Shown here piece after piece: positions 1 to 64,000 of a DNA stretch of 64,000 bases. Position 1 is the first letter of the stretch; the number at the start of each line of letters is the position of its first letter. Under the pieces are notes generated by a model. It did no database searches and was not told where the DNA came from. It saw only the letters and a list, made by a program, of their open reading frames with translations. The translations under genes were made by a program, and so were the position numbers. Origin of the DNA: Terriglobales bacterium (GTDB taxonomy: Bacteria > Acidobacteriota > Terriglobia > Terriglobales > Acidobacteriaceae); assembly GCA_035651655.1 (NCBI GenBank), contig DASRFG010000003.1, positions 1-64,000 of the forward strand, in the 5' to 3' direction.

Positions 1-755
1 ACTTGATCTTCGATCCTCACAGCGTCTCCATTGGTGTCCTGGCCTCCGTGATACCAAACGCTATCCACGTGGCCGAGTTCGTGGACGAGGACCTCTCCAA
101 GAGTGGCCTCGATTGGTTTCCCATTTTCCATGAGGTTCCCCGGCATATGCCCGAGATCACCGCTCGTTACGTAAATATGGGCGATCCCTGGTATTGCCAT
201 CGTTCCGGCTGGACTCATGCCTTTGTCAGCCGAACCGATGCTGATACCCATGATTTTCGTGCCGGGACTGACAAACTGGATGTCAGCACCCGCTTTGGTG
301 TCATTGATAATTCCACTCAGCTTGTTAGACACCGCATTGATGCTTCCGAAGGCATGACCTTTGCCGTCTTGGCCGTTCGTATAGATTCCAAGGTAGTGTT
401 TTCCATCTTTTCCCGCGTTGTCGTACAAGTAGCTACCTGCCTCGCCCGTTGCCTTCTGCAACGCTTCGAGCTGCTTTTTTCGCGCCGCGTCGTCTCCTCT
501 TAGTTCCAGATACTTACCTGTGGGGTCAACGAAGCGGACCGGGTTGTTTCGCGCGTAGGAGTACATGTTCCACTGCTGCGGGTCAATGACTTTCTGCTTC
601 ATGATCCCCGCAGGATCGGGAGACATGAATCTGCCCATTGAACTGCCGAAGTACCTTGCTTTGAAATTGTCCAAGCCGGACTCGGCATCCCGTTCTTTGC
701 CGGCGAACTTGTACTGCAAGCACAGCCATCCGTCACAGCTGAAAAGGGCTTGCAT
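1..755 (-). CDS. Rhs-family protein, C-terminal cassette with zincin motif (partial at window edge)
   Basis: Reading leftwards from an ATG at 755, the frame stays open to the window edge, so the C-terminus is missing. The first part is a typical Rhs-repeat core: KFAGKERDAESGLDNFKARY, then GRFMSPDP, YSYARNNPVRFVDPTG. After the DPTG boundary comes a unique tail of about 170 residues containing the motif VLVHELGHVD (HELGH encoded at 69-83), the HExxH signature of zinc metallopeptidases. Known Rhs proteins end in variable toxin domains, so the tail is inferred to be a metallopeptidase effector. An in-frame stop lies just upstream of the ATG, so this is only a C-terminal cassette without the long YD-repeat shell. 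It starts 6 bases after the end of the small secreted protein gene at 762-1217. The start codon is uncertain, since the cassette may be a displaced fragment that is not expressed alone. Confidence 0.7.
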   Translation of the reverse strand, partial: MQALFSCDGWLCLQYKFAGKERDAESGLDNFKARYFGSSMGRFMSPDPAGIMKQKVIDPQQWNMYSYARNNPVRFVDPTGKYLELRGDDAARKKQLEALQKATGEAGSYLYDNAGKDGKHYLGIYTNGQDGKGHAFGSINAVSNKLSGIINDTKAGADIQFVSPGTKIMGISIGSADKGMSPAGTMAIPGIAHIYVTSGDLGHMPGNLMENGKPIEATLGEVLVHELGHVDSVWYHGGQDTNGDAVRIEDQ

Positions 756-761
756 CGTACG

Positions 762-1217
762 TTAAGGTCGTCCACTCCCTGCGGCCTTGACGTTGATCAA
801 CTCTCGAATTCGGAACTCATATCGGCAGCAGAGTTGATGGCCTATGTCCTTGCCCGGATCGATGAAGTTGCCTACAGCAGTAATCTCCGCCTGCTCGTTC
901 CTCTTAAGGAGTTTCGTCAACTTTTTGTTGAGAGGAGACTTGAACTCAAAATGATCCTGATCAAACGTCGCCAAAACCACGTCGTGCTTGCCAGATGCCG
1001 GGTTCTCCTTTGGCGGACAAGAGTCGTCACGCAGGATTGAGAACTCTGGTCCACTTACGACCCTTGTCTGGACCCGTACTGCCTTTCCTGAATACTCGTT
1101 CGCATGGTCGACCAGAGCACAAAGTGTGATTGTGCTTCCAGAACTCGATGACATTTGCCTGCTCTGAGCGTGAATGCTCGCGATCAACAGCAGAATAAGA
1201 AGCGTGATTTGTTTCAT
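762..1217 (-). CDS. Small secreted protein between Rhs cassettes, possible immunity protein
   Basis: This 151-residue protein begins MKQITLLILLLIASIHAQ, a clear signal peptide with a hydrophobic core and AQ cleavage site. The mature part opens with a segment of the type CALVDHANEYSGKAVRVQTR, like small secreted OB-fold-like proteins common in acidobacteria. I cannot assign a biochemical role. The same frame is open upstream into an Rhs-core remnant ending DPTGHE, so a start at 1343 is possible; the ATG at 1217 is preferred because it follows a purine-rich GGGGAT and begins a signal peptide. Its place directly after an Rhs core and before a second one suggests an immunity-type or passenger gene left by Rhs C-terminal exchange; this is inference. 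Confidence 0.55.
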   Translation of the reverse strand: MKQITLLILLLIASIHAQSRQMSSSSGSTITLCALVDHANEYSGKAVRVQTRVVSGPEFSILRDDSCPPKENPASGKHDVVLATFDQDHFEFKSPLNKKLTKLLKRNEQAEITAVGNFIDPGKDIGHQLCCRYEFRIRELINVKAAGSGRP

Positions 1218-1451
1218 ATCATCCCCATGCCGGAACTCGTGTCCAGTCGGATCGGTGAGGTTAACAGGATTGTTTCTAACGTAACTGTATTTGTTCAGAG
1301 TCTGAGGATCGGCAAACAGCCCGCCCACCGGATCCGGCCTCATGAAACGCCCGGTTGAGGACGACTCATAGCGGGATACGGCATAATTGTAAGTAGTGTC
1401 ATAATTGTGCTCGTATCCGAGAAGCTCAGCAGACTTCTCTCTTTCAAAACC
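1218..1451 (-). pseudogene. Decayed Rhs core fragment
   Basis: The minus strand encodes, in one open frame, a recognisable but degenerate Rhs-repeat core: a GFERE start, SRYESSSTGRFMRPDP, LNKYSYVRNNPVNLTDPTG. In intact Rhs proteins this block lies just before the variable C-terminal tip. Here it begins immediately after the TGA of the YkuD gene (1452-1454) and runs into the small secreted protein gene in the same frame with no toxin domain after DPTG. There is no long YD-repeat shell upstream, so it cannot be a functional Rhs protein. It is best read as the scar of an Rhs gene replaced or truncated by recombination. Confidence 0.65.
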
Positions 1452-1970
1452 TCACGGCCGTATCTCAACCGGCGTGCCAGTTGGAACAAGCGACCAGATT
1501 TCCTCGATCTCTGGGTTGGTCACGGCGATGCATCCCGCTGTCCAGTTCACCTGCCGATGGAGTGACCCGACCCAGGCCCACTTCTCCTCGATGCCGTGGA
1601 TTTCGATCAGACCTCCGGGACTCGTGCCTTGCTTGCGCGCTCGTTCTCGATCTCGCGCGTTCGGATAGGAGATATGCAGCGCACGATGGAAACGGCTGTG
1701 CGCGTTCTTGGAGTCGATCATGTATTCGCCCTCGGGCGTCTCCCGATCTCCCGCCTGGCTCTTCGCTCCGCTGCCTCCACGTCCCAGCGAGACTTTGTAA
1801 GTTTTGAGCACCTGACCGTGGCTCAGCAGCGTCAGCGTGCGCGTGCTCTTCACGATCACCACGCGATCGGCCTTCGCTGCCGTACTCTTGTCCGCTGCCC
1901 AGCTCACCGCGCATAGCGCGAGGATCACTAGGAGCGTGCCACTATTTCCAAGCCGCTTCCGGTGTGCCAT
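1452..1970 (-). CDS. L,D-transpeptidase, YkuD family, exported
   Basis: A 172-residue exported protein. Residues 1-25 form a signal peptide (basic start, hydrophobic GTLLVILALCAVSWA). The rest is a single YkuD domain: VVIVKSTRTLTLLSHGQ, the DRETPEGEY segment, IEIHGI, and the catalytic motif TAGCIAV with the Cys nucleophile and upstream His. The family cross-links peptidoglycan between diaminopimelate residues or attaches proteins to it, in the periplasm. The gene overlaps the end of the preceding exported-protein gene by 29 bases, which suggests co-transcription. There is no LysM or other wall-binding domain, so it is the minimal YkuD form. Confidence 0.88.
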   Translation of the reverse strand: MAHRKRLGNSGTLLVILALCAVSWAADKSTAAKADRVVIVKSTRTLTLLSHGQVLKTYKVSLGRGGSGAKSQAGDRETPEGEYMIDSKNAHSRFHRALHISYPNARDRERARKQGTSPGGLIEIHGIEEKWAWVGSLHRQVNWTAGCIAVTNPEIEEIWSLVPTGTPVEIRP

Positions 1971-2421
1971 GCAGCAGCTCTCTGACGCTCGGCTCTAAGT
2001 CCTCGACGTGGTGATACAGCTTTCCCTGGAACAAGAGATAACCCTTCGGAGTGGACGCCAGTTTCTTCTCACGCCATGGCCGGGGCAAGGTCTCGCCTGC
2101 GCGCTGAACCGTCCTGCTAACAAGCCGATATTTTACCTGGCCGGGTAACTGCCCGTCCCATTCACCCAAGGAAACGACTTGCCCGTCTCCATGGCTTATC
2201 GTATATCGCCCCGACTCTCGATTAACTACGCACTCCACAACAGCGAAGTGCTTTTGATCGTCGAAGTAGAGCACGGTTGTCGCTCCCGTCTCCAGCTTCG
2301 GATTGACGCTCGGCGGAGCATGCTCCCATTTCATGTGCGCCGGGAGCCAAGCACCTGTTGGCTTGACGCCCTGTGCGAACGCAGCACAACTCCAGAGAAC
2401 AAACAGGATGATTTTCTTCAT
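1942..2421 (-). CDS. Exported hypothetical protein upstream of YkuD
   Basis: About 159 residues starting at the ATG at 2421, chosen because MKKIILFVLWSCAAFAQ is a clean signal peptide; a longer frame to 2571 adds 50 residues without signal character. The mature protein is basic to neutral with alternating hydrophobic strands (TTVLYFDDQKHFAVVEC, GRYTISHGDGQVVSLGEWDG) and ends in a helical tail. I do not recognise the family; it looks like a small periplasmic beta-rich protein. It overlaps the YkuD gene by 29 bases in another frame and is probably in the same transcript, so a cell-envelope role is a reasonable guess only. Confidence 0.65.
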   Translation of the reverse strand: MKKIILFVLWSCAAFAQGVKPTGAWLPAHMKWEHAPPSVNPKLETGATTVLYFDDQKHFAVVECVVNRESGRYTISHGDGQVVSLGEWDGQLPGQVKYRLVSRTVQRAGETLPRPWREKKLASTPKGYLLFQGKLYHHVEDLEPSVRELLHGTPEAAWK

Positions 2422-2625
2422 GGCTGATCCGTCGGAACGTCTATGGCTGCTGGTATGGTCGCATGGGGCATGTTGTTCCACATGTACTCGGCGAACCTTA
2501 TGTCCGTTCCGTAGCAGAGGCACCGATTTTTCGCAAAATTCCACAACGTTTTTGTTCCGGGTGCGGAACAAAGAAGAGACGGCTCGTTTGACCTCAAGAG
2601 TAAAGGGATCGAGTTAAAGTCAGTC

Positions 2626-3639
2626 CTACTGACGTGGTGCGTAATACCCGGGGCGGGCGCGCACGCGGATCTTCTTATTGTTGGCGACGATCTCGATGGA
2701 GTGATACCGGCCATCGGGAGAGAACTCTGCCGGCTTATAGGCAACCGAATACTGGCTGCGTAGTTCTTCTTGGATGGCGCTGAAGGCGCGAGTAATGTCG
2801 CTCATCTTAAACGGGAAGAACGCACGTCCTCCGGTCGCCGTCGCCAATTGTTCCAGAGTGTTATCACCGCGCATGATTACGCCGCTATCGTCTGTGCTGA
2901 TGGCATAGATCACGACTTCAGCGCGTTGCGCCATCTGAATGGCGTCCGCCAGGCGCTCCTCGCTCTGGTTGTCCTCACCGTCACTCACCACGATTAACGC
3001 GCGGCGAACCGGTTGAGCGTCGCTGCTCTTCAGGAGTTTTTCCCGGCACGCCAGGTAGACGGCATCGTAGAGAGCGGTGCCGCCACCGTCATGCAGCCGG
3101 TGGACCGCTTCCGAGAGGTGCAGAACGTTGTCGGTGTAGTCCTGCATCAGGACGGAGTGACTGTTAAACCCGATTACGAATGCTTTGTCAGTCCGCGGCC
3201 GCAGCACCTGGTTTAGAAATTGAATTGCGGACTCTTGCTCGAAACCCATGCGGGCACTGACCGAACCACTGGAGTCAATCACCAAGCCGACACGTAAAGG
3301 CAGATCAGTGGCGCCGCGGAAGTCCAGAATACTTTGCGCCGGCTTTTGATTGTCGAGCACGGAAAAATCATTTTGTGAAAGATTCTTTACAAATTTGCCG
3401 TGGCTGTTTGTGGCGGTGAAAACCACGCTCACTTCATCCACCCGCTTGCGGATGGTGATCAGAGGAGTGTTGGTCTGCTCGTCCATCGCTTCCGGAGTGG
3501 CTTCGGTCACGGCGGTGCTCGCCGTAGCCAGATAAGGAGAGGCAACCGCCATCCCCGCGCTTTGTGCCCGGGCCGGGGTTTCCCACAGGGGCGTCCCCAA
3601 GGTTGCGGCGAGCAGCGCGATGAGAGGCAAAAATTTCAT
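2626..3639 (-). CDS. VWFA-related secreted protein of the acidobacterial type
   Basis: A 337-residue exported protein: signal peptide at residues 1-26 ending in ARAQS, a strand segment typical of this group (VSVVFTATNSHGKFVKNLS), then a von Willebrand A domain with the metal-binding MIDAS motif VIDSSGSVSAR, a second conserved segment DGGGTALYDAVY, and VVSDGEDNQS. The C-terminus carries the GRYHSIEIV and RVRARPGYYAPR segments usual in this family. The family is abundant in acidobacteria and its ligand is unknown; metal-dependent protein binding at the cell surface is the general expectation. It is transcribed leftwards, with a 50-base gap to the next gene. Confidence 0.9.
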   Translation of the reverse strand: MKFLPLIALLAATLGTPLWETPARAQSAGMAVASPYLATASTAVTEATPEAMDEQTNTPLITIRKRVDEVSVVFTATNSHGKFVKNLSQNDFSVLDNQKPAQSILDFRGATDLPLRVGLVIDSSGSVSARMGFEQESAIQFLNQVLRPRTDKAFVIGFNSHSVLMQDYTDNVLHLSEAVHRLHDGGGTALYDAVYLACREKLLKSSDAQPVRRALIVVSDGEDNQSEERLADAIQMAQRAEVVIYAISTDDSGVIMRGDNTLEQLATATGGRAFFPFKMSDITRAFSAIQEELRSQYSVAYKPAEFSPDGRYHSIEIVANNKKIRVRARPGYYAPRQ

Positions 3640-3823
3640 TCGATGTGCATTTTCTGCCGTTTAAGGCAGCTGGCAATGCCGTCTAGATAATTACTGCAGT
3701 TTGGGTGCCACAAAAAGACTCTAGGATAGGGAGGGGGATGCTGCCAAGTTACATATGGGGCTCGAACTTTCGTTACCCGCGTTCTTCTTTAGTTTAAGAT
3801 GAGAATTCCCCCATGGAGGTTTC

Positions 3824-4537
3824 ATGAAACGGCAGTGTATGTCTTTGACATTGGTACTCTTTCTAGCAGGTACTCTGTTTGCCGGGAGCAACGAAAAAGA
3901 ATCTGATCGGGTGAAGCAGGCGGGTGAGGTGCTCAAAGAAATTGTTAACATTCCGGACAACATACCTAAAGATTTGTTCGATCGCGCCGAGTGCGTGATC
4001 GTATTGCCGTCGGTTAAGAAATTCGCCATTGGGATCGGCGGAAGCTATGGCCGCGGGGTTATGACGTGCCGCACCGGACAGCACTTCACCGGACCGTGGA
4101 GCGCTCCCGCAATGTATGCGCTGGAAGGCGGCAATATCGGGTTTCAACTGGGCGGGCAAGCCACTGACTTTGTCTTACTGGTGATGAACCCCCACGGCGC
4201 GGACTCGTTACTCAAGAGCAAGGTAAAGTTGGGCGCTGATGCTGCAGCCGCGGCCGGCCCCAAGGGTAGAGCCGCAACCGCCGCGACCGACGTGGTCATG
4301 CGAGCGGAAATACTTTCGTATTCACGGTCGCGGGGTTTGTTCGCGGGAATCTCGCTCGAAGGCTCAACCCTGCGTCAGGACAATAGCGCCAACCAGAAAC
4401 TGTACGGCCGGAAGATCACCGCGCGCGAAATCGTACGCCAGCAAAGGGTCGGTATACCGGCATCAGGACGGGAACTGGTAGCGGTGTTGAATCACCATTC
4501 GCCCCGGAACCTGTCAGACAAACAATCGCTGCAGTAG
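3824..4537 (+). CDS. SYLF (Ysc84-type) domain lipid-binding protein, exported
   Basis: 237 residues with a signal peptide (MKRQCMSLTLVLFLAGTLFAG) followed by a SYLF domain: helical DRVKQAGEVLKEIVNIP, then FDRAECVIVLPSVKKFAIG, GGSYGRGVMTCR, FQLGGQATDFVLLVMN, and LLKSKVKLGADAAAAAGPKG. SYLF domains bind phosphoinositides in eukaryotes; bacterial members are periplasmic or outer-membrane associated with unclear roles. A strong Shine-Dalgarno GGAGG sits six bases before the ATG. The gene stands alone, divergent from the VWA gene. Confidence 0.88.
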   Translation: MKRQCMSLTLVLFLAGTLFAGSNEKESDRVKQAGEVLKEIVNIPDNIPKDLFDRAECVIVLPSVKKFAIGIGGSYGRGVMTCRTGQHFTGPWSAPAMYALEGGNIGFQLGGQATDFVLLVMNPHGADSLLKSKVKLGADAAAAAGPKGRAATAATDVVMRAEILSYSRSRGLFAGISLEGSTLRQDNSANQKLYGRKITAREIVRQQRVGIPASGRELVAVLNHHSPRNLSDKQSLQ

Positions 4538-4700
4538 CTTGGAATGCCGTCGCCGGCGGGGTGATAAGCGAGGTACAGGCGGCATGGAATTAACTTCGAA
4601 GCGCTGTACATGAAGTAAGCTGGGCCGGGGTTCTAGTGCTCGGGTTGCGCGCTATGTGGCGGCGCAGCTCGACTGTTGTCGAGATAAGCGGGCTCCATCT

Positions 4701-5417
4701 ATGCAGTGTCTTATTGTCACGCAGGACCCAACCTTACTCGCGGTTGTGCGGGGAGTGTTTGCCGACCTGAGCATTGACCTGGAGTTGCGGCGGGAAGCGG
4801 CTAGCGCCGTGGATCTATGTAAGACGCGTCACCTGGATGGCCTGGTCATTGATTGCGATGACATCCCCGGCGGTGGCGAAGCGCTCAGTAAAATCAGGAA
4901 TAGCCCTTCCAACAAGTCCGCAACTATTTTTGCGGTGGTGAACGGCACTACCAGCGTAGAGAGTGCCGGTACGCTGGGAGCGAACTATGTTCTGCGCAAG
5001 CCGGTTGAAAAGGAACGGCTGCGCTCCTTTCTCGATCTTGCGCTCGCCAGAATGGAGCGCGAGCACCGCCGCTATTTCCGGTATCCGGTTGACCTCCCGG
5101 TAGAACTCCAGACCGCTACGGGAGAGACTATTTCCGTGGACCTGGTCAACATCAGTGAAGGCGGAATGGCGGTGCGGCTCAACCGTAAGATCGAACTGCA
5201 GGGAGTTCTTACTATCCAGTTAAAGCTGCCAAGTACGGAAGAGAGAACTTTCAACGCCAAGGCGGTGGTCGCCTGGACCAACCCGTCATTGGCAGGTCTG
5301 AGATTTCTCTACGTGGCTGCTGAAAGCGAACTCATCTTTCGCAGTTGGATGGACACCTTGGAAGGGCAGTTCCAATTCCGCCAGTCACTCAAGAGCGGAG
5401 CACAGGGCGCCCGGTAA
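4701..5417 (+). CDS. Receiver-like plus PilZ domain protein (c-di-GMP effector)
   Basis: About 238 residues from the ATG at 4701 (MQCLIVTQDPTLL begins the receiver-like strand; the longer start at 4656 adds unrelated residues). Residues 1-115 resemble a CheY-like receiver: GLVIDCDDIPGG around the usual phospho-Asp strand and the conserved Lys in YVLRKPVEKERL. Residues 118-225 are a PilZ domain with both c-di-GMP motifs visible: RRYFR (RxxxR) and NISEGG (N/DxSxxG). It probably links a phospho-signal or protein contact to c-di-GMP binding; the target is unknown. The receiver lacks the usual N-terminal acidic pair, so phosphorylation is doubtful. Confidence 0.85.
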   Translation: MQCLIVTQDPTLLAVVRGVFADLSIDLELRREAASAVDLCKTRHLDGLVIDCDDIPGGGEALSKIRNSPSNKSATIFAVVNGTTSVESAGTLGANYVLRKPVEKERLRSFLDLALARMEREHRRYFRYPVDLPVELQTATGETISVDLVNISEGGMAVRLNRKIELQGVLTIQLKLPSTEERTFNAKAVVAWTNPSLAGLRFLYVAAESELIFRSWMDTLEGQFQFRQSLKSGAQGAR

Positions 5418-5432
5418 CCTATTTCACCGAAT

Positions 5433-6548
5433 TCAACGCCGCTGATCAAAGCTGATTTTAAGAATTCGTCCCTGCGTGCCCACGAGCCAGCCCGCGCGAC
5501 GGCTGGCGAATGCCACGGCCCAATAGTTCGTAACTCCCGGCAGTAAAAACCAGGTCTTACCTTCATTGGGCGACCAGGCAGCGCCGCTCGGGCCGGTAGC
5601 TACTACGGCATGGCTTGCGCCGCCACCATCCGCGCGCCCGTGCCCATCATCTCCACGGCCGATTTCCCGTACATAGCTCAGCCCGTATACGGAGCCAGGA
5701 AAAGGAGTGCGCGTGGCCAGCTTCCAGGTCTTTCCGCCGTCGTTCGAGCGCGCAATATTGTTGGAGAACTCGGTGGGCGTAACCAGCTCTCCGCCGCCCA
5801 AAATGCCATGGATTGCATCGCGGAAATCCACGCTGATTACGCCTGAGGTCGGTGTGCCCTGCACGATGGGCGTGTTGTACGCGGTCCATGAGTCGCCGCC
5901 ATCGCGGGTGGCGATGATGCGTGCCTTCTGGGCGCCGCCAGTACCGATCCAGGCCCGGTTCCTGCCCTGGGTCGCGATGCAAGTGCCACTCGCGGCAAAT
6001 GCGGCTTCGCCGGGCTGGGCAGCCGGGAGATTGTTGCCGATGTCTTGCCACGTCTCGCCGTCACGCGTCCGGATCACGGGGAAACGGCCAGCTACCGAAT
6101 CCGCCATGGTGACTCCGCGCTTCGGAGTCCAAAAGGCAAAGCAGTCATAGAACCCGTTCGGGTCGGTGTTTTGGAATTGCAATGACCAGAATTTCCCGCC
6201 GTCTTCGGTCTTGTAAATGCGCGAGTCGGTGCCCACTCCCGCCGAGAGCAGATAAGCGACCTTGTCGCTGACTCCCTGCACGTCGCGAAACTGCAGGCTC
6301 TCAGCGCCTGGAACCACGGCGGCGTGCCACGTCTTTCCACCGTCAGTAGTCAGAGCGTAGGTTCCGCCGACCCCGCTTGCCCATACCACTCGTTCGCTAA
6401 CCGGGCTGATGGCCTGTAGCCGATTGGTGGTACCGCTCTGCTGCGGCGTGAGCTTGGGATGGCGATCAGCGGAAAAGCTAAGGACAGAGACGCAAATCAG
6501 AAGCGTGGCGAGAGCGGCGGAACGAAAACGGGACATAGGATACCTCAT
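5433..6548 (-). CDS. Exported BNR/Asp-box (YCF48-like) beta-propeller
   Basis: About 371 residues from an ATG at 6548; the frame extends further upstream but only this start gives a signal peptide (SAALATLLICVSVLSFSA). The body carries six Asp-box-like motifs: TTDGGKTWHA, TEDGGKFWSL, RTRDGETWQD, ATRDGGDSWTA, RSNDGGKTWKL, SPNEGKTWFL. Such repeats build a six- to seven-bladed propeller related to sialidases and the HCF136/YCF48 photosystem assembly factor. Sialidase catalytic residues are not evident, so it is more likely a binding or scaffold protein outside the cytoplasm. It converges with the receiver-PilZ gene, the stops being 16 bases apart. Confidence 0.85.
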   Translation of the reverse strand: MRYPMSRFRSAALATLLICVSVLSFSADRHPKLTPQQSGTTNRLQAISPVSERVVWASGVGGTYALTTDGGKTWHAAVVPGAESLQFRDVQGVSDKVAYLLSAGVGTDSRIYKTEDGGKFWSLQFQNTDPNGFYDCFAFWTPKRGVTMADSVAGRFPVIRTRDGETWQDIGNNLPAAQPGEAAFAASGTCIATQGRNRAWIGTGGAQKARIIATRDGGDSWTAYNTPIVQGTPTSGVISVDFRDAIHGILGGGELVTPTEFSNNIARSNDGGKTWKLATRTPFPGSVYGLSYVREIGRGDDGHGRADGGGASHAVVATGPSGAAWSPNEGKTWFLLPGVTNYWAVAFASRRAGWLVGTQGRILKISFDQRR

Positions 6549-6804
6549 CGGCTGGGTGTAAATGCGACCGGGGCGGCAGTATAGGACGGGCGCGAAAGGC
6601 CTGTCAAACGTGGCATGCACAGGATTGGACAGCGGGTGAGCAGCGATATTGATTCCAACGGTTCCTCCACATCCACTCTCACTCTTCCGCTCAGCTACAA
6701 TAATCAGTTGACCACGCTGCATCATTTTCACTAGATGAGAACTCTTTTTTGAGACCGAGTGCAGGGAATTTCCTGTCTCCAGATAATGAAAGGAAGACGC
6801 ACGG

Positions 6805-7737
6805 GTGATTGGGGCCATTGATGTCGGAGGGACAAAAATTGCAGTTGCCATGGTGGCGGAAAACGGGAGGATCGTGCACAAGATGGAATCTCCTACGGCT
6901 GCCGAGCGCGGGTTCGCCGATGGGTTGGCACGTATGCGGCAGATGTTGCAAGAGTGCTCCCGCGCCGCGGATGCTCCCATCACCGGAATAGGAATTGGAA
7001 GCAGCGGCCCGGTTGATCCGTGGACCGGCATCTACGGCCGGGTGGACACCCTGCCCACCTGGGAAGGGTCTGACATCATGAAGCCACTGGAGAGCCAATT
7101 CGGTGTGCGCGTGGCAGTGGAAAATGATGCTGATGCTGCGGCGCTGGCGGAGTCTGCATGGGGCGCCGGTAAGGGAAAGACCCGCTTTATTTATGTGACC
7201 ATCAGCACGGGGATCGGCGGCGGAATAGTATTTGATGGTCAGCTCTATCGCGGAGTTGACGGCGCCCATCCCGAAGTAGGTCATTTTGTGGTTGAGGCGT
7301 CAGGGCCAGAATGCTACTGCGGCGCCCACGGCTGCTGGGAGTGGATGGCAGCAGGTCCCGCAATGGTGTCGTGGATGAAAGCGAATGCACCTAAAGGCGC
7401 CCGGCTGCCGGAAGGCCTGAGCGCGAAGATGATCTGCGAAATGGCGGAGCAGAACGATCCTCTGGCCAAGAAGGCGGTTGAGCGAGAAGGCTATTACATC
7501 GGAGTTGGGCTTGCTAACCTGGTGATGTCATTTTGCCCCGATCGTATTGCCCTTGGCGGGGGCCTTATGGGCAGCTCCCATCTTTTTATGGACCGCATCC
7601 ACGAGGTGGTGCGGACCAATTGCACGTTGGTTCCTGCTTATAAGACTGAGATCGTGCTTGCCTCCATGGGCCCAGATACCGGGGTGGTGGGCGCCGCCAG
7701 CGCCTGGTACAACCGCTACGGCGAACGAAAAGAATGA
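6805..7737 (+). CDS. ROK-family sugar kinase (glucokinase-like)
   Basis: 310 residues starting with GTG at 6805 behind an AGGAAG ribosome site. Visible motifs: N-terminal phosphate loop GAIDVGGTKIAV, the second phosphate motif around STGIGGGIVFDG, catalytic Asp in VENDADAAALAE (about residue 109), and the ROK zinc motif ending CYCGAHGCWEW near residue 170. Known members phosphorylate glucose, N-acetylglucosamine, N-acetylmannosamine or fructose with ATP. The gene overlaps the SIS-domain gene by four bases (ATGA), so the two form an operon, suggesting amino-sugar or hexose phosphate use. No N-terminal helix-turn-helix is present, so it is a kinase and not a ROK repressor. Confidence 0.9.
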   Translation: MIGAIDVGGTKIAVAMVAENGRIVHKMESPTAAERGFADGLARMRQMLQECSRAADAPITGIGIGSSGPVDPWTGIYGRVDTLPTWEGSDIMKPLESQFGVRVAVENDADAAALAESAWGAGKGKTRFIYVTISTGIGGGIVFDGQLYRGVDGAHPEVGHFVVEASGPECYCGAHGCWEWMAAGPAMVSWMKANAPKGARLPEGLSAKMICEMAEQNDPLAKKAVEREGYYIGVGLANLVMSFCPDRIALGGGLMGSSHLFMDRIHEVVRTNCTLVPAYKTEIVLASMGPDTGVVGAASAWYNRYGERKE

Positions 7738-8780
7738 GCGATAAAACCGTAATACAAGGGCAATACTTTCGTGACCTGCTGGCCCAGCCGCAGGCCTTGC
7801 GTGACACGCTTGCCGGTCTCCAACTTACTCCCAAATTGCAGGAGCTGGCGGTGGGACTGGATCGCGAGAAGTATCAGCGCATCGTGCTCACCGGAATGGG
7901 CGGTTCCTTCCACGCGTTGCATCCCCTGAACCTGCGGCTAACTGAGCACGGGTTCACCAGCGTGATGGCGGAAACCTCTGAGCTCATTCATTACATGCCG
8001 CAGCTCCTGACCCAGGAGACGCTGTTGATTGCGGTTTCGCAGTCCGGTAGAAGCGCCGAAACTTTGCGCCTGCTCGAAATGCCTGAACGGCGCGGCCCAA
8101 TTATCGGAATCACGAACACCGAAGGTTCGCCCCTCGCAACCCGCGCGACCGCGGCGGTGGTCACGCGCGCGGGCAACGAATTTTCAGTCTCGTGCAAGAC
8201 TTGGGTGGCGGCGGTGGCGGCCATGGCCTGGATCGGTGAGGTGCTGTGTGAGGGCAAGCCGGAGCGCATCACCGCCGAACTTGCAGCAGCGGCTGACGCC
8301 ATGCAGCAGTACCTGAATAACTGGGAAAGACATGTAGGCGCACTTATCCCCGAGCTCGAGGGAATACGCGATCTGTTCACCGTAGGACGGGGCAGCTCGC
8401 TGGCTGCAGCTTTGACCGCCGGCCTCACCATTAAGGAATCAACCCGCGTCCATTCTGAAGGGATGAGCAGCGCTGCCATGCGTCATGGCCCGTTTGAAAT
8501 CCTCAGTCCGGAAGTCTTTGTTTTGGTGTACGAGGGTGATTCCAAAACCACCGATCTGAACCGCGCCCTGATCAGCGACGTTCGAAAAATAGGCGCGCGC
8601 GCCGTCCTTTGTGGCCCGCATTCAGACCAACCGGCCGCCAAGTTGCCCGAGAGCGGAAACGGCGCGCGTCCAGTGTTGGAGATGTTGCCGGCGCAAATGA
8701 TTTCGCTCGCGCTAGCCGCGATCAAGGGAATTGAAGCGGGGAAATTCCAACGCATTGCCAAGGTCACCGCCACGGAGTAG
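7734..8780 (+). CDS. SIS-domain sugar-phosphate isomerase/deaminase-like protein
   Basis: 348 residues with two SIS (sugar isomerase) modules, as in the isomerase half of glucosamine-6-phosphate synthase. Signatures include the first-module GMGGSFHAL and SQSGRSAETL (phosphosugar-binding SxS), and in the second module GRGSSLAAAL followed by KESTRVHSEGMSSAAMRHGP, the conserved Lys-Glu and His of GlmS/AgaS-type proteins. There is no glutaminase domain, so it probably acts on a phosphosugar with ammonia release or simple aldose-ketose isomerisation. Its ATGA overlap with the ROK kinase supports a two-step kinase-isomerase pathway for an amino sugar; the substrate is unknown. Confidence 0.87.
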   Translation: MSDKTVIQGQYFRDLLAQPQALRDTLAGLQLTPKLQELAVGLDREKYQRIVLTGMGGSFHALHPLNLRLTEHGFTSVMAETSELIHYMPQLLTQETLLIAVSQSGRSAETLRLLEMPERRGPIIGITNTEGSPLATRATAAVVTRAGNEFSVSCKTWVAAVAAMAWIGEVLCEGKPERITAELAAAADAMQQYLNNWERHVGALIPELEGIRDLFTVGRGSSLAAALTAGLTIKESTRVHSEGMSSAAMRHGPFEILSPEVFVLVYEGDSKTTDLNRALISDVRKIGARAVLCGPHSDQPAAKLPESGNGARPVLEMLPAQMISLALAAIKGIEAGKFQRIAKVTATE

Positions 8781-8848
8781 GGAAACCCAGCCGGTGGTCA
8801 GCTTCGATGCCTCAGGGGTGCGCTGAATTGAAGGGCGCCGAGTTCACA

Positions 8849-9589
8849 ATGGAGACCGGCCAAGCTCTTGTCTGGCAGGCGATCCGCGAGTGGTGGCGTA
8901 CCAATCTTTCGCGTTTGGGGCTGCTGCGTACGGCCCAACTCTTCTTCCGGGAAATGTGGGAGTTTGTTCGCGATGCGACCCCCGCGCGCCGCAAGCAGCG
9001 CTACGGCGATATTGAGTTTGACTGCGACTACAAGGTTCATACCACTGCCGCCACGGTCAGCTTGCGCACGCATCTGCTGGGAGTGCTGGCTGGCGGTCCT
9101 TACCAGCCCTGCGATCCAGCGCTATTCCAAGAGACGTTAAGCAAACTGCACATCGAGTACCAAGAATTTGACTTTATTGATCTGGGTTCGGGCAAGGGAC
9201 GTGCCCTGCTCATGGCGTCGGAATATCCGTTCCGCCGAGCGCTTGGCGTGGAGCTGATTCCCGAGTTTCACCGGGTAGCGGAAGACAACATCCGCAGATT
9301 CAACAGTCCCAGCCAACGATGTTTTCGAGTGGAGTCGCAATGCGGAGACGCACGCCAATTTCATTTCCCGCCTACGCCGACTGTGCTGTTCCTGTTTAAT
9401 CCCCTGCCGGAACCCGGACTGGAAGCAGTCATCACCAACCTTGAACACTCATTGCGCGAGCATGCGCGGCAATTTTATGTGCTTTATCACAATCCGGTCC
9501 TGGAGCACGTGCTTGCGCGCAGTCCTCTGCTTGAGCAGGTGGAGTCTACTTTGCAATTCGCGGTTTATCGCAGCAGAAAACCCAATTAA
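8849..9589 (+). CDS. Class I SAM-dependent methyltransferase
   Basis: About 246 residues from an ATG at 8849 (METGQALVW); an ATG at 8807 is also possible. The N-terminal 90 residues are helical and basic. The Rossmann part starts with FIDLGSGKGRALLMAS (motif I, SAM binding), then ALGVELIPEFHRVAEDN (motif II), CGDARQF and TVLFLFNPLP (motif IV). The C-terminus is short. Such NPLP-type enzymes often modify proteins or small molecules, and no substrate can be named. It follows the SIS gene by about 70 bases and may share its transcript. Confidence 0.82.
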   Translation: METGQALVWQAIREWWRTNLSRLGLLRTAQLFFREMWEFVRDATPARRKQRYGDIEFDCDYKVHTTAATVSLRTHLLGVLAGGPYQPCDPALFQETLSKLHIEYQEFDFIDLGSGKGRALLMASEYPFRRALGVELIPEFHRVAEDNIRRFNSPSQRCFRVESQCGDARQFHFPPTPTVLFLFNPLPEPGLEAVITNLEHSLREHARQFYVLYHNPVLEHVLARSPLLEQVESTLQFAVYRSRKPN

Positions 9590-9607
9590 GAAAGGGAGTA
9601 CTCGAAT

Positions 9608-10366
9608 CTATGCACCGCCGCCGTTCTTCTGCGGTTGCCGCTCACGAAGCCATTGCAGAAACATCTGCTCGTAGGATTTCTGGCTGTTGCGCAGCACGTG
9701 CCGCACGGTGTGGCCACTCACGAAGTGGCAAACTTCCTCTGCCAGGTTCTTGGCGTGGTCGCCGGCACGTTCCAAGGCCTGCGCCATGAAGAGAACTTGG
9801 ATGCTCTCGCTGTGCGCCTCGCCTTCCGGATTTTCTACGTGCCTGACGAACATCAGATTTCGCAGGCGGTCAATTTCGGCGTCGGCGCGAAAAATTGCGA
9901 TGGCGCGGTCGATATCGCGGCCGGCAAACGCCTTGTAAGCATCGCCCAGCATCTTTTCCAGTACCGAGGCCATGCGAATCAAGTCTTGGATGTCGCGGCT
10001 CTCCATGCGGCGGCCAAGGATGCGGGCCCCGGAAGCGAAGGTAGAAATCAGGTCGCCTATGCGTTCCAGGTCGGTCATGAAGCGAATGCAGGCCAGCAAT
10101 TCGCGGCGCTCGGGCTCAGAGGTATTGGCAAGGGCTGCGCAGACCCGTTCATCGAGTTCGCGATCGAGCGCGTCCAACTCCTTCTCGCATTCGTCCACTG
10201 TGCCGTACACTGCGGGCGAGTTCGAGCCCAGCGCATCGGCAACATTGCCCGCTGATGTTTTCGCCAACTCGCAGGCGCGCAATGTCAGACCCACCAGATA
10301 GGAGTGCTCAGTTCCGCGATCTGATGGAAATTTCCCCGCCGGTACTGCCATGGTTACTGCCTCCAT
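9608..10366 (-). CDS. phoU: PhoU-family phosphate-signalling protein
   Basis: 252 residues with the tandem three-helix PhoU repeats. Metal-binding E/DxxxD-type motifs are visible: MTDLERIGDL in the first repeat and ALERAGDHAKNLAE in the second. PhoU links the Pst phosphate transporter to the PhoR kinase and keeps the Pho regulon off when phosphate is plentiful. No pst, phoB or phoR gene lies next to it, so it is either a stand-alone regulator or belongs to a remote Pho system. A perfect 16-bp palindrome lies 27-42 bases upstream of the start. The extra N-terminal residues (MEAVTMAVPAGKF) mean the start may be the second Met. Confidence 0.9.
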   Translation of the reverse strand: MEAVTMAVPAGKFPSDRGTEHSYLVGLTLRACELAKTSAGNVADALGSNSPAVYGTVDECEKELDALDRELDERVCAALANTSEPERRELLACIRFMTDLERIGDLISTFASGARILGRRMESRDIQDLIRMASVLEKMLGDAYKAFAGRDIDRAIAIFRADAEIDRLRNLMFVRHVENPEGEAHSESIQVLFMAQALERAGDHAKNLAEEVCHFVSGHTVRHVLRNSQKSYEQMFLQWLRERQPQKNGGGA

Positions 10367-10392
10367 GTCGGTGCATGGTAATGTGCAATCAA

Positions 10393-10408
10393 TAACACTC
10401 GAGTGTTA
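10393..10408. promoter_or_regulatory. Perfect 16-bp palindrome upstream of phoU
   Basis: TAACACTCGAGTGTTA is a perfect inverted repeat without a spacer, placed between phoU (leftwards) and the zinc-ribbon gene at 10584 (rightwards). Its position just before phoU fits a dimeric repressor operator. It does not look like a Pho box, which is built from direct repeats. The cognate regulator is unknown. Confidence 0.5.
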
Positions 10409-10583
10409 AGGAACTGTTACACGGCGGTGAATTTCGCGTAAAAAAGCGGAGCAGATCATCCGGGAGTCGATGATCTTTCGCTTTGCTGCGACCGGGAATA
10501 CACTCTTCCGATTGCTTGCGGGAGAGCAAGTCCAGCCACAAGATATAACTTGGTACACAGAGTAAAAGACTAAAGAGGAAATT

Positions 10584-11006
10584 ATGTCGGATCGCAAGTA
10601 CCGGCAGCACGGTTACATGGATCGCAACCAGCCAACGCGCGAAAAGCAGGAAGCCCCGCCGCGTCCTAAAGACAATCTTGGCGGCCCGCGTCAATTGCAG
10701 ATGCCCGGCAAGAGATCGGTTTCCCGATGCGCCCAGTGCGGCACCGTGCTGCCGGTTGGCACGGAACCAACTGGGCCATGCCCCAAGTGCAGCGCGGCGC
10801 TGCATTCCTGCAAGCAGTGCACCTACTTTGATCCTGGCAGCCGTTTCGAATGCCAGGAAGCAATTACAGAAAGGATAACCCGCAAAGACGCTGCCAATAG
10901 TTGTACGTTTTACGCAATGAAAGTAGCGGTGGAGCGGGAAACATCGAGCGGCGCAGTGCCAGTGAATGACGCGCGCAGGGCCTTCGAAAATCTCTTCAAG
11001 AAATGA
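10584..11006 (+). CDS. Small Cys-rich zinc-ribbon protein
   Basis: 140 residues. The first 45 are polar and disordered with many Arg, Gln and Pro. The middle holds paired cysteines: CAQCG, then CPKCSAALHSCKQC, CQEA and a last SCTFYAM, enough for two zinc ribbons. No catalytic motif is visible. I do not recognise a named family, though small soluble double-ribbon proteins of this kind are widespread in acidobacteria. An in-frame GAGGAAATT precedes the ATG. It is divergent from phoU, sharing the intergenic region that holds the palindrome at 10393. Confidence 0.7.
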   Translation: MSDRKYRQHGYMDRNQPTREKQEAPPRPKDNLGGPRQLQMPGKRSVSRCAQCGTVLPVGTEPTGPCPKCSAALHSCKQCTYFDPGSRFECQEAITERITRKDAANSCTFYAMKVAVERETSSGAVPVNDARRAFENLFKK

Positions 11007-11138
11007 CTTACCCAACTCATGACGACTACTACCAAACCTACCGCCTGTTAGCGGCTTATCTGGTTTTCTTAGATCAGTTACCGCTGATAGCCACTAAGAG
11101 CAGGGAATAGTGTGGAGAGTGGGGCAAAGACGCCCAGG

Positions 11139-13961
11139 TTACAAATTAGCCGCGACCGGCTGCCTGGAAGCGCCCATACCACGCCCAAAGTACTCTGCCA
11201 GCGCTTGGCCGGTGTAGGACTTTTTCTGCCGCGCTACCTGCTCGGGTGTGCCCTGGGCCACAATGCGGCCGCCATTCTCGCCGCCTTCGGGGCCGAGGTC
11301 GATGATCCAATCCGCGTTGCGGATCACATCCAGGTTGTGCTCGATGATGATGATCGTGTTGCCCAGGTCTGTAAGGCGGTGCAACACGTCGAGCAGTTTC
11401 TTGACGTCGTCAAAGTGCAGGCCGGTAGTCGGCTCGTCCAGCAGGTAAAGAGTCTTGCCGGTTTGCCGTTTGCTCAGCTCGCGCGCCAGCTTGATGCGCT
11501 GGGCCTCACCGCCCGAGAGAGTCACCGCCGACTGTCCGAGGTGAATGTAGCCCAATCCCACATCTACGAGAGTCTGCAGCTTCTGCCGGATCTGAGGAAT
11601 GTTTTCCAGCACCGGCAGTGCATCCGAGACCGGCGTTTCCAGTAAATCGGCAATCGAAAAATCCTTGTACTTCACCGCCAGCGTCTCCTGGTTGTAGCGC
11701 TTACCCCCGCAGACCTCGCACACCACGTACACGTCGGGCAGGAAATTCATCTCGATGCGCCGCTGTCCTTCGCCCTGGCACGCCTCACATCGGCCGCCGG
11801 CAACATTGAAGGAGAAGCGGCCGGCCTTGTAGCCACGCTCGCGCGATTCCGGCAGCATGGCGTAAATGTCGCGAATCTGCGTGAAGACACCGGTGTAGGT
11901 GGCAGGATTCGAGCGCGGCGTACGCCCAATGGGCGACTGGTCAATCTGGATGACCTTGTCAATTGCGTCCAAGCCGACAATCGCTTTGTGTGCGCCGGGT
12001 TCCTCCCGCGAGCGATACAAGTGCTTGGCCAGTGCACGATAAAGAATGTCGTTCACCAGAGTGGATTTCCCGGAGCCGGAAACTCCCGTCACCACGGTCA
12101 TCACTCCCAGCGGGAAGCTGGCGTCCAGATTTTTCAGATTGTTTTCCCGCGCCCCCAGCACCGTTACGTCGCCGCCATTGGGTTGCCGACGCTGCGGGAG
12201 CATGGCAATTTGTTTGTTCCCGGAGATGTACTGCCCGGTCAGCGACGCCGGAGTGCGCATAATGTCTTCCGGCGTGCCGTGCGCCACCAGCTGGCCGCCA
12301 TGCCGTCCCGCTCCCGGACCGAGATCAACCACATAATCTGCGCGGCGGATGGTCTCCTCGTCGTGCTCCACCACCAGCACCGTATTACCCAGATCGCGTA
12401 AGGATTCCAGCGCGGCCAGCAGTCGCCCATTGTCGCGGTGATGCAGGCCGATCGAAGGTTCATCCAAAACGTAGAGCACCCCTCGCAGACGGGAACCAAT
12501 CTGGGTCGCAAGGCGAATGCGCTGGCCCTCGCCGCCGGAAAGGGTCGCCGCCGAACGGTCAAGCGAGATGTAGCCCAACCCCACGGCATGCAAGAATTGC
12601 AGCCGCTCGTTGATCTCGTGCACGATCCTTCCGGCGATTGCCTGTTCGCGCGGAGTGAGTTTGATCTTGCTGGCGGCCTCCAGAGAACGCGAGACCGGCA
12701 GCGCGGTGAACTCGGCAATAGACATGCCGTTCACCTTCACAGCCAGGCTCTCCGGCCGAAGCCGTTTGCCGTGGCATACGGGACAGGGCGTGGCCGACAT
12801 GTAGTTCAGCAGCCATTCGCGGTAACTATCGGACGTGGACTCCTCGACGGCATCTTTCAAATATGCCAGCACGCCGCGGAAGCCGGTGCGTGCTCCATTG
12901 CCCCGGTTCTTTTCTTCGCCGTAGAGCACCAGGTTCTGGATTTTTTCCGGCAGCTTCTCAAAAGGTGTGCTCAGGTCAAAATTGTGCGCCTTGGCCGTGA
13001 TCTCCAGCATGTGGATCAAGTAGGACGAGGCTGAGCCCGGCCCCAGGCCGCCCTCCAGCAAGGGCTTCGACCAATCCACAATGATCTTGGCCGGGTCGAA
13101 ATCGTACTTGCTGCCGAGTCCGTGGCATTCCGGGCAGGCGCCGTACGCGCTATTGAAGGAGAACGAACGCGGCTCCAGCACCGGCACGCTGATGCCGCAG
13201 TTGGGACACGCCAGGCGCGCGGAGTAAAGCTGCTCCTCGCCTCCCACCACGGCCACTTGCACCAGACCATCGGCGAGTTTCATGGCGGTGTTGACGGAAT
13301 TTTCCAGGCGCTGCTCGATTCCTGGCTTCACCAGCAGACGATCAACCACTACTTCTATGGTGTGGTTCTTGCGCTTGTCGAGCTTGATCTCGTCTTCCAG
13401 GTTTACCAGTTCGCCATCTACGCGAGCGCGACTGAAACCCTGCTGGACGAGCTTTTCCATCTCCTTTTTGAACTCGCCTTTGCGTCCACGCACAATGGGC
13501 GCCAACAACATCACCCGGTCCTGTGGGGTGAGAGCCATGACGCGCTGCACGATCTGCTCCGCCGATTGCCGGCTGATCGCCTGCCCGCACTTCGGGCAAT
13601 GCGGCACACCGATGGACGAATAAAGCAGCCGCAGGTAGTCGTAAATCTCAGTAATCGTCCCCACCGTGGAGCGCGGGCTGCGGCTGGTGGTTTTCTGCTC
13701 GATAGAAATTGAGGGGCTCAGGCCATCAATGGCATCCACGTCGGGCCGTTCCATCTGATCGAGAAACTGGCGGGCGTAGGCGGAAAGCGTTTCCACGTAC
13801 CGGCGCTGTCCCTCGGCATAAATAGTGTCGAAAGCGAGGGAAGATTTGCCCGAGCCGCTCAGTCCCGTGATCACGGTGAAGGCGTTGCGCGGGATCTCAA
13901 CGTTGATGTTTTTCAGATTGTGCTGGCGCGCTCCGCGCACCGTTATTTTGGTAATCGCCAT
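11139..13961 (-). CDS. uvrA: Excinuclease ABC subunit A
   Basis: 940 residues, the normal size for UvrA. Two ABC ATPase modules are seen: the first Walker [15 protein letters not shown], the UvrB-binding and insertion region with zinc cysteines CPKCG and CPNCG/CPECHG, signature TLSGGEGQR and [15 protein letters not shown]; the second Walker [15 protein letters not shown], zinc finger [21 protein letters not shown], signature TLSGGEAQR and [12 protein letters not shown]. UvrA dimers find bulky DNA damage and load UvrB in nucleotide excision repair. It stands as a single gene with no uvrB or uvrC nearby. No LexA-type box was recognised upstream. Confidence 0.98.
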
Positions 13962-14116
13962 TGTCCCCGGGCGTTATTGTCCTTTGGTAACGTGGACGGG
14001 TCCTCTGAGTAGGTGGAAAGTGAGGTTAGACAACTCTACTTATGTATCTTAGTTGCTAACCAGCAACAGCGTCAACGCGCGGTAGAGTGGCAACTGCTGC
14101 TGTCCATCTGCTTTAA

Positions 14117-14356
14117 ATGCTTGATGGTGGCTCAATGCCAGAGCACTGTTGCCAAATGTTGCAAGATGCGGTGGAGGGCGATGCGATTGTCAACGCTCCC
14201 CTCAGCCAGATGCGAGGTCGCCTCCTGAACGAGGTGGATTCAGACTACGCGGTGCGTTCACCGGAGGAGCGTCCCAATCTGTACCGCTTGAATTTTTGCC
14301 CATTCTGCGGCCGGGCGGTCTCCCGCACAGTGTGGAACGCGGAAAAGAAGAAGTAG
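14117..14356 (+). CDS. Small zinc-ribbon-like hypothetical protein (CPFCG motif)
   Basis: About 79 residues. The C-terminal half has FCPFCGRAVSRTVW, a zinc-ribbon end, and the N-terminal half has CCQMLQDAVEGDAIV, giving a possible CC...CPFC four-cysteine site. Similar small proteins ending in a CPFCG motif are common as standalone hypothetical genes. The start is uncertain: an ATG at 14135 (MPEHCCQML) would also keep all cysteines. Nothing in the neighbourhood gives a role. Confidence 0.55.
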   Translation: MLDGGSMPEHCCQMLQDAVEGDAIVNAPLSQMRGRLLNEVDSDYAVRSPEERPNLYRLNFCPFCGRAVSRTVWNAEKKK

Positions 14357-14435
14357 AGCACGGGAATTTGACCTTGGGACGAGAACATCTGCCAAAGGTG
14401 GCAAGGCATCAGACAACGGAAGGCGGGCCGAACCC

Positions 14436-14609
14436 TTGAGTTTTTTTATAACTTTCGCGATCTTGGTCTTAACAGTTTCTGCCGCACTGGCTTTTGGAAT
14501 TTGGACCAGTTACGTTTTAATAACCGGCATCCTTAATCTCTTCGGCCAACATTCACAGCAGACGACGCCCTCCAGCGTCTTGGTCCAACAGCACGCTGCC
14601 GGCGACTAG
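14436..14609 (+). CDS. Small single-span membrane protein, TTG start
   Basis: An open frame of 57 residues starting with TTG at 14436. Residues 3-38 are strongly hydrophobic (FFITFAILVLTVSAALAFGI, then tryptophan and VLITGIL), enough for one long or two short membrane spans, and the tail is polar (QHSQQTTPSS). A weak purine-rich GGAAGGCGGG lies upstream. It ends 12 bases before the convergent exported-protein gene. Function unknown; support is the hydrophobic pattern and the clean stop. Confidence 0.42.
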   Translation: MSFFITFAILVLTVSAALAFGIWTSYVLITGILNLFGQHSQQTTPSSVLVQQHAAGD

Positions 14610-14621
14610 TTTGCTCTATTA

Positions 14622-15503
14622 TTATTGCGGCTCTTGAGGCTGTTGCGGTTGTTGCTGCTGTTGCTGCTGCATCCGTTGTAATTCCTGCAACAATTGCTCC
14701 GGAGTCTTTACACCAGCTTGTCCCGGTGGGGCCTGCTGATCGGGTTGTTGGCCAGGATAAGCCTGCGGCATATTGGGTTGCTGTCCGGGCTGGACGGTGC
14801 CTTGCTGGGGAAACTGCTGTTGATTCTCCTGCTGCATGACCGCGGGCGGCGCGTCAGGGTTCTCTTCCGCTTGAGGTTCTTCCGCGGTTGGCGTGTCCGG
14901 CTGCTCCTCCACCTCCTGTGGTACTTCGGGGACCTCACTTCCCATTTGAGGTTGCTGCTGCACCTGATTATTGGCCACCGTGGTATTTCCCCCGGTATTT
15001 CCTGCGGCGCTGGGGCCAGAGCGTGGGGACAAGATCACGCGTTGCACGCCACTAGGATCCGAAGGCGATGCGATCATCACGTAGTCAAAACGTGAGCCAT
15101 TCAGCAGGTGCGCGAGCACATCACGCGCCGGACCAGGACCCATGCTCCCCGCCACCCGCTCACTGCCGGCGCCCGGAGGGATCTCAATCACCGCCCCTGT
15201 GCGATTACGCACCGCTGAGAGAATGTCTCCCAAGGTCGAGTTCTGAGAGATAATCGTCAGCTGCCCATTCAGGTAGCTGACTTGCGGAGGTTGTGCGGGC
15301 ATCTGCTCAGGGGTTGGCGGCGGGGGTGGCGTCGGCTCCGGCTGAGGTTCAGGCTGCTTCGGTGCGACCACAGCTTTTGCCTTAACTTTGCGGATCCGCA
15401 CGACCTTGCGGCCGATTGGGTTCTGGGCAGCCGCCCCGGACGGCATAAGAGCCGCCGTGAGGCCAAGGGCAAGAACAGCAATTTGACTAAGTGACAAGAT
15501 CAA
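14622..15503 (-). CDS. Exported STN-like domain protein with Gln/Pro-rich tail
   Basis: 293 residues: signal peptide to about residue 26 (ALMPSGAAAQ), a Pro/Glu linker (QPEPTPPPPPTPEQ), a domain at about residues 75-155 that matches the secretin/TonB short N-terminal pattern (LTIISQNSTLGDILSAVRNR, then DVLAHLLNGSRFDYVMI), and a long low-complexity tail very rich in Gln, Pro and Glu ending in runs of Gln. STN domains bind partners in outer-membrane transport and secretion systems. No barrel follows, so this may be an accessory periplasmic protein. The Gln codon runs make the tail prone to length change. Confidence 0.72.
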   Translation of the reverse strand: MILSLSQIAVLALGLTAALMPSGAAAQNPIGRKVVRIRKVKAKAVVAPKQPEPQPEPTPPPPPTPEQMPAQPPQVSYLNGQLTIISQNSTLGDILSAVRNRTGAVIEIPPGAGSERVAGSMGPGPARDVLAHLLNGSRFDYVMIASPSDPSGVQRVILSPRSGPSAAGNTGGNTTVANNQVQQQPQMGSEVPEVPQEVEEQPDTPTAEEPQAEENPDAPPAVMQQENQQQFPQQGTVQPGQQPNMPQAYPGQQPDQQAPPGQAGVKTPEQLLQELQRMQQQQQQQPQQPQEPQ

Positions 15504-15702
15504 CGTCCAATCAGTTAGATATTAGCACTGGTATATAGAACGCTCACGGGTCGGCTTTTTGCGCTGTTCGTCGGGAATTTCCAAATCGGGCCAAGGTCGG
15601 AAGTTACCTTTGAGACGCCGTTGCAACCGGCTGACTTGCATCTGGGTAGCTGAATTTGGCATCGTAAGGATAGAATCGCCACCGCAAAAGAAGGAACCGG
15701 AA

Positions 15703-16719
15703 ATGAGTGTGATCCACCGAAGTGTAAAGAAAGACTGGAGTTGCAGGCGGTCGGCGGAGATAGTACTGGGCGTCGTACTTTTGGCGATCCCCGGCTTCGC
15801 TGCCATGACCTGCCAACTGGCCAGCGAGATGGATCCCGCCACTCGCTCCCTCCTGGAGAGCACGGCCAAGCGCTACTTCGATATGGCTGCCCACGGCGAT
15901 TCCGTCTCCTTGCGTCAGAATGCGACATCGGCGTTGGCTTCGGATTTCGGTGGGGTAGAGGCGGCGGTGAACGAGAATAAACAGAACTTTTCCAGCGCTC
16001 AGACGACGGTGCGTCCACCATTCCTGCTGGCGCAGACCGGACCCGTGGTCGAGGCACGGGCAGACTTTTATTGTGGCATCTACAACTCGCCCGACCGCGT
16101 AGGTTTTTCCATTCCTAACTTGGCGCCCGGCAAATACGCGCTGGTTATTCAGGACGTAAAGGCGACCAATGGCACATACAGCGTCTCCATGATCCTCGAG
16201 CAAGCAGGAGCGAACTGGAAGCTGGCGGGTTATTTCGTGCAGCCGGAGACCATCGCCGGGCACGATTCGCAATGGTATTGGAACAAGGCCAAAGAATTTA
16301 AGTCCAAAGGGCAGAACATCAACGCTTATATGTACTACGTCCAGGCCAGGCAACTGATGCAGCCCGTGACCTTTATGGGCACGCCCCAGCTGGACAAGAT
16401 TTACGATGAAACTCAGCAAGTGGCGCCCAAGGATTTGCCTACCAGCGGCCCGGTTGATCAAATGCTGGGCACGAAGAGTTTTAAATTGAACCAGGTGTTT
16501 CCCGTGCCGGTCAACAATGAACTCGACTTGGTGGTGAAATATCTGGTGCCGGACATCTCGGATACCAGCCAGGTTTTTCAGGACAACATGGCCGTAATCA
16601 AAGGCATGGTTAGCAAGTATCCAGAACTGCGAGAGGCTTTCAGTGCGGTAGTTGCCCGCGCGGTTGCGCCCAATGGCCAGGATTACGGCTCTCTGCTGCC
16701 GATGAAAGATATCAAGTAG
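15703..16719 (+). CDS. Exported hypothetical protein
   Basis: 338 residues from the ATG at 15703, chosen because GGAACCGGAA precedes it and the protein starts with a basic stretch and a membrane span (IVLGVVLLAIPGFAA). The remainder is soluble: helical segment SLLESTAKRYFDMAAHGDS, a beta-rich middle (GKYALVIQDVKATNGTYSVS), a W-rich block HDSQWYWNKAKEFKSKGQN followed by helices as in a TPR-like hairpin, and a final alpha/beta domain. No enzymatic motif was recognised. It appears to be an acidobacterial envelope protein with a mixed helical/beta fold. Confidence 0.72.
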   Translation: MSVIHRSVKKDWSCRRSAEIVLGVVLLAIPGFAAMTCQLASEMDPATRSLLESTAKRYFDMAAHGDSVSLRQNATSALASDFGGVEAAVNENKQNFSSAQTTVRPPFLLAQTGPVVEARADFYCGIYNSPDRVGFSIPNLAPGKYALVIQDVKATNGTYSVSMILEQAGANWKLAGYFVQPETIAGHDSQWYWNKAKEFKSKGQNINAYMYYVQARQLMQPVTFMGTPQLDKIYDETQQVAPKDLPTSGPVDQMLGTKSFKLNQVFPVPVNNELDLVVKYLVPDISDTSQVFQDNMAVIKGMVSKYPELREAFSAVVARAVAPNGQDYGSLLPMKDIK

Positions 16720-16733
16720 CTCACCAGAGACGT

Positions 16734-18620
16734 TCAACCTACCGATTCTTTGGTCGCCAACGCTGGCTTCTCTTTTTCCAGCACGCACTCTCGTGGAGAC
16801 TTGTCGAAACGCAGGCCTTCGAACACCGGGGCGCGCATTTTTACTCCGCCATCTTCGGTTTCGTGGGTCCACTCGCTGAACTTGATCTCCGACACCAGTT
16901 CAGGCTTCACCCAATGCACGCCTCGCGTGCTCACCACTTTATTGGCAAAGGGATTTTTAGTGGTTTGCAGCTTCTTCAGGCGTTCCCACATCTGGCCATG
17001 AGTGGCCTCGGTGAATCCGCTTCCCGCCTGGCCCACGTGCATCAACCTGCCTTTGTCATCGTAAAGGCCGAGCACGACCGAGCCGAAGTTTTCGCGGCTT
17101 CCGCGCGGATCGGTGTAGCCCCCGATGACGCACTCCTGCCGCTTGGTGATTTTCATCTTCAGCCATTCGCGGCTGCGCTTTTGTTCGTAACAGCTCTTGC
17201 GCCGTTTGGCGACGATGCCCTCCAACCCGCGCTCGCCCGCCGCCTTGAATAATGCAGCACCGTGCTCGAAGTAATGGTCGGAGTAGTGCAACAGTTCTGA
17301 GGTGGCAATAATTTCGGCCAGTAAATGTTTGCGGTCCTCCAGGTCCACACGCATCAGGTCGTAGCCTTCCAGATAAAGCAGATCGAATGCGTAGTAAACA
17401 ATGGGCACCTCGCCACCACGCGGCTTGACCCGCCGCCCATCACCGCTGATTCCGGTCCGCTGCTGCATCAGGCTGAACGACGGTCGGCCCTCTTCGTCGA
17501 GAGCGACGACTTCGCCGTCGAGGATGGCCGTGGTCGCGCGAAGGTAATTCGGCAGCTGCGCCAGTTCGGGATACTGCCCCGTCATATCGTTCTGATTGCG
17601 CGATACCAGGCGGACCTTCGCATCCTCCAAAAAGGCGATCGCACGGTAGCCATCCCATTTGATTTCGAACAGCCATGCGGGATCATCGAACGGCTTGTCC
17701 ACTAGTGTTGCCAGCATGGGATGGATGGTGCGCGGCATGGCCGCCTTCTTCGCGCCCTTGAGTCCCTGCAGACTCTTCATGATTGAGGAAGGCTTCACCG
17801 ATTGTGCGGGTTTTTTGGAGGTGGAACTCTTGACGGCGGCGGTACCATCGCCCTTTGCCGCCCTAGATTCTGCTCTTGCGGTTTTTGCTCTTAGCGCGGG
17901 CTCCGGGGCGTCCTCCGCCTCCTCGGCGGTTTTGCTTTGCTTTTGATTTTTGACTTTTTTTTTACGATCAACTTTGGCGATGGAGTCCGCCAGCCATGCA
18001 TTCTTCGCCGAAGAAGTTCCTGTCGCGGCTGGGCGACTGCTCTTCCACTCGCGCGATCCCTCGTCGCGCGCGATCTCATCCAGGGTGCGCCTGCTGAGCA
18101 CCGAGTAATCGTACTTATCAATGTCGTAACCGGGAACGGCGTACTCGTCGCGGTGTTTGATGAGCAGCCACTCCGTGCCTTTGCTTCCCGGACGCCGCGA
18201 ACGCATGCGCGCCAGCACAAAACCACCCTTGAGCTTTTGCCCGTGCAAGACGAATTTCAGGTCGCCCTTTTCGAGCATGGCGTGCAGATCGCCCTGCGGC
18301 TCCCAAGTGCCGACGTCCCATACCATAACCGTGCCCGCCCCGTAATTTCCCGGCGGAATAATGCCTTCAAAATCGAAATAGGAAACCGGATGGTCCTCCA
18401 CCATCATCGCCAGTCGTTTATCGGCGGGATCCAGTGACGGCCCCTTGGGCACCGCCCAGGACTTGAGCACCCCGTCCATCTCCAAGCGGAAGTCGTAATG
18501 CAGGCGCGTGGCGCGGTGCTTCTGCACCACAAAGCGGTTGCCCTTGCCCTTTGCCAACATGGGAGGCGGTTCCGGCGTCTGCTCAAACCGCCGTTTCCGC
18601 TTATATTCTTCGAGCGCCAT
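16734..18620 (-). CDS. ligD: ATP-dependent DNA ligase LigD (phosphoesterase-ligase form)
   Basis: 628 residues. Residues about 25-190 form the 3'-phosphoesterase (PE) domain: [53 protein letters not shown] charged, Lys/Ala/Ser-rich linker follows (about 215-300). The ligase half starts near residue 305 with the catalytic Lys in [13 protein letters not shown], then [25 protein letters not shown] and EWLKMKI, and ends in an OB-fold. LigD repairs double-strand breaks with Ku in bacterial NHEJ. The primase/polymerase domain found in the longest LigD proteins is absent; the order PE-ligase is a known two-domain form. No ku gene is in the window. Confidence 0.94.
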
Positions 18621-18687
18621 GCAGTTTTAGATGCCTGTGGGTTGGGAGTCGTCCGCCTGGGCTGATGGCATGCCAGAGGAATGTACA

Positions 18688-18717
18688 ACAAAAAAGAAAG
18701 CCCGGCACACCCGGGCT
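18688..18717 (-). terminator. Rho-independent terminator after ABM gene
   Basis: Read on the minus strand, AGCCCGG pairs with CCGGGCT across a short loop and is followed by a T-rich run (TTTCTTTTTTG). It lies 32 bases beyond the stop of the ABM gene and separates it from ligD. Confidence 0.8.
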
Positions 18718-18748
18718 TCAGAATTGAGATGGGATGTGCCGGGATTAT

Positions 18749-19075
18749 CTAAGCTGCAGCTTTGCCCGCTGCAATGCGGTGCACGGTCGAATCCTCCACG
18801 TTGTAGGTTTCGACCTTGGGAGTGGTTTTCAATAACGGCTTAATGATGTCCAGAATTCGCGGGAAGGTCTCGCGGTTGTAGCGTTCGGCGTCATCTTTGT
18901 TACGCCAAAAGCTAATCGCTACCAGCCGCTCGGGATCACGGTCCGAAACCAGGCTGATCTCATCCACGAACCCTGACTGTTTCTGGAGTATGGGTACCAC
19001 CTCGCTGCGCAGCTTATTTCTGAGTTCTTCCTGCTTCTCTGTTTTTACCGTGCATTCAACGATTCTTGTAAACAC
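18749..19075 (-). CDS. ABM-domain (antibiotic biosynthesis monooxygenase-like) protein
   Basis: 108 residues with the dimeric ferredoxin-like ABM fold: first strand FTRIVECTVKTEKQEEL, helix RNKLRSEVVPILQKQSGF, strand DEISLVSDRDPERLVAISFW, and helix DDAERYNRETFPRILDIIKP. Family members are small monooxygenases or haem-degrading enzymes, and many have no known substrate. The catalytic Asn/Trp of haem oxygenases is not evident. It is a monocistronic gene with its own terminator. Confidence 0.8.
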   Translation of the reverse strand: MFTRIVECTVKTEKQEELRNKLRSEVVPILQKQSGFVDEISLVSDRDPERLVAISFWRNKDDAERYNRETFPRILDIIKPLLKTTPKVETYNVEDSTVHRIAAGKAAA

Positions 19076-19283
19076 GTCCGTCTCCTTTCAGAGTTAAATT
19101 TGGAGTCGGCCCGCCGGAGTCTTCGAGCGCTAGCAACACGGCGGGGAAGGCTGGTTATGCCGGTTGGTGAGTAGGATACGACTTACGAATTATATGCTTC
19201 GGGGGACCTTGTTGGGGGGCGACTTTTGCACATCGGCAACTCTCACCGCCCTCAAAACAAGGCACTTGATTACAATCACCTGC

Positions 19284-19757
19284 ATGAATAAATGTCAGCC
19301 GGGTTGCTGGATCACCACGGTGTCATTGCTGCTGGTCATGGTGGCTGCGGCCGGAGCCTTGTCTTCGCAGAAACAACCATCGCCGGCTGCGAATGACTTT
19401 TCCGCGGCGGTCGCCACCAGGCTGCTCGACAAACTTCGATCTGCACTCGAAAGCGGCAGCCTGGAAGACATGCTTGAGACCTTCGACCGCGAAAAGATGC
19501 CGAACTACAACGCCTTCCGCGATCAGCTCCGCTCATTTTTCAGCCAGTATCAGGATCTTCGTGTCCGTTACCACATCACTCAGACCTGGAACGAGAATGG
19601 CCGCGGGATTGCGCTGGCTGATTTTGAAATGGAGGGCGTGCCAACATCCGGCGGTATTCCGCCGTTGCACTCGCAGGGACAAATCCGCTTCGAATTCGAG
19701 CCCGGCCGCAAGGGATGGAAGATCGTGGACCTTGATCCACGTGGGTTCTTCTCGTGA
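19284..19757 (+). CDS. Exported hypothetical protein upstream of NUDIX gene
   Basis: About 157 residues from an ATG at 19284; the frame is open to 19164, but only this start places a signal peptide (WITTVSLLLVMVAAAGALS) at the N-terminus. The mature part has the shape of an NTF2-like fold: helix AVATRLLDKLRSALESGSLE, FDREKMPNYNAFRDQLRSFF, then strands YHITQTWNENGRGIALADFE and RFEFEPGRKGWKIVDLDP. No catalytic residues are identifiable. Its stop overlaps the GTG of the NUDIX gene, so the two are translated together. Confidence 0.68.
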   Translation: MNKCQPGCWITTVSLLLVMVAAAGALSSQKQPSPAANDFSAAVATRLLDKLRSALESGSLEDMLETFDREKMPNYNAFRDQLRSFFSQYQDLRVRYHITQTWNENGRGIALADFEMEGVPTSGGIPPLHSQGQIRFEFEPGRKGWKIVDLDPRGFFS

Positions 19758-20179
19758 AGCGGGACTATCCCGACCGGCCGCTGGTCGGAGTTGGCGCGGT
19801 GATTGTGGATCAGGGGCGAGTTGTTGTGGTCCGGCGGGTGAACGAGCCGCTCAAGGGCCAGTGGTCCATTCCGGGAGGTGTGTTGGAATTGGGCGAGACC
19901 CTGCGGGCTGGCGCAATTCGCGAGGCGCTTGAGGAAACTGGCCTGACCGTTGAACCGGGAGAGGTGCTGGAAGTCTTTGATCGTATTCTTCAGGATTCCG
20001 AGGGCAGGACGCAGTTTCATTATGTGCTGATAGATTTTTTGTGCCGGCCACTCTCAGGCGAGATGCGCGCCGGGGGTGATGCCTCCGAAGCTCGTTGGAT
20101 CACAGGTGCAGAGCTGGAATCGTTTTCTATCGCCGATCCCGCAGCCGCCGTCATCCGGAAAGCCTTGGACCGTTCCTGA
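19754..20179 (+). CDS. NUDIX hydrolase
   Basis: 141 residues beginning with GTG at 19754, overlapping the previous stop (GTGA). The full Nudix box is present at residues 42-64: G-x5-E (GVLELGE), then REALEETGL, the metal-binding REUXEEXGU. The lead-in GVGAVIVDQGRVVVVRRVN resembles MutT/ADP-ribose pyrophosphatase types. The substrate cannot be told from sequence; this family removes oxidised nucleotides or hydrolyses ADP-ribose and similar diphosphates. Coupling to an exported protein gene is unusual and may only reflect shared transcription. Confidence 0.88.
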   Translation: MKRDYPDRPLVGVGAVIVDQGRVVVVRRVNEPLKGQWSIPGGVLELGETLRAGAIREALEETGLTVEPGEVLEVFDRILQDSEGRTQFHYVLIDFLCRPLSGEMRAGGDASEARWITGAELESFSIADPAAAVIRKALDRS

Positions 20180-20209
20180 GCACAGGGCACACGTAGTCCG
20201 GAAATACGT

Positions 20210-20277
20210 GGGCACAGGCGCCCTCGCCAGTGCTGGCAAGCGTGGCTCGCCCGGGCGGCCGGCGCGGCTGCCCCTAC
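20210..20277. repeat. Dispersed intergenic repeat, copy A
   Basis: This 68-base segment starts GGGCACAGGCGCCCTCG, continues GTGCTGGC, GGCTCGCCCGGGC and ends TGCCCCTAC. A second copy with only a few changes and a small deletion lies at 25613-25672. Neither copy carries a gene. It is GC-rich with internal palindromes (GGCGCC, GCCCGGGC), typical of a dispersed non-autonomous element. Confidence 0.7.
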
Positions 20278-20290
20278 TCAGGCGGCCTTC

Positions 20291-20368
20291 AAAAATAAAA
20301 CGACCCGCAGCCCCTCCGTCCGTGCACGCGCTCTCGATGCGAGTGCTCGAACGGCAGCTTGCGGGTCG
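20291..20368 (-). terminator. Long-stem intrinsic terminator of the candidate small RNA
   Basis: On the minus strand CGACCCGCA (20301-20309) pairs with TGCGGGTCG (20360-20368); the enclosed about 50 bases can form further stems (CCGT/ACGG, GAGC/GCGC types). The outer stem is followed by TTTTATTTTT. A long multi-part stem with a U-tract suggests a stable 3' end of a defined RNA. Confidence 0.7.
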
Positions 20369-20502
20369 CCGGTGTACTGTTGGGATTGACCTAGGGGTGT
20401 CACTCAAACGTGGCCCCCGCGGCAAACTCCGGTCTCCGGATCAACTCCGGAGCGAATTCCCAAAGAACCGGTAGTCGGCGAGACTAGTCAGAGCGAAACG
20501 CC

Positions 20503-20553
20503 CTAAGTCTCAGCCACCTCGCTAGGTCTACTCCCGTCATCACAACTTGACAT
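20503..20553 (-). CDS. 16-residue ORF with exceptionally strong Shine-Dalgarno
   Basis: ATG at 20553, peptide MSSCDDGSRPSEVAET, stop TAG. The 16 bases before it, GAAAGGAGGTGGTCCA, match almost the entire complement of the universal 16S rRNA 3' tail (AGAAAGGAGGTGATCC), with GGAGG seven bases from the ATG. Such a long match is rare and argues that translation initiation here is meaningful. After the stop, the -1 frame is open for about 21 more codons (LGRFALTSLADYRFFGN and on), so a frameshifted longer product is conceivable but unproven. Function unknown. Confidence 0.45.
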   Translation of the reverse strand: MSSCDDGSRPSEVAET

Positions 20554-20581
20554 TGGACCACCTCCTTTCCGCGTTGAAAGC

Positions 20582-20611
20582 AGATTAATACGTGTGAGGG
20601 AAAAGAATCAA
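20582..20611 (-). promoter_or_regulatory. Promoter-like sequence for the candidate small RNA
   Basis: On the minus strand TTGATT (20606-20611) and TAATCT (20582-20587) are separated by 18 bases, a plausible sigma-70-type -35/-10 pair. Transcription would start near 20575, just before the strong Shine-Dalgarno. Confidence 0.4.
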
Positions 20612-20701
20612 ATCCAGAGTTGAAGCTGTGGTTTACTGCCAGAGCACCGACTTTTGGCAGATAATCGTTGGACAATCTTGATTAATCGGGGACATATAAC
20701 G

Positions 20702-21142
20702 ATGCGAGTGATGGTGATCGTCAAAGCGGACAAAAATTCCGAGGCCGGCATTATGCCGGACAACAAAATTCTTACCGCGATGGGCAAGTACAACGAAGAG
20801 CTGGTGAAGGCCGGCATCATGCAAGCCGGCGAGGGGCTCCGCCCGAGCTCCAAGGGCAAGCGCGTCAAGTTCTCAGGCGACAAGCGCACCGTGACTGACG
20901 GACCGTTTGGCGCGACCAACGAACTGATCGCCGGCTTTTGGCTGTGGCAAGTGAAGTCAATGGACGAAGCCCTCGAGTGGCTCAAGCGCGCTCCTTTCGA
21001 TGGCGGGACCGAGATCGAAGTCCGTCCTATATTCGAGGCGGATGATTTCGGCGCCGAGTTCACTCCTGAGCTGCGGGAGCAAGAGGACCGCCTGCGGACG
21101 GAAATTGCCGACCAGAAAAACAGGGAAAAGCGCGCTTCCTGA
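20702..21142 (+). CDS. YciI/DGPF-domain protein
   Basis: About 146 residues from the ATG at 20702 (MRVMVIVKADKNSEAG), the usual family start; an earlier ATG at 20654 adds residues without similarity. The DGPF motif is intact in KRTVTDGPFGATNELIAGFW, and WQVKSMDEALEWLKRAPF matches the helix that follows it. These small dimeric ferredoxin-like proteins are often encoded with ECF sigma factors, but none is nearby. Biochemical role unknown. It is transcribed away from the candidate small RNA. Confidence 0.87.
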   Translation: MRVMVIVKADKNSEAGIMPDNKILTAMGKYNEELVKAGIMQAGEGLRPSSKGKRVKFSGDKRTVTDGPFGATNELIAGFWLWQVKSMDEALEWLKRAPFDGGTEIEVRPIFEADDFGAEFTPELREQEDRLRTEIADQKNREKRAS

Positions 21143-21166
21143 TTTGCCGCTGGGGGTTTGACGCGC

Positions 21167-21400
21167 CTAGGCGGCGCGAGTGGGCTTGCGGGTTTTGTCC
21201 CACCAGATGGCGGGATTGTCAGAATGATTCAGCATGGCTGACAGTTCCTGCTTGATCTGCAGCAGGCGGCCGGCACGCTCTTCCAGCGCCGACTTGTCGG
21301 TCGGGCTGTGCGCGCTCTGCGCTGAATACTGAGTGTTCATGTTTCTTAAATCTGTGATTTCTTGACGAAGGCTGGTGAGGCGTTCTGTGGCGTAAGACAT
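21167..21400 (-). CDS. Small coiled-coil hypothetical protein
   Basis: 77 residues, mostly helical: ATERLTSLRQEITDLRNMN and ALEERAGRLLQIKQELSAML give heptad-like leucine spacing, so a short helical hairpin is likely. The C-terminus WWDKTRKPTRAA is basic. No homologous family is recognised. It converges with the YciI gene and is about 115 bases downstream of the gene order on the minus strand starting at 23021, so it may be transcribed alone. Confidence 0.55.
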   Translation of the reverse strand: MSYATERLTSLRQEITDLRNMNTQYSAQSAHSPTDKSALEERAGRLLQIKQELSAMLNHSDNPAIWWDKTRKPTRAA

Positions 21401-21515
21401 ACCTCATCATACGCCTAATCAGCAGGCAGCGTTGGTTACTAGTAGTGCCATGCGGAATGTGGCGAAAACAGGCGCTTTACCGCCATTCGTTTAAGAATCC
21501 AGTCAATGATAAGCG

Positions 21516-21815
21516 CTACCCTCCCGCAATTGCCCCCAGGATGATCAGCGGCTCTTTGCCCGACGCGACCGCCTCGGGAAGTGGCGCGTCCGGCGATTCG
21601 TGGGAGAGATCTTCCTCGCAGGCGAAGAACCGCAGAAAAGCACGGCGCTGCTGCGTGCTGTGGTCGCGGATGGTGCCACGCAGCATCGGATAACTCGCCT
21701 CGAGCGCGTCGAGCACCGAACGCTGCGTGACTGGACCCTGCACTTCGAGCTTCACCTCGAAGCCGTCGAGCTTCGCCAGCGTCCGCAGATGTGGCGGTAG
21801 TGTGACTCGGACCAT
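21516..21815 (-). CDS. MoaD/ThiS-family ubiquitin-like protein
   Basis: 99 residues of beta-grasp type ending in the diagnostic Gly-Gly (LGAIAGG) needed for adenylation and sulfur transfer. Other visible segments: [20 protein letters not shown], the helix [15 protein letters not shown], and [12 protein letters not shown]. It starts 25 bases after the stop of the sialidase-like propeller gene, and the two look like an operon. MoaD/ThiS proteins carry sulfur for molybdopterin, thiamin or other thio-compounds; no moaE, moeB or thiF lies here, so its E1 partner must be elsewhere. Confidence 0.82.
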
Positions 21816-21839
21816 ATCAATCTCACGTTTCGCTGCGAA

Positions 21840-23021
21840 TCATGCCAGCGTCTGCACCTCAACCGAAAGCACCGCCGGAAGATCGCGCACAATGGGATTC
21901 CAACTGTCGCCGGCATCGGCGGATGCGTACACCTGGCCGCCGGTGGTACCAAAATATATGCCACAGGAATCGAGCGAGTCCACGGCCATGGCGTCGCGCA
22001 ACACGTTCACGTAGCAATCGCGTTGAGGAAGGCCTTTGGTGAGCGGCTCCCACTCGTTGCCGCCGCTGCGGCTGCGAAACACGCGCAGCTTGCCTTCGTG
22101 CACGAAGTGCTCCGAATCGCTCTTGATCGGCACCACGTAGATGGTCTCAGGCTCGTGCGCGTGAACGTCAATCACGAAGCCAAAGTCAGTCGGCAAATTT
22201 CCGCTGACTTCTTTCCAAGAGTCGCCGGCGTTGTCGCTGCGCATCACGTCCCAGTGTTTCTGCATGAACAGGACATCCGGCCGCGAAGGATGCATGGCCA
22301 CGTGGTGAACACAGTGGCCGACCTCGGCTTTGGGGTCGGGAATGTATTGCGACCTCAGACCCTGGTTGATAGGCTTCCAGGTCTTGCCGCCGTCATCGGT
22401 GCGGAAAGCGCCCGCAGCCGAGATGGCTATGTAAATTCGCTTGGGATTTTTCGGATCCAGAATGATGGTGTGCAGGCACATGCCACCAGCTCCCGGCTGC
22501 CACTTGGGGCCGGTGCCATGGCCACGCAGTCCGGAAAGTTCCTTCCAGTTCTGTCCGCCGTCGGTCGAGCGGAAAATCGCCGCATCTTCCACTCCTGCGT
22601 AAACCGTATCCGGATCTTTGAGCGACGGCTCCAAATGCCACACCCGCTTGAACTCCCAGGGATGCTGCGTGCCGTCATACCACTGGTGCGTGGTGAGCGG
22701 TTTACCAGTTTCAGGAGAAGTGTCGTAAACAAACTTGTTGCTTTCGGCCTGGGGCGGGCCGGGCGTCGGCGCTTGACCGGCCGGCGTTCCGGGCTGATGC
22801 CAGGTTTTGCCGCCATCATCGGAGCGCTGAATGATCTGCCCGAACCAGCCACTAGTCTGCGATGCGTAAATGCGATTGGGGTCGGCGGGCGATCCCTTCA
22901 CGTGGTACATCTCCCAGCCCGCAAAATGCGGGCCACTCACGTCCCATTTTTGACGTTTGCCGTCCGCCGTAAGAATGAATGCGCCTTTGCGTGTGCCCAC
23001 TAGAACCCGTACCTTACTCAT
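21840..23021 (-). CDS. Sialidase-like BNR propeller protein
   Basis: 393 residues without a signal peptide ([20 protein letters not shown]). Asp-box-like repeats are regular: [59 protein letters not shown] and [10 protein letters not shown], building a beta-propeller. GTRKGAF at the N-terminus and [17 protein letters not shown] are typical of the cytosolic group annotated as exo-alpha-sialidase or glycosyl hydrolase. True sialidase activity is doubtful because the Arg triad is not clear. Downstream lies the MoaD-like gene, a pairing that hints at a shared but unknown process. Confidence 0.82.
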
Positions 23022-23046
23022 TACTCACTCCTTCTTTATTGGCTTA

Positions 23047-23481
23047 TTAATTTTGCGGAAATTCTCTGGCCTGAATTGGCGGACAACTGCGGAGCGGAAG
23101 CAGCGGACGCAGCCGTTCATCCCGCAAGTACAATCCTATCCAGACCAGCACTCCAAGCAGTACCGTGATCACAGTCGCCGAATCGCCCACGCGTACGTTA
23201 GTAGCGGTAGCGCCGCCGAGGTAAGCGGTCATGAGGATTGCTCCCAGAACCGTGGTACGCGGAATCAGGTACACCACCGCGCAGAAGATCTCGAGGATTC
23301 CAATCGGGATGGCATGGCTCTCCGGAATCCCAGCGTGAGCGAATCCCTGCATGACCGAAGGCGGCCGCATAATTTTCATGATGCCGCTGAAAATCAGCAA
23401 CAGTGCCGGTAGCGCGCTGATGATGCGTCCCGCCCACAGCTTCTTCTGTGAAACTGGAGCCATTTGGGTTGCTGCTTGCAT
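23047..23481 (-). CDS. DoxX-family membrane protein
   Basis: 144 residues with four membrane spans: IISALPALLLIFSGIMKIM, HAIPIGILEIFCAVVYLIP, VLGAILMTAYLGGATATN and VITVLLGVLVWIGLYL. The pattern fits DoxX-like proteins, some of which pair with thiol-redox or quinone enzymes; the exact role here is unknown. It ends 25 bases before the propeller gene and may head that operon. Confidence 0.85.
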   Translation of the reverse strand: MQAATQMAPVSQKKLWAGRIISALPALLLIFSGIMKIMRPPSVMQGFAHAGIPESHAIPIGILEIFCAVVYLIPRTTVLGAILMTAYLGGATATNVRVGDSATVITVLLGVLVWIGLYLRDERLRPLLPLRSCPPIQAREFPQN

Positions 23482-23524
23482 GAATTTCCTCCAGATGCGC
23501 CGCTCAGGCGATTTTGCTGCAATG

Positions 23525-24127
23525 TTAATTCTTGGGAAAGTTGGGATCCGCTTTTACTTCCGCGATCTGTTTGGTGTGGCGTTCGCTATGCGCTGCAATG
23601 AACAGCAGCCACTCGTATGGATCGAGTTGCTGGCCAATCGGACTGTCGGTCACGTGCGCTCTCAAGTCCGGCGTTGATTGCAAAAACGCTATGGTTTTGG
23701 CGCGGCTCTTCTGAAAATGGTCGAGGGTCTCGGCTGGAGTCCAACGCCCGGTGGGCACTAGTTGTGGCGGCGCTTGTGCCTTGTGGCTGCGGTCCGGAAT
23801 CATGGCAATCACCATGGCGTCAATTTTTGTAACGTCGCGATTGGCGGTGGCGGCAGGCGCTTTCATGACCTTCTCGGCGATGTTTTGCATGAGAAAATCT
23901 TCGGCCAGGGCGATGTGTTCGAGCGTTTCCGCCACCGACCAGCGGTCGGGCGCCGGTTTAAATTTCAGTTGAGCTTCTGAAAGTCCCTCAGTGGCGTCAA
24001 CCACGCCATCGCGAGTTTTCTCCAGGTACTTCTCAGCCTTTTCGCGATCCGCTTGCGTGAGTGCCTGGCCGAATGCGATGCTGCCCAGAAATAGTAACGT
24101 GCCTAAGAGCAGTGAAACTTTCTTCAT
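23525..24127 (-). CDS. Exported DinB-superfamily protein
   Basis: 200 residues: signal peptide MKKVSLLLGTLLFLGSIAFG, then a four-helix DinB/YfiT-like bundle. Candidate metal ligands are His in VAETLEHIALAEDF and the paired His in FIAAHSERHTKQI, the usual triad of the superfamily. These proteins are often thiol transferases or have unknown function; an exported form is common in acidobacteria. It precedes the DoxX gene by 43 bases in the same direction. Confidence 0.85.
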   Translation of the reverse strand: MKKVSLLLGTLLFLGSIAFGQALTQADREKAEKYLEKTRDGVVDATEGLSEAQLKFKPAPDRWSVAETLEHIALAEDFLMQNIAEKVMKAPAATANRDVTKIDAMVIAMIPDRSHKAQAPPQLVPTGRWTPAETLDHFQKSRAKTIAFLQSTPDLRAHVTDSPIGQQLDPYEWLLFIAAHSERHTKQIAEVKADPNFPKN

Positions 24128-24221
24128 TGCGTTTCCTCCGTAGAAATATTCAAAAAACCCAACTGGCCCTTAGAACTTGGGAATATAACAACCCGTTATA
24201 GACGCAAGCAAATGGGGACGG

Positions 24222-24695
24222 TCACGCATTCTGTCGCTTACGTCCGAGATTATGTGTAATGCTGCCTCCCGCGAGCTTAGGTAGCAGCGGCGTAGGGTCC
24301 CGTTCTCGCCATCGTCGGCGAACTTCGGCCAGCACTTCTTCGCGATTGTTCGCCATTTTCGCGATCAGAGCACATGAAGCTCCGGTCTGCTCGTGCCGTG
24401 CGCCCCAAATGAGCAGCTCCAAAATGACCGGGGCCAGGTCAATGCCTTTCTCCGTCAGCCGGTAATTGATTCGTCGCCCGTCCGCCTGCTCGGCTTCCGC
24501 GGTAATGATCTTTGCCGCTTCGAGTTTATGAAGGCGGTCAGCCAGGATGTTCGTGGCAATGCCTTCGCCGCCTTCCTGAAACTCTTTGAACGTGCGAAAG
24601 CCCCGAACCATGAGGTCACGGATGATCAGCAGCGACCAGCGATCTCCAAAACTCTCCAGCGAGATACTTACCGGACAACCGGACCGACGTTTCAA
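24222..24695 (-). CDS. HxlR-family transcriptional regulator
   Basis: About 157 residues. The winged-helix HxlR domain is clear: CPVSISLESFGDRWSLLIIR, FRTFKEFQEGGEGIATNILA, and RRINYRLTEKGIDLAPVI. An ATG-initiated frame begins at 24842, but it runs through a terminator and an operator-like repeat. The TTG at 24695, with AGGAAG eight bases upstream and giving the usual family N-terminus (KRRSGCPVS), is therefore preferred. HxlR proteins respond to electrophiles, aldehydes or redox stress. A perfect inverted repeat at 24733-24755 is the likely autoregulatory operator. Confidence 0.87.
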   Translation of the reverse strand: MKRRSGCPVSISLESFGDRWSLLIIRDLMVRGFRTFKEFQEGGEGIATNILADRLHKLEAAKIITAEAEQADGRRINYRLTEKGIDLAPVILELLIWGARHEQTGASCALIAKMANNREEVLAEVRRRWRERDPTPLLPKLAGGSITHNLGRKRQNA

Positions 24696-24732
24696 ACTGG
24701 GACTTCCTGCCAAGTGCGACACGTTATCAGAT

Positions 24733-24755
24733 ATCACTTGCAGAATGCAAGTGAT
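24733..24755. promoter_or_regulatory. Operator-like inverted repeat upstream of HxlR gene
   Basis: ATCACTTGCA and TGCAAGTGAT are perfect inverted repeats with a three-base GAA spacer, 38 bases upstream of the TTG start of the HxlR gene. A degenerate copy, TATCACTTCCGTGA, lies 12 bases further upstream. Size, symmetry and place fit a dimeric winged-helix operator controlling the regulator itself. Confidence 0.7.
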
Positions 24756-24797
24756 CTTCGGCTGGGTATCACTTCCGTGAATGAGGGATTTGGCAGG

Positions 24798-24835
24798 CAA
24801 AAAAAAAAAGAGGCCGAAGTCCGGCCTCTTTTCAT
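24798..24835 (-). terminator. Strong intrinsic terminator of the repeat-protein gene
   Basis: On the minus strand GAGGCCG and CGGCCTC form a stem with a short loop, followed by a run of about twelve T residues. The opposite strand also ends in TCTTTTC, so weak bidirectional use is possible. It lies 26 bases after the stop of the gene at 24861-25442. Confidence 0.88.
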
Positions 24836-24860
24836 TTAGCACAAAGCCAATCAGGCTACG

Positions 24861-25442
24861 TTACTTTTTGTCGTTGCCCTTCTTGTCTTCTGCCTTGTCG
24901 TAAGCGTTCTCGCGACTCATAAACAGCTTGGGATTTTCTTTGAGTTCGCGCCGCGTGTTGGGATGGTCTTCCAGAAAAGCTCTCAGATGGGGGCGCTTCT
25001 GTAGATACGCTGGATCGTTGATCAGGTTGGGATCCTTGGTTAAATCATTCCGCACATCTTCATGCTTATCCAGGTACGCGTTCCAATTGCGCAGTTCGCT
25101 CTTGGTGATGTCATCCTTCGGTGCGGGTGAAGAAGCGGCTGAGTCTTCATTCTTCTCATACGCCTTTTCAGCCTGCATGAAAGCGCTGGGGTTGGCGCGG
25201 AGTTGGTCCCTGGTCTGAGGGTGCGCATCCAGGTAGGCTTTCAGGTTGGGATGGTTTTTCAGATATTCGGGATCGTTGATCTTATTTGGGTCTTTGGTCA
25301 GATCAGCTTTGACGTCTGAATGCTTATCTAGCCACTGATCGAAAATCGCCATTGCGCCGACTTGACCAAAACTGAGCGTCGAGAGGCAGAATGCAAAGCC
25401 CAGTGCAATGATCGAAGCGGAAAAGTGTCTATACAGTTTCAT
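24861..25442 (-). CDS. Exported protein with two internal helical repeats
   Basis: 193 residues: signal peptide ending LSTLSFGQ, then two copies of a unit of about 62 residues. Copy 1 contains LDKHSDVKADLTKDPNKIND and LKAYLDAHPQTRDQLRANPS; copy 2 contains LDKHEDVRNDLTKDPNLIND and LRAFLEDHPNTRRELKENPK. Each ends in a charged helix (FMQAEKAYEKNED, FMSRENAYDKAED). The unit alternates short helices with conserved DP and HP turns. I know no function. A strong terminator follows, and a short AT-rich leader precedes it, suggesting a well-expressed monocistronic gene. Confidence 0.78.
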   Translation of the reverse strand: MKLYRHFSASIIALGFAFCLSTLSFGQVGAMAIFDQWLDKHSDVKADLTKDPNKINDPEYLKNHPNLKAYLDAHPQTRDQLRANPSAFMQAEKAYEKNEDSAASSPAPKDDITKSELRNWNAYLDKHEDVRNDLTKDPNLINDPAYLQKRPHLRAFLEDHPNTRRELKENPKLFMSRENAYDKAEDKKGNDKK

Positions 25443-25612
25443 GGTTATCCTCCAATTTGGACGAAGTGGGGGATGGCCAAAATTCTAGGGACTGAGTTTT
25501 CGATTCGCACCCTTAGGGAAAGGTTTGCTGGCTACAATGAGTGTTAACACGTCTGGAAGTATGAGGAGCTCTCATTTTCGCTGATCAGAGCAGCAGGAGC
25601 AGAAGCCAGCGC

Positions 25613-25672
25613 GGGCACAGGCGCCCTCGGCTGTGCTGGCGAACGAAGCTCGCCCGGGCAGCCTGCCCCTAC
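25613..25672. repeat. Dispersed intergenic repeat, copy B
   Basis: Second copy of the element at 20210-20277, sharing GGGCACAGGCGCCCTCG, GTGCTGGC, GCTCGCCCGGGC and TGCCCCTAC in the same order and orientation, with an about nine-base deletion near the end. It lies in the 300-base gap between the repeat-protein gene and ubiX; the rest of that gap shows nothing else recognisable. Confidence 0.7.
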
Positions 25673-25742
25673 GCTATCCCGGCGTACATGTCCCCCTGAC
25701 ATCTGCCAATGTCCTTCCGCGCTACCTACACTTAGGTCTCGC

Positions 25743-26336
25743 TCAGCCTTTCCATTGGTACGCATCGGGTTGAGGCAGGCCGATGTGGGCCAGCACACGG
25801 CAGACGAACTGCCGCGCTACAGCTTCGAAGTCGTTGGGCCGATTGTAAAAAGTAGGGATGAGCGGATAGATAGTCGCTCCGGCGTCCGCGGCCCGGTACA
25901 TGTTGCGGATGTGGATCTTGTTGAGCGGGGTTTCGCGTACGCAGAGCACCAGCGGGCGCTTCTCCTTCAGGCAGACGTCAGCCGCGCGCTCAATAAGGTG
26001 GATGGCAAGACCGTTGGCGATTCTGGCGAGGGTTCCCACGCTACAAGGGAGCACGATCATGGCATCAGCGGGGTAGGAACCGCTAGCCACGTTGGCCCCG
26101 ATATCGGCGTTGGCGTGCTGCTGAATTTTGCGGGAAGCTTTTCCAAGTAGCTGATTTACAAGCTGGTTACGGCCGCGAATTCCGATCTCCTCGGCCATGA
26201 CCCGCAGGGCGTTATCGGAAGCAATAAAGTTTACGGTTTTGACTCGCGGGTCGCGCTCGGCCGCCAGCAGCAGTTGCCTTAAGAATAAGGAGCCGCTGGC
26301 GCCGGTGGTGGCAATCGTAAGGTTCTGGGCTGCCAC
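25743..26336 (-). CDS. ubiX: UbiX-type flavin prenyltransferase
   Basis: About 197 residues from a GTG at 26336, which gives the family start (LTIATTGASGSLFLRQLL). The frame is open to 26468, but the extra 44 residues look unrelated. Landmarks: FMN loop TGASGS, LPCSVGTLARIANGLA, and the C-terminal KEKRPLVLCVRETPLNKIHI and YPLIPTFYNRP. UbiX adds a dimethylallyl group to FMN, making the prenyl-FMN cofactor of UbiD decarboxylases, for quinone or aromatic acid metabolism. No ubiD gene lies here. No strong ribosome site precedes any candidate start. Confidence 0.88.
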   Translation of the reverse strand: MAAQNLTIATTGASGSLFLRQLLLAAERDPRVKTVNFIASDNALRVMAEEIGIRGRNQLVNQLLGKASRKIQQHANADIGANVASGSYPADAMIVLPCSVGTLARIANGLAIHLIERAADVCLKEKRPLVLCVRETPLNKIHIRNMYRAADAGATIYPLIPTFYNRPNDFEAVARQFVCRVLAHIGLPQPDAYQWKG

Positions 26337-26483
26337 GGAGTTGGGCAAGAGGCATCCAACAGGAGGAAGGTCTTCCGAGGTCCCCCTGGAGACCTCAGCA
26401 TAGGGAGTGTGAGTCCCGCAAGTCAAGACGCGCAGCTTCGGTCCCCTGCCAGCTGCGAAGGACAGCACTCCTAAAAAGAAAGC

Positions 26484-28214
26484 ATGGCTACTACTTCAAC
26501 CCTGCGATCGCGTCGCAGTGCCGCGCAACTGCAAGCTTTGGTGCAGGTGGAGCGCGAAATCCGCGCCTCCGATCCCAATAGCCGCCGCAAGTATCTTCGC
26601 GATTTCAACGAAGCATTCAGAACGTATCAATCGGTCCTCTCACGTGAGCAGTTGCAGGCGCTATTTCGCAGCGCCGACGTGCTGCTGCTAGGCGACTACC
26701 ATGCGCTTCCGGCTTCGCAGAATTACGCTGCTCGCCTGGTTGAGGAGCTCGCCGGCGGCAAGCGGCCGCTGATATTGGGAGTGGAGACCGTCTTCGCGCG
26801 CGACCAGCACATTCTGGATGAGTGGGCGGCCGGCGAAATTGATGAAGACGAATTGCGCGAGCGCCTGCACTTCGATTACGAGTGGGGCTACCTGTGGGAA
26901 CCCTTTTACGAGCTGCTGCAGAGCGCGCGTTCGGCAAATGTTCCGGTTTACGGGCTGGACTGCCTGCCGCGGCTCGATCTCCGCAAGATTGCAGCGCGAG
27001 ATCGCCACGCCGTAGAAAAAATTGCCGAGCTGCGCTCGCGCTACGCCGGCGCGCAGGTCCTGGTTCTGTTCGGCGAATCGCATCTGGCCCCCAATCACAT
27101 TCCCGAACTGCTCACCCAACGCCTGCCCAAAGACCGCGTGCTCACCGTGCTGCAGAACATTGATCCGCTCTATTGGAAGGCCGCGGGCGAGCGTCGTGAG
27201 CGTGTCGAGGCGGTCCGAGTGAACGAAGATGCGGTGTGCGTCTTCAACTCCACCCCGCTGGAAAAATACGAGAGCTACCGCCTCTGCCTCGATCGCTGGA
27301 CGCGCGAGTCCGCCGCCGCGCCCGACTTTGCTCCCACGGTTTATAACCTGATTGACAGTCTGGCGCACTTCCTTAATATGAACAGCTGCTCCTCGCACAA
27401 CGGTCGCCAGCCCAAGTTCCTGGTTGACCTGCTGCCGGAAGTCTGCTGCCGCGAAGATGAACGGCTCTCGCGTATTTTGCAGCGCAAGATCGCTGGCGAG
27501 CCTGACCGCAGGTCCATCCGCGCTCGCCTGGAAGAATACGGCACGGTTTATCTGCCGGGCGTGAACTCGCTTTACGTGCGCGAGTTCCAGATGATGCATG
27601 TCGCTGAGGAGGCCACCCGCTTTCTGCATCACGCCTGCCGCGGCTCGGTGCGACGCTGGAACGGCAACAATGACATCAACTCGAACGGCAACGGCCATCG
27701 TTTTGTGGAATCCAAAGCAGATTCCCACAGAGTAGATCCCAAAGATCGTTTTTACACTCGCGTGCTTGAGCAGGCGCTGGGATACTTTGGTTCGCGCATT
27801 CTGTATCCGGCGCGGCCGCCGGTGCGCGAGTCCGACCTGTACGCGCTGTACACACAGTCGCCCGCCGAGATTGAAGAGAAGACCATCTACAGCTACGCCG
27901 AATACATGCGCACCATTGATTTTCTGGTGATGCATAAAGACTACGAGACCGCGCCCCGCCGCTACCTGGACCTTCCGGCTCTGGTGCAGGAAGGCGTGCG
28001 CGCCACCGGAGCAAAATTCGAGTACGTCACCCGCCGGCTCGGCTACATGATGGGCACCGAGCTTTACGACGCCTACCTCGCGGGCCGCATCAGCAAGCGT
28101 TTTCTGCGGTCACTCTTCATGCGCAAGCTTGACCGCCTGGGCAGCGCGCCGGAAACATACTTTGCCGTGGTGCGAAAGATTCACGGCTCAAGAAAGAAAA
28201 AGGCAGCGATCTAG
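26484..28214 (+). CDS. Large ChaN-domain protein
   Basis: 576 residues. The first 290 match the ChaN/EreA-like fold: LLLGDYHALPASQNYAARLV, LILGVETVFARDQHILDEW, VPVYGLDCLPRLDLRKI and FGESHLAPNHIPELL, with the conserved His and Glu residues. The remaining 280 residues carry no domain I recognise (FLHHACRGSVRRWN, a low-complexity Asn/Gly stretch, then YSAEYMRTIDF-like helices). ChaN proteins bind haem and are usually about 300-residue lipoproteins; this one has no signal peptide and is about twice the length. It is divergent from ubiX, 147 bases apart. Confidence 0.78.
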   Translation: MATTSTLRSRRSAAQLQALVQVEREIRASDPNSRRKYLRDFNEAFRTYQSVLSREQLQALFRSADVLLLGDYHALPASQNYAARLVEELAGGKRPLILGVETVFARDQHILDEWAAGEIDEDELRERLHFDYEWGYLWEPFYELLQSARSANVPVYGLDCLPRLDLRKIAARDRHAVEKIAELRSRYAGAQVLVLFGESHLAPNHIPELLTQRLPKDRVLTVLQNIDPLYWKAAGERRERVEAVRVNEDAVCVFNSTPLEKYESYRLCLDRWTRESAAAPDFAPTVYNLIDSLAHFLNMNSCSSHNGRQPKFLVDLLPEVCCREDERLSRILQRKIAGEPDRRSIRARLEEYGTVYLPGVNSLYVREFQMMHVAEEATRFLHHACRGSVRRWNGNNDINSNGNGHRFVESKADSHRVDPKDRFYTRVLEQALGYFGSRILYPARPPVRESDLYALYTQSPAEIEEKTIYSYAEYMRTIDFLVMHKDYETAPRRYLDLPALVQEGVRATGAKFEYVTRRLGYMMGTELYDAYLAGRISKRFLRSLFMRKLDRLGSAPETYFAVVRKIHGSRKKKAAI

Positions 28215-28319
28215 CCCCTTAGGGGCGCACCAACCAACTATTCTTTATGTCGTACTCCCGGGGCTACCTCATCCTTCGGGGAAACTTGCAACTATCCCCT
28301 CTGTTACCCTAACCATCGC

Positions 28320-29066
28320 ATGACCTCCGCTGCCCTCCTCAAACTTTTCGATCAGGTGCGCCGCGGCCGCCTCTCTCCCGACGACGCCGTCCAGCGCCTC
28401 CGGCATCTTCCCTTCGAAGACCTCGACTTCGCCAAGGTGGACCACCATCGCCTGCTGCGCGTCGGTATGCCTGAAGTCATCCTGGGCGAAGGCAAAACTT
28501 CGCGCCAAGTCGCTGAAATTTTCTCCCGGCTGGCCCGCCAAAAAACCAACGTGCTCGCCACCCGCATCGACGAGCAACAATTCGCCGCCATCAAGAAGAA
28601 GACACGCGCCGCCGAGTACCGCCCGCTGGCCCGCGCCGCCATCCTGCGCCGCGACAAAAAAAAGTACGGCAAGGGCACCATCGCCGTCATCTCCGCCGGC
28701 ACCAGCGACATTCCTGTCGCCGAAGAGGCGGTCACCACCGCCGAGATCATGGGCAACGACGTCGAGCATCTCTACGATGTCGGCGTCGCCGGTATTCACC
28801 GCCTGCTGGCCCATCGCCGCACACTCACCAGCGCGCGTGTGCTGATCGTCTGCGCCGGCATGGAGGGCGCGCTGCCCAGCGTGGTCGGCGGCCTGGTGGG
28901 CGTGCCCGTGATCGCCGTCCCCACCAGCGTTGGCTACGGTGCTTCATTTCGAGGACTGGCCGCGCTGCTCGGCATGATGAACTCCTGCGCGTCCAACGTC
29001 AGCGTCGTCAACATCGACAACGGCTTCGGCGCAGGCTACGTTGCGACGTTGATCAATCGGCTGTGA
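28320..29066 (+). CDS. larB: LarB, nickel-pincer cofactor biosynthesis protein
   Basis: 248 residues, PurE-like. Signatures: [19 protein letters not shown] (substrate loop), [52 protein letters not shown] and [20 protein letters not shown]. LarB carboxylates and hydrolyses nicotinic acid adenine dinucleotide to start the nickel-pincer cofactor of lactate racemase-type enzymes. larA, larC and larE are not in the window, so the remaining steps must be elsewhere or the gene is a relic. It follows the ChaN gene by about 100 bases in the same direction. Confidence 0.92.
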
Positions 29067-29083
29067 GCAGCTTTCAATTGCCC

Positions 29084-29403
29084 GATGGGCTCGCCTCGCT
29101 CACTTCCGGTTTCGCGATCACAGGTCGGATGCGGTGTGGTTTTGAATGGGCGCGCCTTCCAGCGCGACCCACGGAAACCCTCGCGCTACCGATGGGCTCG
29201 CCTCGCTCACTTCCGGTTTACGCGATCACAGGTCGGATGCGGTGTGGTTTGAATGGGCGCGCCTTCCAGCGCGACCCACGGAAACCCTCGCACTATTGTG
29301 AGCTCGCCTCGCTCACTTCCGGTTTACGCGATCACAGGTCGGATGCGGTGTGGTTTTGAATGGGCGCGCCTTCCAGCGCGACCCACGAAAACCCTCGCAC
29401 TAC
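29084..29403. repeat. Tandem array of three ~107-bp units
   Basis: Three consecutive near-identical units start at about 29084, 29191 and 29297, each carrying GCTCGCCTCGCTCACTTCC, GATCACAGGTCGGATGCGG, TGGGCGCGCCTTCCAGCGCG and CCCTCGCRCTA. They differ by a few substitutions and single-base indels, so the units are 106-107 bp and not a reading frame. The array begins 17 bases after the larB stop. The internal GGGCGCGCC and CAGCGCG blocks could form hairpins. Confidence 0.9.
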
Positions 29404-29540
29404 CGTGGAAGGGCGCGGCTTCAGCCGCGCCAATTGCGGCAAAAGATCACCGGCTTCAGCCGCTGTGGGAAGGGCCCGCAAATGCAAGGTGCTCACGCTC
29501 GTGGCGCTTTTGTTTCGTCGCCACTCGCTCAGGATGACTG
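29404..29540. repeat. REP-like palindromes downstream of the tandem array
   Basis: GGCGCGGCT-TC-AGCCGCGCC is a perfect hairpin of nine-base arms; a second, weaker CGGCTTCAGCCG follows within 40 bases, and a CACTCGCTCAGGATGAC tail similar to the CGCTGCGCTCAAAATGAC block at about 29875-29892. These are typical dispersed palindromic elements. The remaining 29541-29960 holds no gene that I can support. Confidence 0.6.
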
Positions 29541-29974
29541 GGGCATCCGGTAATTGCGAATCGCCTGTTTGCGCCGTCCCATCCTACTCACAGCCTTTTT
29601 CCTTTACAAATATCCCGTGCACTTCGTCACACTGCTCGTACCAATTCCGTTTTCGGAACGGCCCCCGCCGTTGCTCTTTGATATCCAAATTCTGAGGCGC
29701 AACCTCCACGTTTTCTAGATCTTGCCTATAACTCCCGAAAACCCAAAGATCTGGCCGGAATTTCTCGCTAAATCTCTGATTCCAAAGAGCGGCCGGGGGG
29801 AGGAGTGGGCGCGCAGCGCATCAAAGTTTACTCGTTAGGAAACGCCCTCCCGCGACCGACCAAAAGCAGGTCCTTCGCTGCGCTCAAAATGACAATTCAA
29901 AAGTAAACAAAAGCAAACCCAGTTGCGTTTCCTCAGGCTGAGGGCACAATATAGGTAGGCGGCAGAACCAAAGA

Positions 29975-31507
29975 ATGGCTACCCCATCCAGAACTCCCCT
30001 GCTTGCCATCCCTGAACAGCTACTGTGGTACGTGCGTTATGGCGCGGCAGTGGCGCTGAGTGGCGCTGCCCTGGGCGTCACCATGCTGCTGGCGCCGCTG
30101 CGGCCTTCGGCGGAGACGCCGGCTTTCCTGCTGGCGGTGGCGGGGGCGGCCTGGTTCGGAGGCGCCGGCCCGGCGTTGCTGGCGACGGTGCTGTCGGCGG
30201 TCAGCCTGGATGTCTATGTTTTTCCGCCGCGACTAGGGTGGTCGTTCCGTAGAGCAGATTTGATCGGGCTGGCGTGGTTTTTGGGGGCTTCAATAGTGAT
30301 TGCCAGCATCGCGCGAAGAAGGTCGCGGGCAGAAACCCGGCTGGGCCGCAGTGAAGAGCGCTACGGCGCGTTCATCCAAAACAGTTCCGAGGGCATCTGG
30401 TGCTTTGAAGGCGAGCAGCCGCTGCCGACAGATATATCCGAAGACGAACAGATAGAAAGGTTTTACCGCTACGCCTACCTCTCTGAATGTAATGAGGCGC
30501 TGGCGCGTATGTATGGGTTCAACAGCGCTGCCGAACTGCGGGGCGCCCGAGTGGGCGACTTCCTGGTGCGCTCCGATCCGCGCAATGTGGAGTATCTGCG
30601 GGCGTTCATTCGCTCCGGATATCGGCTGAGCGAGGCGGAGTCGTTTGAGCGGGACCGGGACGGCAACACTCACTACTTTCTGAACAACCTGGTGGGCGTG
30701 GTGGAGAACGGGAAACTGCTCCGCGCCTGGGGTACGCAGCGCGATATCACCGAGCGCAGGCGGGCGGAAGAGGCATTACAAGGGAGCGAGAAGCTGGCCA
30801 GCGTGGGGCGGCTGGCGGCGACCATCGCCCACGAAATCAATAATCCGCTGGAAGCGATTGGTGGCATCCTTCACCTGCTGCTGCGGGATGCGAACACCAC
30901 ACCTCGCGCCAAGGAACTGTTAAGCACGGCGCGCGAAGAGCTCAGGCGTATTGGCCAGATCACCAAGAACACACTCACCTTTTACCGCGAGGCGCCTAGC
31001 GCTGTCGGGGTGAATGTGTCTGAAGTGCTGGACAGCGTGCTGGCGCTTTACGAACGGAATATCCGCTTCGACGACATCCGGGTTGTGAGGCACTATGACT
31101 TTCGCGGCGAGATCCAAGGCTTTCCCGGCGAGTTGCGGCAGGTGTTCTCAAATCTGGTGAGAAATGCGCTGGAGGCGGTCCGCCAGGGCGGAGTGGTGAC
31201 GGTGCGGGTAGCGCAAGGCTGCGACTGGCGGAATCCTGAGAAGCGGGGAATTCGGGTATCCGTGGCCGATGACGGTGTGGGCGTGCCGGCGGAAAACCGG
31301 GCGAAGCTCTTTCAGCCTTTCTTTACTACTAAAGGAGAGAAGGGAACGGGCATCGGACTTTGGATCACGCGCGGCATTGTAGGCAAGCACGGAGGCGACA
31401 TCAGGATGCGCAGCAGCACCCGCGAGGGACATAGCGGCACCTGCTTCTCTGTCTTTTTGCCGGGGGTAACCGTTGCGGTTCCCAGCCCAGCCAGCCAGGC
31501 GAGCTGA
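29975..31507 (+). CDS. Membrane-bound sensor histidine kinase with PAS domain
   Basis: 510 residues. N-terminal 110 residues hold several membrane spans of the DUF4118/KdpD-like type (GAAVALSGAALGVTMLLAPL, FLLAVAGAAWFGGAGPALLA, LIGLAWFLGASIVIASIA). Then a PAS domain (ERYGAFIQNSSEGIWCFE to GTQRDITERRRAEEAL), a dimerisation/H-box with phospho-His in ATIAHEINNPLEAIGG, and a HATPase domain: N-box FSNLVRNALEAV, VADDGVGVP, FQPFFTTKGEKGTGIGLW. It autophosphorylates and must have a response regulator elsewhere, since none is adjacent. The gene starts nine bases before the PLP dehydratase in the same operon. Confidence 0.9.
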   Translation: MATPSRTPLLAIPEQLLWYVRYGAAVALSGAALGVTMLLAPLRPSAETPAFLLAVAGAAWFGGAGPALLATVLSAVSLDVYVFPPRLGWSFRRADLIGLAWFLGASIVIASIARRRSRAETRLGRSEERYGAFIQNSSEGIWCFEGEQPLPTDISEDEQIERFYRYAYLSECNEALARMYGFNSAAELRGARVGDFLVRSDPRNVEYLRAFIRSGYRLSEAESFERDRDGNTHYFLNNLVGVVENGKLLRAWGTQRDITERRRAEEALQGSEKLASVGRLAATIAHEINNPLEAIGGILHLLLRDANTTPRAKELLSTAREELRRIGQITKNTLTFYREAPSAVGVNVSEVLDSVLALYERNIRFDDIRVVRHYDFRGEIQGFPGELRQVFSNLVRNALEAVRQGGVVTVRVAQGCDWRNPEKRGIRVSVADDGVGVPAENRAKLFQPFFTTKGEKGTGIGLWITRGIVGKHGGDIRMRSSTREGHSGTCFSVFLPGVTVAVPSPASQAS

Positions 31508-31515
31508 TTCTCAGC

Positions 31516-32493
31516 ATGCAAACCGGAACCACAGCCGAGATCGCGGTCAATCGGAAGACGATCGCCAGCACGTATCAGTTGATCCGGCCGTACGTCCGGC
31601 GGACACCGATCGTTGAGGTGGATGGCGCGGAATTTGGTATTGCCGGCGTCAAGCTGATTTTGAAGCTGGAGTTGCTGCAGCATTCGGGCTCGTTTAAGCC
31701 GCGCGGCGCCTTTGCCAACATACTGATGCGCGACGTTCCCGCGGCAGGCGTGGTGGCAGCATCGGGTGGCAATCACGGCGCGGCGGTGGCGTATGTGGCA
31801 AGGCAGCTGGGAAAGCCGGCGCGCATCTTTGTGCCAACGGTTTGTTCGCCGTCGAAGATGGAACGGATTCGCGGGTATGGAGCGGAGTTGGTGATCACCG
31901 GCGAGCGCTATGCTGATGCCCTGGCCGCGAGCCAGGAGTGGGCGAAGAAGTCGGGCGCGCTCGAGGTGCACGCCTACGATCAGGTGGAGACGCTGCTGGG
32001 ACAGGGCAGCGTGGGATTGGAGTTCGAGGAACAGTATCCGGAATTGGATTCGCTGCTGGTAGCGGTGGGTGGCGGCGGGCTGATCGGGGGAATTGCCGCC
32101 TGGTATGGAGGCGCGGTAAAGGTTGTAGGCGTCGAGCCGGAACTGTCGCCGACGCTGGCTCGGGCGTTGGAAGCAGGCCATCCGGTGGACTCTCCAGCCG
32201 GAGGGATCGCCGCCGATTCGCTGGCTCCCAAGCGCGTGGGCGAGTTGATGTTTCCCCTGGCGCAGAGATGTGTGAACCATGTTCTGTTGGTGCCTGACGA
32301 GGCGATCCAGGCAGCTCAGGCGGCACTATGGAATGTGCTGCGAGTAGTCGCCGAGCCCGGAGGCGCCGCGGCTTTCGCAGCCGTCCTCTCCGGCAAATAT
32401 CCGCCAGAGCGCGGCGAAAAAGTTGGGATTCTGGTGTGCGGTGGCAACACCACCGCGGTTGATTTCAGCAGTTCCACAAAAAAGGCGAGCTGA
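31516..32493 (+). CDS. Threonine/serine dehydratase-type PLP enzyme
   Basis: 325 residues of fold-type II PLP enzyme. Lys61 in SGSFKPRGAF is the cofactor Schiff-base lysine; SGGNHGAAVAY binds the substrate carboxylate, and VGGGGLIGGIAAWYGG is the glycine-rich phosphate loop. No regulatory ACT domain follows, so it resembles catabolic threonine dehydratase or serine/aspartate racemase-like proteins. Exact substrate cannot be fixed from sequence. It begins 8 bases after the histidine kinase stop, an odd pairing that suggests simple co-transcription. Confidence 0.88.
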   Translation: MQTGTTAEIAVNRKTIASTYQLIRPYVRRTPIVEVDGAEFGIAGVKLILKLELLQHSGSFKPRGAFANILMRDVPAAGVVAASGGNHGAAVAYVARQLGKPARIFVPTVCSPSKMERIRGYGAELVITGERYADALAASQEWAKKSGALEVHAYDQVETLLGQGSVGLEFEEQYPELDSLLVAVGGGGLIGGIAAWYGGAVKVVGVEPELSPTLARALEAGHPVDSPAGGIAADSLAPKRVGELMFPLAQRCVNHVLLVPDEAIQAAQAALWNVLRVVAEPGGAAAFAAVLSGKYPPERGEKVGILVCGGNTTAVDFSSSTKKAS

Positions 32494-32621
32494 ATTTAAG
32501 CTTGCTGACTTGTCTCCCCAGATTCCGGGGAACCCGCTAAAGCACTTCCCGGCGTTATTTTTTCCTCTCAAAATCACGGGAGAAGCAGAATTGTGCCAGG
32601 GCCCAGGCAAAGGAGAAGCGC

Positions 32622-33038
32622 ATGCTCCAACCCAAAGAGAATGCGGCCTCAACTGCACGCGCGCAGCACGAGCGTCGCCGCATGGAGCGGTTCGCAGTGG
32701 ATGAGCCGGCCACAGTGAAGTACTGGGACCATGGCCCGCGCGAGACCACCGCGACGGTGGAGAACGCCTCGCCGGATGGGCTGTGTTTCGCCACCGAAAC
32801 AGATATTCCATGGCAGTCGCGGCTGGAGCTGGTGTTCTTATTTCCGGCGACACTGCGCTCCCCGGGTGTGCGGTTCGTGTGCCACTGCCGTCCGGTACGC
32901 CAGAAGCGAGACTCCGAAAAACAAAAATTCTGCACTGCGGTAGCGATTGTGCGCAGCGAAAGTGAACGTTTGCGGATGAACGATACGCAATCCTCAGATG
33001 CCGCGGAGGATTCTGCCTTAGTGCTGGCCGACTTATGA
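32622..33038 (+). CDS. PilZ-domain protein
   Basis: 138 residues consisting of a PilZ domain: RRRMERF supplies the RxxxR motif and ENASPDGLCF the N-x-S-x-x-G motif, both used to bind c-di-GMP. The tail is polar. It overlaps the next PilZ-GAF gene by four bases (ATGA), so the two are translated together. The third strand carries an unusually cysteine-rich segment (VRFVCHCRPVRQ). Confidence 0.82.
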   Translation: MLQPKENAASTARAQHERRRMERFAVDEPATVKYWDHGPRETTATVENASPDGLCFATETDIPWQSRLELVFLFPATLRSPGVRFVCHCRPVRQKRDSEKQKFCTAVAIVRSESERLRMNDTQSSDAAEDSALVLADL

Positions 33039-34006
33039 ATTTGAATCCCTGGGAACGGGTAAGGAGACTTGTGGCAGGCGCGGAGCAGATGCCAGAACGC
33101 AGGCGCTGGGTGCGGCAACGGGTGCACGCCCCAGCATTCGCCAGCTTCGATGGCGTGACAGGCGGCATGATCCTGGACTTGAGCGAACAGGGAATGTCCA
33201 TGCAAACCTCGGCACCGGTTAAATCAAAGCGCCGGGTTGGTTTGAACCTGAACCTGCCTGAGCCCATTACCAATCTGGAAACCACGGGCTATATCGCGTG
33301 GGCGGACGCCTTTGGACGTGCCGGCGTGCGCTTCTCTGAACTGCCAAAAGATGCGCAGGAACGGCTCAAGCAATGGCTCACCGCGAATGCTGCCCGACCG
33401 AGCCGTAAGGCGCCGAAATTCTCGATGGAAGCACCCGGGGCAATGCCGTCCGACGCTAAAGATTTGCGGGACGAGCCTATGGCACTCACCCTTGAACCCG
33501 ATTTTGGGGCCGGCAATCGCGAGCAGTCGCCTGCCTCCGCGACGGTACAGTACGAATTCGCGTCGCTCGGGTCGGACCTGAACGCGGCGCTGCGCCTGAT
33601 TGTGGAACGCGCCCGCGCGCTGACGCGTGGTACCGGTGCGGCGGTTGCGCTCTCCTATAAGAACCGCATGATCTGCCGGGCCAACGCAGGAGCGACCGCG
33701 CCGGCATTGGGATCGTTGCTGGATGTGAACTCAGGTTTTTCGGGAGAGTGCGTGCGGACGGGGCGCAGCTTGCGTTGCGACGATACCGACAGCGATCCCC
33801 GGGTGGACGCGGCGAGCTGCCGCCGCCTGGGAATTCGCTCAATTATCGCGGCCCCCATTCAGTACGAGCGCGAGACCATTGGCATCGTCGAAGTATTTGC
33901 CACCCAGCCATTTGCCTTCGATGAAGGCGATGTGGCGGTGATCCAGCGCATGGCACAAACCGTGGTGTTGGCCATGAGCCAGGCTGCGGAATTGGGAGTT
34001 TGCTGA
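33035..34006 (+). CDS. PilZ-GAF two-domain protein
   Basis: 323 residues. Residues about 20-120 form a PilZ domain: RRRWVRQRVHAPAFA, with D-x-S-x-x-G in ILDLSEQGMSM and WADAFGRAGVRFSEL. After a linker of some 50 residues comes a GAF domain (about 185-318): ALRLIVERARALTRGTGAAV, GFSGECVRTGRSLRCDDTD, SIIAAPIQYERETIGIVEVF. It may bind c-di-GMP and a second small ligand, acting as a signal integrator. Translationally coupled to the upstream PilZ protein. Confidence 0.85.
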   Translation: MNLNPWERVRRLVAGAEQMPERRRWVRQRVHAPAFASFDGVTGGMILDLSEQGMSMQTSAPVKSKRRVGLNLNLPEPITNLETTGYIAWADAFGRAGVRFSELPKDAQERLKQWLTANAARPSRKAPKFSMEAPGAMPSDAKDLRDEPMALTLEPDFGAGNREQSPASATVQYEFASLGSDLNAALRLIVERARALTRGTGAAVALSYKNRMICRANAGATAPALGSLLDVNSGFSGECVRTGRSLRCDDTDSDPRVDAASCRRLGIRSIIAAPIQYERETIGIVEVFATQPFAFDEGDVAVIQRMAQTVVLAMSQAAELGVC

Positions 34007-34012
34007 GGAGTC

Positions 34013-35350
<1,338 letters not shown>

Positions 35351-35511
35351 GAGGTCGCCTCCGTCATCTGTCCGGAATTGCCGCGGGACAGAGGATTCTA
35401 AATGGAATGATGGAATGGTGCCAGCGTTGCGCCGGGGGCAGGGAGGCGGCATCCTGCTCTTGGTTCCCCCCCCGCACAATCTTTCAATAAAAATTCAACT
35501 TTCTTAAATTA

Positions 35512-35545
35512 TATCGTGATACGATACCATATACGACATATCGCA
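35512..35545. promoter_or_regulatory. Operator-like inverted repeats upstream of marR-type gene
   Basis: TATCGT-GAT-ACGATA (35512-35526) is a perfect inverted repeat with a three-base spacer, followed by ATACGACATATCG at 35531-35543, a second imperfect copy with the same half-sites. Both lie just before the ATG at 35548, where a MarR-type dimer would block its own promoter. Confidence 0.68.
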
Positions 35546-35547
35546 CT

Positions 35548-36009
35548 ATGGCCAAAAAACTCGAAATTACACCGGCGGATTACGAAGCGCTTGCGGAGCT
35601 CCGGTATCAGATCCGCCGGTTCATGCATTTCAGCGAGCAGGTCTCGCGAGGCGCTGGCTTGGAACCGCGTCAGCACCAGCTCATGCTGGCATTGAAAGGC
35701 CTTCCTGCAAACGCCCGGCCACGGATCGGCGAACTGGCTGACCGCTTGCAGATCCAGCACCACAGCACTGTCGAGCTGGTGAACCGGCTGGCAGCACATG
35801 GGTTGGTCAAGCGAAACCGCGGTGGAGTTGACCGTCGCGAGGTTTTGCTCTCCCTCACTCCGAAAGGCGAAAAGATCCTGAAGGAATTGTCGCTGCATCA
35901 TCGCGAAGAGTTGCGCACCGCCGGCCCCGATCTGCTGGGCGCATTGAAGCGGGTGATGGATGGCGCCCGCAGCGAATCGGCCAAGCAATCAAAGAAGAAA
36001 AGGAAATAG
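35548..36009 (+). CDS. MarR-family regulator
   Basis: 153 residues with a winged helix-turn-helix: ARPRIGELADRLQIQHHSTV (recognition region), ELVNRLAAHGLVKRNRGGVD and REVLLSLTPKGEKILKEL (wing). Flanking helices form the dimer interface. MarR proteins usually repress efflux or detoxifying genes and are released by small aromatic ligands or oxidation. Inverted repeats lie directly upstream, so autoregulation is likely. The ClC channel gene begins in the very next base after its stop, so the pair is probably one transcript. Confidence 0.9.
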   Translation: MAKKLEITPADYEALAELRYQIRRFMHFSEQVSRGAGLEPRQHQLMLALKGLPANARPRIGELADRLQIQHHSTVELVNRLAAHGLVKRNRGGVDRREVLLSLTPKGEKILKELSLHHREELRTAGPDLLGALKRVMDGARSESAKQSKKKRK

Positions 36010-37887
36010 GTGTTGAACACCGGGACAAACGGACAGGAAATACATGTCGGCGGCAATTCGGGGAATGCGGGCGCCGCCCAGGAACTGAGCAGGCTGGGCG
36101 GACAACCGGCGCAGTTTCGAATGCTGACGGTATCGCTATTAGCGGCAGGCATTGGACTGCTGGCGGGAGTCGTGGCTTTTGTCTTGTACAAGCTCATCGG
36201 CTTCTTCACCAATCTTTTCTTTTTTCACCGCATCGCCTGGGACTTCAGCAGCGCCCGCCTGAACACCCTTGGGCCATGGGTCATTATCACGCCGGTGATC
36301 GGCGGCATCATCGTCGGGATTATGGCCAAGTACGGAAGCTCCAAGATCAAAGGACACGGGATTCCGGAAGCTATGGAAGCGGTCCTGGTGAACCGCAGCA
36401 AGATCGAGCCGCGAGTCGCCATTCTGAAACCGCTTTCGGCAGCAATTGCAATCGGCACCGGTGGCCCGTTCGGCGCGGAAGGTCCGATTATTCAGACCGG
36501 GGGCGCGCTGGGCTCCCTGGTTGGGCAGGTGATGCACACCACTGCTGCCGAGCGTAAGGTGCTGCTGGCATGTGGCGCAGCAGCGGGCATGTCGGCCACA
36601 TTCAATACACCTATTGCGGGCGTGATCCTGGCGATTGAATTGCTGCTGTTCGAATTCAAATCGCGATCATTCATTCCACTCGTGATCGCCAGCACACTGG
36701 CGACGGCGGTGCACCTACAGGTGCTCGGCAACGGACCAATGTTCGCGGTCGGCGCGGTTGACTTTGGGGTCCCAACGGCACTGCCGTTTTATCTGGTGCT
36801 CGGCATTCTTTGCGGAGTAGCGGCGGTCGCTTTCAGCAAGTCGCTCTACTGGGTGGAAGATATGTTCGAGAAACTGCCGGTGGACGAAATGTGGTGGCCG
36901 GCAATCGGAGCACTGGGACTGGGCATCATCGGCTATTTTGTGCCGCGAGTTTTAGGCGTCGGGTACGACACCATCAGCGACATTCTGAACAATCACCTTG
37001 CGTTGAAGGTTTTGATTCTGGTGATGATCTTCAAGGGCATCGCCCTGATCGTTTCATTGGGCTCGGGAACTTCGGGGGGATTGCTCGCGCCCATGTTCAT
37101 GAGCAGCGCGGCCATGGGTGGCGCGTTTGCCATGCTGGCGGACATTACGTTTCCCGGCGCTCATCTTGCTCCCGGCGCCTTTGCCCTGGTGGCCATGGGA
37201 GCGGTGTTCGGGGCTGCTTCAAGGGCGGCGTTCACCTTCATTATTTTTGCATTTGAAATTACCCGCGACTACAACGCGGTCCTCCCGTTGATGTTGGTGT
37301 GCGTCGTTGCCGATGGGATTGCAATGCTGTTCACCCGTACTTCAATCATGACGGAAAAGCTGGCGCGCCGCGGCTTACGTATTCATCAGGACTACGAAGC
37401 AGATATTCTTCAGCAGGTCGCGGTGGCAGAGACGATGGACGGTGAGCCCGTTGGCATCCCCTCCGAGATGACGATTTCCGAACTGGCTGAACGTATTGCG
37501 CGGCGCGATCCGGTGGCTGTACGCCATCAGGCCTTGCCGATCCTGGATAAAGAAGGACGGCTGGTGGGAATCATTACGCGAGGGGACGTGCTGCGAGCTT
37601 TGGAGAAGGACCCTGAAGGCAGGATGGCGGTTCTCGAGGCCGGCACCACCAGAGTAGTGGTGACCTATCCGGACGAATTGCTTCATGACGCCGCCGCCAA
37701 GATGTTGAGCAATGATATTGGCAGGTTACCGGTGGTGAGCCGCGAGGATGCTCGCAAGCTGGTTGGCTACCTGGGACGTTCCGGAATCATGGCAGCACGC
37801 GTTCGACGGCTCGAGGAGGAGTTGGTGCGGGAGCCAGGATGGATCAAGCGGTTCGGAGTGACGCCTCAGGTGCCACACCGGGAGTGA
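36010..37887 (+). CDS. ClC-type chloride channel/antiporter with CBS domains
   Basis: 625 residues starting at GTG 36010. The ClC core has the characteristic motifs: KGHGIPEAMEAV, GPFGAEGPIIQTGG (gating Glu retained), and GSGTSGGLLAPMFMS, with about ten membrane spans. After about residue 470 two CBS modules follow (MTISELAERIARRDPVAV to GIITRGDVLRAL, and TYPDELLHDAAAKMLSNDI to GYLGRSGIMAARV), sites of nucleotide control. The gating Glu suggests a proton-coupled antiporter; ion selectivity is inferred. Placement behind a MarR regulator suggests induction by weak acids or toxic compounds. Confidence 0.9.
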   Translation: MLNTGTNGQEIHVGGNSGNAGAAQELSRLGGQPAQFRMLTVSLLAAGIGLLAGVVAFVLYKLIGFFTNLFFFHRIAWDFSSARLNTLGPWVIITPVIGGIIVGIMAKYGSSKIKGHGIPEAMEAVLVNRSKIEPRVAILKPLSAAIAIGTGGPFGAEGPIIQTGGALGSLVGQVMHTTAAERKVLLACGAAAGMSATFNTPIAGVILAIELLLFEFKSRSFIPLVIASTLATAVHLQVLGNGPMFAVGAVDFGVPTALPFYLVLGILCGVAAVAFSKSLYWVEDMFEKLPVDEMWWPAIGALGLGIIGYFVPRVLGVGYDTISDILNNHLALKVLILVMIFKGIALIVSLGSGTSGGLLAPMFMSSAAMGGAFAMLADITFPGAHLAPGAFALVAMGAVFGAASRAAFTFIIFAFEITRDYNAVLPLMLVCVVADGIAMLFTRTSIMTEKLARRGLRIHQDYEADILQQVAVAETMDGEPVGIPSEMTISELAERIARRDPVAVRHQALPILDKEGRLVGIITRGDVLRALEKDPEGRMAVLEAGTTRVVVTYPDELLHDAAAKMLSNDIGRLPVVSREDARKLVGYLGRSGIMAARVRRLEEELVREPGWIKRFGVTPQVPHRE

Positions 37888-37938
37888 GCTTAACCTCTCC
37901 TTTTTTCCAAGTCGCTATAATCCAACTTAGACACAATT

Positions 37939-39252
37939 ATGCGTTTTGAGCTTTTCGTAGCCACACGCTACTTGCGCGCGAAGCGCCGTCAAGCGGTTAT
38001 CGGCGTCATAACGGGGATCTCCATTGCGGGTGTTGCCGCCGGAGTGGCCTCGCTCATTGTCGCCCTCGCCATAACCAATGGCTTTCGCAAGGACCTGCAG
38101 GAGCGGCTACTGGGGGCGACCTCGCACATCAACCTGATGCGGGTGGCAAACGAGGGTATTCGCGACTGGCGAGCCCTGATGGAGAAACTATCCAAACAGC
38201 CACACGTCGTGGCCGCCGCCCCGGCGATTTACGAGCAGGTATTAGTCTCGCGTGGCGCTCGCGCGCAGGGGGCGCTGCTCAAAGGAATTGTGCCGGTCGA
38301 GGAACGTAAGGTCAGCGATCTTCTTTCTAATATCAAGGTGGGCTCCGCCGAGGCCCTCGAAAGCACCCCCGATGACGAAACAGAGCCGGAACATGGCGGT
38401 TCTGCCGTGTCTTCATCCAAACCTGGTTCTTTGCAAGCCACCCGCGAGCGGGTGCGGGCGATGCCACCGATTGTTCTGGGCAAGGACATGGCCGATTCCG
38501 TGGGCGCCACTGTGGGCTCAGTTGTGACGGTCACCAGCCCGCAGGGAGAGCTGACCCCTTACGGGATCGCGCCGAAGTTTGTAAGGTTTCGGGTTGCAGG
38601 GATTTTTCAATCGGGCTTCTATGAGTACGACACTTCGTGGGCTTTTATTCGCCTTGCGGATGCACAGAGCCTCTTCGGGCTGGGCGACATCGTCTCCGTG
38701 CTCGAGTTCAAGGTTGACAACATTTACAGCGCCTCGACCATTGCACAACAATTGGAGCAGGCGGCCGGCAAGGGGTTCATGTCCACTAGTTGGATAGAAC
38801 AAAACCGGGCGCTTTTCCGAGCGCTCCGCTTGGAAAGAGTGGTTACTTTCATCACTATTGGGCTGATCGTTTTCGTGGCCGCCCTGAACATTCTGATCTC
38901 GCTCACCATGATGGTCATGGAGAAGACCCGCGATATTGCGGTGCTCATGTCCATGGGTGCTCGCAAGGCGCAGGTGAGGCGACTGTTCATTAGCCAGGGA
39001 GTGCTGATCGGGGTGGTGGGGACAGTTCTGGGTTTGTTCCTCGGCTACATTCTTTCCTGGGTCGGTGGGCACTATCACCTGGTATCGCTGTCACCTGAGG
39101 TGTACTCCATTGATTATGTTCCGTTCTCCCCACGGGTAGAGGACGGCGTTCTGGTGAGCCTGGTCGCCCTGGGTGTGTCGTTTGTAGCTACCGTCTATCC
39201 CTCCTGGTCGGCGTCCCGAGTCTTGCCGGCAGAGGCTCTCCGCTACGAGTGA
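37939..39252 (+). CDS. LolC/LolE-type ABC transporter permease
   Basis: 437 residues with the four-span LolC/E layout: an N-terminal span (AVIGVITGISIAGVAAGVAS), a long periplasmic domain of about 230 residues, and three C-terminal spans (VVTFITIGLIVFVAALNILI, GVLIGVVGTVLGLFLGYIL, DGVLVSLVALGVSFVATV). RYLRAKRR at the start and DIAVLMSMGARKAQVRRLF are family landmarks. The Lol complex extracts lipoproteins for transport to the outer membrane. Only one permease gene is seen, so the complex may be a homodimer (LolF type). An ATP-binding subunit follows at 39469. Confidence 0.9.
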   Translation: MRFELFVATRYLRAKRRQAVIGVITGISIAGVAAGVASLIVALAITNGFRKDLQERLLGATSHINLMRVANEGIRDWRALMEKLSKQPHVVAAAPAIYEQVLVSRGARAQGALLKGIVPVEERKVSDLLSNIKVGSAEALESTPDDETEPEHGGSAVSSSKPGSLQATRERVRAMPPIVLGKDMADSVGATVGSVVTVTSPQGELTPYGIAPKFVRFRVAGIFQSGFYEYDTSWAFIRLADAQSLFGLGDIVSVLEFKVDNIYSASTIAQQLEQAAGKGFMSTSWIEQNRALFRALRLERVVTFITIGLIVFVAALNILISLTMMVMEKTRDIAVLMSMGARKAQVRRLFISQGVLIGVVGTVLGLFLGYILSWVGGHYHLVSLSPEVYSIDYVPFSPRVEDGVLVSLVALGVSFVATVYPSWSASRVLPAEALRYE

Positions 39253-39397
39253 GGGTGTTGGTTATCTCGCTTCCCCTGACCCATTTTGTGACCGGAGTTA
39301 CTTGGTTCGGGGATCGAGTTGTCCTACAGTTTTTGGCATACAACAGATGTGGGAAGTGGGAGGCAACGGGTACGTGCTCCGGCATGCTTTAATGAGA

Positions 39398-39436
39398 CAG
39401 GCAACCTAATGGTACGGCGAAAAAGAGGGTTGCCTG
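39398..39436. repeat. Inverted repeat between LolC/E and LolD genes
   Basis: CAGGCAACC (39398-39406) and GGTTGCCTG (39428-39436) are perfect nine-base arms enclosing a 21-base loop. No T-run follows, so it is not a standard terminator. It lies in the 216-base gap before lolD, where it could form an mRNA hairpin or operator-like site; the rest of the gap shows nothing else. Confidence 0.5.
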
Positions 39437-39468
39437 CTTCAGAGCGGCGGAATTTGTGACGCTGGAGA

Positions 39469-40188
39469 GTGTGTTTGCATCCAATTGAAGAGAGAGATCT
39501 GCTCCGGGTCGAAGGCCTGAAGAAGGTCTTCCGGTCTGGAACCGCTGACCTGGTGCTCTTTGAAAATTTGTCCTTTCAGGTGAAGAAGGGCGAGATGCTT
39601 GCCATTGTGGGCGAGTCGGGTGCCGGAAAGAGTACCTTACTGCACATCGTCGGCGCTCTTGATAGGGCTTCTGAGGGTGACGTATACTTCGCCAACTTGA
39701 AGCTGCGTTCGCTTTCAGATGATGGAGCCGCGGAGTTTCGCAATCGCGAGATCGGCTTTGTCTGGCAGTTCCATTATTTACTGCCCGAATTCACCGCCTT
39801 GGAGAACGTGGCCATGCCCCTGATTTTACGGGGATGTAAGCCGGGTGAGGCAGAGAGCGAAGCTTCCAAGTGGCTGCATGAAGTAGGGCTTAGCGAGCGA
39901 GGGCATCACCGTTCTGGGGAGCTATCAGGGGGTGAGCAGCAACGAGTGGCTTTGGCCCGCGCTTTGGTAACGCAGCCGAAATTACTGCTGGCCGATGAGC
40001 CTACCGGCGATCTGGATAATCGCACCGCCGAGTCGGTGTTTGAGTTGATCGCCAGGTTGCACGCCGACTTTCAACTTACCTCTCTAATCGTCTCTCATAA
40101 TCTTGCGTTTGCACGGCGTTGCCACCGGGTGTTGCGATTGGAACGTGGTCGAATGGAAGAGCTTGCTCCGCAATCGCTGCCGGTTTGA
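39469..40188 (+). CDS. lolD: LolD-type ABC transporter ATP-binding protein
   Basis: 239 residues starting at GTG 39469, with GGAGAG upstream. Walker [14 protein letters not shown]-loop region [20 protein letters not shown], signature [15 protein letters not shown], Walker [13 protein letters not shown], and the switch His in [22 protein letters not shown] is typical of LolD and the lipoprotein-release group. It drives the permease encoded upstream; the two genes are split by a hairpin-bearing 216-base gap, so expression may be separately tuned. Confidence 0.92.
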
Positions 40189-40436
40189 CCGAATTACTTG
40201 CGTCAGGCATTAGAATGAAGTTAGAGGAAGGACAAATCAGGGTATTAAGTCGAGGTCTGGTGCAGGCGGTTGCTGTCTAACTGAAGGGCACTATCCCGCG
40301 ACACGCGAATGGGTTGTTAACTACAGCAATTTGAGCTTTGCCGGTTGGCAGTTGGATTGCTTTACTCTACAGGGAAGGTTCCTGAGGTTCCGGTTTCCTG
40401 AAATGGGAAGCGGGATAGCTTGGGAGAGGGCAGAAC

Positions 40437-42881
40437 ATGTTTGAACGGTACACGGAAAAAGCGCGACGAGTAATCTTCTTTGCGCGGTACGAGGCCAGCC
40501 AGTTCGGCTCCCCTTACATTGAGACAGAGCATCTTCTGCTGGGCTTGCTCCGCGAGGACAAGGCCCTGACGAATCGTTTCCTACGCTCGCACGCCTCGGT
40601 AGAGTCCATCCGCAAGCAGATTGAAGGGCATACCACGATTCGGGAGAAGGTTTCCACCTCGGTGGACCTCCCGCTCAGCAATGAGTGCAAGCGCGTCCTG
40701 GCTTACGCTGCCGAGGAGGCCGAGCGCCTCTCCCACAAGCACATTGGAACCGAGCACCTGCTTTTGGGACTGTTACGGGAAGAAAAATGTTTCGCCGCTG
40801 AAATCCTGCACGAGCGCGGGCTGAGGCTGTCAACCATCCGTGAGGAGCTTGCTCGCACCACCCAGGAAAAAGCGCAGCCGCAGCGTTCACGTGAGTCCTC
40901 GCTGCTGAGCGAATTTTCGCGCGACCTGACCCAGGCCGCGATGGATACACAGCTCGACCCGCTAGTAGGCCGCGAAGGCGAACTGGAGCGCGTGATTCAG
41001 ATTCTGTGCCGCCGCACCAAGAACAATCCGGTGCTGATTGGCGAACCTGGTGTAGGCAAGACGGCGATTGTTGAAGGTTTGGCGCAGCGCATCGCGGATG
41101 GAGAAGTGCCATCATTTCTTGCTGATAAGCGCATTCTGGCGCTCGACCTTTCCCTGATCGTTGCCGGCACCAAATACCGCGGACAGTTCGAAGAGCGTCT
41201 CAAAACCATCATGAAAGAGCTGATGGAATCGCAGAACGCGATTATCTTCATTGACGAGCTCCATACGCTGGTGGGAGCGGGATCTGCCGAGGGCTCTTTG
41301 GACGCGGCAAATATTCTGAAGCCGGCGCTGTCTCGGGGTGAGATTCAGTGCATTGGCGCGACCACCCCGGGTGAGTATCGCAAATCCATCGAGAAGGACC
41401 GCTCTTTGGAGCGGCGTTTCCAGTCGGTGAAGGTACCACCGCCGAACGAGTCTGACGCCACCAAAATTCTTTACGGCATAAAGGACCGCTACGAGAAGTT
41501 TCATGCGGTCAGCTATACCGACGAAGCCATTGGATTCGCGGTGACGCACTCCAGCCGCTATATTCCGGATCGCTTCCTGCCGGACAAGGCCATTGACCTG
41601 ATTGACGAAGCCGGCGCTCGCGTGAAACTGCGGCAGACTTCTCTGCCGGAAGAGATTACGGAAGCGCAAAAGCGAGTGAAATTTATCGTTCACCGGATGG
41701 AGAACGCGATCGCCAATCATGAATTCGAGAAGGCACGCTTCTATTCCGATGAAGAACGTAAAGAACGCGAGAACCTGCGCGGCCTGCGCGAGAAATATCA
41801 CCTGGATGAGTCTTCGACCGGAGTTGTAAATCGGGAAGATATTGAAGACGTGGTTTCACGCTGGACGGGTATTCCGATCACCTCGATCAAAGAAGAAGAA
41901 ACGCAGAAGCTGCTGCGCATTGAGGAAGAGCTGCACAAGCGGGTGATCTCGCAGGACAAAGCCATCACCGCGCTGGCCCGCGCCATCCGCCGCTCGCGCG
42001 CCGGCCTGAAGAGCCCGAACCGTCCGATTGGTTCGTTCCTGTTCCTGGGACCGACGGGCGTCGGCAAAACCGAAGTCGCGCGAACCCTGGCGCAGTTCAT
42101 GTTCGGCAGCGAGAAATCTTTAATCCGCTTTGATATGTCGGAGTTCATGGAGAAGCATTCGGTCTCCAAGCTGATCGGCTCGCCTCCGGGATACGTAGGA
42201 TACGAAGAGGGTGGCCAGCTCACCGAGCGGGTGAAGCGCGCTCCTTATTCCGTTGTACTGCTGGATGAAATCGAGAAGGCGCATCCGGATGTGTTCAACA
42301 TCCTGTTGCAGGTCTTTGAAGATGGACAACTCACCGATGGTCTAGGCAATACGGTGGACTTCAAGAACACCATTCTCATCATGACCTCGAACATCGGCGC
42401 GCGGCACTTGCAGAAGCGCACCGGTCTGGGCTTCCAGCATGATAAGGAAGAGGCCATCTCCAACAAGGTAGAGGAATTGGTGAAGAACGAGGTGAAGCGC
42501 ACCTTCAACCCCGAGTTCCTCAACCGTCTGGACGAAGTGATCCTGTTCCAGGCACTGACCGATGCGGACCTGATCCAGATTCTGGAGCTTATGGTCAGCC
42601 AGCTGAATGCGAACCTTGCGCAACGTTCGATCACGGTCACGGTGACCGACGAGGCCAAGAAGTGGATCCTGGAGAAGACCCTGGTAGACCGCAGTTACGG
42701 CGCGCGTCCGCTACGCCGGGCCCTGCAGAAGTACATCGAGGACCCGCTGTCCGAGGCGCTCATCCAGGGCACGATTCAGACGCGGCCCGCGTTTATCGAA
42801 GTCTTCCTGGAGAACGACAAGTTGTTCTATCGGCCAGTGGACTCCAAGGAAAACGAAGGCGTGCTGTTGTATTCGAATTAG
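40437..42881 (+). CDS. clpC: ClpC AAA+ unfoldase
   Basis: 814 residues. Two Clp-N repeats ([20 protein letters not shown] and [20 protein letters not shown]), first AAA+ module (Walker [17 protein letters not shown], Walker [19 protein letters not shown]), a UVR-type middle domain ([20 protein letters not shown]), second AAA+ module ([32 protein letters not shown]) and the ClpP-docking loop TGLGFQ. It feeds proteins to ClpP in general stress proteolysis. There is no McsA/McsB or ctsR nearby, so the operon structure of Bacillus is absent. A strong terminator follows. Confidence 0.97.
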
Positions 42882-42905
42882 CAGTTCGTCAGCACCTAAC
42901 ATTAT

Positions 42906-42937
42906 TCAGCCGCCAGCAATGGCGGCTGATTTGTTTT
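42906..42937 (+). terminator. Intrinsic terminator of clpC
   Basis: TCAGCCGCCA and TGGCGGCTGA form a perfect ten-base stem with a GCAA tetraloop, followed by TTTGTTTT, 24 bases after the clpC stop. Confidence 0.9.
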
Positions 42938-43030
42938 GGGGTGTCGCCCCTCCGGGGCTCTTTTCCTTTTCGGGCCGTACCCAGGGCTTGCGCCCTGGGC
43001 TAAATTCTGTTCCGCCGCTCCGCGGCTGGA
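42938..43030. repeat. Dispersed REP-like palindromic element
   Basis: Between the clpC terminator and the tandem array lie CCCAGGGCTTGCGCCCTGGG (perfect hairpin arms) and CCGCCGCTCCGCGGC-type palindromes, as well as GCCCCTCCGGGGC. Such elements are scattered in intergenic DNA of this and related genomes; no gene is present. Confidence 0.6.
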
Positions 43031-43032
43031 TT

Positions 43033-43291
43033 CGCGGGCATGGAAACTTAGTGATGCTGAGGGCAATTTTCGCGGGCATGTAAATTTAGTGATGCTGAGG
43101 GCAATTTTCGCGGGCATGGAAACTTAGTGATGCCGAGGGCAATTTTCGTGGGCATGGAAACTTAGTGATGCTGAGGGCAATTTCCGCGGGCATGGAGACT
43201 TAGTGATGCTGAGGGCAATTTTCGCGGGCATGGAAACTTAGTGATGCCGAGGGCAATTTTCGCGGGCACGTAAACTTAGTGACGCTGAGGA
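43033..43291. repeat. Tandem array of 38-bp units, about seven copies
   Basis: Units begin at 43033, 43071, 43109, 43147, 43185, 43223 and 43261, each reading CGCGGGCATGGAAACTTAGT, GATGCTGAGGGCAATTTT with one to four substitutions. The period is exactly 38 bp, contiguous without spacers. 38 is not a multiple of three, so it cannot encode an in-frame repeat. Each unit carries ATG GAA ACT TAG, a short start-stop. The remaining 43292-43470 holds no further repeat or gene. Confidence 0.95.
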
Positions 43292-43483
43292 ACTCTCGTC
43301 ACCGCAATTCCCCGCTGAGCACCAAGATGTAATCTCGCGGCCAGACGATGGTGCAATTCTGGCAACCCCAAACTCCCCCCTAGGAATTCGCCTCCTGGTT
43401 GGGCACATTGCGAATTCCGGTCCCACTTTGAGCGCAACTTCCGGATAGCAGCCCTCTCCCTTTCGCCATAGTCTTTGCGTATT

Positions 43484-44791
43484 ATGAATAGCGTAATGAG
43501 CGCAGTTGCTACATCGTCGGAAATGCAGAAGCAGGAAGTGCAGAAACGTCCCGAGCTGTGGCAGGCGGTCACCGCCCGCGACGCCCGCTTCGACGGCAGT
43601 TTTTATTTTGCCGTGACCTCGACCAACGTGTACTGCCGGCCGTCATGTCCGTCGCGGCGGCCAAAGCCGGAGAACGTACTCTTCTTCACTGAAACTGCAG
43701 CGGCTGAGCGCGCCGGATTCCGGCCGTGCCGGCGCTGCCATCCCAAGCAAGCGCTGGCCGGAGGCGCGGCCGACGTAATAGACAAAGTTTGCCAGTACAT
43801 GGATGGCCACCTCGACGGCAAAGTCAGCCTGGCGGACCTGGCGCGGGTGTCCGGGTACAGCCCGTTTCATCTGCAGCGGACGTTCAAGCGCCGGCTGGGG
43901 ATTACGCCGCGTCAGTACGCAGAATCGCGCCGGCTTGCGCGCTTGAAGTCCGGATTACGCAAGGGCGAAGACGTGACCACCGCGATGTACGAGTCCGGGT
44001 TCAGCTCGAGCAGCAGGCTCTACGAGCGCGCCAACGGAGCATTGGGAATGACTCCTGCGACCTATGGCCGCGGTGGACAAGGCATGCGCATTCGCTACGC
44101 GACCGCCGAGTGCACCCTGGGCCGGCTGCTGGTGGCGGCGACCGACCGCGGAGTTTGCGCGGTACGCTTTGGGAGCTCAGATCATGAGTTGATCGGCGGT
44201 CTCCAGCATGAATATCCTGCCGCCGAAATCGAAGTGGGTGGAAGTGACCTGAAGCAATGGGTTCAAGAAGTTATGGCAGGAATAAGCGGGCGGCCCAGCG
44301 CACAGGTCCCCTTGGACCTACACTACACGGCATTTCAACGCCGGGTGTGGGAGGCGCTGCGGGCGATTCCTGCGGGCGCGACGCGCAGCTACGCCCAGAT
44401 CGCGTCCGGGATCGGACACCCACGAGCGCACCGGGCTGTGGCCCGCGCTTGCGCCGCAAATCCGGTGGCAGTCCTCATTCCGTGCCACCGCGTGACCCGC
44501 ACCGATGGCGGCTTGGGAGGCTATCGCTGGGGAGTGCGGCGGAAGAAATCGCTGCTCGATAACGAAAGGGCACTGGCCCCGGAACCAGCATCCGGAGCTG
44601 GTTTGGAGGAATCTACTAACCTATGCAGCTCGTCGTTTACACCGCCCCATGGTGCTCGGACTGCCGCGAAGCCAAACGGTTCCTCGCGCAGTACGACATC
44701 GCGTACAGGGAAATCAATATTGAGACCACGCCCGGCGCTGCCGAAGAGGTCATCAAGAACACGGGCAAGCGCGCAATTCCTCAGTTCGTAA
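43484..44791 (+). CDS. ada: Ada bifunctional alkylation response protein/methylated-DNA-cysteine methyltransferase
   Basis: About 435 residues (start at 43484; TTG at 43475 is an alternative). Domains in order: Ada metal-binding module with four Cys (VYCRPSCPSR and FRPCRRCHPKQA), an AraC-type HTH (KVSLADLARVSGYSPFHLQR, TAMYESGFSSSSRLYERA), and the methyltransferase domain ending in the active-site motif VLIPCHRVTRTDG. It removes methyl groups from DNA and, when methylated, activates its regulon. The MGMT fold ends near residue 375; the last 60 codons read through into the next gene in another frame and are unlikely to be functional, so the stop codon seems to have moved. Confidence 0.9.
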   Translation: MNSVMSAVATSSEMQKQEVQKRPELWQAVTARDARFDGSFYFAVTSTNVYCRPSCPSRRPKPENVLFFTETAAAERAGFRPCRRCHPKQALAGGAADVIDKVCQYMDGHLDGKVSLADLARVSGYSPFHLQRTFKRRLGITPRQYAESRRLARLKSGLRKGEDVTTAMYESGFSSSSRLYERANGALGMTPATYGRGGQGMRIRYATAECTLGRLLVAATDRGVCAVRFGSSDHELIGGLQHEYPAAEIEVGGSDLKQWVQEVMAGISGRPSAQVPLDLHYTAFQRRVWEALRAIPAGATRSYAQIASGIGHPRAHRAVARACAANPVAVLIPCHRVTRTDGGLGGYRWGVRRKKSLLDNERALAPEPASGAGLEESTNLCSSSFTPPHGARTAAKPNGSSRSTTSRTGKSILRPRPALPKRSSRTRASAQFLSS

Positions 44792-44877
44792 TCAATGGCC
44801 AATGGGTGCAGCCCTACCGTCCCGGAGAGGGTTTCCTCTATGAGGAGATGAAGCAGCTCCTGGGCATTGAAGGCTGA
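44623..44877 (+). CDS. Glutaredoxin-like protein, CxxC
   Basis: 84 residues, one thioredoxin fold of the glutaredoxin/NrdH/mycoredoxin type: QLVVYTAPWCSDCREAKRFL with the CSDC active site, EINIETTPGAAEEVIKNTGK, and RAIPQFVINGQWVQPY with the cis-Pro loop. It reduces disulfides or low-molecular-weight mixed disulfides. Its start codon lies inside the 3' end of the ada frame, overlapping by 169 bases; a GGAGG box sits about 12 bases upstream of the ATG. Confidence 0.85.
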   Translation: MQLVVYTAPWCSDCREAKRFLAQYDIAYREINIETTPGAAEEVIKNTGKRAIPQFVINGQWVQPYRPGEGFLYEEMKQLLGIEG

Positions 44878-44929
44878 TGAGCGCTTGTGACTCAGGGGAA
44901 GGACCCGGTCTGATGTGGCCTAGGTTCTT

Positions 44930-45355
44930 TTATGCGACGCGTGACTTCGTTCCTGCCGCCTCGCAACTCCTTCCTCGTTGATCTACCAGTGGCACGCGGC
45001 TAATTACCAAGGGCAGCAGCTGTTTGATGATTTCTATCCTGGAGCTGAGGCGTTTTCGGTGTGCTCTCATCATAGGGAGCAGCAGGGTAAGGTTTTTTTG
45101 AAGAGCACGGTAGAAATCTTCTAAAGTCGCATACTTCAAGAGATCGAGATTATCGACAATAGCGTTGTTTTCGGTGCTGACAAATGTCCCCCCACCCAAT
45201 AACGACAGTTTGGGCGATATCGGAAGATAGTAGTAGCACCACGAGATGCCACTCTCCTCGGCCAGGCGAGTCATGTATTTGTGGCTTAGTAGGATCTCTG
45301 ACGTGAGTCGGTTCAGGGTGTTACTGTCGTTCGTGCTTTTTAGAGAATTCATCAC
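44930..45355 (-). CDS. Hypothetical protein, HipA-like operon
   Basis: 141 residues starting GTG-ATG at 45355/45352, overlapping the upstream small ORF by TGATG. The sequence is mixed alpha/beta with WCYYYLPISPKLSLLGGGTF and helical EDFYRALQKNLTLLLPMMRA; no domain recognised. It ends in a basic tail. The three genes 46427 to 44930 are tightly packed, each overlapping the next, and AT-richer than neighbours, which suggests a horizontally acquired unit. Confidence 0.55.
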   Translation of the reverse strand: MMNSLKSTNDSNTLNRLTSEILLSHKYMTRLAEESGISWCYYYLPISPKLSLLGGGTFVSTENNAIVDNLDLLKYATLEDFYRALQKNLTLLLPMMRAHRKRLSSRIEIIKQLLPLVISRVPLVDQRGRSCEAAGTKSRVA

Positions 45356-45564
45356 AGCCTCCAGGTCGTGATAATGACCCGTTCTAGAAACGCTCGGCAG
45401 TGACGACGGTCACAACTCCTTGAAAAGCTGTTAAAAAGGAATTTGTTTTGGTTTATGACAAGGACGCTTGCAGGCAATTGCGTTCGCAATTGCCTGCACT
45501 CCTTTGAAACGGCAGCACGCTGCTTATTAATTTCGGCCACTGTGTAGTCACTTCGCCACTTCAC
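45352..45564 (-). CDS. Small basic hypothetical protein, HipA-like operon
   Basis: 70 residues from GTG at 45564, which overlaps the stop of the HipA-like kinase (TAGTG). The protein is Arg/Cys-rich (KECRQLRTQLPASVLV, SRSCDRRHCRAFLERV) with no recognised fold. Its own stop overlaps the start of the next gene. The overlaps on both sides support translation, but codon evidence is weak and the ORF could be a spacer between two real genes. Confidence 0.4.
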   Translation of the reverse strand: MKWRSDYTVAEINKQRAAVSKECRQLRTQLPASVLVINQNKFLFNSFSRSCDRRHCRAFLERVIITTWRL

Positions 45565-46427
45565 TAATTACCAAGATGCAGTTTAGTTAGCAGCTCCAGT
45601 TCGTGCCGAGATGTCTGCCAATTCCGAAATGGATGTAAGCTGGAGTACGGTATGTCCTCGATCAGACGACGCAACTCCGATTTTCGGCGAACCAGGCGCC
45701 CCGTCAGCAGCTTGAGGCACTTTCGGTCACCCCGATACCACCCAATCGGAATCGAGGAAGCCATTTCCTCTACCGAATCTGCGCCCAAATGCTCTATCCG
45801 TGCGAGCCAAGGCTCAAATGAATCCATGCTGTGCACTCGGTCATAAACCTCGTGCTGTTGGTATACACCGCGTAAGGGGCTGTCCGGAAAGTTCCACTCC
45901 CCGCAGTTGAAACAATATCCATGGTCAACAAAAGCAACCGTATATCTCTGCTGGTGTTGCTTGCGCCAAAAAACTGCCTGTCGAGCGTCGCAGTTACACG
46001 TCCACTTGTCGAGTACTAGCATTCCGGCGAACATCTCTATATTCCGGACGCTATCAAACATGCCTGGCGGAAGGAAATCGAACACCTTCCCTTGCATTGG
46101 TTCGACGACGTATTGTGATCCAAACTGTAACCCTGACCGACAGGGCACGGAACTATGCCCTTTCTGGATAGTGAGCCCGTTCGTACTAGAGATAAAGGAC
46201 CTGCTTACGTTTATCACTTTTGCGATAGGCACCGGAAGTCCGAGTGCTCGGCCAAGCCTTGATACGAACATTTCGTTCGCCAGGACTCGCACATCCTGTG
46301 GGTTGTTGGAGAATTTCACGACGTAATAACAACCATCGGAGCAGTGGAGAAGGTGTGCCTGAGCCCCACCGCGCATCCTCCTCACATATCCAATTGCAAA
46401 GGCCGTATCATCAGAAGCAAGCGACAT
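45564..46427 (-). CDS. HipA-like kinase-fold protein
   Basis: About 287 residues from the ATG at 46427, chosen for the strong AGGAG box five bases upstream; the frame extends to 46502. The pattern matches the HipA_2-type stand-alone kinase group: MRGGAQAHLLHCSDGCYYVV, the Lys-containing YVVKFSNNPQDVRVLANEMF, ALGLPVPIAKVINV, and the loop MLVLDKWTCNCDARQAVFWR as catalytic and metal-binding candidate, followed by VAFVDHGYCF. Relatives of HipA phosphorylate translation factors in toxin-antitoxin modules, but this group lacks the HipB antitoxin. No HTH antitoxin gene is next to it. Confidence 0.75.
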   Translation of the reverse strand: MSLASDDTAFAIGYVRRMRGGAQAHLLHCSDGCYYVVKFSNNPQDVRVLANEMFVSRLGRALGLPVPIAKVINVSRSFISSTNGLTIQKGHSSVPCRSGLQFGSQYVVEPMQGKVFDFLPPGMFDSVRNIEMFAGMLVLDKWTCNCDARQAVFWRKQHQQRYTVAFVDHGYCFNCGEWNFPDSPLRGVYQQHEVYDRVHSMDSFEPWLARIEHLGADSVEEMASSIPIGWYRGDRKCLKLLTGRLVRRKSELRRLIEDIPYSSLHPFRNWQTSRHELELLTKLHLGN

Positions 46428-46614
46428 AAAGCTCCTGTGGTCAAGTGGTTTGTGGGTTCTTAGCGGCATGATTACAGATGGACGTATCAGTGTCAGTGAC
46501 AATGTCTCTTATTTTGAGGAAATGTTACAGAATGGGAACGAGTGGGACTAAAGGCCCTACATCTCAGTAGTGCTTACGGATAGGACCGATCGGTATCGGT
46601 TTGGGAGCTCGATG

Positions 46615-47145
46615 TCAGGAGGAACGCCAGAAGGTGGAAACCTTCTGGGCCTCTCTGGACAGCTCACAGCCGGCATATTTTTGGAGCGAAGCGCAAGCTC
46701 TCACGATCTCGAGCGATTGCTGCAAGGGCAGGTTTAGAAATTCAAATCCGTAAAGGAAAGCTGTCTTGTGCCTTATGATCGCGTCGCCACCAATGAGAGT
46801 GGATGCCAGTTCGTACGTTAGCTTGACGATTTCTCCCGGAATCAAGCGCAGGTATAAGCTGGCACACAGGCCCTTTTCACTAATTTCTATTCCTAGGCCA
46901 AGATCCTCCCGCTTGCAGTCCCTTTGGTATATTCGAACGCGCATTCCGATTGAATCGGTCACCAAGTATCGAGGATGCGCCCTTCTGTCCAATTGTGCCC
47001 GGTTATTCGTCAATGTGATTCCTTTTGATGAGTGGTCGCCAAGGTGTTTACTGCTCAGAAATGTATTGCAAGGTGGCACGAGTTGACTGTGACCGAGGTC
47101 ACTGACAGGCGGGTTGTTCTTCTCCGTTTTCCAATGTTTCAGCAT
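46615..47145 (-). CDS. PilZ-domain protein overlapping a sigma-factor gene
   Basis: About 176 residues from an ATG-equivalent at 47145; the frame is open to 47187. The first 50 residues are low complexity. The PilZ part is LDRRAHPRYLVTDSIGMRVR (RxxxR) and GIEISEKGLCASLYL, with Glu in place of the usual Asp/Asn in the second motif, so c-di-GMP affinity may be altered. Its start lies inside the 3' end of the sigma-factor gene (overlap about 47 bases), so the two are co-transcribed. The start codon is not certain. Confidence 0.72.
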   Translation of the reverse strand: MLKHWKTEKNNPPVSDLGHSQLVPPCNTFLSSKHLGDHSSKGITLTNNRAQLDRRAHPRYLVTDSIGMRVRIYQRDCKREDLGLGIEISEKGLCASLYLRLIPGEIVKLTYELASTLIGGDAIIRHKTAFLYGFEFLNLPLQQSLEIVRACASLQKYAGCELSREAQKVSTFWRSS

Positions 47146-47917
47146 TCTTCGTAGATGCCGAAGCACCTGCGCTGAGTAACTCTTCAATCCGTGAGCGCAA
47201 ATGCAGGATTGCTGCGGAATGTAGCTGGGAGATGCGCGACTCGGATACGCCCAAACTTTTCCCTATTTTCGCCATTGTCAGTTGATCGCGATAATAGAGA
47301 GTCAGTATGTTCTGTTGCTGAATAGATAAGTCGGATAACGCACTGCCCAACAATGTGTTCATTTCGAATTGGAGACAATGTGCGTAACTGTTGACTGCAC
47401 GCGGGTCCGCATAGTCCTGACAATTTTCCTTACCTTCCTGCGTAACCTCCTCGAAGTCAAAGCTGCATAACTCGAGTCCTCTCAAATCGGCAATCAATTT
47501 ATTAAATTGATGCAGCTCCAATCCAATTTCGGCAGCGAGTTCACTATCGTCCGGTGCGCGGCCAAGCAAGGTGCTGAGTTTGTCGCGGGCGCGAGCCATG
47601 GCCTGTGCCTTACGGCGCAGGGCCCTCGGGCTCCAGTCGAGCTCGCGCAGGCTGTCAATGATGGCGCCATTGATGCGAAATTGTGCGTAATGTTCGAACT
47701 GAACGTGTCTTCGTTCGTCGAATTTGCGAATAGCATCAATCAAACCGACGATGCCGGCCTGGAATAAATCGTCCAACTCGACGCAGGGGGGCACACGCTG
47801 GTGGATACGACCTGCTATTCGCCGAACAAGGTCAATGTTCGATACCAACATCCGTTCGGATTTATCGTCAGTGGCAGCCGGAAGCGAGGATTTCCCGGAC
47901 GCGGTGGCGCTGATCAT
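47099..47917 (-). CDS. FliA/WhiG-type RNA polymerase sigma factor
   Basis: 272 residues with regions 2, 3 and 4. Region 2: LDDLFQAGIVGLIDAIRKFD, FEHYAQFRINGAIIDSLREL and the DWSPRALRRKAQAM signature of the sigma-28 class. Region 4 HTH: LTMAKIGKSLGVSESRISQL. The start at ATG 47917 has AGGAGG five bases upstream. Sigma-28 factors drive flagellar, chemotaxis or sporulation genes. No flagellar gene is within the window, so it is an orphan that may steer another regulon; its neighbour encodes a PilZ protein, in keeping with a motility or surface role. Confidence 0.9.
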   Translation of the reverse strand: MISATASGKSSLPAATDDKSERMLVSNIDLVRRIAGRIHQRVPPCVELDDLFQAGIVGLIDAIRKFDERRHVQFEHYAQFRINGAIIDSLRELDWSPRALRRKAQAMARARDKLSTLLGRAPDDSELAAEIGLELHQFNKLIADLRGLELCSFDFEEVTQEGKENCQDYADPRAVNSYAHCLQFEMNTLLGSALSDLSIQQQNILTLYYRDQLTMAKIGKSLGVSESRISQLHSAAILHLRSRIEELLSAGASASTKNAETLENGEEQPACQ

Positions 47918-47997
47918 TAAGCCTCCTCATGAAATGTGCGTGCTGGTTCTTCGGGCCGGGCAAGGCCGGCCACTCAGCGCCAGCACCTCCGAAAGCG

Positions 47998-48107
47998 CAG
48001 GCGCTTTCGCCGTCATGCACTACATCAACCGTGTAACTTTCGGCTTCCAAGCCCTGGCGCACAAAATTGGCCAAGGGAAGGTCGTCTTCTACCACCAGAA
48101 TGCGCAT
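47998..48107 (-). pseudogene. Truncated response-regulator receiver fragment
   Basis: From ATG 48107 the frame starts MRILVVEDDLPLANFVRQGL and VDVVHDGESA, the first 36 residues of an OmpR-type receiver (acidic pair EDD included), then loses similarity. The rest of the receiver, with the phospho-Asp strand, and the DNA-binding half are missing. The break coincides with a 20-base hairpin CGAAAGCGC-AG-GCGCTTTCG at 47990-48009. It lies just upstream of the sigma-factor gene and appears to be a deletion remnant. Confidence 0.6.
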
Positions 48108-48324
48108 GAGAATGAGTTAATGAGGGACGCCTTCGATTGTTGTGTATTGCCTTAGCTGACGCAATCACTCGAAAGGGCCGTTGCGGGCCCGTTGTCCTGA
48201 AAAGGAGCGCAGGAGTGAATTGGGAATTTCATTGAAGCTGGAGTTGAGGTCAAAGCTTGCCCACAAAAACTGGTGTAAAACGGCAGATGCAGGTATCGTA
48301 TCGGCGAACAGGGGGTAGATGACC

Positions 48325-48810
48325 ATGGCATTCTGCACAAAGTGCGGAACTCAAATTTCGGACACAACCCAGTTTTGTCCCAGTTGTGGGCAGGGACAAT
48401 CAGGCTTGAGACCGGGGCAGCCCGGTAATCCGACGCCAGTTACTCAGAACCCCAGCTCGGGCATCTCGCAAAACCTTGCCGCGCTGCTCAGCTACTCCCT
48501 AGGCTGGCTCACCGGCCTGATTTTTTATTTTCTGGACCGCCGTCCTTACGTGCGTTTTCACGCGGCACAATCCATCGTGGTGTTCGGAGGGATCCACATC
48601 CTACGAATTCTGCTGGCAGCGGTTTTCGGCTTCGGCTGGTGGATGGGCGGAATGCATGGCTGGAGCCACTTGGGCGTGGCTGGCCCGCTATTCGCCTTAA
48701 TTGGCATCGCCAGCTTCGTGCTTTGGATTGTATGTATGGTCAAGGCTTATAAAGGGGAACGCTTCAAACTTCCTCTGGCGGGGGATATCGCTGAAGGCTT
48801 GGCTCGATAA
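48325..48810 (+). CDS. Zinc-ribbon DUF4870-type membrane protein
   Basis: About 161 residues (an ATG two codons upstream at 48319 is also possible). An N-terminal zinc ribbon (FCTKCGTQISDTTQFCPSCG) is followed by three or four membrane spans: LAALLSYSLGWLTGLIFYFL, AQSIVVFGGIHILRILLAAV, VAGPLFALIGIASFVLWIVC. SYSLGWLTGLIFYFLD followed by PYVRFHAAQS matches the Tic20/DUF4870 membrane family, of unknown function. Alone on its strand, 320 bases before trxA. Confidence 0.83.
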   Translation: MAFCTKCGTQISDTTQFCPSCGQGQSGLRPGQPGNPTPVTQNPSSGISQNLAALLSYSLGWLTGLIFYFLDRRPYVRFHAAQSIVVFGGIHILRILLAAVFGFGWWMGGMHGWSHLGVAGPLFALIGIASFVLWIVCMVKAYKGERFKLPLAGDIAEGLAR

Positions 48811-48933
48811 TCGGCTCATTTTTTTCGCATTTCAAGCTACTCCTCGCTGATTACTTTCGTGACGTTTACACCCCCTGGAGGCCGCCTTAATATCCGGGTT
48901 GTAGTTTGGCAGTTCTGGGGGAGGGCTGCCGTG

Positions 48934-48970
48934 GCGTCCTGAGCTGAAAAGTTCAGGGCGCTTTTAATTT
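48934..48970 (+). terminator. Terminator-like hairpin in the trxA upstream gap
   Basis: GCGTCCTGA (48934-48942) pairs with TCAGGGCGC (48953-48961) with one G-U pair, followed by TTTTAATTT. It is 124 bases after the DUF4870-type gene, so it may end that transcript or a small RNA in the gap. The rest of the gap before 49131 shows no gene. Confidence 0.55.
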
Positions 48971-49130
48971 GTCCGCTAAATCCCCGTCACAGCGAAACTT
49001 AGATCAAGCCCCACAATCCATTGCCAGAAATCCTGCTTTGCGACCTGGAATGGTTCTCTGCATCTAAAGCTAGTGGTAGGATAGGCAGCGGCCCAGGAAA
49101 TTAGTGGCCCAGCTCACCAAGGGAGAGGCA

Positions 49131-49463
49131 ATGGCGACAGAGGCAATTTTTGAGGTAACCGATTCGAACTTCGATCAGGCGGTGCTGAAAAGCGACCAGC
49201 CGGTGTTGGTGGATTTTTGGGCGACGTGGTGCGGCCCATGCAGGGCTTTGGCTCCGATCGTGGACGAGCTGGCGAGCGCATACAACGGCAAGGTCAAAGT
49301 AGGGAAAATGGATGTGGACCAAAACGCGGCCACTCCGCAGCGCTATGGCATTCGTGGGATTCCCACGTTGCTGGTGTTCAAGGGTGGGCAGGTTCGAGAA
49401 CAGATCGTCGGATATGTGCCCAAAGAGACGATTGAGAAGGCCCTGGACAAGCACATCGGTTAA
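49131..49463 (+). CDS. trxA: Thioredoxin
   Basis: 110 residues from ATG 49131, with GGGAGAGG a few bases upstream; the earlier GTG at 49104 is less likely. Active site WCGPC at residues 33-37 and the cis-Pro segment GIRGIPTLLVFKGGQ are intact. It reduces disulfides in ribonucleotide reductase, peroxiredoxins and other enzymes. Its gene is followed by a strong terminator, so it is monocistronic. Confidence 0.96.
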   Translation: MATEAIFEVTDSNFDQAVLKSDQPVLVDFWATWCGPCRALAPIVDELASAYNGKVKVGKMDVDQNAATPQRYGIRGIPTLLVFKGGQVREQIVGYVPKETIEKALDKHIG

Positions 49464-49484
49464 GCATTAGTTGCTTGGAGATTG

Positions 49485-49512
49485 GCCCGGCTTCGGCCGG
49501 GCTTTTTGTTTT
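49485..49512 (+). terminator. Intrinsic terminator of trxA
   Basis: GCCCGGC-TTCG-GCCGGGC with a UUCG-class tetraloop, followed by TTTTTGTTTTT, 22 bases after the trxA stop. Confidence 0.92.
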
Positions 49513-49525
49513 TGTACCCCGTCGA

Positions 49526-50146
49526 TCAATACTTACGAAGGACCCCGATCACCCGGCCTTGGATCTGCACCGCCGCAGCCGGCACCATGATCGGCTGCAT
49601 AGCGGCGTTCGAGGGCTGCAGCCGGATCTTATCGCCTTCTTTGTAGAGGCGTTTGAGAGTAGCGTCACTACCATCCACAAGTGCCACCACGATTTCGCCG
49701 TTGCGGGCGACCTTGGTTTTTTCTATGAGCACAAAGTCACCGTCGAGAATGGCCTCATCCTGCATGGAATCACCGCTGACTTGAAGAACGAAGACTTCGC
49801 TGGAGCGGGTAAAGTCGGCCAGCGAGATGGTCTCCGGATTTTCCATTGCCTCAAGCGGCCGGCCGGCGGCGATGCGGCCCACGAGCGGCAGCACGGAACC
49901 CGAGTTCCAACCCAACACGTGCTTCAACCCACCACGGGGCGCCAGCAGTTCAATGGACCGGCTGCGGTTGTAATCGCGCTTTAGGAGCCCCTTTTTTTCC
50001 AGGTTGCTGATGTGTTTGTGCACCGTGGCCAACGAGCTCAGCTTCAGGCCTCTACCGATTTCCTCGAAGGAAGGCGAGTGCTGGTGCTCCTGCACAAAGT
50101 GGTCTATGAATTCGTAGACCTCTCGCTGTTTGCGGGTGAGTGACAT
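49526..50146 (-). CDS. lexA: LexA-type SOS repressor
   Basis: 206 residues from ATG 50146 (MSLTRKQREVYEFIDHF, the typical LexA N-terminus). HTH helices 1-60 (SPSFEEIGRGLKLSSLATVH). The autocleavage site is Ala94-Gly95 in GRIAAGRP, with catalytic Ser127 in GDSM and Lys165 in DATLKRL. RecA stimulates its self-cleavage, opening the SOS regulon. No E. coli-type SOS box was recognised here or before uvrA, so the operator sequence of this lineage is not known from this window. Confidence 0.95.
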   Translation of the reverse strand: MSLTRKQREVYEFIDHFVQEHQHSPSFEEIGRGLKLSSLATVHKHISNLEKKGLLKRDYNRSRSIELLAPRGGLKHVLGWNSGSVLPLVGRIAAGRPLEAMENPETISLADFTRSSEVFVLQVSGDSMQDEAILDGDFVLIEKTKVARNGEIVVALVDGSDATLKRLYKEGDKIRLQPSNAAMQPIMVPAAAVQIQGRVIGVLRKY

Positions 50147-50153
50147 TGCCCGT

Positions 50154-50182
50154 ATTGTGAGCGAATAAAAGGCGAATGTCAA
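50154..50182 (-). promoter_or_regulatory. Promoter-like sequence of lexA
   Basis: On the minus strand TTGACA (50177-50182) and CACAAT (50154-50159) are 17 bases apart, a near-consensus -35 with a weak -10, ending eight bases before the lexA ATG. The closeness to the start suggests a very short leader, or that another -10 is used. Confidence 0.4.
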
Positions 50183-50230
50183 CAACCATCCACGATGTGG
50201 GCAAGGGGCTGCCGTCCGCTACAGGCAGGC

Positions 50231-50803
50231 CTATTTAGCGGTGGCTCCGAACGTCAAGGGCGCGTCGGCCTTGTCGGCTCCTTCGGCCTTGAACATAGTC
50301 CGCGGTTTCATGGTGAGGAAGCCTGCCACGAACGTGTCCGGCACCTGCTGAATACGGATGTTGTAGGTGTTTACGGAGTCGTTGTAGAACTCGCGCCGGT
50401 CGGCAATTTGGCTTTCGAGCTGGGTTATGCGTGATTGCAACTGCAGAAAGTTATTGTTGGCCTTGAGATCAGGATAATTTTCAGCGACCGCGAAAAGACC
50501 GCGCAGTGCTGACGTCATGCTCTGGTCGGCTTGGGCCTTCTGGTCCACCGTGGCAGCCTGTGCGAACAGCGAGCGTGCCTGGGCAATTTTCTGGAAGGTA
50601 TCGCGCTCAAATTCCATGTAGCCCTTGCAGACTTCGATCAGCTTGGTGAGTTCGTCATGCCGTTGCTTAAGCATGACGTCAATGTTCGACCAGGCCTTAT
50701 CAATATCGTTCTTCAGTTCAATTAAGCCGTTGTAGATGGTGACCACATACCATCCGACTCCAATGGCGGCGAACAACATCGCCAGCACGATTACTAGATT
50801 CAT
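50231..50803 (-). CDS. lemA: LemA-family protein
   Basis: 190 residues: N-terminal membrane anchor (LVIVLAMLFAAIGVGWYVVT), then the coiled-coil domain with LKNDIDKAWSNIDVMLKQRH (family signature), ELTKLIEVCKGYMEFERDTF and ENYPDLKANNNFLQLQSRIT. LemA proteins are membrane-tethered with an exposed helical domain of uncertain function. It follows a GIDE-domain gene by 17 bases, a typical pairing. Confidence 0.9.
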   Translation of the reverse strand: MNLVIVLAMLFAAIGVGWYVVTIYNGLIELKNDIDKAWSNIDVMLKQRHDELTKLIEVCKGYMEFERDTFQKIAQARSLFAQAATVDQKAQADQSMTSALRGLFAVAENYPDLKANNNFLQLQSRITQLESQIADRREFYNDSVNTYNIRIQQVPDTFVAGFLTMKPRTMFKAEGADKADAPLTFGATAK

Positions 50804-50820
50804 CCGGTCCTCCTAAATTC

Positions 50821-52047
50821 TCACAGCAAACCCAAATGCATCAGCACCAAGGCAACGCAAGCCAGGGTCAGGGCCGGCCCACCCCAGATGTACAACGCGG
50901 ACTTCCATCCCAATTCCGAGATTACCTCGCGCTCGCTTCGCCAGGAAATGAAGAAATGCGGGTTGTGCTTGCCCTTCATAAGCACTACCGGCGGGTAGAG
51001 GTCAAATTCTTGGTGGCCGGAAGCCAAGGCTGTACTCAGCGGTGATTGCAGTTCCGCGGGCAGTGCTTCTTTTGCGGGCGCCGCTGCTGTGCCCGTACCC
51101 GCAGGTGCTGTGGTAACCGCCGCTGTGCCGGTTGCCATGGGGACGCCGAACAAGGACGCCATTACTAGCTCACGACGGTGCTTTTCGGCTTCGTCTGCCG
51201 GCCGTGGAGGTGTGGGCTGCGGGGCATGAACCGGGCCGGGCACTCCCAATAAGCCGGCGGTAAAGAGCTCACGGCGCCGCCGTTCGGCGTCGTCAACTGG
51301 GGGTTCGGGACGAGGTGGCTTCTGGCCGTGCGTGTTGTTGAATGTTAGGCCGTCTGCAGTGCTCCTGGCATTGATGGGAACGTTCTCAGCCGGATTGCGT
51401 TGCTGCGCACCGGCTAATTCACTGGCGTTTGACGTGACTGGGAATTGGCCAGCCCCATTAGCTTCGGAAACCCTGATGCTGACTTCGATTCCTGGATTTT
51501 GTGCCAGTGTTCCCAGAGCAAAGACCGCATTTTTGGGTTTCAGACAGTATTCTTCAACCTTGAGCGGACGTTGAGTAATGATCGCGCGGGACACTAGGAA
51601 GCGAGCGACGGAAGCCGGGATGGCGTCATCAGCGAGGAGCGAGTGGCGAAACTCCTCTTTAAAGTCGCAGTGCAGTTCCATGTCAGCTCCGGTGGGATCC
51701 ACCAATAGCTTCCCGGTATTGTCATCGAGAAAAAACGGAGTGTGCAGGCTCTCGTCGTGCGCTTTTTGCCAGCTGTTGCTCTTGCCCGATTCTTTCAACT
51801 CCCAAACCAGCGTCCGATAGTAGAAGCAGGAATGCTGCGTGACCGGCGCGGTGATGGTGTAAGGCCCGGTAGCCAGGCCGCTTACCTCGACCAGGCCCAT
51901 GGCAGCACTGCGGATCTTGCATTGCGGTGTGTTCATGATGAGACGCTTGCGCTGTAGCATGCGAAAACCACGGTAGAAGAGATATACGCCGAGCGGAGCG
52001 CCAACCCCCGCATAGAGAATCGGGTCGAAGCCGCTGGTATACAGCAT
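50821..52047 (-). CDS. GIDE (E3 ligase-like) domain membrane protein
   Basis: About 408 residues from ATG 52047. N-terminal span (YAGVGAPLGVYLFYRGFRML), then a GIDE-type domain: KIRSAAMGLVEVSGLATGPY, CFYYRTLVWELKESGK and FFLDDNTGKLLVDPTGADME. A Pro/Thr/Ala-rich linker (PPRPEPPVDDAERRRREL) with two imperfect repeats of a RRELFTAGLLGVPGP-type segment follows, and the protein ends with another span (YIWGGPALTLACVALVLMHL). It resembles the mitochondrial MUL1/GIDE fold, without a RING finger. Paired with lemA. Role unknown, possibly membrane stress. Confidence 0.82.
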   Translation of the reverse strand: MLYTSGFDPILYAGVGAPLGVYLFYRGFRMLQRKRLIMNTPQCKIRSAAMGLVEVSGLATGPYTITAPVTQHSCFYYRTLVWELKESGKSNSWQKAHDESLHTPFFLDDNTGKLLVDPTGADMELHCDFKEEFRHSLLADDAIPASVARFLVSRAIITQRPLKVEEYCLKPKNAVFALGTLAQNPGIEVSIRVSEANGAGQFPVTSNASELAGAQQRNPAENVPINARSTADGLTFNNTHGQKPPRPEPPVDDAERRRRELFTAGLLGVPGPVHAPQPTPPRPADEAEKHRRELVMASLFGVPMATGTAAVTTAPAGTGTAAAPAKEALPAELQSPLSTALASGHQEFDLYPPVVLMKGKHNPHFFISWRSEREVISELGWKSALYIWGGPALTLACVALVLMHLGLL

Positions 52048-52170
52048 CGCGAGGTTGAACGGAGCACACATTTACCGCCCCATGGTGCGCGAGATTCAAT
52101 TTGAATGCACGCACCAAGGGCGCGTCGAACCTGACTTTCGTAACGTGGTTGTCCGCAGAGGTGGAGAACG

Positions 52171-53364
52171 CTAACGCGCCAGTGCAGAACGCGACTGCAG
52201 AATTTGCTCAACCGCGGAGATGGCGGCTTCGAGTTCGGTATCAGTATTGTAGAAGTGCGTCGACATACGGACGCCCGCCTTGGGTCGCCAGTCCACAAGA
52301 ATGTCACGCTTTAGCAGTTCGGCGCAGACCTCTTTGGAGTCGGGCATGTCAATGGAAACTGTGCCGCCGCGCTGCGCGGGATCACGAGGTGTGTTCACCT
52401 TCCAGCCGTGCTCATCGGCAAGTTCGATGAGTCGCGCGGTCTGCCGCTGAGATTTTTGGCGGATCTTCTCGACTCCGACCTCGGCGATGATCTTCAAGCC
52501 AGGTGCTGCGGCGGCGAGAGCCGGAATGTTAGGAGTGCCATTCACAAAACGATACGGCGGATCGGTGTAGCGGATGGGCCCGATCTCGAAGGCGAAAGGC
52601 TGCTGGTGGGCCATCCACCCGGTGAATTTGGGCTCTAACTTCTTCCCAAGATCCGGGCGCACGTACAGGTACGCCACGCCGGGGCCGCCACACAGCCATT
52701 TCAGCACTCCGCCGCACGCAAAGTCCGCATTGAGAGCTTGGATATCTACCGGCACTGTGCCCAGTGATTGGAAGGTATCAAGAACAACGTGGGCTCCCAC
52801 GCGGTGGGCACGCTCGATGATGGCGCGCGCATCGTTGATATAAGCGCTGCGAAAAATAACATGGGAAATCGGCACCAGCAATGTGTTCTCGTCAATGGCT
52901 TCCAGAAGACGCTCGGTAGGCACATGAATACCGTCGTCAGTCGGGACCATCTGGACCCGGGCGCCCCGCTCGCGCTGAGCTTCCCAGAAATACATAACCG
53001 AAGGAAAGTTCAAGTCGCTGTAAACGACTTTGTTGCGGCGACCGGAAAAATCAAAGCACGACGCGATCACTGCCTGGCAGGTAGTGACGTTCTGGTGAAT
53101 GGCGATATTGCCGGGAAGAGCGTTCATCAGTGTGCCGATTTGATCGCCGATTTCGGCGGCCTTCATCCACCAGGTGTCCCAGGCGCGCACGCCCTGTGTC
53201 GCCCAGGTGTCAGCGTAATTTTGGAGTGCATCATAGACGCCGCGAGGCATGGCGCCTAACGAGTTGCTGATCAGGTAAGTAGTGCGGTCGAGAATAGGGA
53301 ACTCGGGACGATAGCGCAGCAGGTCGTCGCTACGCCCATCGCGGTTTTTATGGTCCGCGCTCAT
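52171..53364 (-). CDS. Class V aminotransferase-fold, kynureninase-like PLP enzyme
   Basis: 397 residues, fold type I. Landmarks: TYLISNSLGAMPRGVYDALQ (as in kynureninase), NVTTCQAVIASCFDFSG, VVLDTFQSLGTVPVDIQALN and the cofactor Lys in FACGGVLKWLCGGPGVAYL, then RLIELADEHGWKVNTPRDPA. Kynureninase cleaves kynurenine to anthranilate in tryptophan breakdown, but related class V enzymes use other amino acids, so activity is inferred. It overlaps the amino-acid permease gene by four bases (ATGA), suggesting uptake and catabolism of the same substrate. Confidence 0.8.
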   Translation of the reverse strand: MSADHKNRDGRSDDLLRYRPEFPILDRTTYLISNSLGAMPRGVYDALQNYADTWATQGVRAWDTWWMKAAEIGDQIGTLMNALPGNIAIHQNVTTCQAVIASCFDFSGRRNKVVYSDLNFPSVMYFWEAQRERGARVQMVPTDDGIHVPTERLLEAIDENTLLVPISHVIFRSAYINDARAIIERAHRVGAHVVLDTFQSLGTVPVDIQALNADFACGGVLKWLCGGPGVAYLYVRPDLGKKLEPKFTGWMAHQQPFAFEIGPIRYTDPPYRFVNGTPNIPALAAAAPGLKIIAEVGVEKIRQKSQRQTARLIELADEHGWKVNTPRDPAQRGGTVSIDMPDSKEVCAELLKRDILVDWRPKAGVRMSTHFYNTDTELEAAISAVEQILQSRSALAR

Positions 53365-54743
53365 TTCTTCATTCTACTTTCCTGGAGGCCTTTCTTCACC
53401 AGGAGAAAGGCCGCGGAAAGTACTACGACGTAGAGAACTCCGCTGATGACGATCAGCCGCGTGGTCCACCAGGTGCCGACCATCACGGCGATCATGGCCA
53501 CGAAACCTGCCGCTGAAAGCGCACTTCCGCCCGGTGAACGCATAGGAAGCGCATTCAAGTCCGCGGAAGAAAGCCGCCGCCGAAACGAGATGTGCGCTGC
53601 AAGAACGATCCACCAGGTCAGGATTATCCCAAATAAAGCAGCGGAAATCAGATAAATGTATGCCGAGTCGGGAGCCCATTTTTCCATGCCCGCTGCAATG
53701 AGGATTCCAACGGCAGAGACCAAAAGCGCGAGCAGTGGTGATCCGGCGCCGGTGAGCCGGCCAAATGCGGCGGGCGCGTAGCCGTCGCGAGCCAGGGAGA
53801 ACAGCATTCGCGAATCAACATAGAGGCTGGCATTCGCTGCCGACAACGCCGCTGAGAGGACCACGAAATTCATCACGTGGGACGCAGCTGGAAGTCTGGC
53901 CAGGCGAAAGACAGATACAAACGGGCTTTCTGTGACCCCGGCGCCATTCCAGGGCATGACGCCGACCAGAATCACGATGGCGCACATGTAAACGAACGTC
54001 AGAAGGCCAAAGGTGCTGCGCACGGCACGCGGAATTTCTTTCACCGATTTCGATTCCCCCGAGGAAATCGCGACCATCTCAATGCCGGCAAAGGTGAACA
54101 GCGCGAATCCCATGGCCAATGCGGGTGCCAGCTTCCCATTCGGAAAGAACCCACCATGGGCGGTGTATTGAGCGGCCACGCGTCCCGTGAGCAAGAAAGC
54201 GCCGCCGATTACAATAAAGGCAATGATGGTCATCAGCTTGACCATGGCGAACCAAAACTCAAACCAACCGTAATCGCCGACCTGGCGAAGATTGATCAAC
54301 AGCAGCACGGCGGCGAACACAATCACCCAAACCGTGGCACGCACGCCAGGGAACCAATAACCCATGTAGGTGGCCGAGGCGACCAGTTCACCACCCACGG
54401 CAATTGCGATTCCGATCCAATATGCGTAGCGGGAAACAAAGCCGGCCCAGTGATTCAGGTACAGCTCGGCGTAGAGGCCGAAGGAGCCTGCGCCGGGGTG
54501 CCGGCTGGCCATCTCACCTAAAGCCATGGTCACCGTCCAGGTGATCAGGCCGGCGACGATAAAGCTAATGATGACCGCCGGACCGGCGATTTTGATGGCG
54601 GCGCCCGAACCCAGCAGCAACCCCGTACCGATTGAGCCCCCTACCCCCACCATGGTCATCTGCGCGGCGCTGAGCTGGTGCCTGAGCCCGGCTTCCTTTT
54701 CAGGCTCCTGTCGCGGGGAGGAAGCTCCGTAGGTGCTTGCCAT
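53361..54743 (-). CDS. APC-superfamily amino-acid permease
   Basis: 460 residues with about twelve membrane spans, opening with GVGGSIGTGLLLGSGAAIKI (first-span motif of the APC fold), GEMASRHPGAGSFGLYAELY, GFALFTFAGIEMVAISSGES and KEIPRAVRSTFGLLTFVYM. These features fit the AAT group (GABA, aromatic or basic amino acid/H+ symporters). It is the upstream gene of a two-gene operon with the kynureninase-like enzyme, which hints at an aromatic amino acid as substrate. Confidence 0.9.
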   Translation of the reverse strand: MASTYGASSPRQEPEKEAGLRHQLSAAQMTMVGVGGSIGTGLLLGSGAAIKIAGPAVIISFIVAGLITWTVTMALGEMASRHPGAGSFGLYAELYLNHWAGFVSRYAYWIGIAIAVGGELVASATYMGYWFPGVRATVWVIVFAAVLLLINLRQVGDYGWFEFWFAMVKLMTIIAFIVIGGAFLLTGRVAAQYTAHGGFFPNGKLAPALAMGFALFTFAGIEMVAISSGESKSVKEIPRAVRSTFGLLTFVYMCAIVILVGVMPWNGAGVTESPFVSVFRLARLPAASHVMNFVVLSAALSAANASLYVDSRMLFSLARDGYAPAAFGRLTGAGSPLLALLVSAVGILIAAGMEKWAPDSAYIYLISAALFGIILTWWIVLAAHISFRRRLSSADLNALPMRSPGGSALSAAGFVAMIAVMVGTWWTTRLIVISGVLYVVVLSAAFLLVKKGLQESRMKK

Positions 54744-54885
54744 TCAGGGACATATATCAGAAGCGCGGGCCGATTCCAAAATGAAGAGCGATCCACACTT
54801 TGGTAACGTGATGGGTGTCTGAGTGCATTGCCGCTGGCCGTCGCATCTGCCAAAATCAGTTGTCTCCCCTAACATCAGGGCACCC

Positions 54886-57540
54886 ATGCTGGACCTCGGC
54901 CGCCGTCCCGAAAAAGTCGATACCGCGAAACGCCGCGAACGCGCTGAAAAATTCCTGCAAAAAGGGAAGACCAGCGCTGCGCTGGAGGAATATCTCGCGA
55001 TTTTGCAAGAAGATCCAGACAATGACGCTATCCGCCAAACGGCCGCGGAGCTATACGCTTCCAGCAATTGTCCCAAGGAGGCGGCCGCGCTGCTGGGAGA
55101 TTTATTCCAACGCCAGGCGGAAGCCAAAGACAGCGCTAAGGCAATTGTTACGTATAAGAAGCTGGTGCGCTTCGGCAGTCCGACCTGCGAACAGAGCTTC
55201 CGTTATGGGCAATTCATAGAAGCCAGTAATAAGAAGGAAGCATTAGAGGCCTTCGAGGCGGCGCTCACCGGATATGGCGCGCTGCACAACAGCAAGAAGT
55301 CGCTGGCCGTCCTGGAACACATAATCGCGCTTGATCCCTCCGGACAGAACTACTGGCGGGCCGCGGAATTAGCCTCCGAACTGGGAGACAACGCAAGAGC
55401 TAGCCAATTCTTTTTGAAAGTAGGAGCGCTGGAAGCGCAGTCCGGGGGAAAGAGCTCCCCCTGGTACGAACGTGCCTTCCATGCCGACCCGGCAAGCACC
55501 GCCGCGGCTGTGGCCTATGGACAAAGCCTCATCTTTGAAAGCCGCGCTGCTGAAGCCTTGGAAGTCCTCAAGCCACTGGCAACGGGAGGCGCCACTGCAA
55601 CCCCGGAAGTGAAAGATCTTTACGGCCACGCGCTCTGGTACACCGGGCAATTAGTTCAAGCCGAGCCGGTGCTGTGGGAACTGTTCGAACAGAACTCCGC
55701 GCGGATGACGGAAATGGTCGAACTGATCGCCGCATTCCTGGAAGCCAAGCAGGATGGAGAGGCGGTAGCGCTGGCCCGCAAACTGGAACAGCACCAGCGT
55801 CGCAAAGGCAATCGGCGCGAGTTCATCGGCCTGATGAAGGATGTAGTTGAGAAGTTCCGGCCCAGCTCTTCGGAACTCTTGGAATATCTGGTTGAGCTTT
55901 TTAACGCCGCCAACCGCGAGCACGACTATTGCGAGACGCTGATTAAACTCTTCGATTTGTATTACGCCGCGGGGAACTTCTACAAAGCAGGGGACTGTTT
56001 AGATCGCGCCGCGGAAGTGGACGCGTATGAGCCCGGACATCAAAAGCGGCTGGAAATGCTGCGCGGAAAAATTGATGAGCAGAGACTCAATGCCATTGCC
56101 ACTCGGTTCAGCGTAGTCAACAAAGCCAAAGAGATACAGCAACAGCCGGCCAAACGCGACGAACCTGATGAGCCCAGCATGCTGCAGGACCTAATGCTGC
56201 AGGCGGAAATACTGGTGCAGTATGGCATGCGCTCCAAAGCATTGGAGCGGCTGGAAAGAATTCAGCAACTGTTTCCGCATGAGGAAGAGCGCAACGAGGA
56301 ACTGCAGCGTCTCTACATGAATGTTGGGCTGGTGCCCCATTATCCGGACGCCCCGGCGGGCAAAGCCAAGGCCGCGGCCGCTGCTGCAGCTCCGGCCGCC
56401 GCGACACTACCTCCGGCAAAACCGGCGGAGAACGTGTCAAGGTCTGCCGCGCCGCAAGCTTCGATCTTTGAAACCAGCGCTGCGGGGCCACGCGACGACT
56501 CCGAAGTAAAGAATCTTGCCCGCGTAACTGAGATCACCCGCAGTCTTTACCAGCAGGCGAACGTTAAATCCGTGCTGACGGTGGCGGTGAACGAAATTGG
56601 CACGCAGTGGAATACGGTGCGCGCCATTGCCGGCCTGCGCGCGCCCGGTAAGCCGCCAACCCTGGTGTTGGAGTATGTAGCTCCGGGGGTGAATGCCTCG
56701 GAACTGCCGGAGAGAGTGAAGTTAATGTCGGCGCTTCACGATGCTTCGATTTTGCGTGGGCCCATGGTTGTAGCAGATTCGAAAAACGCACCCGAGATGG
56801 CCGAGATTAAAGATGTGGTAAAGACGCTGGGCGGGGGATCATTCCTCGCACTGCCTCTTCTGGACGGCCAGGAGCATGTTGGTGTCCTGATTCTGCAGGC
56901 GGAAGATGCGTCCGCGTGGCGCTCCAGCGACGTTCTGGTGCTGCGCAGTTTGAGCGAACAGATTGTTCTGGCGCTGCACAATGCCCGGCTGCGCCGCCTG
57001 GTGCGTAATTTGTCGGTTACTGATGAGAAGTCGGGACTGCTCAAACGCTCCTCGTACATTGATGTGCTGCTCTCGGAAGTAAAGCGCGCCACACAACAGA
57101 ATTCACCGACTTGCTTAATGCTGATGGAATTCGGGCGTGGATCGTCCATGGTGCGGGAGTTCGGACAGCCCGCGGTTGAAACCATGATGCGTCAGGTTGG
57201 ACAGATCATTTCCACCCACATCCGGCAAGCGGACGTGGGTGTGCTCTACGACCTGACTACCATCGCACTCATTCTTGCCGACACTCCGGAGAAGGGCGCG
57301 ATGATGGCGCTGGACAAGCTGCGCAAGCTGCTGGACGACATTCATCTGCCGGGCCGTGACACGCTGCCGCCGATCAGCGCCGGTATTGCTGAACTGGTTG
57401 TCAGGCCACAGTTCGACCCATGCGACATCGTGACCGAGGCGATCAATCGAGTGGAAGCCGCACTCGAGGGTGCTCGCAGCAACGCGGAGAAAAAGGTTTG
57501 TGCTCTGGCCTGCGCCTTTGATGTGAGCGCGGTGGCATAA
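54886..57540 (+). CDS. TPR-GAF protein with degenerate GGDEF domain
   Basis: About 884 residues from ATG 54886. Residues 1-500 are helical TPR-like repeats (RERAEKFLQKGKTSAALEEY, KEALEAFEAALTGYGALHNS, RLERIQQLFPHEEERNEEL). An Ala/Pro-rich linker precedes a GAF domain (LYQQANVKSVLTVAVNEIG to DGQEHVGVLILQAED). The last 170 residues look like a GGDEF fold (DEKSGLLKRSSYIDVLLSEV, LMLMEFGRGSSMVREFGQPA, IRQADVGVLYDLTTIALIL), with the catalytic GGDEF loop replaced by YDLTT, so it cannot make c-di-GMP. It may instead bind a nucleotide or act as a scaffold. Confidence 0.78.
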   Translation: MLDLGRRPEKVDTAKRRERAEKFLQKGKTSAALEEYLAILQEDPDNDAIRQTAAELYASSNCPKEAAALLGDLFQRQAEAKDSAKAIVTYKKLVRFGSPTCEQSFRYGQFIEASNKKEALEAFEAALTGYGALHNSKKSLAVLEHIIALDPSGQNYWRAAELASELGDNARASQFFLKVGALEAQSGGKSSPWYERAFHADPASTAAAVAYGQSLIFESRAAEALEVLKPLATGGATATPEVKDLYGHALWYTGQLVQAEPVLWELFEQNSARMTEMVELIAAFLEAKQDGEAVALARKLEQHQRRKGNRREFIGLMKDVVEKFRPSSSELLEYLVELFNAANREHDYCETLIKLFDLYYAAGNFYKAGDCLDRAAEVDAYEPGHQKRLEMLRGKIDEQRLNAIATRFSVVNKAKEIQQQPAKRDEPDEPSMLQDLMLQAEILVQYGMRSKALERLERIQQLFPHEEERNEELQRLYMNVGLVPHYPDAPAGKAKAAAAAAAPAAATLPPAKPAENVSRSAAPQASIFETSAAGPRDDSEVKNLARVTEITRSLYQQANVKSVLTVAVNEIGTQWNTVRAIAGLRAPGKPPTLVLEYVAPGVNASELPERVKLMSALHDASILRGPMVVADSKNAPEMAEIKDVVKTLGGGSFLALPLLDGQEHVGVLILQAEDASAWRSSDVLVLRSLSEQIVLALHNARLRRLVRNLSVTDEKSGLLKRSSYIDVLLSEVKRATQQNSPTCLMLMEFGRGSSMVREFGQPAVETMMRQVGQIISTHIRQADVGVLYDLTTIALILADTPEKGAMMALDKLRKLLDDIHLPGRDTLPPISAGIAELVVRPQFDPCDIVTEAINRVEAALEGARSNAEKKVCALACAFDVSAVA

Positions 57541-57559
57541 GCTGGCGATTCTGATTTCC

Positions 57560-57700
57560 CAGGGGCTAAAGCCCACATACTGACGCTTCGATTCCCACGG
57601 CTGAAGCCGTGGGCTTCCACGGTGGCGGGTGCTCCGGTTGTTGACCTCGGCGGCTAAAGCCGAGTCGCTGGGAACGCATTACGCAGCGCTAAAGCGCTGC
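57560..57700. repeat. Cluster of four REP-like palindromes
   Basis: Four short hairpins share a GGCTRAAGCC-type core: GGGGCTAAAGCCC, CCCACGGCTGAAGCCGTGGG, CTCGGCGGCTAAAGCCGAG and CAGCGCTAAAGCGCTG, spaced 20-40 bases in the gap after the GAF protein. They are typical dispersed intergenic palindromes; the rest of 57541-57840 shows no gene. Confidence 0.75.
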
Positions 57701-57848
57701 TCCACCCCAACACCGCCGTTCCGATGCTGCCGGCCGCGGGTAGTGTCCTAATTTGGACGCTCGGCGTCGCCGGTTGCTGCCCGCAATCCTCCACTGCTAG
57801 ACTGAAATGTTTGGCTAGTATTGAATTGTTTTCCTGTAGGACCTCCTG

Positions 57849-59051
57849 ATGTTGAAGCCATCCGATGTCGCAATTGTGAGTGGGGCGCGCACGCCCATGG
57901 GCCGATATGGCGGCAAATTGCGCGACTTCACTGCCATGGACCTGGCCGCCATTGCGTCGAAGTGCGCGATACAGCGTGCTGGGCTCGAGCCCGGCGAATT
58001 TGATCATGCGGTTTTCGGTAATGCGCAGCAGACCTCCGGCGATGCGCTCTATGGCGCGCGCCACGTTTCACTTAAAGCTGGCCTGCCGATTGAGACGCCG
58101 GCGCTCACCGTGAACCGGTTGTGCGGGTCGGGCATGCAGGCGATCGTCAATGCGGCGCAGATGATCCAACTGGGCGAGGCCAAGATGGTGCTCGCCGGTG
58201 GGATGGAATCAATGTCGCAGGCGCCGCACGTGATCCGCGGCGCGCGTTGGGGCCTGGGACTAGGCGAGGGCAAGCTCGAAGACTCGCTCATGGTGGCGCT
58301 GCTCGATACTTATTGCGGCCTGTACATGGCCAACACCGCCGAGCTTTACGCTGAGGAGCAGGGAATTACTCGCGAGATGCAGGATGAATTTGCGCTGCGA
58401 TCGCAGCAACGCGCCGACGCCGCCCACAAAACCGGACGGCTGCAGGAAGAGATCGTCGCAGTGCAGCTTCTCGATAAACGCGGCCAGCCTACGGGCGAGT
58501 CTTTCAATGAAGACGATCATCGGCGGCCGCAAACTACGATGGAAGGCCTGGCCAAACTGAAGCCGGCATTCGGGAAAAGCGGATCGGTGACTGCCGGCAA
58601 TGCCAGCGGGATCGTCGATGGCGGAGCAGCCGTGGTAGTGATGCCGCTTGAAGCGGCACAGAAGCGCGGGCTCAAACCGCTAGGGCGCATTGTGAGCTGG
58701 GGGATTGCGGGCGTGGAACCGAAGATCATGGGGCGCGGGCCGGTGCCGGCGTCGCGGATTGCGCTCGAGAAGGCTGGGCTGAAGCTCGACGATGTTGATC
58801 TGGTTGAAGTAAATGAAGCCTTCGCCGCGCAGTATCTGTCAGTTGAGAAAGAGCTGGGCCTGGATCGCGAAAAGGTAAACGTGAATGGCGGCGCGATCGC
58901 TCTCGGACATCCACTGGGCGCGACCGGCACGCGGCTGATCATCACCTTGTTATATGAGCTGCGGCGGCGCAAGAAGAAATATGGGCTGGCGACCGCGTGC
59001 ATCGGCGGCGGGCAAGGCATTGCGATGATCGTGGAGAGTTTACAAGTTTAA
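57849..59051 (+). CDS. Acetyl-CoA C-acyltransferase (thiolase)
   Basis: 400 residues, complete thiolase. Nucleophilic Cys in TVNRLCGSGMQAIV (about residue 89), His in GGAIALGHPLGATGTRL and the second Cys in GLATACIGGGQGIAMI. N-terminus VAIVSGARTPMGRYGGKLRD is typical of biosynthetic/degradative thiolases. It cleaves 3-ketoacyl-CoA or condenses two acetyl-CoA. First gene of a run with 3-hydroxyacyl-CoA dehydrogenase and enoyl-CoA hydratase, the last steps of beta-oxidation or of butanoate synthesis. A GGACCTCCTG-like leader precedes the ATG. Confidence 0.95.
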   Translation: MLKPSDVAIVSGARTPMGRYGGKLRDFTAMDLAAIASKCAIQRAGLEPGEFDHAVFGNAQQTSGDALYGARHVSLKAGLPIETPALTVNRLCGSGMQAIVNAAQMIQLGEAKMVLAGGMESMSQAPHVIRGARWGLGLGEGKLEDSLMVALLDTYCGLYMANTAELYAEEQGITREMQDEFALRSQQRADAAHKTGRLQEEIVAVQLLDKRGQPTGESFNEDDHRRPQTTMEGLAKLKPAFGKSGSVTAGNASGIVDGGAAVVVMPLEAAQKRGLKPLGRIVSWGIAGVEPKIMGRGPVPASRIALEKAGLKLDDVDLVEVNEAFAAQYLSVEKELGLDREKVNVNGGAIALGHPLGATGTRLIITLLYELRRRKKKYGLATACIGGGQGIAMIVESLQV

Positions 59052-59071
59052 CCACAGAAGACACAGAGGCT
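59050..59071. repeat. Dispersed ACCACAGA-type intergenic sequence
   Basis: Immediately after the thiolase stop, ACCACAGAAGACACAGAGG occurs, a short sequence met in intergenic DNA of many bacteria and often mis-annotated as coding. It is only a remnant here. Confidence 0.35.
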
Positions 59072-59102
59072 CACCGAGGGTTTGGGATTTTTTCTGCGGT
59101 AA

Positions 59103-59993
59103 GTGAAGAAAACTATGGAAATCAGGAAGGTCGGCGTTCTCGGTTGTGGGCTGATGGGTTCGGGCATCGCGCAGGTGTGCGCAACCGCAGGTTTCGACGT
59201 GACCGTGCTCGAGGTCGAGCAGAAGCTGCTGGACAAGGGATTTTCAGGAATTGAAAAGTCTCTGGCCAAGCTCGCCGAGAAGGGCACGCTGAAAGAAGCG
59301 CCTGAGAAGGTCCGGGCGCGGCTGAAGGGAACAACTCGCAGAGAAGATCTCGCCGCCTGCGATCTTGTTATTGAAGCCATCATCGAGAATGTGGACGAGA
59401 AGCGGAAGATGTATGCTTCGCTCGATCCCATCGTGAAGAAAGACGCCATTTTCGCCAGCAACACTTCTTCTATCTCTATTACGCAGCTCATGACCGCAAC
59501 CAACCGCCCGGAGCGCTTCGTCGGGCTGCACTTTTTTAATCCAGTGCCGTTGATGAAGCTGGTGGAGGTGGTTCGCACCATCGCCACTGTCGACGATGTT
59601 TACGAAAGCGTTTACGAGTTCAGCAAGAAATTGGGCAAGGTGCCGGTGCGCACCAGCGACAAGACAGGGTTTATTGTGAATCGGCTGCTGGTGCCGTACA
59701 TGTTGGATGCGATCCGTGCTTTTGAGGAGGGCGTGGGCTCGGTGCCGGACATTGACAATGCCATGAAGCTGGGCTGCGGTTATCCTATGGGCCCGTTCAC
59801 GTTGCTGGATTTTGTGGGGCTCGATACTACCTACTACATCACGCACATTATGTATGACGAGTTTAAGGAGAAGCGCTTCGCCTCTCCGCCGCTGCTCAAG
59901 CGTCTGGTAATGGCCGGTTGGTACGGCCGCAAGAGCGGCAAAGGTTTCTACGATTACAGCGATCCAAATAATCCAGTGCCGGTAAAACTTTAG
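59103..59993 (+). CDS. 3-hydroxyacyl-CoA (3-hydroxybutyryl-CoA) dehydrogenase
   Basis: 296 residues (GTG 59103, or ATG 59115). NAD-binding GVLGCGLMGSGIAQVCATAG, catalytic segment with Ser/His FASNTSSISITQLMTAT and LHFFNPVPLMKLVEVVRT, and the C-terminal domain TGFIVNRLLVPYMLDAIRAF. It oxidises 3-hydroxyacyl-CoA with NAD in beta-oxidation, or reduces acetoacetyl-CoA in butanoate pathways. It sits between thiolase and enoyl-CoA hydratase, an ordered operon. Confidence 0.95.
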   Translation: MKKTMEIRKVGVLGCGLMGSGIAQVCATAGFDVTVLEVEQKLLDKGFSGIEKSLAKLAEKGTLKEAPEKVRARLKGTTRREDLAACDLVIEAIIENVDEKRKMYASLDPIVKKDAIFASNTSSISITQLMTATNRPERFVGLHFFNPVPLMKLVEVVRTIATVDDVYESVYEFSKKLGKVPVRTSDKTGFIVNRLLVPYMLDAIRAFEEGVGSVPDIDNAMKLGCGYPMGPFTLLDFVGLDTTYYITHIMYDEFKEKRFASPPLLKRLVMAGWYGRKSGKGFYDYSDPNNPVPVKL

Positions 59994-60025
59994 AGGGCCA
60001 GGCGGATCCACACGGATTCAGACAC

Positions 60026-60808
60026 ATGAGCTACGAAAATATTCTGTTCGAGAAAAGGAACGCAATTGCCTATGTCACCGTGAACCGGCCGAAGGTGCTC
60101 AACGCGCTGAACATGGCCACGATGGAAGAGCTGCGGCAGGCATTTCATGCCATCAAGCAGGACCGCGAGGCGCGGGTGGTAATTTTTACCGGCACGGGCG
60201 AGAAGGCGTTCATCGCCGGCGCTGACATTGGGGAGCTGGCGAAGAATGATCCCATTCAGGCGAAGGAGTACACGCATCGAGGGCAGTCGGTGTTGAACCT
60301 GATCGAGAACTGCGGCAAGCCGGTAATCGCCTGCATTAATGGATTCGCATTGGGCGGCGGTTGCGAAATTGCCATGGCCTGCACCATGCGTCTGGCCAGC
60401 GAGAATGCCAAGCTGGGCCAGCCGGAAGTGAAGCTCGGCATCATTCCCGGATACGGCGGCACTCAGCGCCTCCCACGGCTAGTAGGCAAGGGACGAGCGA
60501 TGCAGCTGGTGCTTGCAGGCGAAATGATCGGCGCCCAGGAAGCGCAGCGCATGGGACTGGTGAATGAGGTGGTTGCGCCGGCCGAACTCATCCCGCGGGC
60601 TGAAGCTATTGCGCAAAAGATCATTGCCAACGCTCCGCTGGCCGTGCAGTTCGCGATGGAAGCGGTCAATAAGGGAATGGAGATGACCCTGGCCGAAGGG
60701 CTCTATCTTGAAGCAACGCTCTTTGGTCTTTGCTGCGCCACCGAAGACAAAAAAGAGGGGACAACGGCGTTTCTGGAGAAGCGCGCTCCGCAATTCAAGG
60801 GGAAGTGA
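60026..60808 (+). CDS. Enoyl-CoA hydratase/isomerase (crotonase)
   Basis: 260 residues. Oxyanion-hole segments TGEKAFIAGADIGELAKNDP and NGFALGGGCEIAMACTMRLA, catalytic Glu region LGQPEVKLGIIPGYGGTQR, followed by the helical trimerisation end. It hydrates trans-2-enoyl-CoA, the step before the dehydrogenase. It starts 32 bases after that gene. The set has no acyl-CoA dehydrogenase here, so the pathway is completed elsewhere. Confidence 0.95.
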   Translation: MSYENILFEKRNAIAYVTVNRPKVLNALNMATMEELRQAFHAIKQDREARVVIFTGTGEKAFIAGADIGELAKNDPIQAKEYTHRGQSVLNLIENCGKPVIACINGFALGGGCEIAMACTMRLASENAKLGQPEVKLGIIPGYGGTQRLPRLVGKGRAMQLVLAGEMIGAQEAQRMGLVNEVVAPAELIPRAEAIAQKIIANAPLAVQFAMEAVNKGMEMTLAEGLYLEATLFGLCCATEDKKEGTTAFLEKRAPQFKGK

Positions 60809-60884
60809 CCTCACGGGCGGAGACGTCACTGAGTAGGCCTTCAGATGTAAGGTTTCAGCTTCCCGATTACACTTCATTATCCTG

Positions 60885-61799
60885 ATGGTGAAAGCTATCC
60901 ATATCGGCCGCTCGGTCAAGACCGGAGCGGAGTTCAAATCTTTAGTGAAGGTGCTCGAATCCCTTGGCCTGGAGTTGGAGCCAGTCGAGGCTGAGCAGAA
61001 TGCGACGTTTAAAGTCCCGCTAGGCCGAATCAAAATAAACCGCGCGGGAGCCAGAGATGTTCCCGACGGGACGGAAGGAACCGACCTGCTACTGGAGGTC
61101 AGGGATCCTGATTCGATTTTCCAATTACTCAACAAGCAAAAGCTCAGATTTCTTGCCGACCATCAACAGGGGAACTGCCGGTTGTTTGTAGTGGAGTTGC
61201 CGGGCGGAATCAAAACCGCGATTTTTGGTAAGTTGCAGGAGTATCCCCCGGGAATTTCCGGTGATCTGGACGCGCGAGGAGTGCGTTTCGGTATTGTCGT
61301 AAGCCGGTTCAACTCCTTTATTACGGAGCGGCTGCTGAGCGGAGCCCTGGACGCCTTGCATCGTACCGGAGCCCGCGAGCAGGACATCAGGATTGTGCGC
61401 GTGCCGGGGAGCTTTGAAATTCCAGCGGCGGCGCGCAAGTTAGCGGAAACCGGCGGAGTGGATGCGATCATTTGTCTGGGATGTCTGCTGCGCGGCGAGA
61501 CCTTGCATTACGAGGTAATCGCCAATGAGGTTACCCGCGGGATTGGACAATCGGCGCAGGAGACGGGAGTGCCGCATGCTTTGGGGGTACTCACCTGCAA
61601 CAGCCTGGAGCAAGCCATTGACCGTGCTGGCCTGAAGAGTGGTAATAAAGGATATGAAGCGGCGCTCTCCGCCGTGGAGATGGCTTCGTTAACTAAAGTT
61701 GTCGCCAGGCGGTCTAGGGTCGAAGGTCGGCGGCCAAAGGGCGGCGGCAATAAATCAGTCGAGGTCATGTCGAAGAGAAAGGCGCGCTCGCGAAACTGA
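60885..61799 (+). CDS. ribH: VOC-like domain fused to lumazine synthase
   Basis: 304 residues. Residues 1-115 look like a vicinal-oxygen-chelate (glyoxalase/bleomycin-resistance) half: [39 protein letters not shown] and [15 protein letters not shown]. Residues about 130-272 are a 6,7-dimethyl-8-ribityllumazine synthase: [59 protein letters not shown] with catalytic His208, and [17 protein letters not shown] basic 30-residue tail follows. No internal start or stop is obvious between the halves, so it is a true fusion. It makes the riboflavin precursor; the role of the VOC part is unknown. nusB follows by 26 bases. Confidence 0.9.
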
Positions 61800-61825
61800 G
61801 TACTGGCCACTGAGAACTGGTTTCT

Positions 61826-62260
61826 ATGGGTACACGGCGAAAATCACGCGAACTGGCGCTGCAGATGCTCTTTCAGGCCGACATGGCCCACCAGAATTTT
61901 GGTGATGTTTGCCAGAGTTTCTGGGCGGAGCGAGACAGCGTGTCAGACGATGTCCGCAGTTTCGCCGAAGATCTGTTTCGAGTTGCACTGGAGCGCGGGC
62001 CAGAGATTGACAAATTGATCGAACAACACGCACAGCATTGGCGGATGGACCGCATGGCTGCGGTTGACCGCAACATCCTAAGGGCTGGAGTGGCAGAGCT
62101 TTTAGGGTTCCCGGTTACGCCCAAGGCAGTGGTGATCAATGAAGCGCTGGAAATCGCGCGAAAGTTTTCTAGCCCGGAGTCAGTACAATTCGTCAACGGC
62201 GTACTCGACAGCGTCGCTCGCGACCTGGAGAACAGTGGAGTCGCGCCGTCGCGGAGTTGA
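61826..62260 (+). CDS. nusB: Transcription antitermination factor NusB
   Basis: 144 residues, all-helical NusB fold: RRKSRELALQMLFQADMAHQ, FAEDLFRVALERGPEIDKLI, MAAVDRNILRAGVAELLGFP, KAVVINEALEIARKFSSPES, and FVNGVLDSVARDLENSG. It binds boxA RNA with S10 (NusE) during rRNA transcription. ribH-nusB adjacency is widely conserved. Confidence 0.96.
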   Translation: MGTRRKSRELALQMLFQADMAHQNFGDVCQSFWAERDSVSDDVRSFAEDLFRVALERGPEIDKLIEQHAQHWRMDRMAAVDRNILRAGVAELLGFPVTPKAVVINEALEIARKFSSPESVQFVNGVLDSVARDLENSGVAPSRS

Positions 62261-62269
62261 TCGGTCCCT

Positions 62270-62533
62270 ATGAGATGGTCCGATGAAGCTAACGAAATTT
62301 TGGAAGAACTGCTGCGCGTCTTGCCGGCGCCGGCGCGTACCGCGGTTCAGGAATCCACACAGTTGCGTGCTGAGAGCCTGACCAGCGAAGCTGGCGAGGA
62401 TGAGGTCGCAATGGAAACTGCGGTGCAAGCATTTGTGGAGTCTACCCCTGCCGATTTACGGCAGCGACTGAAACACACCCTTACGTACCACGGAATCGAT
62501 CCTGAAGATTACGCCACGGCGTTCTCGTCTTAA
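62270..62533 (+). CDS. Small helical hypothetical protein after nusB
   Basis: 87 residues from ATG 62270, nine bases after the nusB stop. Composition is helical and acidic: RWSDEANEILEELLRVLPAP, VQESTQLRAESLTSEAGEDE, METAVQAFVESTPADLRQRL. The N-terminal WSDEANEILEELLRVLP recalls the small protochlorophyllide-reductase-like (PCP_red) domain, but similarity is weak and not convincing. Probably part of the ribH-nusB transcript. Confidence 0.65.
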   Translation: MRWSDEANEILEELLRVLPAPARTAVQESTQLRAESLTSEAGEDEVAMETAVQAFVESTPADLRQRLKHTLTYHGIDPEDYATAFSS

Positions 62534-62566
62534 ACAGACTAGCCTGGCCGCTTTCAGCGGCAGTTC

Positions 62567-64000
62567 TTACTGCCTAACCAGCAGGTTTGGCGTACAGGTC
62601 ACGCCCCCACCACTGCACAATGTAACGCTGATCTGGCGGACATCAGTATGCGCGACGGTGTCGAGCACGTGGACTTTGCCGTCACTGGTGCCTACAAACA
62701 TTAAGTTTCCATCGTTCGTTAATGCGCCCCGGAGAGGCGTCACCCCATTCGTTAGAGGAATCGCAGGTTCAACAGTGCCGGTCTTTATGTTGAATGCCAG
62801 AACTTTAGGCAAATCACTGATGACGTAAGCGTGCACGCCATCCGACGAAATCAGAAGTTGACTGGCGGTAAAACTACCTGCCCCAAAGTCCTGGAATGTT
62901 ACTGGTGGCGCTGGGGATGTTCCAGGAGGGGTAAACGAGGGCGGACATCCCGTGGCGTCCGTGGTCACCGGGATCACGTTGATGCCGGGAGATGCAACCG
63001 CAATGATGGCTGCTCCGTTAGGAGTGGGAGCTATTTGTGTTGCCGAGCCGGTGATAGGAATGCCGCCACCCACCCCCAACGGGTTTGAATTGTCGCAAGT
63101 CGCAAATGGCAGGACCGATGGATTCGTGCCGTCGGCCACGAATCCAAATGTGCCGGTGCCCATGAAGGTCACATCGTTGGCAAGCGCCGGCAGTGGGACG
63201 GTAAGGAGCGGCGAGCTCGAAAAAATGAACAGGGCGGGAGCAGCGTTGCTGCCCCCTACCATGAAGGCCTTCAGGCTGTCGGGAGAGAAACTGGCCGCAG
63301 TTACGCCTGAAATCGGCAATATCTGTGTGCTGCCGTTACTCGGATTTACGATATCAACAACATTGAAACCGGTCGTATTTGAGACCAGGACGGAACCGCC
63401 ATTGGGCGCCACTGCCAGCACTTTGCCGTGAACAGAAGACGCGAGTTGGGCGCTACCGTTGGTCAGGTTGAGGACGGCCAAACCGTTATCCGATCCAAAA
63501 AATCCCTGTGTGCCGGCGGGATTCGTCAAAAAGGAATTCGGATTAACCGGCAGCGTTATCGCGGTCCCGGGAGTGTTCTGGTGAAATGGAATCGGCACCA
63601 TGGAGACCTTGCAGGCGGGCGTGCCACTGCAATCGCTGCTGCTGACAAGAATCGTACCCGGAGATGCGCCAGTCACGGTCGCTGTCACGGCAGTCTTCGA
63701 GTAAATCGGCGGCAAATTTGTATTGCACGTGGGCGGAGTGCAGGAAGCAGTTATTGCCGCACCGCCTGCGCTCACCCCAAGCACATTGCCGCTGGTTACA
63801 GTGGCTGCCGCGGGATTTGAAGTGAGCCAAGTCACGGGAGCGCTTATCGCAGCACCCGCCGAGTCTTTCACGACCGCGGTGACAGTTACTCGGGCGCCTT
63901 TGGCAACGGTTATGGAGGAGGCTGAACTGGGACCAGCGACTGAGACGGACTTTACACGACAAGTTTCAAAAGAAACGCCGGGGCTGTTGACGCCGCTTAC
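62567..64000 (-). CDS. Ig-like/beta-propeller secreted protein (partial, N-terminus outside window)
   Basis: Frame open from the window edge, so at least 478 residues are seen and the N-terminus is missing. The right part is a BIG2-type Ig-like domain (SITVAKGARVTVTAVVKDSA, PVTWLTSNPAAATVTSGNVL, VSAGGAAITASC). From about 63670 leftwards come YVTN-like propeller blades (FFGSDNGLAVLNLTNGSAQL, VAPNGGSVLVSNTTGFNVVD, FSPDSLKAFMVGG, IAPTPNGAAIIAVASPGINV, SDGVHAYVISDLPKVLAFN). Such proteins sit at the cell surface and bind polysaccharides or other ligands. No catalytic motif. Confidence 0.8.
   Translation of the reverse strand, partial: VSGVNSPGVSFETCRVKSVSVAGPSSASSITVAKGARVTVTAVVKDSAGAAISAPVTWLTSNPAAATVTSGNVLGVSAGGAAITASCTPPTCNTNLPPIYSKTAVTATVTGASPGTILVSSSDCSGTPACKVSMVPIPFHQNTPGTAITLPVNPNSFLTNPAGTQGFFGSDNGLAVLNLTNGSAQLASSVHGKVLAVAPNGGSVLVSNTTGFNVVDIVNPSNGSTQILPISGVTAASFSPDSLKAFMVGGSNAAPALFIFSSSPLLTVPLPALANDVTFMGTGTFGFVADGTNPSVLPFATCDNSNPLGVGGGIPITGSATQIAPTPNGAAIIAVASPGINVIPVTTDATGCPPSFTPPGTSPAPPVTFQDFGAGSFTASQLLISSDGVHAYVISDLPKVLAFNIKTGTVEPAIPLTNGVTPLRGALTNDGNLMFVGTSDGKVHVLDTVAHTDVRQISVTLCSGGGVTCTPNLLVRQ

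What the first reader, a model, noticed from the sequence alone, without database searches (positions are those of the whole stretch)
1..1451. Displaced Rhs C-terminal cassettes with a zincin effector
Two Rhs-core ends (both with YSY.RNNPV and DPTG) occur in the same direction: the first decayed, followed by a small secreted protein in the same frame; the second followed by a domain with HELGH. Neither has the large YD-repeat shell. This is the pattern of Rhs C-terminal exchange, where old tips and their passenger genes remain as orphans. A zincin-type tip and a secreted partner between the cassettes could be a toxin/immunity pair of an unfamiliar type.
Basis: partly seen in the sequence, partly recalled or inferred. 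Interest (0 to 1): 0.68.

Follow-up and report, generated by a model that had tools for sequence, protein, structure and literature searches.

The report
Orphan Rhs toxin tips, one protease-like
The start of this acidobacterial contig carries two cut-off tips of a bacterial weapon protein (Rhs): one seems to have lost its toxin and kept only a likely protective protein, the other still carries a protease-like toxin whose own protector probably lies beyond the end of the contig.

Summary
On the minus strand (1451-3) two shell-less Rhs core ends follow each other, both ending NPV....DPTG. Base 1 is a contig end. After core 1, eight codons separate DPTG from the ATG of a signal-peptide-like protein. 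After core 2 comes a tail with HELGH and a later Glu, cut off by the contig end.

The HELGH is no chance match. Nine relatives in eight other Acidobacteriota genomes also follow an Rhs core. All ten keep HE..GH; nine keep the Glu, one has Asp. A profile comparison with Peptidase_M91 (HopH1-like) domains beats 120 shuffles, but no member reaches Pfam's M91 cut-off and no confident fold was obtained.

The proposed pairing of zincin and in-between protein is not supported. Relatives of that protein lie directly 3' of another tail type (HEGxH) in three genomes; HELGH tails are followed by other, mostly envelope-type genes, three of one lipoprotein family. Best reading: two modules of an orphan Rhs-CT/immunity array, the first without its toxin, the second with its immunity gene off the contig. 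Orphan Rhs arrays are known; these tail and immunity families have no Pfam match above cut-off.

The parts
1452..1970 (-). L,D-transpeptidase (YkuD) gene; flank, its stop codon abuts the core remnant
   Evidence: Pfam PF03734 E 4.8e-23; junction read
1242..1451 (-). Rhs core remnant 1 (degenerate upstream part), ends NPVNLTDPTG
   Evidence: TIGR03696 1239-1436, E 1.1e-12
1218..1241 (-). 8 codons (HEFRHGDD) between DPTG and the passenger ATG; the expected place of the missing toxin tail
   Evidence: frame read
762..1217 (-). 151-aa passenger with signal-peptide-like N-terminus (by eye); candidate orphan immunity protein
   Evidence: relatives in G049 (E 1.7e-38) and G093, G172, G311, G336, G365
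516..755 (-). Rhs core end 2, YKFAGKERDAESGLDNFKARYF...NPVRFVDPTG; ATG at 755 without a clear ribosome-binding site
   Evidence: TIGR03696 516-716, E 1.3e-19; NCBIfam scan E 1.7e-19; upstream letters
3..515 (-). zincin-like Rhs C-terminal tail, incomplete at the contig end; HELGH 83-69, putative third ligand Glu 11-9
   Evidence: relative in SZAS-18/G405 E 8.0e-14; family alignment of 10; M91 profile comparison with shuffles

Best explanation
The stretch is two successive modules of an orphan Rhs-CT/immunity array. Module 1 kept its core end and its immunity gene but lost the toxin between them (shown: the junction; inferred: the loss, and that the passenger is immunity against an HEGxH-type tail). 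Module 2 has a core end joined to an M91/HopH1-like metallopeptidase tail (shown: family and putative catalytic residues; inferred: fold, zinc and toxicity); its own immunity gene, probably a lipoprotein or membrane protein as in relatives, should lie 3', beyond base 1 (inferred). With no shell and no clear start the tail is probably silent, a store from which a full-length rhs gene could gain the tip by recombination, while the passenger gene has its own ATG with GGGGATGAT directly before it and may be expressed (inferred). If delivered, the tip would act as a protease on a neighbouring bacterium, perhaps in its envelope (inferred).
For: Core ends by TIGR03696. The tail follows an Rhs core in all 10 aligned members, on long Rhs frames in G550 (1709 aa) and G212 (1289 aa). 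HE and GH in 10 of 10, third acidic residue Glu in 9 and Asp in 1. Profile score against seven M91 domains 50.0; best of 40 shuffles each 15.2 (all columns), 27.2 (HExxH kept), 40.5 (HExxH with 3 columns either side kept). Next gene 3' of HELGH tails: one family with a lipobox-like motif in G550, G536 and one G645 copy, proteins with a strongly hydrophobic segment in G562, G677, G586 and the other G645 copy. Passenger relatives directly 3' of HEGxH tails in G336, G586, G093. The own genome has another cluster of three core ends (C2 126-133 kb). Cassette GC 0.50-0.55 against 0.61 and 0.58 in two flanking genes. Orphan rhs-CT/rhsI modules and recombination of an rhs orphan with the main gene are published (PMC3150448, PMC3967940; passages).
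Against: The sequence 3' of the tail is missing, so the predicted immunity gene is unseen. No rhs shell lies upstream on C3, whereas published orphan modules lie downstream of a main rhs. Only 4 of 8 HEGxH sites (3 of 5 genomes; one of the four weak) have a passenger-family neighbour; the three G645 tails and the G686 fragment do not. HEGxH tails are seen in frame with an Rhs core only in G645; in G336 a stop codon stands between core and tail, and in G586 and G093 no core directly precedes them in frame. G336 and G093 were found by searching with the passenger, so only G586 is an independent case. Passenger relatives also occur where no Rhs tail was seen (G049 twice, G172, G311, G365). A second M91 set, five Rhs-borne tails, scored 39.6 without shuffles of its own. 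Structure predictions failed (mean pLDDT 35.9 and 34.5). Envelope-type next genes are also common after other Rhs tails (9 of 14; Fisher p 0.12 against 7 of 7, 0.35 against 7 of 8 with G358).
Confidence: 0.72

Rival explanations
1. One reading: the zincin tail and the secreted protein between the cassettes are a cognate toxin/immunity pair.
For: They are neighbours, in one frame, and the passenger looks exported.
Against: The order is immunity-toxin, opposite to the relatives read. Next genes after HELGH tails are not found by the passenger profile. Passenger relatives follow HEGxH tails.
Confidence: 0.1
2. Decayed remnants only: broken Rhs ends with no function, kept by chance.
For: Core 1 is degenerate, there is no shell, the tail's ATG has no clear ribosome-binding site, and core 1 has no, core 2 only one 72% DNA match elsewhere in the genome, which makes recombination unlikely.
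Against: Tail and passenger frames are intact as far as read, and the putative catalytic residues are conserved. The passenger keeps 41% identity to a gene in another genus.
Confidence: 0.2
3. The passenger is not immunity but an ordinary secreted protein of Acidobacteriota that happened to land beside an Rhs fragment.
For: At five places its relatives showed no Rhs tail nearby (G049 C21 and C25, G172, G311, G365; no HEG profile match there).
Against: It starts 8 codons after DPTG, and relatives adjoin HEGxH tails in three genomes, one of which (G586) was found through the other tail family, not through the passenger.
Confidence: 0.32

Closest known systems
Orphan rhs-CT/rhsI modules (PMC3150448, PMC3967940; passages seen)
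   Same: Shell-less core ends with DPxG, variable tails, linked immunity genes, no clear start for the tail.
   Different: No main rhs gene upstream on this contig; module 1 has lost its toxin; cores are unlike the genome's full-length cores; acidobacterial.
Tox-HopH1 / Peptidase_M91 (PF14891) toxin domains (PMC3482391; passages seen)
   Same: HExxH and a later acidic residue where HopH1 has [DE]N; carried by Rhs proteins; profile similarity above shuffles.
   Different: No member scanned reaches the Pfam cut-off. The table row seen lists no immunity proteins and no acidobacteria for Tox-HopH1.
Orphan immunity gene arrays of Vibrio cholerae T6SS (PMC5361080; abstract and opening seen)
   Same: Effector displaced, cognate immunity gene kept.
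   Different: Rhs core rather than T6SS cluster; there supported by comparison of strains, here only inferred.

Membership tests
Orphan Rhs-CT/immunity module | Rhs core end with DPxG joined to a variable tail | tested here: met
   TIGR03696 at 516-716 and 1239-1436; DPTG in both. Met in full for module 2; in module 1 the tail is missing
Orphan Rhs-CT/immunity module | No YD-repeat shell | tested here: met
   None of the genome's 21 RHS_repeat matches is on C3
Orphan Rhs-CT/immunity module | Tail followed by its immunity gene | not testable with these tools
   Contig ends inside the tail; no second contig matched bases 1-1500 beyond a core
Orphan Rhs-CT/immunity module | Located downstream of a main rhs gene | tested here: not met
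   Upstream on C3 are YkuD and other genes; no further TIGR03696 site on C3. What lies beyond base 1 is unknown
Peptidase_M91 / Tox-HopH1 | Pfam gathering score | tested here: not met
   Window 0 families. SZAS-18 12.3 bits; G212 no M91; seven others no M91 at E<=0.1; cut-off 25
Peptidase_M91 / Tox-HopH1 | HExxH followed by [DE]N | tested here: inconclusive
   HExxH in 9 of 10 (G677 has HExxxH). Acidic residue in 10 of 10; the window reads ED instead of EN, G212 DR
Peptidase_M91 / Tox-HopH1 | Profile similarity beyond the motif | tested here: met
   Score 50.0 against 40.5, best of 40 motif-preserving shuffles; Rhs-borne M91 subset 39.6, not shuffled
Peptidase_M91 / Tox-HopH1 | Zincin fold | tested here: inconclusive
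   AlphaFold2 mean pLDDT 35.9 and 34.5
Immunity protein of HEGxH tails (passenger) | Directly 3' of an HEGxH tail in relatives | tested here: inconclusive
   4 of 8 HEGxH sites, one weak

The most novel reading that the evidence does not exclude
Acidobacteriota carry two unrelated-looking families of Rhs protease tips (HELGH/EN and HEGxH), each with its own exported immunity families; they are swapped as cassettes and attack the envelope of neighbours, and the window catches an array where one toxin has been lost and its exported immunity protein kept.
Probability: 0.35. Interest if true: 0.6.

Novelty: new variant of a known kind. Interest (0 to 1): 0.42.

Why it matters
The table passage seen in the polymorphic-toxin survey PMC3482391 lists no immunity partner for Tox-HopH1 or Tox-MPTase1-5. 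The relatives gathered here give concrete toxin/immunity candidates for two protease-like tail families, with exported or membrane-bound protectors that hint at an envelope target, and show core-toxin-immunity cassettes being shuffled and lost in Acidobacteriota.

Tried and rejected
Close relatives of the tail: none in 150 relatives other than the own genome; none with the single sequence in genome contigs, though the three-row profile found one record there, SZAS-18; none in plasmids or viral contigs. PDB by sequence: nothing meaningful. Overlap of the contig end with another contig: none. C39, a 3.7-kb contig with Rhs cores at both ends, was considered as a continuation, but nothing links it to base 1. 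Structure prediction twice, both poor, so no fold search was made. HEGxH tails as relatives of the HELGH family or of M91: hhalign probability 0.7 and 2.2, not supported. L128 frame 12416-13258 as a passenger relative: similar by eye, not found by the profile. Envelope location of immunity as special to HELGH tails: control not significant; that script's core pattern misses some cores (G212, G093 and one G645 tail) and its 'other' class includes two M91-like tails (L041, L108). PADLOC: no match in four proteins.

Rows dropped before the family alignment of ten: the 22 weak rows of 21 genomes (E 0.005 to 0.1; frames with HExxH looked at, none used); G239 (stops inside) and G358 (M91-like, compared separately); both weak G543 matches (no frame with both HExxH and DP.G). 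The seven M91 domains used for the shuffle test are 7 of the 24 places. One search counted G358 in its HELGH class (8 with a next gene, 7 envelope-type); without it 7 of 7.

Full report
Where it is. The window is bases 1-64000 of contig C3 of a 4.07-Mb, 39-contig genome, so base 1 is a contig end. A search with bases 1-1500 found no second place except a 72% match over 177 nt inside an Rhs core on C35. G405, ranked 'same phylum', is the record JAFDVO010000023.1, Acidobacteria bacterium SZAS-18, so the genome is acidobacterial; its own name is not known.

Anatomy (minus strand, gene direction). A YkuD gene (1970-1452; PF03734, E 4.8e-23) ends directly before a degenerate Rhs core end (1451-1242; TIGR03696 at 1239-1436, E 1.1e-12). 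Eight codons after DPTG stands the ATG of a 151-aa protein with a signal-peptide-like start (1217-765); GGGGATGAT stands directly before its ATG. Its stop (762-764) is followed in the same frame by a second core end (TIGR03696 at 516-716, E 1.3e-19) and a tail (515-3) with HELGH and a later Glu, cut by the contig end. Pfam finds nothing at E<=1 in the second core frame or in the passenger frame.

The tail is a real Rhs-tip family. No match in 150 relatives but itself. In 396 genomes of the phylum 23 had a match at E<=0.1, but only the own genome and G405 (E 8.0e-14) at E below 0.005. A two-row profile gave 5 of 396 at E<=0.01, own included, and a three-row profile gave 8 of 299 class genomes, own included. 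Ten tails were aligned: window, SZAS-18 (G405), G212, G550, G562, G536, two of G645, G677 and G586. Each follows an Rhs core; G550 (1709 aa) and G212 (1289 aa) are long frames with YD repeats by eye. HE and GH are invariant (G677 has one residue more between them); the third acidic residue is Glu in nine and Asp in G212. The window keeps all of them.

Relation to M91. A PF14891 search hit 17 of 297 genomes at 24 places. Seven of these domains, aligned, were compared with the ten tails: hhalign probability 91.9, score 50.0. Forty shuffles each gave at best 15.2 (all columns shuffled), 27.2 (HExxH kept) and 40.5 (HExxH with three columns each side kept). Twelve M91 sequences together scored 57.8 and five Rhs-borne ones alone 39.6, both without shuffles. 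Single members stay below Pfam's cut-off. So the tail works like, and is probably a distant relative of, HopH1/M91-type metallopeptidase toxins, but is not filed as a member. Two AlphaFold2 runs failed (mean pLDDT 35.9 and 34.5).

Who protects against it. In G550, G536 and the second G645 copy the gene overlapping the 3' end of the tail belongs to one family (open frames of 165, 174 and 186 aa, lipobox-like motif, pairwise 37-69 bits). In G562, G677, G586 and the first G645 copy it has a strongly hydrophobic segment, in G562 near the N-terminus. In G212 a hydrophobic 116-aa frame follows. G405 ends at the contig edge. The passenger profile finds none of these. As a control, 9 of 14 other Rhs tails in the fetched loci are also followed by an envelope-type frame, so this location is a tendency, not a signature (Fisher p 0.12, or 0.35 with G358 counted).

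What the passenger is. Its nearest relative is 41% identical (G049). Profile matches lie in 6 of 297 genomes of the phylum, own included. Three genomes have it directly 3' of another tail type with HEGxH: G336 (open frames parted only by the stop codon), G586 (overlapping; found through the HELGH search) and G093 (passenger frame broken there). A second, weak case is also in G093 (HEG profile E 0.002; passenger profile E 4.5e-5). Four other HEGxH sites lack it (three in G645, a fragment in G686). That HEGxH is an Rhs tail rests on G645, where three are in frame with a core; in G336 a stop codon stands between core and tail, and in G586 and G093 no core directly precedes it in frame. At five places the passenger family has no Rhs tail in view (G049 twice, G172, G311, G365; no HEG profile match). 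The simplest reading is a secreted domain recruited as immunity for HEGxH tails; in the window its toxin is gone and core 1 now runs into it.

Comparison with print. Orphan rhs-CT/rhsI modules, their lack of translation starts, the expression of an orphan CDI immunity protein and recombination of an rhs orphan with the main gene are described in PMC3150448 and PMC3967940 (passages). Displacement of effectors with retention of immunity genes is described for Vibrio (PMC5361080, abstract and opening). Protease tips of polymorphic toxins are catalogued in PMC3482391 (passages). The searches listed no paper that I recognised, from titles and abstract starts only, as describing the HELGH or HEGxH tail families or the passenger family; this does not show that none exists.

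Verdict. Observation confirmed; interpretation partly right: displaced Rhs cassettes with a protease-like tip, but the toxin/immunity pairing is probably wrong. The kind of locus is known; the families are without a Pfam model above cut-off and give testable pairs.

Noticed in passing
G000 C10 (L040) and C35 (L039): Two long rhs genes of the genome (1626 and 1628 aa frames) are each preceded by the same two gene types: a ~150-aa receiver-like frame and a 267-aa secreted frame (by eye).
   Followed up: no
L038 (G000 C39, 3728 nt): A whole short contig bounded by the same Rhs core at both ends, with a tail and small frames between; the assembly seems to break at repeated cores.
   Followed up: partly
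L041 3758-7452 (G000 C25): A 1045-aa Rhs frame with an HELGGH tail is overlapped at its 3' end by a signal-peptide-like, HEAT-like frame, a likely immunity gene (by eye).
   Followed up: no
L107 (G212) 4508-8998: The HELGH Rhs gene is followed by tyrosine-recombinase-like and transposase-like frames (by eye).
   Followed up: no
L108 (G358 C9): An orphan core with an M91-like tail lies about 12 kb downstream, same strand, of a long Rhs frame with another M91-like tail; a small frame follows the orphan within a few nt.
   Followed up: partly
L132 (G172) 4073-6061: The passenger domain occurs twice in a 324-aa frame and once in a neighbouring 279-aa frame, with no Rhs tail seen nearby.
   Followed up: no
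L128 (G645 C10) 4448-16669: Six Rhs tails in one direction in about 12 kb, mixing HELGH, HEGxH and another tip with different small exported genes.
   Followed up: partly
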